From: Gallionellales bacterium GWA2_60_18
GTDB lineage: Bacteria; Pseudomonadota; Gammaproteobacteria; Burkholderiales; Gallionellaceae
Direction: 5' to 3'
Assembly: GCA_001801105.1 (NCBI GenBank)
Contig: MGWS01000002.1
Location: 1-38,377, forward strand
Length of the DNA: 38,377 nucleotides
Shown piece by piece: positions 1 to 38,377 of the stretch. How positions within the stretch are numbered: the first letter of the stretch is position 1; each line of letters begins with the position of its first letter. Below the pieces are notes generated by a model. That model ran no database searches. It worked only from the letters and a program-made list of their open reading frames with translations, and was not told the DNA's origin. A program made the position numbers and the translations under genes.

Positions 1-99
1 CTGATCAACCCGATCGCCATGGAAGAAGGCCTGCGCTTCGCGATCCGCGAAGGCGGTCGTACCGTCGGCGCCGGCGTGGTTGCAAAGATTATCGAGTAA
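1..99 (+). CDS. tuf: Elongation factor Tu, C-terminal 32 residues (5' end outside window)
   Basis: Frame 1 is open from the first base and ends at TAA 97-99. The peptide ends in [14 protein letters not shown], the usual end of domain 3 of EF-Tu, the GTPase that delivers aminoacyl-tRNA to the ribosome. Its place directly before rpsJ is the normal betaproteobacterial order (tuf-rpsJ), so identification from 32 residues is safe. Whether this is tufA or tufB cannot be told. A promoter for the next operon appears to lie inside its last codons. Confidence 0.95.
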
Positions 100-108
100 G
101 AATACAAT
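80..108 (+). promoter_or_regulatory. Putative promoter for rpsJ operon inside the end of tuf
   Basis: A -35-like TTGCAA (80-85) is followed after exactly 17 bases by TACAAT (103-108), then a GC-rich discriminator GCGCGCC. The same 13-base block TANAATGCGCGCC recurs before other genes in this window. Transcription would start near 115, in the leader of rpsJ. The element is predicted from sequence only. Confidence 0.6.
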
Positions 109-117
109 GCGCGCCCT

Positions 118-142
118 CGCGTGGCTGCGGCCACGCGATTTT
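118..142 (+). other. GC-rich stem-loop in the tuf-rpsJ leader
   Basis: CGCGTGGC (118-125) pairs perfectly with GCCACGCG (130-137) around a TGCG loop, followed by ATTTT (138-142). It could be a weak terminator or attenuator after tuf. If the predicted promoter is used, it would instead be a hairpin at the very 5' end of the S10 mRNA. The T-tract is short, so full termination is unlikely. Confidence 0.5.
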
Positions 143-187
143 CGTTCTTTAATTGGCGGCATTGCCGCGTAACACCAAGAGAAAATT

Positions 188-499
188 ATGCAAAGTCAAA
201 AAATCCGCATTCGCCTCAAGGCGTTCGACTATCGTTTGATTGACCAGTCGGCGGCGCAGATCGTTGATACGGCAAAACGTACCGGCGCAGTAGTGAATGG
301 CCCGGTGCCCTTGCCGACCAAGATCGAGCGTTTTGACGTGTTGCGTTCGCCCCATGTCAACAAGACATCCCGCGACCAGTTCGAGATTCGCACCCATCTG
401 CGCCTGATGGATATCGTCGATCCCACTGACAAGACGGTGGATGCGCTGATGAAGCTGGATCTTCCAGCCGGCGTGGACGTGGAAATCAAGTTGCAGTAA
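188..499 (+). CDS. rpsJ: 30S ribosomal protein S10 / NusE
   Basis: 103 residues, the standard length for S10. The sequence opens [19 protein letters not shown] and carries the family core around [19 protein letters not shown]10 binds the 3' domain of 16S rRNA in the 30S head and, as NusE, pairs with NusB in transcription antitermination. It is the first gene of the ribosomal super-operon here, with an 88-base leader after tuf. The ATG at 188 follows a purine-rich AAGAGAAAA. No anomaly is visible. Confidence 0.98.
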
Positions 500-525
500 T
501 AGTTGTACCTGGCAGTAAAAAAATC

Positions 526-547
526 GGCTGACCAATTGTAGTCAGCC
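526..547 (+). other. Stem-loop between rpsJ and rplC
   Basis: GGCTGAC (526-532) and GTCAGCC (541-547) form a perfect 7-base stem with an 8-base loop, ending 20 bases before the rplC start codon. It is followed by CCTTAAC and not a T-tract, so it is not an obvious terminator. It may protect mRNA ends or act as a regulatory site; the function is unknown. Confidence 0.45.
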
Positions 548-567
548 CCTTAACAAGAGGAAATAAA

Positions 568-1212
568 ATGAGCTTAGGACTTGTCGGTCGCAAGATTGGC
601 ATGACCCGCGTATTCACCGAAGACGGTTCCTCGTTGCCGGTGACTGTGCTGGAAGTGTCCAACAATCGTGTCACTCAGGTTAAATCCGTGGATACCGATG
701 GCTATACCGCTGTGCAGTTGGCGCACGGTGTGCGTCGTCCCGGCCGCGTCAGCAAGGCTGCCGCCGGGCACTACGCCAAGGCGGGTGTGGAAGCCGGGAG
801 TGCACTCAAGGAATTCACCGTATCCCCTGAACAATTGGCCGGTCTGCAACCCGGCTCGACGGTCAGCGTCGAGATTTTTCAGGTGGGTCAATATGTCGAT
901 GTGACGGGCGTGTCCAAAGGTAAGGGCTACGCCGGTACCATCAAGCGTTACAACTTCAAATCAGGTCGTGCGTCGCACGGCAACTCCAAGTCGCACAATG
1001 TGCCTGGCTCCATCGGTATGGCGCAGGATCCGGGCCGGGTGTTCCCGGGCAAGCGCATGACCGGGCATATGGGTGATGAGCAGAAGACGGTTCAAAATTT
1101 ACAAGTCGTGCGCGTTGATGTCGCGCGTCAGTTGTTGCTGGTCAAGGGCGCCGTTCCCGGCGCGCAGAACGGCAGCGTGATCGTGCGTCCGGCAGTGAAG
1201 GCAGGTGCGTAA
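568..1212 (+). CDS. rplC: 50S ribosomal protein L3
   Basis: 214 residues, typical for L3, with N-terminal [13 protein letters not shown] and the extended-loop segment [23 protein letters not shown]. Gln153 lies where E. coli L3 carries its PrmB-methylated glutamine. L3 is an early assembly protein that reaches toward the peptidyl-transferase centre. AAGAGG ends 9 bases before the ATG. The stop codon TAA shares its last A with the ATG of rplD (1212), so translation of the two is probably coupled. Confidence 0.98.
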
Positions 1213-1835
1213 TGGAACTCAAAGTCATTAACGATAAGGGTCAGGCGAGCGCAAACCTGAGTGCGTCCGATGAGTTGTTCGGTCGCGAATACAACGAAGA
1301 CCTGGTGCATCAACTGGTTACCGCTTACATGGCTAATGCGCGTGCTGCCAACAGCAAGCAAAAGGGCCGTAGCGAGATCGCCAAGAGCACCCGCAAGCCG
1401 TTTGCGCAAAAGGGTACCGGTCGCGCGCGCGCCGGCATGGCGTCCAGCCCGTTGTGGCGTGGTGGCGGCAAGATATTCCCTAACACCGGTGAGGAGAACT
1501 ACACCCACAAGGTGAATCGCAAGATGTATCGCGCCGGCCTGGCAGCCATCCTGTCCAGATTGGTCAGCGAGAATCGCCTGGTGGTGGTGGATAGCCTGAC
1601 GGTCGATGCGCCCAAGACCAAGTTGCTCGCGCAGAAGATCAAGGGCATGGGTCTGGATGGGCGCTTGCTGATCATCACCGACAGTATGGACGAGAATCTG
1701 TATCTGTCTTCCCGCAACCTGCCCAACGTGCTGGTGCTGGAAGCCAACCAGGCTGACCCGGTCAGTTTGGTGCGTTTCCCGAGCGTGGTTGTTACACGCG
1801 ATGCCGTGGCCAAAATCGAGGAGATGTTCGCATGA
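1212..1835 (+). CDS. rplD: 50S ribosomal protein L4
   Basis: 207 residues, standard length. The long positively charged loop that enters the exit tunnel is visible at about residues 45-100 ([15 protein letters not shown], then [13 protein letters not shown]). In E. coli L4 also represses its own S10 operon by binding the rpsJ leader; whether that holds here is not shown by the sequence. The start overlaps the rplC stop by one base and the end overlaps rplW by four (ATGA). Confidence 0.98.
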
Positions 1836-2149
1836 GCGCACAACAATTCAGCCAGGAGCGTTTGATGAAGGTGTTGCTCGCTCCGCAGATCTCCGAAAAG
1901 GCGACCCATGTTGCCGAGAAGAACGAGCAGGTGATTTTTCGTGTCGTGCCTGACGCGACCAAGCCCGAGATCAAGGCGGCCGTTGAAATGATGTTCAAGG
2001 TGAACGTCGACAGCGTGCAAGTGGCCAACGTCAAGGGTAAAGTCAAGCGCATGGGGCGATATGTGGGCCGCCGCAACGACTGGAAGAAGGCATACGTGTG
2101 CCTGGCCGCAGGCCAGGAGATCAATTTTGCCGCTAGCGAGCAAGGATAA
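1832..2149 (+). CDS. rplW: 50S ribosomal protein L23
   Basis: 105 residues. After a slightly extended N-terminus ([14 protein letters not shown]) the family core [16 protein letters not shown] follows. L23 sits at the exit of the peptide tunnel and docks trigger factor and SRP. The start ATG overlaps the rplD stop as ATGA, typical of translational coupling. An internal ATG at residue 12 gives a shorter alternative, but coupling favours the first one. Confidence 0.97.
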
Positions 2150-2154
2150 TCATC

Positions 2155-2982
2155 ATGGCATTGATTAAACTGAAACCAACAACACCGGGGCAGCGCGCGG
2201 TAACGCGCGTGGTCAATCCGGATCTGCATAAGGGCAAACCAGTCGCCGCGCTGCTGGAGAAGCAGACCAGGACCGCAGGCCGCAACCATAATGGGCACAT
2301 CACCACCCGTCATATGGGCGGTGGCCATAAGCAACATTATCGTCTGGTAGATTTCAAGCGCAACAAGGATGGCATTCCGGCCACCGTGGAGCGTCTGGAA
2401 TATGACCCCAACCGCAGTGCGAATCTGGCGCTGCTGTGTTATGCCGATGGAGAACGCCGCTATATCATTGCGCCCAAGGGCGTGGTGGCCGGTACGACCC
2501 TGATCAGCGGCTCTGAAGCGCCGATCAAGCCGGGTAATGCCCTGCCATTGCGCAATATCCCGGTCGGTTCAACCATTCATTGCATCGAGATGTTGCCGGG
2601 CAAGGGTGCGCAGCTGGCCCGTTCCGCGGGTACTTCGGTGCAACTGCTGGCGCGCGAGGGTAGCTACGCACAATTGCGTTTGCGTTCCGGCGAAATCCGC
2701 AAGGTGCATATCGACTGCAAGGCGACGCTGGGCGAAGTGGGCAATTCCGAACACAGCCTGCGTTCCATCGGCAAGGCCGGTGCGATGCGCTGGCGCGGTG
2801 TGCGTCCGACCGTCCGCGGTGTGGTAATGAACCCGGTGGATCACCCGCACGGCGGTGGCGAGGGCAAGACCGCGGCAGGCCGTCATCCGGTCAGCCCATG
2901 GGGTGTGCCGGCCAAGGGCTTCCGCACACGCCGCAACAAGCGCACCAGCGGCATGATCGTGCGCCGTCGCTTTAAGGTTTAA
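2155..2982 (+). CDS. rplB: 50S ribosomal protein L2
   Basis: 275 residues, normal for L2. The conserved C-terminal segment [14 protein letters not shown] begins near residue 225 and includes His229, the histidine linked in other bacteria to peptidyl-transferase and subunit-association functions. The protein ends in the basic RRRFKV tail. It binds 23S rRNA domain IV at the subunit interface. It starts five bases after rplW. Confidence 0.98.
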
Positions 2983-2995
2983 GGGGTAAACAGAT

Positions 2996-3274
2996 ATGGC
3001 ACGTTCCATTAAAAAAGGTCCATTTGTTGACGCTCACTTGCTCAAGAAAGTTGAGGCGGTGCGCGCGACCAACGATAAACGTCCGGTGAAGACCTGGTCG
3101 CGCCGCTCTACGGTGCTGCCCGAATTCGTCGGCCTGACGATTGCGGTGCACAACGGAAAGCAGCATATCCCGGTGTACGTGTCGGAAAACATGGTGGGGC
3201 ACAAGTTGGGCGAGTTTTCCCTGACGCGCACCTTCAAGGGGCATGCCGCCGATAAAAAAGCGGTCAAGAAATAA
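2996..3274 (+). CDS. rpsS: 30S ribosomal protein S19
   Basis: 92 residues, standard. It starts [18 protein letters not shown] and contains [20 protein letters not shown], both diagnostic of S19. S19 pairs with S13 in the 30S head next to the A-site tRNA. AAGGGG ends eight bases before the ATG. It lies in the fixed order rplB-rpsS-rplV. Confidence 0.98.
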
Positions 3275-3283
3275 GGGGGCATG

Positions 3284-3622
3284 ATGAAAACGACTACTGC
3301 TGTTGCAAAGAATATTCATCTCTCCGCACAAAAAGGCCGCTTGGTGGCAGATCAGATCCGCGGTTTGCCTGTCGCTCAGGCGCTCAATATCCTGACCTTC
3401 AGCCCGAAGAAGGGCGCCGGCATCATCAAGAAGGCGCTGGAATCGGCGATCGCGAATGCCGAGCACAATGATGCCGCCGATATCGATGAGTTAAAAGTGA
3501 CGACCATCTATATCGACAAAGGGGCTTCGCTGAAACGTTTCATGGCGCGAGCCAAGGGTCGTGGCAACCAAATCGAAAAACAGACTTGCCACATTACGGT
3601 TTGCGTCGGGAGCAAAGGGTAA
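3284..3622 (+). CDS. rplV: 50S ribosomal protein L22
   Basis: 112 residues from the second of two adjacent ATGs (3281 and 3284). The Shine-Dalgarno run AAGGGGG ends at 3279, one base from the first ATG but four from the second, which favours 3284; 113 residues result from the other. The family motif [15 protein letters not shown] is near the N-terminus and the beta-hairpin lining the exit tunnel is at about residues 80-100. L22 touches all six 23S domains. Confidence 0.96.
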
Positions 3623-3625
3623 ATT

Positions 3626-4336
3626 ATGGGACAGAAAATCCATCCAACCGGTTTCCGGTTGTGCGTTCGTAAAAACTGGGATTCCAAGTGGTATGCCAAT
3701 AGCACGAACTTCGCTGACTTGTTGCACAAGGACATCGAGGTCCGTGCATTTCTGAAAAAGAAGCTGGCCTCCGCCGGCGTCTCCAAGGTGATCATCGAGC
3801 GCCCGGCCAAGAATGCCAAGGTGACGATATACACCGCGCGCCCCGGCATGGTGATCGGCAAGAAGGGCGAGGATATCGAAGCATTGCGTGCCGAATTGCG
3901 CAAGCGCATGGGGTTGCAGTCTGTCGATTTGGCCATTGAAGAAGTGCGCAAGCCGGAAGTTGATGCGCAGCTGATCGCGGACAGTATCACTGCGCAACTT
4001 GAAAAGCGCATCATGTTCCGCCGGGCCATGAAACGCGCGATGCAGAACGCCATGCGACTCGGCGCGCAGGGTATCAAGATCATGAGCGCCGGTCGACTGA
4101 ACGGCATCGAGATCGCCCGCACCGAGTGGTACCGCGAAGGTCGTGTGCCATTGCATACGCTGCGTGCCGATATCGACTATGGCACTTCGGAAGCGAAGAC
4201 CACTTATGGCATCATCGGTGTCAAGGTCTGGGTGTTCAAGGGCGAGATTACTGGGCAGGAAGTTGCGGCATCCGTTGCCGCAGAACCGGAAAAGAAAGTA
4301 AGAAAGTCGGGAGCAAAGCATGCTACAGCCAGCTAG
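3626..4336 (+). CDS. rpsC: 30S ribosomal protein S3
   Basis: 236 residues, starting [18 protein letters not shown]. The type-II KH domain shows its GxxG loop as GKKG in [17 protein letters not shown]3 lines the mRNA entry tunnel and takes part in helicase activity with S4. The C-terminal tail is lysine-rich and runs 17 bases into rplP, an overlap longer than the usual ATGA junctions in this operon. Confidence 0.98.
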
Positions 4337-4736
4337 AAGGAAATACCGCAAGGAACAAAAAGGCCGTAATACCGGTATCGCCACCCGTGGTAACAAGGTC
4401 AGTTTCGGCGAATTTGGTCTTAAGGCGATGGCGCGAGGCCGCCTGACGGCGCGCCAGATTGAAGCTGCGCGCCGTGCGATGACCCGCCACATCAAGCGTG
4501 GCGGACGTATCTGGATACGCATTTTCCCGGACAAGCCGATTTCCAAGAAGCCCGCCGAGGTTCGCATGGGCAATGGTAAGGGCAATCCGGAGTACTACGT
4601 TGCCGAGATACAGCCTGGCAAGATGCTGTATGAAATGGATGGCGTGGATGAAACATTGGCGCGCGAAGCGTTCCGGTTGGCTTCCGCGAAACTGCCGATC
4701 GCGACCTCGTTCGTGATCAGACAAGTGGGTGCATAA
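4320..4736 (+). CDS. rplP: 50S ribosomal protein L16
   Basis: 138 residues, typical. The start [17 protein letters not shown] matches the family start (usually MLQPKRRKYRK), fixing the ATG at 4320 inside the end of rpsC. The motif [22 protein letters not shown] lies in the central part. L16 organises the A-site tRNA-binding region of the 50S subunit. It ends one base before the rpmC start. Confidence 0.97.
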
Positions 4737-4737
4737 C

Positions 4738-4932
4738 ATGAAAGCCAGTGAACTGAAGACCAAATCCGCAGCAGAGCTGCAACAGGAGATGCTGTCGCTG
4801 ACCAAGGCGCAATTTGGCCTGCGCATGCAGGTTGCGACGCAGCAAATGACCAATACCAGCGAACTGCGCAAGGTTCGGCGTGATATCGCGCGCATCAAAA
4901 CCGTATTGACAGAGAAGGGTGCCCAGAAATGA
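4738..4932 (+). CDS. rpmC: 50S ribosomal protein L29
   Basis: 64 residues from ATG 4738. A GTG nine bases upstream is in frame, but the family start is MKASELK, and the ATG lies one base after the rplP stop. The sequence is two helices with the motif [16 protein letters not shown]29 lies beside L23 at the tunnel exit. The stop overlaps rpsQ as ATGA. Confidence 0.96.
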
Positions 4933-5192
4933 GCGATGCCAAGCTGAAACGTACCCTGACGGGTACTGTGGTAAGTGACAAAATGGACAAGACCGTAACG
5001 GTCCTGGTCGAGCGCAAGGTGAAGCACCCTTTGCTGGGCAAGATCATCCGCGTGTCCAAGAAGTATCATGCGCACGATGAGACCAATGAGTTTCATGCGG
5101 GTGATGTGGTAACGATAGAAGAGTGCCGGCCGATTGCAAAAACCAAGAGCTGGCGCGTTGCAAAGCTGGTTGAAAAGGCTGCGGCAATTTAA
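4929..5192 (+). CDS. rpsQ: 30S ribosomal protein S17
   Basis: 87 residues with the S17 OB-fold pattern [25 protein letters not shown] and the motif KYHAHDE. It is a primary 16S-binding assembly protein. It ends the S10 segment: after it comes a 133-base gap, much longer than any other in this part, holding a promoter for the next segment. Confidence 0.97.
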
Positions 5193-5205
5193 TTGCAGTT
5201 TCTGC

Positions 5206-5233
5206 TTGCGTCTTTCCCGGATTTGCATATAAT
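5206..5233 (+). promoter_or_regulatory. Promoter for rplN (spc segment)
   Basis: A perfect -10 TATAAT (5228-5233) continues into GCGCGGC. The -35 is weak: TTGCGT at 5206-5211 with 16-base spacing. It lies in the 133-base gap between rpsQ and rplN, where E. coli has the spc promoter. The -10 is convincing; the -35 assignment is tentative. Confidence 0.7.
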
Positions 5234-5325
5234 GCGCGGCTTCGTTTCACCGCCGCTTGCGGCGACCTGACCCGAACGGGTTCCAAGACTGGCCGCCGCT
5301 AGCGGAAAAAGTTGGAGATTAAAAA

Positions 5326-5694
5326 ATGATACAAATGCAGTCTGTTTTGGACGTTGCCGACAATACCGGCGCGCGTTCCGTGATGTGTATAAAGGTGCTG
5401 GGCGGTTCCAGGCGCCGTTATGCCTCGGTTGGCGATGTCATCAAGGTCAGCATCAGGGATGCGGCTCCGCGTGGTCGCGTCAAGAAGGGCGAAGTCTACA
5501 ACGCCGTGGTGGTACGCACTGCCAAGGGTGTGCGCCGGACTGATGGCTCATTGGTCAAGTTTGATGGCAATGCCGCAGTGTTGCTGAATGCCAAGCTGGA
5601 GCCTATCGGTACGCGTATTTTCGGGCCGGTGACACGTGAGTTGCGTACCGAGAAGTTCATGAAGATCGTTTCGCTGGCACCTGAAGTGCTTTAA
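5326..5694 (+). CDS. rplN: 50S ribosomal protein L14
   Basis: 122 residues, the invariant length for L14, beginning [27 protein letters not shown]. It forms an intersubunit bridge near helix 44. GGAG ends seven bases before the ATG. It is the first gene of the spc segment, with its own predicted promoter. Confidence 0.98.
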
Positions 5695-5722
5695 GCGGCA
5701 GCTGGTCGAGTTGAGGAAAATC

Positions 5723-6037
5723 ATGCGCAAGATAAAAAAGAACGATGACGTTATCGTAATCACGGGCAAAGACAAGGGTAGTCGCGGCAATGTGCTGCGC
5801 GTACTCGGTGAATACTTGCTGGTTAGCGGCATCAACAAGGTCAAGAAGCACCAGAAGCCCAATCCGGTGAAGGGGCTGGCTGGCGGGATCGTGGAAAAGG
5901 AACTGCCCATTCATATTTCGAATGTGGCGGTCTATAACGCGGCAGCCAAAAAGGGTGACCGGATCGGAATTAAAACGCTGGAGGACGGGCGCAAGGTTCG
6001 CGTGTTCAAATCCAGCGGTGAAGTGATTGAAGCTTAA
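5723..6037 (+). CDS. rplX: 50S ribosomal protein L24
   Basis: 104 residues from ATG 5723 with SD GAGGAAAA just upstream; an in-frame TTG at 5711 precedes the SD and is unlikely. The KOW motif is at residues 7-33 ([19 protein letters not shown]), and the central segment [15 protein letters not shown] is typical. L24 starts 50S assembly and sits near the tunnel exit. Confidence 0.97.
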
Positions 6038-6049
6038 GGGGTGATGGGC

Positions 6050-6589
6050 ATGGCTCGTTTGTACGAATTATACAAGGACAAGGTCACCAAGGACCTGATG
6101 AAGCAGTTCGGCTACAAGTCCGTCATGGAAGTGCCGCGCATCGAAAAAATCACGCTGAACATGGGCGTTGGCGAGGCGGTTGCCGACAAGAAGGTGATGG
6201 AGTTCGCGGTTGGCGACATGCAGAAGATCGCCGGGCAGAAGCCCGTGGTCACGCTGTCGAAGAAATCCATCGCGGGCTTCAAGATTCGCGAGGATTACCC
6301 GGTCGGTTGCAAGGTGACGTTGCGCAAGGAACGCATGTATGAATTCCTGGATCGTCTGATTTCGGTTGCGATTCCGCGTATCCGCGATTTTCGCGGTATT
6401 TCCGGGAAGTCGTTTGACGGTCGCGGCAATTACAACATGGGCGTGAAAGAGCAGATCATTTTCCCGGAAATCGAGTATGAAAAGATCGATGCGCTGCGCG
6501 GTATGAACATCACCATCACTACTTCCGCAAAGACCGATGAAGAGGCACGGGCTCTGCTGTCTGCATTCAAACTCCCATTAAAGAAGTGA
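6050..6589 (+). CDS. rplE: 50S ribosomal protein L5
   Basis: 179 residues from ATG 6050 ([11 protein letters not shown]), the common length. GTG 6041 and ATG 6044 are in frame but overlap the SD AAGGGGTG (6035-6042), so 6050 is preferred. Motifs [13 protein letters not shown] and [19 protein letters not shown] are diagnostic. L5 binds 5S rRNA in the central protuberance. Confidence 0.97.
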
Positions 6590-6599
6590 GGGGCTACTA

Positions 6600-6905
6600 A
6601 TGGCAAAAATAGCGCTGATTAACCGCGATCATAAACGTCGCGAAACCGTAAAGAAGTTTGCGGCCAAGCGGGCAGAGTTGCTGGCGACGATCTCCAATAT
6701 GAAATTGAGCGACGAAGAGCGTGCTGCCGCGCGACTGAAGTTACAGTCCTTGCCGCGTGATGCAAGCCCGGTGCGCCTGCGTAACCGCTGCGCCCTGACC
6801 GGGCGTCCGCGCGGTACTTTCAGGAAGTTCGGTTTGGGGCGTATCAAGGTTCGTGAGTTTGCGATGCGCGGAGAAATACCCGGTATCGTTAAGGCCAGCT
6901 GGTAG
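6600..6905 (+). CDS. rpsN: 30S ribosomal protein S14, long zinc-free form
   Basis: 101 residues, the long form, ending [23 protein letters not shown]. The CxxC pairs of the short zinc-binding form are absent; only one Cys (in [12 protein letters not shown]) is present. S14 completes the 30S head. Its zinc-free state contrasts with the zinc-type S4 and L36 encoded nearby. Confidence 0.97.
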
Positions 6906-6917
6906 GGGAAATTATAT

Positions 6918-7316
6918 ATGAGCATGAGTGATCCGATCTCCGATATGTTGACGCGTATTCGCAATGCGCAACTGGCGGAGAAAACTACAGTGGTGATGCC
7001 TTCTTCGAAGCTCAAGGTGGCGATTGCCGACGTGTTGAAAGACGAAGGCTACGTGGATGGCTTCAGTGTCATCGCCGGCGAAGGCGGTAAGGCTACGCTG
7101 GAGATTGGCCTGAAATATTACAGCGGTCGTCCGGTAATCGAGAAGATTCAGCGCGTCAGCCGTCCCGGTTTGCGTATTTACAAGGGTTCCAATGATATTC
7201 CCAAGGTGATGAACGGGTTGGGGATCGCCATTGTTTCCACGTCCAAGGGTTTGATGACCGACCGCAAGGCGCGCGCCAATGGTATTGGTGGCGAAGTGCT
7301 GTGCGTTGTCGCGTAG
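6918..7316 (+). CDS. rpsH: 30S ribosomal protein S8
   Basis: 132 residues, starting [18 protein letters not shown] and ending with the conserved [11 protein letters not shown], whose [13 protein letters not shown] stretch binds 16S rRNA. In E. coli S8 also represses the spc operon by binding near rplE; no such site was examined in detail here. SD-like GGGGAAA lies upstream. Confidence 0.97.
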
Positions 7317-7326
7317 TGAGGTAGTC

Positions 7327-7860
7327 ATGTCTAGAGTTGCCAAGAATCCTGTCGTCGTGCCCAGTGGTGTTGAAGTGGTGCTGGCGGCGAACGAAATTTC
7401 GATGAAGGGGGCGTTGGGTTCCCTGAAGCAGGCGCTGTCGAGCGATGTTAGCGTGGTGCGCGAAGGCGATAGCCTTTTGTGCAAGGCGAGTAATGCCTCC
7501 AAGCAGTCCGGTGCCATGTCCGGCACGATCCGCGCTCTGCTGGCCAACATGGTGGTGGGTGTGAGCAAGGGCTTTGAGCGCAAGCTGACACTGGTGGGCG
7601 TGGGTTATCGCGCACAGGCGGCCGGCGATACGCTGAACCTGACCCTGGGGTTTTCCCATCCGGTTGCTTACAAGATGCCTGCCGGTATCAAGGTTGAGAC
7701 GCCGACGCAAACCGAGATCGTGCTGAAAGGCGCTGACAAACAGCGTATCGGGCAGGTCGCTGCCGAGATTCGCGCTTTCCGTGAGCCGGAGCCCTATAAG
7801 GGCAAGGGCGTGCGCTACAGCGATGAAGTGGTGATCCTGAAAGAAACCAAGAAGAAATAA
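7327..7860 (+). CDS. rplF: 50S ribosomal protein L6
   Basis: 177 residues from ATG 7327 ([17 protein letters not shown]); the frame stays open upstream through the end of rpsH, but family length and start fix this ATG. The C-terminal motif [27 protein letters not shown] is characteristic. L6 sits near the sarcin-ricin loop. Confidence 0.97.
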
Positions 7861-7871
7861 TTGAGGCGGAT

Positions 7872-8228
7872 ATGTTGAATAAGAAAGAAACGCGTCAGCG
7901 CAGGGCACGTAAAACCCGTGCACGTATTGCCGAGAAGAAGACGGTGCGTCTCGCCATTCACCGCACCAACCTGCACATCTATGCGCAAGTGATTTCTGCG
8001 TGCGGCAGCAAAGTGTTGGCCAGCGCTTCCAGTGCTGAGACCGATGTCCGCAAGGATCTGCCGAACGGCGGCAACATTGCCGCTGCTGCAGTGGTAGGAA
8101 AGCGCATCGCCGAAAAGGCGAAGAGTGCCGGCATTACGCAGGTGGCTTTCGACCGTTCCGGTAATCGATATCATGGCCGTGTCAAGGCGTTGGCGGAAGC
8201 TGCGCGTGAGCATGGTCTGCAGTTCTAA
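7872..8228 (+). CDS. rplR: 50S ribosomal protein L18
   Basis: 118 residues, starting with a basic tail ([16 protein letters not shown]), then the 5S-binding core with [23 protein letters not shown] at the end. It binds 5S rRNA with L5. SD GAGGCGG lies before the ATG. Confidence 0.97.
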
Positions 8229-8241
8229 TTGGAGTTGAGTG

Positions 8242-8763
8242 ATGGCTAAGCCGCAAGGGAAAATGCAGCAACAGGCAGAGCGCGATGACGGTCTGATCGA
8301 AAAGATGATCTCCGTGAACCGCGTCACCAAGGTGGTCAAGGGTGGTCGCATCATGGGCTTCGCCGCCTTGACCGTGGTTGGTGATGGCGATGGGCGCGTG
8401 GCGATGGGCAAAGGCAAATCCAAAGAGGTTCCGGTTGCCGTGCAAAAAGCGATGGATGAGGCGCGCCGCAATCTGGTCAAAGTGAGTTTGCGGAACGGCA
8501 CGTTGCATCACACCGTGATCGGCAAGCATGGTGCGGCCAAGGTATTGATGCAGCCGGCCTCAGAGGGTACCGGCATCATCGCCGGTGGTGCGATGCGCGC
8601 AGTGTTCGAGGCGGTTGGGGTGCGTGATGTGTTGGCAAAATGTATCGGCTCCAGCAATCCTTATAACGTGGTGCGTGCCACCCTGAACGGGCTGAAGGCA
8701 TTGAATTCACCGTCCGAAATTGCTGCCAAGCGCGGCAAGAACGTTGACGAGATTTTGGGGTAA
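8242..8763 (+). CDS. rpsE: 30S ribosomal protein S5
   Basis: 173 residues from ATG 8242; an in-frame GTG immediately upstream (8239) is less likely because GGAG (8231-8234) is seven bases from the ATG. The double-stranded-RNA-binding-like N-domain shows [18 protein letters not shown] and the second domain [22 protein letters not shown]5 acts in decoding fidelity at the S4 interface. Confidence 0.97.
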
Positions 8764-8766
8764 GAC

Positions 8767-8955
8767 ATGACGCAAACCAAAAAGACATTAAAGGTCACGC
8801 AGATCAAGGGGTTGATCGGGACCAAGCAATCGCATCGCGACACGATCCGCGGTTTGGGGCTGCGTCGGATCAACCACACCGTGCAACTGGAAGATACCCC
8901 GTGCGTGCGCGGCATGATCAACAAAGTGTTCTATCTGGTTAAGTGCGAGGCATAA
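8767..8955 (+). CDS. rpmD: 50S ribosomal protein L30
   Basis: 62 residues; [19 protein letters not shown] then [11 protein letters not shown] is the L30 signature. Three bases separate it from rpsE, and its stop is directly followed by the rplO ATG. Confidence 0.97.
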
Positions 8956-9390
8956 ATGCAACTCAATAATATTCAGCCTGCACAAGGCGCAAAGCATGCC
9001 AAACGCCGTGTTGGCCGCGGTATCGGTTCAGGCCTGGGCAAAACTGCTGGGCGTGGTCACAAGGGGCAAAAGTCGCGTACGGGCGGCTTCCATAAGGTCG
9101 GTTTCGAGGGCGGTCAAATGCCGCTGCAACGTCGTTTGCCGAAGCGCGGTTTTGTCTCGCTGACACGTGGCGACACGGCACAAGTGCGATTGTCCGATCT
9201 GCAAAAGATGCCGGTTGACAGCATCGATTTGCTGGCGCTCAAGCAGGCGGGTGTCGTTCGTGCAAGCGCGTTGGCAGTGAAGGTTATTCTGTGTGGAGAG
9301 CTTTCCCGCGCCGTGAAGTTGCAGGGGCTGCGGGTCAGCAAGGGTGCGCGTGCAGCGATTGAAGCGGCTGGCGGTAGCGTCTCCGAGTAA
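8956..9390 (+). CDS. rplO: 50S ribosomal protein L15
   Basis: 144 residues. The glycine-rich N-terminal extension ([22 protein letters not shown]) reaches into the 23S core, and [16 protein letters not shown] is the usual C-terminal end. The ATG follows the rpmD stop with no gap. Confidence 0.97.
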
Positions 9391-9398
9391 GGTTGTAC

Positions 9399-10703
9399 GT
9401 GAACACGATTGCTAAGGGCGCAAGCAAGGGCAAGTATGGCGATTTGAGCCAGCGCCTGTGGTTTTTGCTGGGCGCCCTGGTGGTATTCCGCATCGGTGCG
9501 CATATTCCGGTGCCTGGCATCGACCCGGTGGTTCTGGCTGACCTGTTCAAGACGCAGAAGGATGGCATCCTGGGCATGTTCAACATGTTTTCAGGCGGCG
9601 CCCTGGAGCGCTTCACCATCTTTGCGCTGGGCATCATGCCGTACATCTCGGCGTCGATTATCATGCAGCTGGCGGCAATAGCGGTACCGCAGCTTGAGCA
9701 GTTGAAGAAGGAAGGCGAAGCAGGTCGCCGCAAGATTACGCAGTACACCCGCTATGGCACGTTGGTGCTGGCGCTGTTCCAGGCGTTCGGCATTTCGGTG
9801 GCATTGCAGGCGCAACCGGGACTGGTGCCGAATCCGGGCATGATGTTCCAGTTGACTTCGGTGATCACGCTGGTGACCGGCACGATATTTCTGATGTGGT
9901 TGGGTGAGCAGATCACCGAGCGTGGTTTGGGTAACGGTATTTCGCTGATCATTTTTGCCGGCATTGCTGCCGGATTGCCGAGTGCGATCGGCAGCACGCT
10001 GGAACTGGCACGCACGGGCGCGTTCTCGATCCCGCTGGTGCTGTTCCTGCTGATTGGCGCCATTGCGGTAACGGCACTGGTGGTGTTCGTCGAGCGCGGG
10101 CAGCGCAAGATTCTGGTGAATTACGCCAAGCGTCAGGTAGGCAACAAGGTTTACGGCGGGCAGAGTTCGCATCTGCCGCTGAAGTTGAACATGGCCGGGG
10201 TGATCCCGCCGATTTTTGCTTCCAGCATCATCCTGTTTCCCGCGACGATCGCGGGCTGGTTCGGTAGCGGGCAAGGCATGAATTGGTTGAAGGATATCAG
10301 CGACAAGCTGTCTCCGGGACAGCCGATCTATGTGCTGGTTTATGCGGTAGCGATCGTGTTTTTCTGCTTTTTCTACACGGCGCTGGTGTTCAGCCCGAAA
10401 GAGACGGCGGACAACCTGAAGAAGAGCGGTGCATTTCTGCCGGGGATACGTCCGGGCGAACAGACTGCGCGCTATGTTGAGAAGATCATGCTGCGCCTGA
10501 CCATGGTCGGCGCGGTGTACATCACCCTGGTATGTCTGCTGCCGGAATTTCTGGTGGTGAAATGGAATGTGCCGTTTTACTTTGGTGGAACTTCGTTGCT
10601 GATTCTGGTAGTGGTTACTATGGACTTCATGTCTCAAGTCCAATCCTATCTGATGACGCATCAGTATGAGAATCTGTTGAAGAAAGCCAACTTCAAGGGA
10701 TAG
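9399..10703 (+). CDS. secY: Preprotein translocase channel subunit SecY
   Basis: 434 residues from GTG 9399, six bases after AAGG (9389-9392); a TTG two codons earlier overlaps that SD. Ten membrane segments are expected, the first at about residues 20-40 ([20 protein letters not shown]). The motifs [14 protein letters not shown] and [25 protein letters not shown] (cytoplasmic loop) are typical. It forms the inner-membrane protein-conducting pore with SecE/SecG; SecDF-YajC are encoded later in this window. Confidence 0.97.
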
Positions 10704-10722
10704 CTAAAGAAGACTCGCGCTG

Positions 10723-10941
10723 ATGGCTAAAGAAGACGTAATTCAGATGCAGGGCGAGATCGAGGAGTCGCTGCCGAATGCAACGTTCCGGATTAAGCTG
10801 GAAAATGGTCATGTAGTGCTGGGGCATATCTCCGGGAAAATGCGGATGCACTATATCCGCATCCTGCCGGGAGACAAGGTAACCGTCGAATTGACGCCAT
10901 ATGATTTGAGCAGGGCGCGTATTGTGTTCCGTGCCAAATAG
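10723..10941 (+). CDS. infA: Translation initiation factor IF-1
   Basis: 72 residues, an S1/OB-fold, starting [22 protein letters not shown] and ending [13 protein letters not shown]-1 occupies the 30S A site during initiation. Its insertion between secY and rpmJ is common in beta- and Gram-positive bacteria, unlike E. coli where infA is elsewhere. Confidence 0.97.
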
Positions 10942-10963
10942 TTGAGAGAGCAAGGAGAAGAAA

Positions 10964-11077
10964 ATGAGAGTTCAGGCATCGGTAAAAAAGATCTGCCGCA
11001 ATTGCAAGATCATTCGTCGCAATCGGGTTGTGCGCGTTATCTGTACGGAGCCGCGCCACAAGCAACGCCAAGGTTAA
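10964..11077 (+). CDS. rpmJ: 50S ribosomal protein L36, zinc form
   Basis: A 37-codon gene: [15 protein letters not shown], then a basic middle and HKQRQG at the end. Cys11, Cys14, Cys27 and His32 form the zinc ribbon, so this is the C+ type. SD AAGGAGAAG lies directly upstream. It ends the spc segment; a promoter for the alpha segment follows its stop. Confidence 0.96.
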
Positions 11078-11078
11078 T

Positions 11079-11108
11079 TTGAACCAAGTTGACTGTCGGT
11101 GATATAAT
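11079..11108 (+). promoter_or_regulatory. Promoter for rpsM (alpha segment)
   Basis: TTGAAC (11079-11084) is followed after 18 bases by a perfect TATAAT (11103-11108), 31 bases before the rpsM ATG. It lies in the 62-base rpmJ-rpsM gap. The nearby TTGACT at 11089 is only eight bases from the -10 and cannot serve as its -35. Confidence 0.7.
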
Positions 11109-11139
11109 TTTTAACTTCTTTTGAAGATAGGGTAGCTGC

Positions 11140-11505
11140 ATGGCACGTATTGCAGGGGTCAACATCCCCAACCATCAACACGCTGTGATTGCTTTGACTG
11201 CAATCTACGGCATCGGTCGCACTCGCTCGCAAAGTATTTGCGTAGCGGCAGGCATCAATGCCTCCACCAAGATGAAAGACCTGACTGACGCGGAAGTGGA
11301 AAAGCTGCGCGAAGAAGTCGCCAAGTTCACGGTGGAAGGTGATCTGCGCCGCGAAACGACGATGAACATCAAGCGTCTGATGGATCTGGGTTGTTATCGC
11401 GGCTTGCGTCACCGTCGCGGTTTGCCGTGTCGCGGCCAGCGTACACGCACCAACGCGCGTACCCGCAAGGGGCCGCGCAAGGCAATTGCCGGCGCCAAGA
11501 AATAA
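11140..11505 (+). CDS. rpsM: 30S ribosomal protein S13
   Basis: 121 residues, starting [20 protein letters not shown], with IYGIGRTRS and the C-terminal [18 protein letters not shown] tail that touches the P-site tRNA. It heads the alpha segment rpsM-rpsK-rpsD-rpoA-rplQ with its own predicted promoter. Confidence 0.98.
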
Positions 11506-11535
11506 GTTCGCTATAACGCTTTAGAGGAATAGATT

Positions 11536-11925
11536 ATGGCCAAGCCAAGCACGAAAGTGCGCAAGAAAGTCAAAAAGAATGTTGCCGAGGGCGTGGCGCA
11601 CGTTCATGCTTCTTTCAATAACACCATCATCACCATCACCGACCGCCAGGGTAATGCCTTGGCATGGTCCACCAGCGGCGCGCAGGGCTTCAAGGGCTCG
11701 CGCAAGAGCACGCCGTTCGCCGCACAGGTCGCCGCTGAAGTGGTAGGCAAGTCGGCACAGGAATGTGGTGTGAAAAACATCGAGGTGCGCATCAAGGGGC
11801 CAGGGCCGGGGCGTGAATCCGCCGTGCGCGCATTGAATGCCGCTGGATTCAAAATCACCAGCATTTCCGATATCACGCCGGTGCCGCATAACGGCTGTCG
11901 CCCGCCCAAAAAGCGCCGTATTTAA
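11536..11925 (+). CDS. rpsK: 30S ribosomal protein S11
   Basis: 129 residues. [16 protein letters not shown] and [14 protein letters not shown] are family signatures, and the end [13 protein letters not shown] is the conserved C-terminus. It forms part of the 30S platform near the E site. SD AGAGGAA precedes the ATG. Confidence 0.98.
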
Positions 11926-11941
11926 TTCCTGGGAGTCAATC

Positions 11942-12571
11942 TTGGCTAGAAATCTTGATCCAAAGTGCCGTCAGTGCCGCCGTGAAGGCGAGAAGCTGTT
12001 CCTGAAAGGCGAGAAGTGCTTCACCGACAAATGCGCCGTCGAGCGCCGCGCTTATGCGCCAGGTCAGCACGGCCAGAAGAAGAACACCCGCTTGTCCGAG
12101 TATGGCGGCCAGCTGCGTGAGAAGCAAAAGGTACGCCGTATCTATGGTGTGTTGGAAAAACAATTCCGCCTGACCTACAAGCAGGCAGAAAGCCAGCGCG
12201 GCATCACCGGCGAAAATCTGTTGCAAAATCTGGAATCGCGTCTGGATAACGTGTCCTACCGCATGGGCTTTGGCGCATCGCGCGCGGAAGCGCGTCAAGT
12301 GGTACGGCACAACGGCGTTCTGGTGAACGGCAGGCGCGTCAACATTCCCTCATACCAGGTACGTCCCGGTGATGTGGTCGAGGTGGCGGAAAAATCCAGG
12401 GCGCAACTGCGTATCAAGGCCGCAATCGAAGCTGCCGAGCAACGCGGTTTCCCGGAATGGCTGGAGATGGATACCAAGGGTCTCAAGGGTACCTTCAAGG
12501 CCAAACCGCAACGTGCCGAGCTGCCAGCGAGTATCAATGAACATCTCGTGGTTGAGTTGTATTCCAAGTAA
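11942..12571 (+). CDS. rpsD: 30S ribosomal protein S4, zinc type, TTG start
   Basis: 209 residues from TTG 11942 (read [16 protein letters not shown]), with GGGAG (11931-11935) six bases upstream; no ATG fits the family start. Cys9, Cys12, Cys26 and Cys31 form the four-cysteine zinc site of C+ S4 proteins, unlike the zinc-free E. coli type. The S4 RNA-binding domain is at about residues 96-160 ([22 protein letters not shown]). It starts 30S assembly; in E. coli it also represses the alpha operon. TTG may limit its expression relative to S11. Confidence 0.95.
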
Positions 12572-12588
12572 TCCACGCGGAGTAGCGT

Positions 12589-13557
12589 ATGCCTAAGAAT
12601 GAATTTTTGAAGCCCCGCATCATCGATGTGCAAAGGATCTCCGCCACGCAAGCCAAGGTGGTGATGGAGCCTTTCGAACGTGGCTACGGCCACACATTGG
12701 GTAATGCACTGCGCCGTATCCTGTTGTCTTCCATGCCCGGCGCCGCTGCGACCGAAGTGAAGATGGCCGGCGTGTTGCACGAGTATGCGACCATCGACGG
12801 TGTGCAGGAAGATGTTGTGGATATCCTGCTGAACCTCAAGGGGGTCGTGTTGCGTCTCCACAATGTGCCCGAGGTCGTACTGACCATCAAGAAGGAAGGC
12901 CAAGGTGTCGTGACGGCTGCCGATATCAGCGGCAATGCGGATATCGAGATAGTCAATCCGGATCATGTGATTGCACATCTGACTGCTGGTGGAAAGCTGG
13001 ACATGCAGATCAAGGTCGAGCAAGGGCGTGGTTACGTGTCGGCGATTACACGCCAGACCCCGAACGAAACCCGTGCCGTCGGCCATATCGCGCTGGACGC
13101 ATCGTTCAGCCCGGTCAGCCGCGTCAGCTATGCGGTCGAAAGCGCGCGTGTCGAACAACGTACCGACCTCGACAAGCTGGTGATGCATATCGAAACCAAC
13201 GGCGCGCTCGATCCCGAGCAGGCGATCCGCAATGCGGCGCGTATTCTGGTCGACCAGTTCTCCGTATTTGCCGCGTTGGAAGGCACCGAACCGGTCGTCG
13301 AGAAGGTTCAGGCACCGAAGGTCGATCCCATTCTGTTGCGTCCGGTGGATGATCTGGAATTGACTCCGCGTTCCTCCAACTGCCTCAAGGCGCAAAGCAT
13401 CCATTACATCGGCGACCTGATCCAGTACACCGAGAACGATCTGTTGCGTACCCCGAACCTGGGCCGCAAATCGCTGAACGAAATCAAGCAGGTTCTTGCC
13501 GAGCACAATCTGTCGCTGGGGATGAAGCTGGAAAACTGGCCTGTTGCTACAGCTTAA
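12589..13557 (+). CDS. rpoA: RNA polymerase alpha subunit
   Basis: 322 residues, near the usual 325-330. The N-terminal assembly domain contains [21 protein letters not shown] (residues 26-46). The C-terminal DNA- and activator-binding domain begins near residue 245 with [22 protein letters not shown], which includes the UP-element-binding Arg, and ends [12 protein letters not shown]. The linker is of normal length. It lies between rpsD and rplQ as in most bacteria. Confidence 0.98.
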
Positions 13558-13593
13558 GCAGACAGCGCATTTTAGGAATAAGAGAGGCAAATC

Positions 13594-13980
13594 ATGCGTC
13601 ACCGTTTAGGTTTAAGAAAACTCAACCGTACCAGCAGCCACCGTCTGGCGATGTTCCGCAACATGACCGTTTCGCTGTTGCGCCACGAAGTCATCAAGAC
13701 CACCTTGCCCAAGGCCAAGGAACTGCGCCGCGTCGCGGAGCCCATCCTGACGCTGGGCAAGACCCCGAGCCTGGCTAACCGCCGTCTGGCGTTTGCGCGC
13801 CTGCGCGACCGCGAGATGGTCGTCAAGCTGTTCGATGAACTCGGTCCGCGTTATGCGGCACGCAACGGCGGCTATTTGCGCATCCTCAAGTTCGGTTTCC
13901 GCCAGGGCGATAACGCGCCGATGGCACTGATCGAACTGATGGACCGCCCCGCAGACGCGACGGCGGTTGAAGCCGAGTAA
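13594..13980 (+). CDS. rplQ: 50S ribosomal protein L17
   Basis: 128 residues, starting [17 protein letters not shown], with [19 protein letters not shown]. It is the last gene of the super-operon; an intrinsic terminator begins 26 bases after the stop. Confidence 0.98.
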
Positions 13981-14006
13981 GCTTACGCACTGCTTCAGCG
14001 TTCCAC

Positions 14007-14034
14007 AAAAAGCCGGGTTATCCCGGCTTTTTGT
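14007..14034 (+). terminator. Intrinsic terminator of the ribosomal super-operon
   Basis: AGCCGGG (14011-14017) pairs with CCCGGCT (14022-14028) around TTAT, flanked by AAAA upstream and a TTTTT tract (14028-14032). It is a strong symmetrical Rho-independent terminator that could also work on the minus strand. Confidence 0.92.
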
Positions 14035-14072
14035 TTGCTACACTTCACCTTCAACCTCACAGGGAGAGAGAA

Positions 14073-15047
14073 ATGGCCAACTGGTTCGCAGATAACTCAC
14101 TATCCATAGGCCGCACTCCGCTGGTGCGCCTTAATCGCATCACTGACGGTGCATCCGCCACCATTCTTGCCAAGGTCGAGGGGCGCAATCCGGCCTACTC
14201 GGTCAAGTGCCGTATCGGCGCAGCGATGGTCGCGGACGCCGAAAAGCGCGGCCTGCTTTCTCCCGGAAAGCACATCGTCGAACCTACCAGCGGCAACACC
14301 GGCATCGCGCTGGCCTTTGTCGCCGCGGCGCACGGCATTCCCCTGACGCTGACGATGCCGGAAACCATGAGCATCGAACGCCGCAAGCTGCTGGTCGCAT
14401 TCGGCGCCACCCTAGTGCTGACCGAAGGTTCGAAAGGTATGGGCGGTGCGATCGCCAAAGCTGAAGAGATCGCCGCCAGCGATTCGAAGTACGTCCTGCT
14501 GCAACAGTTCAAGAATCCGGCCAATCCTGCCATCCACGAGCAAACCACCGGGCCGGAGATATGGGGCGATACCGATGGCAAGATCGACATTCTCGTATCC
14601 GGTGTCGGCACCGGCGGAACCATTACCGGGGTGTCACGCTACATTAAGCATACTCAGGGCAAATCCATCACTTCGGTCGCCGTGGAACCGACCGCCAGCC
14701 CCATCCTTACCCAGAAGCTCGCCGGTGAACCGCTGAAGCCCGGCCCGCACAAGATACAGGGCATAGGCGCAGGCTTTGTGCCGGATACGCTCGATCTGTC
14801 ACTGGTGGATGAGATAGAGCAGGTCACCAACGAAGACGCCGTGCTCTACGCCCGTCGTCTGGCGCGCGAGGAAGGCATCCTTTCCGGTATTTCCAGCGGC
14901 GCTGCCGTGGCGGCTGCGGTACGTCAGGCCAGGCGTCCCGAGAATGCCGGCAAGACCATCGTCGTGATCCTGCCGGATTCCGGCGAGCGTTATCTCAGCT
15001 CGATCTTGTTTGAAGGAATGTTTGACGAGAAGGGGATTGCAGCCTAG
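14073..15047 (+). CDS. cysK: Cysteine synthase A (O-acetylserine sulfhydrylase)
   Basis: 324 residues from ATG 14073 behind AGGGAGAGAG; the in-frame TTG at 14031 lies in the terminator and is rejected. The enzyme makes cysteine from O-acetylserine and sulfide with PLP. Lys45 in SVKCRIGA is the Schiff-base lysine, PTSGNTG holds the substrate loop and GVGTGGT binds the PLP phosphate. Long stretches ([27 protein letters not shown]) match E. coli CysK rather than CysM. It stands alone between the ribosomal terminator and the convergent uvrA. Confidence 0.95.
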
Positions 15048-15062
15048 TCAATCTAACCATGA

Positions 15063-15098
15063 CGCCGGCAGAAGTGCAGCCAGTGGCAATTGCCGGCG
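15063..15098. other. Stem-loop between convergent cysK and uvrA
   Basis: CGCCGGCA (15063-15070) and TGCCGGCG (15091-15098) form a perfect 8-base stem with a 20-base loop in the 111-base gap between the two stop codons. There is no T-tract. It may end or stabilise either transcript. Confidence 0.35.
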
Positions 15099-15158
15099 AA
15101 CGGTTTCGCTTTAAGCAACAACGACCATTGATTCCCCTCATGCTGGGGTGTCATGCGT

Positions 15159-17981
15159 TCAGATGCGTTTCAGGATGCTTTGCAGATACGGCCCCGTCAC
15201 GCTGTCAGGATTCGCCGCGATCTCCTTGGGCGAGCCTTGCGCCACGATGCGCCCGCCGCCGTCGCCGCCTTCCGGGCCGAGATCGATGACCCAATCGGCG
15301 GTCTTGATGACATCCAGATTGTGTTCGATCACCACCACGGTGTTGCCCTGGTCACGCAACTTGTGGATCACTTTCAGCAGCATGTCGATATCGTGGAAAT
15401 GCAGGCCGGTGGTCGGTTCGTCGAGGATGTACAGCGTGCGCCCGGTATCGCGCTTGGACAGTTCCAGCGAGAGCTTCACGCGCTGTGCCTCTCCGCCGGA
15501 CAGCGTGGTGGCGCTCTGTCCCAGCGTGATGTAGCCCAAGCCGACATCCAGCAGCGTCTTCAGTTTGCGCGCGATCACCGGTACCGGCGCGAAGAACTCA
15601 TGCGCCTGCTCCACCGTCATGTTCAGCACGTCGTGGATGTTCTTCCCCTTGTATTGCACCTCCAGCGTCTCGCGGTTGTAGCGCTGGCCGTGGCACACGT
15701 CGCACGATACATACACATCCGGCAGAAAGTGCATCTCCACCTTGATCACGCCGTCGCCCTGACAGGACTCGCAGCGCCCGCCCTTCACGTTGAAGGAGAA
15801 GCGCCCCGGCCCGTAGCCGCGTTCGCGCGAGGCCGGCACGCTGGAAAACAGGTCGCGTATCGGCGTGAACAGCCCGGTGTAAGTCGCCGGGTTGGAGCGC
15901 GGCGTGCGTCCGATGGGTGACTGATCCACGTTGATCACCTTGTCGAAGAACTCCAGCCCCGATATCTCACGGTAAGGCGCAGGCTCGGCATTGCTGCCGT
16001 ACAAGTGCTGCGCCACTGCGTGATACAGCGTGTCGTTGATGAGGGTGGACTTGCCCGAACCGGACACGCCCGTGATGCAGGTGAGCAGGCCGACCGGCAG
16101 ATCGAGCGTCACCTCTTTCAGGTTGTTGCCGCTGGCACCGATGATATTCAGGCGGCGCTCGGGATCAGGCTTGCGATACTGCTTCGGCGGCTCGATGCGG
16201 CGCCGCCCGGACAGGTAATCGCCGGTGAGCGACTGCGGGTTGGCGCATACTTCCTGCGCCGTGCCTTGCGCCACCACCGTGCCGCCGTGTTCGCCCGCGC
16301 CCGGTCCCATGTCCACCACATAATCGGCGGTCTGGATCGCATCCTCGTCATGCTCCACCACGATCACGCTGTTGCCCATGTCGCGCAGGCGCTTCAGGGT
16401 ATCCAGCAAGCGGTCATTGTCGCGCTGATGCAGCCCTATAGAAGGTTCATCCAGTACATACATCACCCCCGTGAGACCGGAACCGATCTGTGACGCCAGG
16501 CGGATGCGCTGCGCTTCGCCGCCGGAGAGCGTCTCGGCCGAGCGTTCCAGCGACAGGTAATCCAGACCCACGTTATTGAGGAAGGTGAGACGGCTGGCGA
16601 TCTCCTGCACGATCTTCTCGGCGATGGCCTGCTTGTTGCCAGGCAGTGTCACGCCCTGGAAGAAAGTCAGCGCCTGCTTCAGCGGCAAGGCGCTCAATTC
16701 GTAGATGGTGCGGTCGGCCACGCGCACATGGCGCGCCTCTTCGCGCAGGCGCGTGCCTTTGCACTCCGGGCAGGAACAGGAATTCAGATACTTCGCCAGC
16801 TCCTCGCGCACCGTGGGCGAATCCGTCTCCTTGTAGCGCCGCTCCAGATTGTTCACGATGCCCTCGAACGGATGCTCGCGCAGCATCTTCTTGCCGCGCT
16901 CGTTCAGGTAAGTGAAAGCGATCTCCTCGCGTCCGCTGCCGTTCAACACCACCTGCTGTATCTTCTCTGGCAGGCTCTCGAACGGACGTTCCAGATCGAA
17001 ATCGTAATGCTTCGCCAGACTGTCCAGCATCTGGTAATAGAACTGATTGCGCCGGTCCCAGCCCTTGATTGCGCCGCCGCTCAACGAGAGCTGGGGGAAG
17101 GCCACGATGCGTTGCGGATCGAAGAAACTGATCACTCCCAAACCATCGCACTTCGGGCACGCGCCCATCGGGCTGTTGAACGAGAACAGGCGCGGCTCGA
17201 GCTCTTGCAGCGAATAATTGCAGATCGGGCAGGCGAACTTGGCCGAGAACAGATGCTCCTTGCCGGAGTCCATCTCCACCGCCAGCGCGCGCCCGTCGGC
17301 ATGGCGCAGCGCCGTCTCGAACGACTCCGCCAGACGCTGCTTGATATCCGGCGAAACCTTCAACCGGTCCACCACGATCTCGATGGTGTGCTTGGAGTTC
17401 TTCGCCAGCCTCGGCAGATTATCCATCTCGCACACCTTGCCGTTCACGCGCAGACGCACGAAGCCCTGCGCCCGCAGTTCGTCGAACAGCTCCAGTTGTT
17501 CGCCCTTGCGCGCCACCACGATGGGCGACAGGATCATCACCTTTGTCCCCTCCGGCAGCGCCAGCACCGCATCCACCATCTGCCCCACCGACTGCGCCTG
17601 CAAAATGATGTCATGCTGCGGACAATGCGGATCGCCTGCGCGGGCGAACAGCAGACGCAGATAATCGTGGATCTCGGTGACCGTCCCCACCGTGGAGCGC
17701 GGGTTATGCGAAGTCGCCTTCTGCTCGATGGCGATGGCGGGCGAAAGTCCCTCGATCAGATCGACATCCGGCTTCTCCATCAATTGCAGAAACTGCCGCG
17801 CGTAGGCCGAAAGCGACTCCACATAACGCCGCTGCCCCTCGGCATACAGCGTATCGAAAGCGAGCGAGGACTTGCCGGAACCGGACAACCCGGTGATGAC
17901 CACCAGCTTGTTGCGCGGGATGTCGAGGTTGATGTTCTTCAGGTTGTGGGTGCGCGCACCGCGTATTTTGATGTATTCCAT
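15159..17981 (-). CDS. uvrA: Excinuclease ABC subunit A
   Basis: 940 residues from ATG 17981 ([18 protein letters not shown]), the same length as E. coli UvrA; an open extension toward 18356 antisense to mnmA is rejected. It has two ABC modules: Walker [10 protein letters not shown] near residue 31 and GVSGSGKST in the second half; signature LSGGEAQR in both; Walker [11 protein letters not shown] and [10 protein letters not shown]. Two zinc sites are seen, CPIC..CPKC and [12 protein letters not shown]. UvrA scans DNA for damage in nucleotide-excision repair and loads UvrB. No LexA-type palindrome is visible upstream. Confidence 0.97.
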
Positions 17982-18012
17982 GCCAGGCAGCGAATCAGAA
18001 AAACGACCTGAC

Positions 18013-18041
18013 AATATACGCGATTTTTGATGCTTTCCCAA
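18013..18041 (-). promoter_or_regulatory. Putative uvrA promoter
   Basis: On the minus strand TTGGGA (18041-18036) is followed after 17 bases by TATATT (18018-18013), 31 bases before the uvrA ATG, in the 118-base mnmA-uvrA gap. No CTGT-N8-ACAG SOS box accompanies it. Confidence 0.45.
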
Positions 18042-18099
18042 ACCTGTCACAGGCGTGAGAGTGGATGCCTTTGTCGAGCCGGCACGGTAGGGGGCAAGC

Positions 18100-19173
18100 T
18101 CAGCGGATGATGCCGCCGCCAAGGCAGATATCGCCGTCGTAGGCGACGACCGATTGCCCCGGCGTGACTGCCCACTGCGGCTCGTCGAAGCTGAAGCGGG
18201 CGCCGGCACCCTCCGTGAGCGCGATGCGGCAGGTCGCATCCTGCTGGCGGTAGCGTGTCTTGGCGGCATAGGCGCGTGCGGTGTCGGGCGCGCTGCCGCT
18301 GATCCAGTGCATCTCCAGCGCATCCAGCTGCGGCTTGAGCAACAGCGGATGATCATGCCCCTGCACCACGATCAGGCGGTTGTTGGCCATGTCCTTGCCC
18401 GCGACGAACCACGGCTCGCCGGTGCTGTCCCGGCCGCCGCCGATGCCTAGTCCCTGGCGCTGGCCGATGGTGTAGAACGCCAGCCCCATGTGTCGCCCGA
18501 CCACCGCGCCTTCCGGCGTGTGCATCTCGCCCGGCTGTGACGGCAGATAGCGGTTGAGGAATTCGCGGAACGGACGCTCACCGATGAAGCAGATGCCGGT
18601 GCTGTCCTTCTTGGCGTAGTTGGGCAGGCCGTGCTGCTCCGCGATGGCGCGTACCTGCGACTTCAGCAGCTTACCGAGCGGGAACATCGCCTTGCTCAAT
18701 TGCGCCTGATTCAGGCGATGCAGGAAGTAGCTCTGGTCTTTGCTGTCGTCTTCGGCCTTGAGCAGTTGGAACAGCCCGCCCGCTTCGCGCACCTGCGCAT
18801 AGTGGCCGGTGGCGATGCAGTCCGCACCGAGTGCGATGGCGTGGTCGAGAAAGGCCTTGAACTTGATCTCGGCGTTGCACAGGACATCCGGGTTGGGCGT
18901 GCGCCCGGCCTGGTATTCGCGCAGAAAATGGGCGAATACGCGGTCCTTGTATTCCCGGGCAAAGTTCACCGCCTCGATCGGGATGCCGATGGTATCGGCC
19001 ACCGCCACCGCATCCAGCAGGTCCTGGCGCGAAGAGCAGTATTCGTCGCTGTCGTCCTCCTCCCAGTTCTTCATGAACAGGCCGGTGACGTCGTAGCCCT
19101 GCTGTTTGAGCAACAGCGCGGCGACCGACGAATCGACGCCGCCGGACATGCCGACGATGATCTTTTTACTCAT
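18100..19173 (-). CDS. mnmA: tRNA-specific 2-thiouridylase MnmA
   Basis: 357 residues, typical. The N-terminal ATP-pyrophosphatase loop SGGVDSSV is at residues 10-17. The catalytic Cys99 lies in TPNPDVLCN and the persulfide-forming Cys195 in [10 protein letters not shown]. The enzyme adds sulfur to U34 of tRNA-Lys, -Glu and -Gln. Its start overlaps the end of the upstream nudJ-like gene by eight bases, the nudJ-mnmA order also known from E. coli, so the two are probably co-transcribed, with uvrA possibly receiving readthrough. Confidence 0.97.
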
Positions 19174-19612
19174 AGTGGGTAATCAGGTCGAGCGGATAAC
19201 GCTTGCCCGCGAGGTAGTCTTCCACGCAGCGCAGGATCAGCGGGCTGCGATGGCGCGCTGCCGTTGCGCGGATCTCGTCCGGCGTCATCCACACCGCGCG
19301 TACGATACCGTCATCCAGCACGCGCTCCGGCTCGTGCCCGGTGACGATGCCGCTGAAGGCGAAACGCAGATAGGTGACATCGGAATGGTTCGAATGCCAG
19401 CGATAGACGCCGAGCAGATGCTGCGGGGTGAAATGGTAGGCGGATTCTTCCAGCACTTCGCGTGCCGCGCCTTGCGCCAGGGTCTCGTTGTCTTCCCAGT
19501 GGCCGGCGGGCTGGTTGAACAGCAAACCCTGCTCGGTCTGTTCTTCGACCAGCAGAAAGCGGCCATCACGTTCGATGACAGCGGCGACGGTGACGTTGGG
19601 TTTCCAGATCAA
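19166..19612 (-). CDS. nudJ: Nudix hydrolase, NudJ-like phosphatase
   Basis: 148 residues. The Nudix box starts at GHWEDNE and continues AAREVLEES, with the usual glycine after EEx replaced by Ala. The opening [22 protein letters not shown] and the end LDLITHYE resemble E. coli NudJ (thiamine/nucleoside di- and triphosphate phosphatase), and the position next to mnmA supports that. Substrate remains inferred. The gene overlaps mnmA by eight bases. Confidence 0.85.
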
Positions 19613-19630
19613 GATTCAACTCCAAAAAGC

Positions 19631-19656
19631 AAAAAGGCAGGTATCCCTGCCTTTTT
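19631..19656 (-). terminator. Intrinsic terminator after tRNA-Leu
   Basis: AAAAAGGCAGG (19631-19641) and CCTGCCTTTTT (19646-19656) form an 11-base perfect stem around TATC. On the minus strand it begins 12 bases after the tRNA 3' end and has a T5 tract, so it should end the tRNA transcript before the nudJ-like gene. It is symmetrical. Confidence 0.88.
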
Positions 19657-19668
19657 CATTTCTTGTGT

Positions 19669-19753
19669 TGGTGCCGGGGGAGGGACTCGAACCCTCACGC
19701 CTTGCGGCACCGGATTTTGAGTCCGGCACGTCTACCAGTTCCATCACCCCGGC
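19669..19753 (-). tRNA. tRNA-Leu, anticodon CAA
   Basis: The minus strand reads GCCGGGG (19753-19747) and closes with CCCCGGC, discriminator A and an encoded CCA (19671-19669). The T arm contains GGTTCGAGTCC. The anticodon stem CCGGA/TCCGG frames loop CTCAAAA, giving anticodon CAA (19719-19717), which reads UUG. A long variable arm (TGCCGCAAGGCG) confirms a class II leucine tRNA. Length is 85 with CCA. Confidence 0.95.
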
Positions 19754-19766
19754 AGGTGAGCGGCGC

Positions 19767-19795
19767 ATTATCCATGAAAGTTATACCCCCATCAA
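19767..19795 (-). promoter_or_regulatory. tRNA-Leu promoter
   Basis: On the minus strand TTGATG (19795-19790) is followed after 17 bases by GATAAT (19772-19767), then a GC-rich GCGCCGC typical of growth-rate-controlled stable RNA promoters. It starts 13 bases before the tRNA. It interlocks with the divergent queA promoter. Confidence 0.65.
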
Positions 19796-19802
19796 CTACA
19801 AT
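19774..19802 (+). promoter_or_regulatory. queA promoter
   Basis: ATGAAA (19774-19779), 17 bases, then TACAAT (19797-19802) continuing GCGCGCC. Transcription would start near 19809, so the upstream in-frame ATG at 19817 would have an 8-base leader with no SD; this favours the queA start at 19838. Confidence 0.6.
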
Positions 19803-19837
19803 GCGCGCCTTCATTCATGCAGTTTCAGGCGTTTTTC

Positions 19838-20861
19838 ATGCGTACCGAAGAATTCGATTTCGTCCTGCCGGAGCACCTGATCGCGCAGCACCCGCCCGAA
19901 CGGCGCGGCGCCAGCCGTTTGCTGCATGTGCGCGGCAACGGGCTGCAAGACCGTATGTTCGCCGACCTGCCGCAGCTCATCCGGGCGGGCGATGTGCTGG
20001 TGTTGAATGACACGCGCGTCATCAAGGCGCGGCTGTTCGGCAGCAAGGCGGGCAGTGGCGGCAAGGTCGAGGTGATGGTCGAGCGCGTGCTGGGCGAGCA
20101 TGAAGCCCTGGCGCAGGTGCGCGCCAGCAAGTCACCCGGAGCGGGCAGCCTGCTGGTGCTGGAAGGGCTGGCGGTCGAGGTGCTGGGGCGCGAAGGCGAG
20201 TTTTTTCACCTGCGCTTTGACGGCGACGAGACTGTGGAAAGGCTGCTGGAACGCCATGGCAAACTGCCGCTGCCGCCCTACATCACCCATGCTGCGGGTG
20301 ACGAGGATGAGGAGCGTTATCAGACCGTGTTCGCGCGTGCCGCGGGCGCGGTGGCGGCACCCACGGCGGGGCTGCATTTCGACGAGGCCATGCTCGCCGC
20401 CTTGCAGGCGCGCGGTGCGCGGATCGCCTATGTAACGCTGCATGTCGGTGCGGGCACGTTCCAGCCGGTGCGGGCGGAGAACATCGAAGACCACGCCATG
20501 CACAGCGAACGCTATTTCGTGCCGCAGGCGACGGTGGATGCGGTCAACGCGGCGAAGGCGGGCGGAGGGCGCGTGGTGTGCGTCGGCACCACCAGCCTGC
20601 GCGCACTGGAAAGCGCGGCTGCGGAAGGCGAACTGAAAGCTGGCGCGGGCGAGACGAATATCTTCATCACGCCGGGCTACCGCTTCAGGGTGGCGGATGT
20701 GCTGCTCACCAACTTCCACCTGCCCCGCTCCACGCTGCTGATGCTGGTGTGCGCGTTCGGCGGGATGGGCGAGATGCTCGCCGCCTATCGCCATGCCGTG
20801 GCACAGAAATACCGCTTCTTCAGTTACGGGGATGCGATGCTGATCGAACGAAATATCCAAT

Positions 20862-20890
<29 letters not shown>
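19838..20890 (+). CDS. queA: S-adenosylmethionine:tRNA ribosyltransferase-isomerase QueA
   Basis: 350 residues from ATG 19838 ([19 protein letters not shown]), matching the family start. QueA moves the ribosyl part of SAM to 7-aminomethyl-7-deazaguanine in tRNA to form epoxyqueuosine. [25 protein letters not shown] and THVG-type [14 protein letters not shown] are family motifs. The natural end is near DAMLIERN; the last residues (SPLPQAGEG) and the stop are read from a palindromic repeat. It forms a pair with tgt, 12 bases downstream. Confidence 0.95.
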
Positions 20891-22006
<1,116 letters not shown>

Positions 22007-22025
22007 GCCGTCATGGCCTTCATGC

Positions 22026-22038
22026 TAGAATGCACGCC
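22026..22038 (+). promoter_or_regulatory. Putative -10 and discriminator before yajC
   Basis: TAGAAT (22026-22031) continues GCACGCC, one base different from the TANAATGCGCGCC block found before rpsJ, queA and the fmdB-like gene. No good -35 is seen at 16-18 bases. It lies in the 55-base tgt-yajC gap. Confidence 0.4.
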
Positions 22039-22061
22039 TTTCGAATCAACCCGGAGATTGA

Positions 22062-22391
22062 ATGATGTTCATCAGTAACGCTTATGCCGAAACAGCCACC
22101 GTAGCCCCGCAGGGTGGCTTCATGGACTTCCTGCCGCTGATCGCGCTGGTCGCCGTATTTTATTTCCTGGTATTGCGCCCGCAGAGCAAGCGCGCCAAGG
22201 AACACAAGGCGCTGGTCGGCGCGCTGCAGAAGGGTGATGAGGTGGTGACCCTGGGCGGTCAGGTCGGGCGCGTCAGCAAGGTGTTCGAGGAATATGTCGG
22301 CATCGAAGTGGCCGAGAACATCGAGGTGACGGTGCAGAAGGCCGCCATCCAGAACGTGCTGCCCAAGGGCACGATCAAGTCCATCAAGTAA
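22062..22391 (+). CDS. yajC: Sec translocon accessory protein YajC
   Basis: 109 residues (or 108 from the adjacent ATG at 22065). One membrane helix at about residues 20-42 (MDFLPLIALVAVFYFLVLRPQ) is followed by KRAKEHKALVGALQKGDEVVTLGGQVGRV, the YajC signature. It associates with SecDF in the inner membrane. The order tgt-yajC-secD-secF is conserved in proteobacteria. Confidence 0.95.
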   Translation: MMFISNAYAETATVAPQGGFMDFLPLIALVAVFYFLVLRPQSKRAKEHKALVGALQKGDEVVTLGGQVGRVSKVFEEYVGIEVAENIEVTVQKAAIQNVLPKGTIKSIK

Positions 22392-22460
22392 ACCGCTTCA
22401 TGCCGGAAGTCATCCGGCAGCGCAGCCTGTTTTGCGGGCGCGGAAGTGCATGAGGTCGTC

Positions 22461-24272
22461 ATGAACCGTTATCCCTTGTGGAAATATCTGCTGATCCTGA
22501 TCGTGCTGCTGGTCGGGCTGGTCTATACCCTGCCCAACTTCTATGGTGAGTCGCCGGCGGTGCAGGTGTCGCCGCTGCGCGCCAGCCTGAAAGCCGATGC
22601 CGCGCTGCTGACCCGCGTCACGGGCGTCCTCAACGATGCGGGGCTGGCTCCGGAAGTCGTCACGCTGGACGGCAACAGCGTCAAGGCGCGTTTCGCCGAT
22701 ACCGACCGCCAGATCAAGGCCAAGGATATGTTGATCGCGCAATTGGGCGAGGACTATATGGTTGCGCTCAATCTGCTGTCGCGTTCGCCGCAGTGGCTGA
22801 CCGGCCTGAATGCCCTGCCGATGTATCTCGGGCTGGATCTGCGCGGCGGTGTGCACTTCCTGTTGCAGGTGGACATGAAGGCGGCGCTGGACAAGGCGCT
22901 GGAAGCGGCGACGGGCGATATCCGCAGCGCGCTGCGCGAGCAGAACATCGCCTATGCCGGCATCAGCCGCGACGGCAATGCGCTGCTGGTGAAATTCCGC
23001 GACGCCGATGCGCGCGCCAAGGGCGAGACCGAGATCAAACAGCGTTTCGCCGATTTCGTGCTGGTCGGCAAGGATGAAGGCGGCGAGTTCCTGTTGCGCG
23101 CCACGCTGAAGCCCGAGGCCGAACGCCGCATCCAGGATTCCGCCATCCAGCAGAATCTGGTGACGCTGCGCAACCGGGTCAACGAACTGGGCGTGGCCGA
23201 GCCGGTGATCCAGCAGCAGGGCGCCGACCGCGTGGTGGTGCAGCTGCCGGGCGTGCAGGATACGGCGCGCGCCAAGGATATCCTGGGGCGTACCGCCACG
23301 CTGGAAGTGCGCATGGTGGATGAGGAGCATCAGGCCGTCGAGGGCGCGACAGCGCCGTTCGGTACCGAGATGTTCAAGGATCGCGAGGGCAAGCCGTTGC
23401 TGGTGAAGAAGCAGGTGATCCTCACCGGCGAGCGCATCAACGACGCGCAGCCCGGCTTTGATGCCCGCACCAACGAGGCGGCGGTGCATATCAATCTGGA
23501 CGGGGTGGGCGCGCGCAAATTCAAGGAGGCGACGCGCGAGAACGTCGGCAAGCGCATGGCGATCATCCTGTTCGAAAAGGGCAAGGGCGAGATCGTCACC
23601 GCACCGGTGATCCGCGAGGAGATCGGCGGCGGCCGCGTGCAGATCAGCGGCCAGATGAATACCGTGGAAGCGCAGGATACCGCGCTGCTGTTGCGCGCCG
23701 GTGCGCTGGCTGCGCCGATGGAGATCATCGAGGAACGTACCGTCGGCCCCAGCCTCGGCGCGGACAATATCAAGCGCGGCTTCGACTCCACCAAGATCGG
23801 CTTCATCATGGTCGCGCTGTTCATGATCGTGTACTACCTGATGTTCGGCACCATCTCCGTGGTCGCGCTGGGTGCAAACCTGCTGCTGCTGGTGGCGCTG
23901 CTGTCCATGATGCAGGCCACGCTGACCCTGCCCGGCATGGCGGGCATCGCGCTGACGCTGGGCATGGCGATCGACGCCAACGTGCTGATCAACGAGCGCA
24001 TCCGCGAGGAACTGCGCAACGGCGTCACGCCCCAGGCGGCGATCCATGCGGGCTACGACCGCGCATTCGGTACCATCCTCGACTCCAACGTCACCACGCT
24101 GATCGCGGGTGTCGCCCTGTTCATGTTCGGTTCCGGCCCGATCAAGGGCTTCGCGGTGGTGCTGTGCCTGGGCATCCTGACCTCGATGTTCAGCGCGATA
24201 CTGGTGTCGCGCGCGCTGGTGAACCTGATCTACGGGCGCAAAGCGCGGCTGAGCAAAGTCGCGATTGGATAG
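22461..24272 (+). CDS. secD: Protein translocase subunit SecD
   Basis: 603 residues from ATG 22461 behind GAGG; an ATG five codons upstream overlaps the SD. An N-terminal helix (residues 8-26) is followed by a large periplasmic region holding LGLDLRGGVHFLLQVD and the head domain, then five further helices from about residue 440 containing GMAIDANVLINERIREEL. It uses the proton gradient to help pull proteins through SecYEG. It is separated from secF by a repeat-filled 111-base gap rather than the usual few bases. Confidence 0.97.
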   Translation: MNRYPLWKYLLILIVLLVGLVYTLPNFYGESPAVQVSPLRASLKADAALLTRVTGVLNDAGLAPEVVTLDGNSVKARFADTDRQIKAKDMLIAQLGEDYMVALNLLSRSPQWLTGLNALPMYLGLDLRGGVHFLLQVDMKAALDKALEAATGDIRSALREQNIAYAGISRDGNALLVKFRDADARAKGETEIKQRFADFVLVGKDEGGEFLLRATLKPEAERRIQDSAIQQNLVTLRNRVNELGVAEPVIQQQGADRVVVQLPGVQDTARAKDILGRTATLEVRMVDEEHQAVEGATAPFGTEMFKDREGKPLLVKKQVILTGERINDAQPGFDARTNEAAVHINLDGVGARKFKEATRENVGKRMAIILFEKGKGEIVTAPVIREEIGGGRVQISGQMNTVEAQDTALLLRAGALAAPMEIIEERTVGPSLGADNIKRGFDSTKIGFIMVALFMIVYYLMFGTISVVALGANLLLLVALLSMMQATLTLPGMAGIALTLGMAIDANVLINERIREELRNGVTPQAAIHAGYDRAFGTILDSNVTTLIAGVALFMFGSGPIKGFAVVLCLGILTSMFSAILVSRALVNLIYGRKARLSKVAIG

Positions 24273-24298
24273 AAATACTCGCATAGCGAGACGTTTGT

Positions 24299-24362
24299 CC
24301 CCTCTCCCGCTTGGCGGGAGAGGGTTAGGGTGAGGGAAACGAGCATGAGTGTGTCATGCTCG
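24299..24362. repeat. Family A palindromic repeat copy 2 plus adjacent hairpin
   Basis: CCCTCTCCCGC (24300-24310), loop TTG, GCGGGAGAGGG (24314-24324), then TTAGGGTGAGGG, nearly the same as the element at 20862. Directly after it CGAGCATGA (24340-24348) and TCATGCTCG (24354-24362) form a second perfect 9-base stem. Together they fill the secD-secF gap. There is no T-tract. Confidence 0.85.
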
Positions 24363-24383
24363 CCAGGTTAAGGATAACGGCAC

Positions 24384-25316
24384 ATGGAATTCTTCAGGAT
24401 CAAAAAAGACATCCCGTTCATGAGTTACGGGAAGATCACGACCAGCATTTCGCTGGTGACGTTCCTGTTCGCGGTATTCTTCCTCGCGACCAAGGGGCTT
24501 AACTTCGGCGTGGATTTCACCGGAGGCACGGTGATGGAGGTGCACTACGCGCAGCCCGCCGATATCGACAAGATGCGCGGCCAGCTCAGGGGAATGGGCT
24601 TGCACGATGCGCAGGTGCAGAACTTCGGCTCCAGCCAGGATGTGCTGATCAATCTGCCGCTCAAGCAGGACTTTGCCGGCGCGAAACTGAGCGAACACGT
24701 GATGGCAGGCTTGCGCCAGCAGGATCCCGGCGTGGAGATGCGCCGCGTGGAATTCGTCGGCCCGCAGGTCGGCAAGGACTTGGTGGAGAACGGCGCGCTG
24801 GCGCTGCTGCTGGTGAGCCTCGGCATCGTCGGCTACCTGTGGCTGCGCTTCGAGTGGAAGTTCGGGCTGGCGGCGATCATCGCCAACCTGCATGACGTGG
24901 TGATCATCCTCGGCTTCTTTTCCTTCTTCCAGTGGGAGTTCTCGCTGTCGGTGCTGGCCGCGGTGCTGGCGGTGCTGGGCTATTCGGTGAACGAATCGGT
25001 GGTGGTGTTTGACCGCATCCGCGAGAACTTCCGCACCATGCGCAAGGCGGGCGTGGCGACCATCATCGACAATGCCATCACCCGCACCATGTCGCGCACC
25101 ATCATCACCCACGGCTCGACGCAGATGATGGTGGGCGCGATGTTGCTGCTGGGCGGCGAGACGCTGCATTACTTCGCCATGGCGTTGACCATCGGTATCC
25201 TGTTCAGCATCTATTCCTCGGTGCTGGTCGCCAGCCCGTTGCTGATGCTGTTCGGCGTGTCGCGCGAGGATTTCATCAAGCCGGAGAAGACCGAGGCCGA
25301 AGAAGTGCTGCCCTAA
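24384..25316 (+). CDS. secF: Protein translocase subunit SecF
   Basis: 310 residues, starting MEFFRIKKDIPFMSYGK. The first helix is at about residues 18-36, the motif GLNFGVDFTGGTVMEV follows, and the C-terminal five-helix RND half has VGYSVNESVVVFDRIREN in the form LGYSVNESVVVFDRIREN and AITRTMSRTIITHG. It works as a complex with SecD. The ATG follows AAGGATAACGGCAC. Confidence 0.97.
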   Translation: MEFFRIKKDIPFMSYGKITTSISLVTFLFAVFFLATKGLNFGVDFTGGTVMEVHYAQPADIDKMRGQLRGMGLHDAQVQNFGSSQDVLINLPLKQDFAGAKLSEHVMAGLRQQDPGVEMRRVEFVGPQVGKDLVENGALALLLVSLGIVGYLWLRFEWKFGLAAIIANLHDVVIILGFFSFFQWEFSLSVLAAVLAVLGYSVNESVVVFDRIRENFRTMRKAGVATIIDNAITRTMSRTIITHGSTQMMVGAMLLLGGETLHYFAMALTIGILFSIYSSVLVASPLLMLFGVSREDFIKPEKTEAEEVLP

Positions 25317-25323
25317 GCTTTTC

Positions 25324-25419
25324 GTAGGTCGGGTTAGCGGTTTCATCGCGTAACCCGACATTTTTAGCAATTCGTTTTTAGCAATTCATGTTGGGTTACG
25401 CTGCGCTAACCCAACCTAC
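25324..25419. repeat. Palindromic repeat, family B copy 1
   Basis: Two similar hairpins face each other: GTCGGGTTA (25328-25336)/TAACCCGAC (25351-25359) and GTTGGGTTA (25390-25398)/TAACCCAAC (25407-25415). The whole is bounded by GTAGG (25324) and CCTAC (ending 25419). Between the hairpins TTTTTAGCAATTC is repeated in tandem with a 14-base period (25361-25388). It fills the secF-dedA gap. Confidence 0.85.
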
Positions 25420-25439
25420 CCAACTTCGGGACGCCCCAC

Positions 25440-26078
25440 TTGGACCTGCTGGCCACATTCATCGACATCGTCCTGCACCTCGACACGCATCTGCTCGCCT
25501 TGACGCAGGAATACGGCGTGTGGGTGTATGCCATCCTGTTCCTCATCATCTATTGCGAGACCGGCCTGGTGGTAATGCCTTTCCTGCCCGGTGATTCGCT
25601 GCTGTTCGTGGCGGGTGCGCTGTGCGGACTGGGTGCGCTGCAACTGGAATGGCTCGCGCCGTTGCTGATGCTGGCGGCGTTCGGCGGCGACAATACCAAC
25701 TACTGGATCGGGCGGCTGCTCGGATTGAAGTTGTTGCAGCGCACCAACGGATTCATCAAGCGCGAGCATCTCGACAAGACCCATGCGTTCTACGAGAAAC
25801 ACGGCGGCAAGACCGTCCTGTTCGCACGCTTCCTTCCCATCATCCGCACCTTCGCGCCGTTCGTGGCCGGGATCGGGCTGATGCACTACCGCCTGTTCGT
25901 GCTGTACAGCGCGCTGGGGGCGCTGATATGGATCGGCAGCCTGACCGTGGCAGGCTATTTCTTCGGCAACATTCCGGTCATCAAGGACAACCTAACCCTG
26001 ATGATCCTCGGCATCATCGTCATCTCGTTCCTGCCCGCCATCCGCGAATTCATCCGCCACCGCAGCCGTAGTGCCTGA
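25440..26078 (+). CDS. dedA: DedA-family inner-membrane protein
   Basis: 212 residues from TTG 25440; the first residues (DLLATFIDIVLHLDTHLLAL) align with the start of E. coli DedA, and the upstream bases belong to a repeat. Family motifs are YCETGLVVMPFLPGDSLLF (residues 38-56), a GD pair before NYWIGRLLG, and FYEKHGGKTVLFARFLPIIRTFAPFVAG with the conserved arginines. About five hydrophobic segments are seen. DedA proteins support membrane homeostasis, probably lipid-carrier scrambling coupled to the proton gradient. Only GGGACG stands as a poor SD. Confidence 0.9.
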   Translation: MDLLATFIDIVLHLDTHLLALTQEYGVWVYAILFLIIYCETGLVVMPFLPGDSLLFVAGALCGLGALQLEWLAPLLMLAAFGGDNTNYWIGRLLGLKLLQRTNGFIKREHLDKTHAFYEKHGGKTVLFARFLPIIRTFAPFVAGIGLMHYRLFVLYSALGALIWIGSLTVAGYFFGNIPVIKDNLTLMILGIIVISFLPAIREFIRHRSRSA

Positions 26079-26170
26079 TCTCACAATTTGAAACAATTGC
26101 GCCCGAACAGGCGAGGCGACAGGCTGTCATAGTTGCGCATCCCGTTCGGGGGTGTTCAAAGGAGCTAAAA

Positions 26171-26806
26171 ATGAAAAAAAGTCTATTGGTCGTGAGTCTG
26201 CTCTCGCTGTGCGGGGCTGCGTATGCGGCTGATCTCACCGATACCGCAAAGGTCATCTCCAGTACCCCGATCTATGAACGCATCACCGAGCCAAAGCGCG
26301 AATGCTCGACCGATACCGTACAGGTCGCTCCCAGGGAGCGTTCCATGGGCGGCTCAATAGCCGGCGGCGTGGCCGGTGCGGTGCTGGGCAGCCAGGTCGG
26401 CAGCGGTCATGGCAGCACGGCGGCGACTGCGGCGGGCGCGGTGGCGGGAACGGTGATCGGCGACCGCGTCGCCAACCCGGATGAGAACCGCTCGATGACC
26501 GGCTCGGTGGTCGGCGGCGTGGCCGGCGCCATACTGGGCAGCCAGATCGGCGGCGGTAGCGGCAACAAGGCGGCGACCGCAGCGGGTGCCATCGCTGGTG
26601 CGGTGATCGGCGACCGTGTCGCCAATCCGGATCGTCCGCGCACCGAACAAGTCGAGCGTTGCCGCGAGGTGGAAGTCAGCCGCGAAGTGATCAGCGGTTA
26701 CAAGGTGGTCTATCGCTACAACGGGCGCAATATCACCACTACGCTGCCATACCAGCCCGGTGCTACGGTGCAGGTCGGCGTGGGTGTCATCGAGGATAAG
26801 CGCTGA
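26171..26806 (+). CDS. Secreted glycine-zipper protein with internal 50-residue duplication
   Basis: 211 residues. A signal peptide ends AYA at residue 19; Cys14 sits after Leu, so this is not a lipobox. Residues 59-104 and 109-154 are near-identical copies (GGVAGAVLGSQ and GGVAGAILGSQ, both ending VIGDRVANPD), each with alternating Gly/Ala of the glycine-zipper type found in 17-kDa surface antigens and SlyB-like proteins. Two Cys (45 and 164) flank the repeat. The C-terminal part (VSGYKVVYRYNGR-like, here ISGYKVVYRYNGR) resembles the same family. An envelope location is likely; the function is unknown. SD AAAGGAGC precedes the ATG. Confidence 0.85.
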   Translation: MKKSLLVVSLLSLCGAAYAADLTDTAKVISSTPIYERITEPKRECSTDTVQVAPRERSMGGSIAGGVAGAVLGSQVGSGHGSTAATAAGAVAGTVIGDRVANPDENRSMTGSVVGGVAGAILGSQIGGGSGNKAATAAGAIAGAVIGDRVANPDRPRTEQVERCREVEVSREVISGYKVVYRYNGRNITTTLPYQPGATVQVGVGVIEDKR

Positions 26807-26818
26807 TCCGGAGACTTG

Positions 26819-26892
26819 GTAGGGTGGGCACGTTTTTTGTGCCCACGCGGCGTGGGGATGCGCGTGGGCACAAAAAAACGTGCCCACCCTAC
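26819..26892. repeat. Long palindromic repeat, family B copy 2
   Basis: The left arm 26819-26849 starts GTAGGGTGGGCACG and the right arm 26861-26892 ends CGTGCCCACCCTAC; they are complementary over 31 bases except for one extra A in the right arm, around an 11-base spacer. It lies between convergent genes and may also act as a bidirectional terminator. Confidence 0.88.
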
Positions 26893-26896
26893 GGAC

Positions 26897-26923
26897 TTAA
26901 CCAAAGCGCCCCGTGACGTAATG
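26897..26923 (-). pseudogene. Relic of a second pstB 3' end
   Basis: The minus strand reads HYVTGRFG then TAA, matching the end of the intact pstB ([11 protein letters not shown] at 26991-26993). Over the seven shared codons plus stop (24 of the 27 bases) the six base differences are four synonymous third positions and one Val/Ile change. This is the pattern of a diverged gene copy, not of chance. No further similarity was found upstream of it. Confidence 0.5.
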
Positions 26924-26929
26924 GCTACG

Positions 26930-26965
26930 GCCGCCACTTCGTGGCTTAACTTGCAAGCAAGTTAG
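26930..26965. other. Two adjacent hairpins between pstB and its relic
   Basis: GCCAC (26933-26937)/GTGGC (26941-26945) and CTTAACTTGC-type arms TAACTTGC/GCAAGTTA (26947-26964) form small perfect stems. Neither has a T-tract. They may stabilise the pst mRNA end. Confidence 0.35.
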
Positions 26966-26990
26966 CCTGCACCGTTACATTACAGGCCGC

Positions 26991-27785
26991 TTAGCCGAAG
27001 CGACCGGTAATGTAATCTTCGGTGCGCTTATCGGTGGGGTTGATGAACATCTTGTCGGTTTCGCCGAACTCGATCAGGTCGCCCATGTACATGAACGCGG
27101 TGTAATCGGAGACGCGTGCCGCCTGTTGCATGTTGTGGGTGACGATCAGGATGGTCACCTTCTCCTTCAGTTCGGAGACCAGTTCCTCGATGCTGCCGGT
27201 GGCGATCGGGTCGAGCGCGGAGGTGGGTTCATCGAACAGCACCAGTTCCGGGTCGATGGCCAGCGCGCGGGCGATGCACAGGCGCTGCTGCTGGCCGCCG
27301 GAGAGGTTGAAGGCCAGATCCTTCAGGCGATCCTTTACCTCGTTCCATAGCGCCGCGCCGCGCAATGCCTCTTCCACTTTCCCGTCGATCTCCTGCTTGT
27401 TGCGCATGCCGCGCACGCGCAACCCGTAGGCCACGTTCTCGTAGATCGACTTGGGGAAGGGGTTGGGTTTCTGGAACACCATGCTGATGCGCATGCGCAC
27501 TTCCATCGGGTCGACCTGGCGCGCGATGATGTTGGTGTCGTCGGGATGCAGGACGATCTCACCTTCATAGCGGTTGCCCGGATAAAGGTCGTGCATCCGG
27601 TTGAAGCAGCGCAGGAAGGTCGATTTGCCGCAACCGGACGGGCCGATCAGCGCCGTCACCTGTTTCTCGGCGATCGGCATGGTGATGTTCTTGAGCGCCT
27701 GCACCTTGCCGTAATAGAAGTTGAGGTTCTTCACCTCGGCCTTCAGATTGGTCGCAGAGCGTTCTTGGGTGTCGGATGTTGTCAT
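26991..27785 (-). CDS. pstB: Phosphate ABC transporter ATP-binding protein
   Basis: 264 residues from ATG 27785 ([10 protein letters not shown]), 13 bases after the pstA stop; an open extension to 27851 overlaps pstA and is rejected. Walker [10 protein letters not shown] is at residues 48-56; LSGGQQQR, Walker [13 protein letters not shown] and the end EDYITGRFG are characteristic of PstB. It energises high-affinity phosphate import. No phoU follows; instead there is a pstB relic and a palindromic repeat. Confidence 0.96.
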
Positions 27786-27798
27786 TGTTCCGTGGCTC

Positions 27799-28725
27799 CT
27801 ACCATTTGATGTTTTTGCGGATGCGGTAACGCAGCCAGATCGCCAGCGCATTCATCGCCAGAGTGCCGACGATGATGACCACGCCGGTCGCCGCCGCATT
27901 GATCAGGAATGCTTCCTCGGGTCGCGATACCCAGTTGAACATCTGGATCGGCAGCACCGTGAACGGTGCCTGCAGCCAGTCGAACAGGCCGGCGGGCGGG
28001 TCGCCGCTGAACGGGGCGGGCGGCAGGAAGGCGATGAAGGTCAGCGCGCCGATGGTGATGATGGGTGCTGTCTCGCCGATGGCGCGCGCCAGACCGATGA
28101 TCACGCCGGTCAGGATGCCGCCCTTGGCATAGGGGATGACGTGGTCGGAAACCACCTGCCAGCGTGAGGCGCCGAGCGCATAGGCAGCCTCGCGGATCTC
28201 GCGCGGGATAGTGCGCAGCGATTCGCGCGTGGCGACAATGACGATGGGCAGGATCAGCAGCGCCAGCGTCAGCCCGGCGGACAGGATGCTCTGCCCGAGA
28301 TCCATCTGATAGACGAACAGCCCCAGCGCCAGCAGGCCGTACACGATGGAGGGGACGCCGGCCAGGTTGCTGACGTTGATTTCGATGATGGCGGTGAGTA
28401 GGTTCTTCGGCGCGTATTCCTCGAGATAGACCGCGGCGGCGACCCCCAACGGGATGGCGACGATGGCTGTGACCAGCATCACCAGCGTGGTGCCGACCCA
28501 GGCGGACAGGATGCCGGCCTGTGCGGCACGACGCGACGGGAAAGAGGTGAAGAAGTCATAGTTCAAGCGCTCCATACCGTCGATCAGCAGGTTGGTGAAC
28601 AGCGCCAGCAGCGTGATCACGCCCAGCATCATGCAGACCAGACCGACCAGCGAGAAGACATAGTCGTTGAACTTGAGGCGCCGGATCAGCGAACGGAGTT
28701 TTTTGCTGTTTTGCGGTGTTGCCAT
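27799..28725 (-). CDS. pstA: Phosphate ABC transporter permease PstA
   Basis: 308 residues, about six membrane helices, the first at about residues 20-42. The inner-membrane coupling motif is [25 protein letters not shown], and [17 protein letters not shown] is a PstA/PstC family segment. Its ATG lies one base after the pstC stop, so the two are coupled. Confidence 0.95.
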
Positions 28726-28726
28726 G

Positions 28727-29629
28727 TCAGTAAATCTCGCGGAAACGCTGGCGCGCCATGTGGCCGAGGATGTTGAAGGCCAGTGTCATCAGGAACAGCA
28801 CCAGACCGACGGCAAAGATGCTCTGGTAGCCGATGGAGCCGTGCGGCAGATCGCCCAGCGCGACCTGCACGATATAGGCGGTGATAGTGGCGGCCGATTC
28901 GCGCGGGTCCCAGGTGAAATTGGGCTGCTGCCCGGCGGCGATGGCGACCACCATGGTCTCGCCGATGGCGCGCGACATGCCCAGAATGTAGGCGGCGATG
29001 ATGCCGGAGATGGCGGAAGGCGTCACTACCTTTATCGCGGTCTGGAAGCGGGTCGCGCCCATCGCATACGAGCCTTCGCGCAACGACATCGGCACGGCGC
29101 GCATCGCATCCTCGGAGAGCGATGAGACATAGGGGACGATCATGATGCCGATCACGATGCCGGGGCCGAGCATGTTGAAGCCGTTCAGCTCCGGCATGAC
29201 GATCTGCAGCAGCGGTGTGACGATCATCAGGGCGAAATAGCCGTATACCACGGTGGGTACGCTGGCCAGCAGCTCCAGGAACGGTTTGACGATCTCGCGC
29301 ACCTTGTGCGGCGCGAATTCGGACAGGTAGATGGCGATGATGGTGCCGATCGGAATCGCCACCAGCAGCGCGACTGCCGAAGTGACCAGCGTCCCGGCGA
29401 CCAGCGGCAGGACGCCGTAATGCGCGTCCTCGAACAGCGGCGTCCAGACCGTGCTGGTGAGGAATTCAAAAATGGAGACGTGCCCGAAAAAGCTCATCGA
29501 CTCGTACAGCAGGATGGCCACGATGGCCAGCGTGATCAGCACCGCCGAAAAGGCCGCGAGGAACAGTACCGCTTCGATGAGCCGTTCGCGCAGATGGCGC
29601 CAGGGGTTTTTGTGCAGGCGGTTCTTCAC
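28727..29629 (-). CDS. pstC: Phosphate ABC transporter permease PstC
   Basis: 300 residues. An N-terminal helix at about residues 18-42 and five more helices; motifs EGSYAMGATRFQTAIKVVTPSAISG and GMSRAIGETMVVAIAAG. It pairs with PstA to form the channel. It has a long leader (164 bases after pstS) with a terminator and a predicted PhoB-dependent promoter. Confidence 0.95.
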   Translation of the reverse strand: MKNRLHKNPWRHLRERLIEAVLFLAAFSAVLITLAIVAILLYESMSFFGHVSIFEFLTSTVWTPLFEDAHYGVLPLVAGTLVTSAVALLVAIPIGTIIAIYLSEFAPHKVREIVKPFLELLASVPTVVYGYFALMIVTPLLQIVMPELNGFNMLGPGIVIGIMIVPYVSSLSEDAMRAVPMSLREGSYAMGATRFQTAIKVVTPSAISGIIAAYILGMSRAIGETMVVAIAAGQQPNFTWDPRESAATITAYIVQVALGDLPHGSIGYQSIFAVGLVLFLMTLAFNILGHMARQRFREIY

Positions 29630-29671
29630 GGTGGTCGGTTCCGATAGTCGGGCAGTGTTCGAAGACCGTGA

Positions 29672-29705
29672 ATTCTAACAAGGAAACATTACAGTTCTGT
29701 TACTA
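29672..29705 (-). promoter_or_regulatory. Predicted PhoB box and -10 before pstC
   Basis: The minus strand has TAGTAACAGAACTGTAAT (29705-29688), 12 of 18 matches to the PhoB box consensus with 11-base repeat spacing, then ten bases, then TAGAAT (29677-29672). Box-to--10 spacing of about ten is that of E. coli Pho promoters. The pstC ATG is 42 bases further on. Confidence 0.55.
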
Positions 29706-29742
29706 AAAAATGTATTGCCGCATAACTTATTGAACTAGAATG

Positions 29743-29770
29743 AAAAAGGCGCGAACATCAAGTTCGCGCC
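29743..29770 (-). terminator. Intrinsic terminator after pstS
   Basis: On the minus strand GGCGCGAAC (29770-29762) and GTTCGCGCC (29756-29748) form a 9-base perfect stem with a 5-base loop, followed by TTTTT (29747-29743). It begins 23 bases after the pstS stop and should keep pstS mRNA more abundant than pstCAB mRNA. Confidence 0.9.
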
Positions 29771-29793
29771 CTGATTGAGATACTGACAGGCTG

Positions 29794-30810
29794 CTAGTGC
29801 TTGCCTTCGCGCGTCAGCAGGTCTTCGACGCTCACGCCCACTTCGGCGATGCCGCCGAAGCCGGTGCCCAGCTTCTTGTTGTTGAAGTTCTTGAGCGCCA
29901 GTTCATAGGCCTTGACCGGCAAATCCACATAACCGACTTCCTTGGACAGCGCGCCGGCGTGCTTCAGGTAATACTGCACGAACTCCTTGACTTCAGGCTT
30001 GTCGGCAGACTTGGCGTTGACATAGATAAAGATCGGGCGCGACAGCGGTTGGTAAGTGCCCTTGTTGGTCGTTTCCACGCTGGGCATCACCGCTGGCGAC
30101 TTGTCGTCCACCTTGATCGGCACGGCCTTGAGCTTGCCCTTGTTTTCCATATAGTAGGCCAGACCCAGATAGCCCATGGCGTTTACGTCACGGGACACGA
30201 ACTGCACGGTCACGTTGTCGTCTTCGGTCGCCTGATAGTCACCACGGCTGGACTTGGCCTTACCCACGATGGCTTCGGTGAAGTAGTCAAAGGTGCCGGA
30301 ATCGGAACCGGCGCCGGCCAACTTGAGCGGTGCGCTCGGGAAGGAGGCGCGGATCTGGTTCCAGTTGTTGACCTTGCCTTGGGAGGCCGGATTCCACATG
30401 GTCTTGAGCTCAGCCACGGTCAGATGGTCGACGAACTTGTTCTTCGGGTTGACGATCACGGTCAGTGCGTCGAACGCCACCGGCAGCTCGATGTACTGGA
30501 TGCCGGCTGCCTTGCAGGCATCCATTTCCTTCTGGAGGATGGGGCGGGAGGCGTCGGCAATATCGGTCTCGCCACGGCAGAACTTCTTGAAACCGCCGCC
30601 GGTACCGGAGATGCCGACAGTGACCTTGATCGCGCCCTTCTTGGACTTCTGGAAATCTTCGGCTACTGCTTCGGTGACCGGGTAGACCGTGCTGGAACCG
30701 TCAATCGTGATGATCGGTTCGGCTGCCAGTGCAGATTGAGCCGATGCGGCGAACAGGCCGCCGATCAGTGTTGCTACACCAAGCATCTTCAGGTTGTTCG
30801 ATTTGCGCAT
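29794..30810 (-). CDS. pstS: Phosphate-binding periplasmic protein PstS
   Basis: 338 residues from ATG 30810 behind GGAGA; an in-frame extension to 30867 runs through the promoter and is rejected. A signal peptide (MRKSNNLK, hydrophobic core, cleavage after ALA about residue 29) is followed by ITIDGSSTVYPVTEAVAEDF, the phosphate-binding motif. SGTGGGFKKFCRGETDIADASR and AGSDSGTF are also typical. It is the PstS_2 type of about 320 residues. It delivers phosphate to PstCAB. Confidence 0.96.
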   Translation of the reverse strand: MRKSNNLKMLGVATLIGGLFAASAQSALAAEPIITIDGSSTVYPVTEAVAEDFQKSKKGAIKVTVGISGTGGGFKKFCRGETDIADASRPILQKEMDACKAAGIQYIELPVAFDALTVIVNPKNKFVDHLTVAELKTMWNPASQGKVNNWNQIRASFPSAPLKLAGAGSDSGTFDYFTEAIVGKAKSSRGDYQATEDDNVTVQFVSRDVNAMGYLGLAYYMENKGKLKAVPIKVDDKSPAVMPSVETTNKGTYQPLSRPIFIYVNAKSADKPEVKEFVQYYLKHAGALSKEVGYVDLPVKAYELALKNFNNKKLGTGFGGIAEVGVSVEDLLTREGKH

Positions 30811-30865
30811 AATGGATTCTCCAAAATTTGAATTTACAGTTGAGTCACATCGGGTGACGGATGGC

Positions 30866-30899
30866 ATGTTAGTGACAGAACATGACAGTTTGATTACGT
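30866..30899 (-). promoter_or_regulatory. Predicted PhoB boxes and -10 before pstS
   Basis: The minus strand has ACGTAATCAAACTGTCAT (30899-30882), 14 of 18 matches to the PhoB box, continuing into a further CTGTCAC (30878-30872). Ten bases after the 18-mer comes TAACAT (30871-30866). The second CTGTCA starts ten rather than eleven bases after the first. Confidence 0.7.
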
Positions 30900-30975
30900 T
30901 TTAGATTGATTTTTCATGCTTTTAACTAATTGAATAAAAATGATTAGCTTTGACTCTCGCCAAGAATTCGTTATG

Positions 30976-30999
30976 AAAACGGGCGCTCGCAGGCGCCCG
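30976..30999 (-). terminator. Intrinsic terminator after the porin gene
   Basis: On the minus strand CGGGCGC (30999-30993) and GCGCCCG (30986-30980) form a perfect 7-base stem with a 6-base loop, followed by TTTT (30979-30976). It begins 29 bases after the porin stop and separates it from pstS. Confidence 0.8.
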
Positions 31000-31028
31000 C
31001 TGGTTTTGCAGAGTCGACTCGCGCCGGA

Positions 31029-32102
31029 TCAGAATTTGTGGATCATGCCCACGCCCAAAGCGGACAAGGTGGCGTTTGCTGTCGCCGTACCGAATGCATT
31101 GTGTGCAAAAGCATACTTGGCGTTGGTATCGTTATCCAGCTTGGTGTAAGCACTCCACAGTTCGGTGCGCTTGGACAAGTTGTAGCCGTAGCGCAGGGCG
31201 AACTGCTTCGCGCCGGATTCTGCAGTGCCGGAAAGGTCGCCTGCGCGGGTGTAGAACCCTCCGAAGTTGCTGTTGCCCGCCTTGTATTTGCCCGACAGTT
31301 CCCATGCGTTGCGCGAGGCTGTAGAGGTACTGCCAGCTGCCTGCGCCACACTCAAGCGCTCGTAGGTCAAACCGACCTGGCCGTCTTTGAATTTATAGGC
31401 GCCGACCACGCGGTTGGCGGTATTGGTCAGGTCTGCCACAGTCGATTTCTGATTCTTTTTGCTGTCGTAGGCATAGGTGGCATAGAGCATATCGTTCTCA
31501 TACTCTGCGGAAAACGACCACTCCGTCTTTTTTGTGGTTGTCGTGGCTTCAGGCGAGTAAGACAGCTTTGCCTGGAAGCCGTCGAACTTCGGCGACCAGT
31601 ATTGCACTATGGAACTCTTGCGCGTCACGAATTTCGCACCGCTCAAGCTTTCCTGGCCGATGATGTTGGTCGAGGAGAAACTGGTGGTATTGCCGAACAG
31701 CTCGACTTTGTTGTGCGACAACCTGAAAGGGGTTTCCCAGATGCCCATGAAAAACGTGCCGAAGCTGCTTTCCAGCCCGATTGCGCTGTTGCGTGCCCCA
31801 TTAAATAAGCCGGCGTTGCCGGCGCCGGTCATGTCGAGTTGCGATTCGAGCTGGTAGAACGCTTTCAGTCCGTCGCCCAGGTCTTCCTTGCCCTTGAAGC
31901 CGAGGTTCGATGAGCTGGTGGACAGGCGCTGCGAATTGAATGCAGTGTTGTTGTCGTTGTGTGCCGACTCATAGTCCATGTTCAGCGTGCCATAGATGGT
32001 GACGTTTTCGTTATCGGCCAATGCCATCCCTGGTGCGGCCAGTGCAGCGGCAACGACTGCGGCACCAATGAGTTTCTTGCGTGTTACGAATGCTCGTTGC
32101 AT
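31029..32102 (-). CDS. Outer-membrane porin, betaproteobacterial general-porin family
   Basis: 357 residues from ATG 32102 behind AGGGAGA. Signal peptide cleaved after ALA29. The mature start DNENVTIYGTLNMDYE, the motif SSNLGFKGKEDLGDGLKAFYQLES and RNSAIGLESSFGTFFMGIWETPF are those of trimeric 16-strand betaproteobacterial porins, and the last residue is Phe as needed for outer-membrane insertion. Its place before pstS and a PhoB-box-like sequence upstream suggest use under phosphate limitation, but ion selectivity cannot be read from sequence. Confidence 0.9.
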   Translation of the reverse strand: MQRAFVTRKKLIGAAVVAAALAAPGMALADNENVTIYGTLNMDYESAHNDNNTAFNSQRLSTSSSNLGFKGKEDLGDGLKAFYQLESQLDMTGAGNAGLFNGARNSAIGLESSFGTFFMGIWETPFRLSHNKVELFGNTTSFSSTNIIGQESLSGAKFVTRKSSIVQYWSPKFDGFQAKLSYSPEATTTTKKTEWSFSAEYENDMLYATYAYDSKKNQKSTVADLTNTANRVVGAYKFKDGQVGLTYERLSVAQAAGSTSTASRNAWELSGKYKAGNSNFGGFYTRAGDLSGTAESGAKQFALRYGYNLSKRTELWSAYTKLDNDTNAKYAFAHNAFGTATANATLSALGVGMIHKF

Positions 32103-32192
32103 TATCAATCTCCCTGTAGATAAATTGGAAAGCCGCCCTAGTTGCGACCGCGGCAGATTAAGTGGCGAACATGAAAAATTGATTAATAAGAG

Positions 32193-32210
32193 GTTACGGT
32201 TTTGTGACGA
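32193..32210 (-). promoter_or_regulatory. PhoB-box-like sequence before the porin
   Basis: The minus strand reads TCGTCACAAAACCGTAAC, 13 of 18 matches to the PhoB box with the correct 11-base repeat spacing and A-rich spacer. No good -10 lies ten bases downstream, so the assignment is weaker than for pstS and pstC. Confidence 0.4.
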
Positions 32211-32389
32211 ACGCGCGGCGGGCTGAAGCGGTAACTGGTATGGCCGTCATTCGGGCAAGGGTAACTGCCGCATGTTTCATCCGGATGCCGGTTTTATTGC
32301 AGATAGGTTGCAGTGATCCGCCGACCGGAGCTGCAACGGGGCAGGGGATCGGGCCTGCTTCAAAGAGGCGATGCATGGCATGAAACCTG

Positions 32390-32418
32390 CTGAAATAGGC
32401 TATTGGCTCGGGTATAAT
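32390..32418 (+). promoter_or_regulatory. Promoter of the fmdB-like/DUF502/aspS operon
   Basis: CTGAAA (32390-32395), 17 bases, then perfect TATAAT (32413-32418) continuing GCGCGCC. The start codon at 32453 is 34 bases beyond the -10; GGAG stands at 32441-32444. Confidence 0.7.
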
Positions 32419-32452
32419 GCGCGCCTTTGATTTTTCGACCGGAGTTGAAATC

Positions 32453-32719
32453 ATGCCTATTTACGCTTATGCCTGCTCCAGTTGCGGCACGCAGCAGGAT
32501 GTGATGCAAAAAATGAGTGATGCGCCGCTGACGGTCTGCCCGGAATGCGGCAAGGAGACGTTTGCGAAACAGTTGACCGCAGCCGGTTTTCAGCTGAAGG
32601 GCAGCGGTTATTACGTCACCGATTTCAAGGACAAGCCCAAGGCTGCACCCAAACCGGATGCTGCCTGTGCGCCCTGCGCCAATGCCGCTTCCTGCCCCTC
32701 TGCCGGCACAGCAGCCTGA
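32453..32719 (+). CDS. FmdB-family zinc-ribbon protein
   Basis: 88 residues from ATG 32453; an upstream in-frame ATG at 32417 is inside the -10 and cannot be used. The zinc ribbon is Cys8-x2-Cys11 and Cys29-x2-Cys32 (YACSSCG, CPECG), followed by FQLKGSGYYVTDFK, the FmdB-family pattern. A proline/alanine linker leads to an extra cysteine group (Cys72, Cys75, Cys81). The family is often called regulatory after an amidase operon gene, but its role is unproved. It is first in an operon with DUF502 and aspS. Confidence 0.9.
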   Translation: MPIYAYACSSCGTQQDVMQKMSDAPLTVCPECGKETFAKQLTAAGFQLKGSGYYVTDFKDKPKAAPKPDAACAPCANAASCPSAGTAA

Positions 32720-32722
32720 GCC

Positions 32723-33352
32723 ATGAAAAAATACCTCATCACCGGCCTGCTGGTCTGGATCCCGATCGGCATCACCTTCTGGGTGCTGGAGCTGACCATC
32801 GGCACGATGGATCAGACCCTGCTGCTGCTGCCGGAACACTGGCATCCGGACCGGTTGCTGGGCATACACATCCCGGGCTGGGGCATCATCCTGACGCTGG
32901 GTGTGGTGTTGCTGACCGGCCTGCTGGTGCGCAACGTGTTCGGCCAGCGCCTGTTGGCGGCGGCGGAAAAAGCCATGCTGCATGTGCCGTTCGTCGGCAG
33001 CATCTACAAGGGCGTGAAGCAGGTCAGCGATACGCTGCTGGCCAGCGACGGCCATTCGTTCCGCAAGGTGCTGCTGGTACGTTATCCCCATCCCGAAGCT
33101 TGGTCGCTGGCGTTCCAGACCAGCGTACCGGGCGAGGTGGGACGCCGTCTCGACGATGAACATGTCGCGGTGTTCATCCCCACCACGCCCAGTCCGGTGA
33201 ACGGCTTCTATTTCTACGTGCGCAAGGCGGACACCATCGAGCTGGATATGTCGGTGGACGTGGCGCTGCGCACCATCGTCTCGATGGGTGTGGTCGCCAC
33301 GCCCGAAAACGTGCCATCGCAGGCAGGCGAGCAGCCGGCTGCGCATGGTTAA
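32723..33352 (+). CDS. DUF502 membrane protein
   Basis: 209 residues. Two hydrophobic segments at about residues 4-25 and 53-72 are followed by [19 protein letters not shown], the DUF502 signature, and a soluble domain with [17 protein letters not shown]. The family's biochemical role is not known. It sits three bases after the fmdB-like gene and 26 bases before aspS, a conserved betaproteobacterial trio. Confidence 0.9.
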
Positions 33353-33378
33353 TCCGAATTTCAATTAAAAACAGAACC

Positions 33379-35181
33379 ATGCGAACTCATTACTGCGGAC
33401 TCCTCAACACCGACCAACTCGACCAGACCGTCAGTATCTGCGGCTGGGCGCACCGCCGCCGTGATCACGGCGGGGTGATCTTCATCGACCTGCGCGACCG
33501 CGAAGGTCTGGCACAAGTCGTGTGTGATCCCGACCGTGCCGACATGTTCAAGATCGCCGAATCGGTACGCAGCGAATTCGTGCTGCGCATCACCGGCAAG
33601 GTGCGCCGCCGCCCGGAAGGCACGACCAATTCGAATATCACCAGCGGCGAGATCGAGATCCTGTGTCACGAGATCGAGGTGCTGAATACGGCGGTGACAC
33701 CGCCGTTCCAGCTCGACGACGAGAACCTGTCGGAGAACGTGCGCCTGACCCATCGCGTGGTCGACCTGCGCCGCCCGCAGATGCAGAAGAACATGATGCT
33801 GCGTTACAAGGTGGCGATGGCGTTCCGCCGCTTCCTCGACAGTCGCGGCTTCCTCGACATCGAGACGCCGATGCTGACCAAGTCCACGCCGGAAGGCGCA
33901 CGCGATTATCTGGTGCCGTCGCGCGTGCATCCGGGCGAATTCTTCGCGCTGCCGCAATCGCCACAGCTGTTCAAGCAGATGCTGATGGTGTCCGGTTTCG
34001 ACCGCTATTACCAGATCACCAAGTGCTTCCGCGACGAAGACCTGCGCGCCGACCGCCAGCCGGAATTCACCCAGGTCGATATCGAGACCTCGTTCCTGAC
34101 CGAGACGCAGATCACCGCGCTGATGGAAGAGCTGATGCGCACCGTGTTCAAGGAAGCGCTGGATGTCGATCTGCCCAACCCGTTCCCGCGCATGAGCCAT
34201 GCCGAGGCGATGGCGCGTTTCGGTTCGGACAAGCCCGACCTGCGCGTGACGCTGGAGCTGACCGAAGTCACCGACGCGGTGAAGGATGTCGCATTCAAGG
34301 TGTTCGCCGGCGTGGCGAATTCCGAGACCGGTCGCGTGGCCGCGTTGCGCGTGCCGGGTGGTGCGGTATTCACCCGCGGCGAGATCGACGAGTACACCAA
34401 ATTCGTCGGCATCTACGGCGCGAAAGGGCTGGCCTACATCAAGGTCAACGACATCACGCAACTTAACGAAACCGGCCTGCAATCGCCAATCGTGAAGAAC
34501 CTGCACGAAGCGGCGCTGAAGACCATCGTCGAGCGCACTGGTGCTGCGAACGGCGACATCATCTTCTTCGGCGCGGACAAGGCCAAGATCGTCAACGACG
34601 CACTCGGCGCGTTGCGCAGCAAGATCGGCCACGACAAGAGCCACACCAACGGCAAGGCATGGGAGCCGCTGTGGGTGGTGGACTTCCCGATGTTCGAGTA
34701 TGACGACGAGGGCAAGCGTTGGGTCGCCTGTCATCACCCGTTCACCAGCCCGAAAGACGAGCACCTGCAATATCTGGAAACCGATCCGGGGCGCTGTCTG
34801 GCCAAGGCCTACGACCTGGCGCTGAACGGCTGGGAGCTGGGCGGCGGCTCGGTGCGTATCCACAAGGAAGAAGTGCAGAGCCTGGTATTCCGCGCGCTCA
34901 ACATCGGCGCGGAAGAGGCGCAACTCAAGTTCGGCTTCCTGCTCGATGCGCTGCAATACGGCGCGCCGCCGCACGGCGGGCTGGCATTCGGACTGGACCG
35001 CATCGTCACCATGATGACCGGCGCCGAGTCCATCCGCGACGTGATCGCCTTCCCCAAGACACAGCGCGCGCAATGCCTGCTGACCCACGCGCCCAGCCCG
35101 GTGGATGAACGCCAGTTGCGCGATTTGCATATCCGCCTGCGCCAGCAAGTGCAGACCACGGCGGAAGTGCTCAAGGAATAA
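33379..35181 (+). CDS. aspS: Aspartyl-tRNA synthetase, likely non-discriminating
   Basis: 600 residues, the bacterial length. N-terminal anticodon-binding OB fold (residues 1-105), class II motif 2 [20 protein letters not shown], the bacterial GAD insertion in the middle and motif 3 [10 protein letters not shown] near the end. The OB-fold loop reads [11 protein letters not shown], with His30 where Pseudomonas aeruginosa non-discriminating AspRS has His31, and not the Leu of E. coli (RRRDLGSLIF). It would therefore charge both tRNA-Asp and tRNA-Asn, with GatCAB amidating the latter; that step is inferred. Confidence 0.95.
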
Positions 35182-35197
35182 ACGATGCCGCAGTTAA

Positions 35198-35275
35198 GTA
35201 GGATGGGTTGAGCGCAGCGATACCCATCATTTTTCGATATTGACGATGGGTATCGCTGCGCTCAACCCATCCTAC
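35198..35275. repeat. Perfect 31-bp inverted repeat, family B copy 3
   Basis: Arms 35198-35228 (starting GTAGGATGGGTTGAGC) and 35245-35275 (ending CAACCCATCCTAC) are perfectly complementary around a 16-base AT-rich spacer. Each arm also contains its own stem GATGGGT/ACCCATC. It lies between aspS and the RNase gene and probably limits readthrough between them. Confidence 0.92.
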
Positions 35276-35304
35276 CTTGTGGGTTTGTGACTGAATAAGG
35301 GCTG

Positions 35305-35673
35305 ATGATGTTGCGTTCCCTGCGTTTTGAGTGGGCACTGCTGGCTGTGTTGTTGTGGCTGCCGTCCGCACAGGCCGGGCGACATGAACCAACCGGGTTG
35401 CCAACCATTGCGGCAACCGCGTTGCCCGCCGAGGCGCGCGAAACCTTGCAGACCATCGAGCGCGGCGGGCCGTTCGCCTACCCGCAGGACGACAGGGCGT
35501 TCGGCAACTACGAACGTATCCTGCCGCAACAGCATCGCGGCTATTACCGCGAGTACACGGTGAAGACGCCGGGCGCGCGCAATCGCGGCGCAAGGCGCAT
35601 CGTGTGCGGGCCGCTGCCGGAGTGTTATTACAGCGCCGACCATTACCGGACCTTCAAACGCATCAAGGACTAG
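35305..35673 (+). CDS. Secreted guanyl-specific ribonuclease (RNase Sa/barnase superfamily)
   Basis: 122 residues (121 from the adjacent ATG 35308). A signal peptide ends AQA at residue 24. The rest aligns with RNase Sa: LPAEARETLQTIERGGPF, YYREYTVKTPGARNRGARRI and YYSADHYRTFKRI. Catalytic Glu83, Arg94, Arg98 and His113 correspond to Glu54, Arg65, Arg69 and His85. Cys101 and Cys107 could pair. It should cleave RNA after G outside the cytoplasm. The barstar-like gene starts two bases after its stop. SD AAGGG precedes the ATG. Confidence 0.9.
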   Translation: MMLRSLRFEWALLAVLLWLPSAQAGRHEPTGLPTIAATALPAEARETLQTIERGGPFAYPQDDRAFGNYERILPQQHRGYYREYTVKTPGARNRGARRIVCGPLPECYYSADHYRTFKRIKD

Positions 35674-35675
35674 CC

Positions 35676-36074
35676 ATGAATCCGCTGGCACAACAACTGA
35701 ACGATATTGCAGCAGCAGGAAGCTATACGCTGGTCTGCGGCGTGGACGAACTGCGCGCCGCCGCCAATGATGCGAGCTTTGCGTTGTTCGAGGCCGACCT
35801 CAAGGGCGTCAAGGGCAAGCAGAACCTGCTCGATGTGCTGGCGCGCGCTGCCGGCTTCCCGCCGGAGTTCGGCGCGAACTGGGATGCGCTGGCCGATGCG
35901 CTGTGCGACCTGTCGTGGCGCGGCGAAACGGCGGGCTATGCGTTGCTGCTGCGCAATGCCAGCGCCACGCTGGGCCTGTCCGCCAACGATCGCGAGATCG
36001 CACAGGACATCTTCGCCGACACGACGCTGTATTGGCGACAACGCGGCAAAGCATTCTGGATATTCTTCGGTTAA
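35676..36074 (+). CDS. Barstar-like RNase inhibitor
   Basis: 132 residues from ATG 35676, no signal peptide, so cytoplasmic. The region FPPEFGANWDALADALCDL (residues 61-79) matches the barstar segment with the acidic inhibitory residue Asp39 kept as Asp74; barstar Trp38 is Ala here. The acidic residue equivalent to Glu76 is Asp115 in IFADT. The C-terminal strand FWIFFG is typical. It should protect the cell from the adjacent RNase before export. Its stop overlaps the nudB start by one base. Confidence 0.88.
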   Translation: MNPLAQQLNDIAAAGSYTLVCGVDELRAAANDASFALFEADLKGVKGKQNLLDVLARAAGFPPEFGANWDALADALCDLSWRGETAGYALLLRNASATLGLSANDREIAQDIFADTTLYWRQRGKAFWIFFG

Positions 36075-36583
36075 TGCCCCACTTCAAACAGCCGGTCTCG
36101 GTGCTGGTAGTGGTCTATACCGCTGCGCTTGAGGTGTTGTTGTTGGAGCGCGCCGACCATCCCGGCTACTGGCAGTCGGTCACCGGCAGCATCGAACCGG
36201 GCGAGGCGTTGCGCGACACCGCGATCCGCGAAGTGAGCGAAGAAACCGGGCTGGATGCAAGTCTATACGCACTGGCCGACTGGCAGACGCAGAACGACTA
36301 CGAGATCTACCCGCATTGGCGTCACCGCTATGCGCCCGGCGTCACCCGCAACACCGAGCACGTGTTCGGCCTGCAACTGCCCCATCCCGTTGCCATCCAG
36401 CTCGAACCGCGCGAGCACTTGAACTTCAAGTGGTTGCCGTGGCAGGATGCGGCGGACAAAGTTTTTTCACCCAGTAACCGTGCTGCGATCTTGCAGTTGC
36501 CGGAGCGGGAAATCCCCCCCATTCCCCCTTTTGCAAAAGGGGGCGGCGAACGAAGTGAGCGGGGGATTTGTGCAGCCCTATAA
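36074..36583 (+). CDS. nudB: Dihydroneopterin triphosphate diphosphatase, C-terminus extended by a repeat
   Basis: 169 residues from ATG 36074, overlapping the barstar stop (TAATG). The Nudix box is perfect: Gly38, Glu44, then Arg52-Glu53 and Glu56-Glu57-x-Gly59. The opening FKQPVSVLVVVYTAALEVLLLER and FKWLPWQDA near residue 118 match NudB, which acts in folate synthesis. NudB normally has about 150 residues; the last 23 (from Ile147) are translated from a palindromic repeat. aspS near nudB is a common arrangement. Confidence 0.9.
   Translation: MPHFKQPVSVLVVVYTAALEVLLLERADHPGYWQSVTGSIEPGEALRDTAIREVSEETGLDASLYALADWQTQNDYEIYPHWRHRYAPGVTRNTEHVFGLQLPHPVAIQLEPREHLNFKWLPWQDAADKVFSPSNRAAILQLPEREIPPIPPFAKGGGERSERGICAAL
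36511..36569. repeat. Family C palindromic repeat, left copy
   Basis: AATCCCCC (36511-36518) and GGGGGATT (36561-36568) are outer inverted arms. Inside is the perfect 20-base palindrome CCCCCTTTTGCAAAAGGGGG (36524-36543), followed by CGGCGAACGAAGTGAGC. Bases 36535-36569 are identical to 36989-37023. The element encodes the nudB C-terminus and supplies the GGGGGA before the DUF559 start codon. Confidence 0.92.
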
Positions 36584-36950
36584 CAAAAAGCTGAAACAGT
36601 TTTCCAGAGCGCTGCGCTCAAACATGACCGAGACGGAATCACACTTGTGGCGGCGTTTGCGAAACAAGCAGATTCATGGGGTTCAGTTTTACCGGCAAAA
36701 ACCGTTACTATCGTTCATCGTGGACTTTTACTGTCCAAAAGCAAAACTGGTGATCGAGCTGGATGGCGCGCAACATTTTGAACCTGAGCATCAGATCAGG
36801 GATGGAAAACGCGATGAGTCGCTGGCGGGTATCGGGCTAAAGGTGTTGCGGTTTGATGATCGCCAAGTGCTAATGGAAACTGAAGCGGTACTGGAGGTGA
36901 TCCATGCCGAGGTGGCATTGAGACTGGGCGCAAATTCGAATCCCTCCTAA
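36570..36950 (+). CDS. DUF559 endonuclease-fold protein flanked by repeats
   Basis: 126 residues from GTG 36570 (VQPYNKKLKQFSRALRSNMTETE), which matches the usual start of the family; the frame is open upstream but only through nudB and the repeat. The core is of the Vsr-like PD-(D/E)xK type: Asp52 in IVDFYCP, Glu63 and Asp65 in VIELDGAQHF, His69. It should bind metal and cut or nick DNA, but no activity is proved for the family. The gene overlaps the nudB end by 14 bases. Its stop (36948-36950) lies inside the right-hand repeat. Confidence 0.88.
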   Translation: MQPYNKKLKQFSRALRSNMTETESHLWRRLRNKQIHGVQFYRQKPLLSFIVDFYCPKAKLVIELDGAQHFEPEHQIRDGKRDESLAGIGLKVLRFDDRQVLMETEAVLEVIHAEVALRLGANSNPS

Positions 36951-37033
36951 CTCCCCCTTGCAAAGGGGGATCACATAGCCCCCTTTGAAAAAGGGGGCGG
37001 CGAACGAAGTGAGCGGGGGATTTAGCGGGGGAT
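36939..37033. repeat. Family C palindromic repeat, right double copy
   Basis: The first unit has AATCCC (36939) and the hairpin TCCCCCTTG/CAAAGGGGGA (36952-36970). The second has CCCCCTTT (about 36979-36986)/AAAAAGGGGG (36988-36997) and then the 26-base block ending in GGGGGATTT (37023), plus an extra AGCGGGGGAT. Bases 36989-37023 are identical to 36535-36569. It ends 16 bases before nadA. Confidence 0.92.
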
Positions 37034-37049
37034 AACTGGAACAATAATT

Positions 37050-38147
37050 ATGCAAGAAGACATCATCTACATCCCGTATGACCATCCCGACGCCGCGCAA
37101 TCAGGGTGCGCCACGGTGCAGGCGTGGGCCAGGGTGCCGCGCGAACCCGATGTGCAGGAAAGGCATGAGCTGATCGCGCGCATCAAGCGCATGCTCAAGG
37201 AACAGGATGCCGTGCTGGTGGCGCATTACTACGTGCATCCGGATTTGCAGGATCTGGCCGAGGAGACTGGCGGCATCGTGTCCGACTCGCTCGACATGGC
37301 GAACTTCGGCCACCGCCATCCGGCCAAGACCATCGTGGTCGCAGGCGTGCGCTTCATGGGCGAGACCGCCAAGATACTCAACCCCGAAAAGCGTGTGCTG
37401 ATGCCGGAGCTGGCGGCGGAATGCTCGCTCGACCTCGGCTGCCCTGCGGATGAATTCGCCGCCTTCTGCGACGCGCATCCCGACCGCACCGTGGTGGTGT
37501 ACGCCAACACCAGCGCGGCGGTAAAGGCGCGCGCCGACTGGATGGTGACCAGCTCGATCGCGCTGCCGGTGGTGAAACATCTCAAGGAACAGGGCAAGAA
37601 GATACTGTGGGCACCGGACCGGCATCTGGGCGGCTACATCCAGGAGCAGACCGGCGCGGACATGCTGCTGTGGCAGGGCTCGTGCGTGGTGCACGACGAA
37701 TACAAGGCGCAGGAACTGATCGAGCTGAAGGCGCAGCATCCGCTGGCCAAAGTGCTGGTGCATCCCGAGTCGCCGCGCGCGGTGGTCAAACTGGCCGACG
37801 TGGTCGGCTCCACCACCCAGATCATCAAGGCATCGCAACGGCTCGACGCGCCCGAATTCATCGTCGCCACCGACAACGGCATCCTGCACAAGATGCGCGC
37901 CCTGTCGCCGCACAAGGTCTTCATCGAAGCGCCCACCGCCGGGGTCGGCGCGACCTGCACCAGTTGCAGCCACTGCCCGTGGATGGCGATGAACGGCCTG
38001 CGCAACCTGGCGGAAGTGCTGGAGACAGGGAAGAACGAGATACATGTCGATCCGGCGATCATCCCGCGCGCGGTGCTGCCGATCAAACGCATGCTGGATT
38101 TTGCCAAGCAGATTGAGATGCCAACTAGCGGTATCGGGAACGCCTGA
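37050..38147 (+). CDS. nadA: Quinolinate synthase A
   Basis: 365 residues. NadA joins iminoaspartate and dihydroxyacetone phosphate to quinolinate, the precursor of NAD. The [4Fe-4S] ligands are Cys125 (LAAECSLD), Cys212 (GSCVVHDEY) and one of the CTSCSHC cysteines, probably Cys309. The N-terminal half has [17 protein letters not shown] and [12 protein letters not shown]. An ATG at 37050 follows GGGGGATAACTGGAACAA, in part from the repeat. No nadB or nadC is nearby. Confidence 0.96.
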
Positions 38148-38377
38148 TAAGCGGTATTTCTAATGGCGGAAAGATTCGCTCAATCTGTTGCATCCACCGG
38201 TTGAATCCAAGGCCAAAACCAGATATTCGGTGAGGTATAAGTGGGAACATGAATGTCGCTTTATTGATAACCAATTCGGTTTAAGGCATGATGTGACCTG
38301 CCCCCCGTAGCCCTACCATCAATCAGTAGTAAAGCCCTTGGGTTGCGAGCTTAAACTATTTCACTGCTCTGTTGTGT
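38148..38377. other. Window right edge, no gene recognised; possible IS end
   Basis: No convincing open frame, RNA or terminator is seen in these 230 bases. From 38294 the text TGACCTGCCCCCCG resembles the outer ends of some IS3-family insertion sequences, but the window stops 84 bases later and no transposase is visible. Confidence 0.25.

What the first reader, a model, noticed from the sequence alone, without database searches (positions are those of the whole stretch)
36511..37033. DUF559 nuclease gene framed by 35-bp identical palindromic repeats: possible REP-type self-propagating cassette
The DUF559 gene (36570-36950) lies between copies of one palindromic repeat. 36535-36569 and 36989-37023 are identical over 35 bases. 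The left copy ends one base before the GTG and supplies its GGGGGA ribosome-binding site; the stop codon lies inside the right copy. The protein keeps Asp52, Glu63, Asp65 and His69 of the Vsr-like nuclease fold. REP elements are known to be spread by RAYT HUH transposases encoded between REP copies; this has the same layout with a different enzyme class. The inference is that the protein recognises and copies or maintains these hairpins.
Basis: partly seen in the sequence, partly recalled or inferred. Interest (0 to 1): 0.78.

Follow-up and report, generated by a model that had tools for sequence, protein, structure and literature searches.

The report
Nuclease gene inside mobile palindromic repeats
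A small gene for a probable DNA-cutting enzyme sits between matching hairpin repeats that look like a mobile element, and relatives of this enzyme in many bacteria are paired with hairpin repeats of their own, which suggests a little-known way in which short palindromes spread through genomes.

Summary
The 35-bp identity around the DUF559 gene is real. The layout recurs: hairpins lie within 300 bp of DUF559 in 65 of 78 usable loci from many phyla, about 29 times denser than farther away. In 80 genomes of one family, 49 with a standalone DUF559 have a median of 14 repeat copies and 31 without a median of 0. With the gene's own flanks taken off the difference holds (p 2e-4). Repeat class follows the protein tree (5 changes; shuffles 25-35). 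After the same correction, class matching holds for A and B, is borderline for D and fails for C. At nudB-nadA and inside HrpA, relatives have empty sites, solo repeats or whole cassettes. One genome has five cassettes 89-94% alike. Solo pairs show the cassette's ends without the gene. The protein has the Vsr/I-Bth0305I fold. Best reading: a REPtron-like mobile palindrome with a Vsr-type nuclease instead of an HUH transposase. Not shown: binding, cutting or transposition. Against: a weak second-family replicate (p 0.057), class A also tracks Y1 weakly.

The parts
36074..36583 (+).
   Evidence: Translation; NUDIX PF00293, 71.4 bits. In 23 of 30 related nadA loci the two genes are 3 to 44 bp apart by the measure.
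36510..36523 (+). outer tail of left repeat, AAATCCCCCCCATT
36524..36544 (+). left hairpin, CCCCCTTTTGCAAAAGGGGGC (class A)
36545..36569 (+). inner tail of left repeat, GGCGAACGAAGTGAGCGGGGGATTT, abutting the GTG
36570..36950 (+). DUF559 gene, 126 aa, Vsr-like nuclease fold
   Evidence: Pfam; PDB profile matches 3hrl (E 2.3e-33) and 3r3p (E 4.6e-6); AlphaFold2 model mean pLDDT 87.5 with Vsr-fold matches.
36939..36952 (+). inner tail of right repeat, AATCCCTCCTAACT, holding the DUF559 stop codon
   Evidence: same arrangement in L169, L175, L189.
36953..36969 (+). first right hairpin, CCCCCTTGCAAAGGGGG
36979..37023 (+). second right hairpin (36979-36997) plus tail (36998-37023); its last 35 bases equal the left copy
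37050..38147 (+). nadA, host gene on the right of the insertion
   Evidence: PF02445, 350.5 bits.

Best explanation
The stretch 36510-37023 is a mobile palindromic element of REPtron type: hairpin and tail, DUF559 gene, tail and hairpin. The DUF559 protein is a small Vsr/EDxHD-type nuclease. Proposed working: it binds the hairpin-plus-tail of its own repeat class, probably extruded as a cruciform or exposed as a single strand during replication, and cuts at or next to it or at a target. Host repair or replication then copies the palindromic unit, with or without the gene, into a new place. Copies with the gene are the autonomous form; the short hairpin-tail-spacer-tail-hairpin units spread in trans. 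Shown here: the arrangement, its recurrence in many phyla, a link of copy number with the gene in one family, agreement of repeat class with protein clade, empty sites, several related cassettes in one genome, miniature units with the same ends, nuclease fold and conserved active site. Inferred: binding, cutting, copying and its route.
For: Hairpins near DUF559 in 65 of 78 usable loci, 3.48 against 0.118 per kb. 62 of 85 standalone loci have a class A-D repeat on at least one side, 27 the same class on both; control windows 1 of 161; ParE genes 1 of 27. Copy number: 49 genomes with the gene median 14, 31 without median 0, p 3.7e-8; with 4 copies taken off per DUF559 row, p 2.0e-4, and 24 of 49 against 0 of 31 genomes keep 8 or more. 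Summed over classes Y1 does not predict copies (rho 0.05): of 23 genomes with Y1 but no standalone DUF559 none has 8 or more, of 8 with DUF559 but no Y1 5 do. Class matching with own flanks taken off: A p 4e-4, B p 1e-4. Tree: 5 class changes against 25-35 in 300 shuffles. Empty, solo and full alleles. In-frame cassettes inside HrpA, MetG and an MmeI-like methylase. Five related cassettes in G068. 11 of 11 printed A and B solo pairs have the cassette's ends. Fold and active site. Purifying selection at nudB-nadA.
Against: With own flanks taken off, class matching fails for C (p 0.67) and is borderline for D (p 0.048, medians 0). Class A, the window's class, correlates weakly with Y1 counts (rho 0.28, p 0.011). 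GGGTAG or CTACCC, as in GTAG-tagged REPs, lies next to the gene in 6 of 22 B, 4 of 11 D, 3 of 12 C and 1 of 12 A loci, so kinship with RAYT repeats is not excluded. Tree agreement partly reflects cassettes inherited whole at the same locus; the shuffle does not correct for that. Geobacteraceae-type replicate, class A only: p 0.057, rho 0.10. Only 5 independent pairs on supported branches; no significance possible. 23 of 85 loci have no class A-D repeat, 5 of 49 genomes no copies, 13 of 78 global loci no hairpin of the form searched. G024 has 55 class D hairpins but its one standalone DUF559 has class C flanks. The G068 cassettes are only 89-94% alike. No target-site duplication recognised. A Caulobacter DUF559 protein is discussed as a likely mismatch-repair nuclease (PMC12907096, passages).
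Confidence: 0.55

Rival explanations
1. Homing or maintenance enzyme: the nuclease cuts empty alleles (or unoccupied repeats) so that repair copies the repeat-flanked gene into the homologous site. It keeps the locus but does not spread the palindromes, which are by-products.
Against: Homing does not explain dozens of dispersed solo copies in gene-bearing genomes nor five related cassettes at different loci of one genome.
Confidence: 0.15
2. Passenger: the palindromes are moved by another enzyme (RAYT, an insertion sequence or replication slippage), and DUF559 happens to travel inside them.
For: Class A copies correlate weakly with Y1 counts (rho 0.28, p 0.011) and some B, C and D tails hold GTAG. 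GTAG-type palindromes occur in the window and in the same HrpA site of G054. Y1 domains are found in 64 of 80 genomes.
Against: Over all four classes Y1 does not track copies while DUF559 does; 5 of 8 genomes with DUF559 and no Y1 have 8 or more copies; ParE genes of the same family are not embedded in these repeats (1 of 27).
Confidence: 0.16
3. Repair or defence nuclease controlled by hairpins: DUF559 is a Vsr-like repair enzyme and the hairpins regulate its mRNA or mark cleavage-prone sites.
For: Vsr fold; PMC12907096 reports a DUF559 protein behind an SOS response when a methylase is missing; weak matches to DpdF and to a methyl-directed restriction model.
Against: Does not explain genome-wide solo copies nor in-frame cassettes inside HrpA, MetG and a methylase gene.
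Confidence: 0.08
4. Shared ancestry, genome size or assembly effects create the genome-level link, with no functional tie.
For: All 80 genomes are one family; the independent-pair test has no power; the second family gave p 0.057.
Against: Local flank enrichment in many phyla; reversed-pattern control zero in every genome searched except one.
Confidence: 0.06

Closest known systems
REPtron: RAYT/TnpAREP with REP and REPIN palindromes
   Same: Gene bordered by palindromes, inverted-pair miniature copies through the genome, pairing of enzyme type with repeat type (PMC3116915, PMC8266576, PMC3733652; passages seen).
   Different: The enzyme is a Vsr-type nuclease, not an HUH tyrosine transposase; the window's repeats have no GTAG tag, though some other classes do; related cassettes can be multicopy in one genome, whereas RAYTs are described there as single copy.
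EDxHD homing endonucleases (I-Bth0305I) and Vsr
   Same: Fold and active-site residues.
   Different: No Rfam intron match at 35100-37300 and no mismatch partner looked for; the gene lies between palindromes.
Bacterial MITEs
   Same: Short units keep the ends of a gene-bearing element.
   Different: The presumed partner enzyme is not a known transposase.
In-frame palindromic elements such as Rickettsia palindromic elements (recalled; only a search term)
   Same: Palindromic repeats read in frame inside host proteins.
   Different: Here a nuclease gene is carried in frame together with the repeats.
YcjD / PRK09767, DUF559 family
   Same: Same protein family; E. coli ycjD has C-rich palindromes downstream by eye. 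The window protein scores 75.8 bits against NF007294, below its cut-off of 218.
   Different: In the two ycjD-less E. coli genomes opened an efflux operon takes the place, so it is no clean empty site.

Membership tests
DUF559 (PF04480) | Profile match above the gathering score over the domain | tested here: met
   121.3 bits against cut-off 20.6, residues 7-115.
Vsr/EDxHD nuclease fold | Same fold with acidic and histidine active site | tested here: met
REPtron (RAYT with REPs) | HUH tyrosine transposase (Y1) encoded between the palindromes | tested here: not met
   The encoded protein is DUF559; the only other Pfam row is MTES_1575, below its cut-off.
REPtron (RAYT with REPs) | Coding gene bordered by palindromic repeats | tested here: met
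   in relatives.
REPtron (RAYT with REPs) | Genome-wide non-autonomous copies of the flanking palindrome, often as inverted pairs | tested here: met
   In relatives only: up to 107 copies of four classes in one genome and paired units. The window's own genome is not held.
REPtron (RAYT with REPs) | GTAG/CTAC tag at the foot of the palindrome | tested here: not met
   Window repeats carry GGGGGATTT / AAATCCC tails and no GTAG or CTAC by eye. In other classes GGGTAG or CTACCC does occur next to the gene in some loci.
Autonomous transposable element | Demonstrated excision or new insertion | not testable with these tools
   Only allele comparison: empty, solo and full alleles.
Autonomous transposable element | Target-site duplication or defined ends | tested here: inconclusive
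   Ends can be roughly placed in HrpA and G068; no clear duplication.
Homing endonuclease element | Located in an intron or intein, cuts the empty allele | tested here: inconclusive
   No Rfam match at the gathering threshold at 35100-37300; HrpA cassettes are in frame but splicing was not examined; cutting untested.

The most novel reading that the evidence does not exclude
Standalone DUF559/Vsr-like nucleases are the dedicated mobilising enzymes of a bacteria-wide superfamily of C-rich palindromic mobile elements, each clade recognising its own hairpin class. Many orphan C-rich palindromes in bacterial genomes, including those read in frame inside proteins such as HrpA and MetG, are their products. 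This would be a second solution, unrelated to HUH transposases, for spreading REP-like DNA.
Probability: 0.38. Interest if true: 0.93.

Novelty: new variant of a known kind. Interest (0 to 1): 0.82.

Why it matters
The abstract of PMC3733652 says that one large REP group apparently lacks a dedicated transposase, and PMC3116915 calls the spread of REPINs a central but unresolved issue (passages). A second enzyme class paired with palindromes would give such repeats a candidate enzyme, give a role to a family still named 'of unknown function', and make the spread of short hairpins testable. It also shows nuclease cassettes carried in frame inside conserved host proteins.

Tried and rejected
Chance repeat: rejected. 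Y1/RAYT as the driver of all four classes together: not supported, but class A alone correlates weakly with Y1, so it stays as a rival. General clustering of these repeats around small accessory genes: not seen for ParE (1 of 27 loci with full flanks, of 30 fetched, one per genome, some genomes without DUF559); the 3' side of nadA gave 2 of 24. Structured RNA: no Rfam match at the gathering threshold in 35100-37300. Window cassette DNA on plasmids: none; protein relatives on 41 plasmid and 12 phage records. Recent empty site in Azospirillum: the seven records covering at least 80% of the query all hold the locus. E. coli as a presence/absence case: at least 80% of the sapF-ycjD-fabI query lies in 3362 of 5426 genomes; in both ycjD-less genomes opened an efflux operon takes the place, as PMC12817139 reports (passages). 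Literature: the listings, in an open-access library, showed no title or abstract start linking DUF559 to palindromic repeats. Of the 14 papers that hold the word DUF559 I saw passages of two. Subscription journals were not searchable, so priority is not established. Papers seen as passages only: PMC3733652, PMC12907096, PMC9403480, PMC1189080, PMC12817139, PMC3116915, PMC8266576; none was read whole.

Limits of the counts: the hairpin expression and the class expressions were written after looking at flanks; controls use the same expressions. Copy counts include the gene's own flanks; one search takes off 4 per DUF559 row. Counts were typed from the outputs into the scripts. One search used the 106 DUF559 rows of 88.8 bits or more and dropped 19 weaker rows; standalone means open frame under 300 aa. 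Of the 85 standalone rows 84 were examined, plus the window. In one search, 58 of 91 tree rows carried a single class label; the other 33 were not counted. In one search all DUF559 rows of 106 bits or more counted, whatever their frame length, and 9 weaker rows were dropped. The family names Gallionellaceae and Geobacteraceae are inferred from the titles of L003 and L009; the genome tool names no group. Named flanks (16 loci) were judged by eye, without a control.

Full report
Observation. The two 35-base stretches 36535-36569 and 36989-37023 are identical and belong to a 50-nt repeat of 92% identity. Between them lies a 126-aa DUF559 protein. One detail needs correcting: the stop at 36948-36950 lies in a further inner tail (36939-36952) of the right-hand stretch, not in the 35-bp copy. 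The upstream Nudix frame continues through the left repeat and stops at 36583, overlapping the DUF559 start.

Anatomy. Read outward from the gene, each side shows a tail and then a hairpin: GGGGGATTT before the GTG, AATCCC before the stop, and hairpins of the form CCCCCTTT..AAAGGGGG beyond. Most related nudB-nadA loci have two hairpins on the left as well; in the window the left side is a single hairpin.

Empty sites at nudB-nadA. Of 30 nadA loci examined (79 of 80 genomes have nadA), 23 have the two genes 3 to 44 bp apart by the measure. Three hold the full cassette, and a fourth (G003) holds the gene next to nadA at a contig end. Two hold repeat remnants without the gene, and one holds other DNA. 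Five further loci (L001, L180, L185, L186 and the window) hold the cassette. On a nadA tree of the 30, with many unresolved forks, presence there changes at least 3 times. The cassette is therefore an insertion, though not a recent one: nonsynonymous distances among nine copies are 0.14 to 0.31, synonymous ones 0.68 or more or saturated.

Insertions inside genes. Six DUF559 domains in long frames were read: they are cassettes with translated repeats. Family searches of three of them show the host on both sides of DUF559: HrpA helicase (L197), methionyl-tRNA ligase (L198) and an MmeI-like methylase (L199). At one HrpA site, of 30 loci inspected by eye out of 77 matches: 18 empty, 7 with the gene, 4 with solo repeats (one in an interrupted frame), 1 with a GTAG-type palindrome. 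The four HrpA cassettes in the protein tree form one clade, so one insertion with later losses is likely.

Multiplication. Genome G068 has five cassettes on five contigs that align across gene and repeats while the outer flanks differ; the left outer end is missing in L173 and the right in L181. They are 89 to 94% identical, and L184 has lost catalytic residues. Of 20 stretches fetched around solo hairpins, 16 were chosen as pairs 42 to 82 bp apart: the 11 class A and B pairs all read hairpin-tail-spacer-tail-hairpin, the cassette's ends without the gene; the 5 class D pairs of G024 have tails outward, as in REPINs. The other four were single or irregular.

Association. In 80 DUF559 loci (the best of 114 relatives), 78 had at least 100 bp on both sides: hairpin upstream in 46, downstream in 60, both in 41, either in 65; density 3.48 per kb within 300 bp and 0.118 beyond 600 bp. 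The 13 without are 6 Bacteroidales-type, 5 Clostridia-type, one Selenomonas and one Ignavibacteria by record title. In the family of G003, 62 of 85 standalone loci have a class A-D repeat on one side or both, 28 on both, 27 the same class on both; control windows 1 of 161; ParE genes 1 of 27.

Genome level. In 80 genomes, 49 with a standalone DUF559 have a median of 14 repeat copies, 31 without a median of 0 and at most 7, 15 of the 31 having any (p 3.7e-8; rho 0.71). These counts include the gene's own flanks. With 4 copies taken off per DUF559 row the difference stays (p 2.0e-4; 24 of 49 against 0 of 31 with 8 or more). Y1 counts summed over classes show no link (rho 0.05, p 0.63), but class A alone does weakly (rho 0.28, p 0.011). 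Matching of repeat class to flank class looked strong for A, B and D and weaker for C (p 1.9e-6, 2.8e-5, 1.5e-5, 0.021); with own flanks off it holds for A and B (4e-4, 1e-4), is borderline for D (0.048) and fails for C (0.67). On the protein tree the classes need 5 changes, shuffled labels 25 to 35 in 300 trials; cassettes inherited whole at one locus contribute to that. Further against: G024, with 55 class D hairpins and one standalone DUF559 with class C flanks; 5 of 49 gene-bearing genomes with no copies; 5 independent pairs on supported branches, none opposite at 8 or more copies but too few to test; and in 48 genomes of the family of G007 a marginal difference for class A alone (p 0.057, rho 0.10).

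Breadth. Sixteen named loci were printed (three the same Azospirillum locus, two the same E. coli locus, two similar Picosynechococcus plasmids): each shows C-rich palindromes on at least one side by eye, in alphaproteobacteria, cyanobacteria, Deinococcus, Neisseria, Photobacterium and E. coli.

Mechanism. Most likely the nuclease acts on hairpins of its own class and host repair copies the unit. The link of copy number with the gene and the partial matching of classes are the evidence; cutting and copying are inferred. It works like a REPtron; it is not one, since the HUH enzyme and, in the window, the GTAG tag were tested and not met.

Novelty. No listing in the open-access searches pointed to a link of DUF559 with palindromic repeats; other literature was not searchable.

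Noticed in passing
window 35305-36074: Barnase-like ribonuclease (PF00545) and barstar-like inhibitor (PF01337) genes overlap directly upstream of the Nudix gene.
   Followed up: no
window 35198-35275 and 26819-26892: Long perfect inverted repeats beginning GTAGG and ending CCTAC, resembling GTAG-tagged palindromes.
   Followed up: no
window 20876-20898 and 24314-24336: Two copies of GCGGGAGAGGGTTAGGGNGAGGG, resembling the class C repeat with its tail.
   Followed up: partly
L233 (G054 HrpA): A GTAG-type paired palindrome sits in frame at the HrpA site that carries DUF559 cassettes in other genomes.
   Followed up: no
G068 loci L172, L173, L178, L181, L184: Outer inverted ends CTATGTGA...TCACATAG lie beyond the repeats on both sides in three of the five copies.
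   Followed up: partly
G024: 107 repeat copies of classes C and D in 1.3 Mb with one standalone DUF559, the highest count of the 80 genomes.
   Followed up: no
L215, L214: Sphingomonas DUF559 genes lie between sufB and sufC and between a GatB/YqeY-type gene and dnaG, again inside gene clusters.
   Followed up: no
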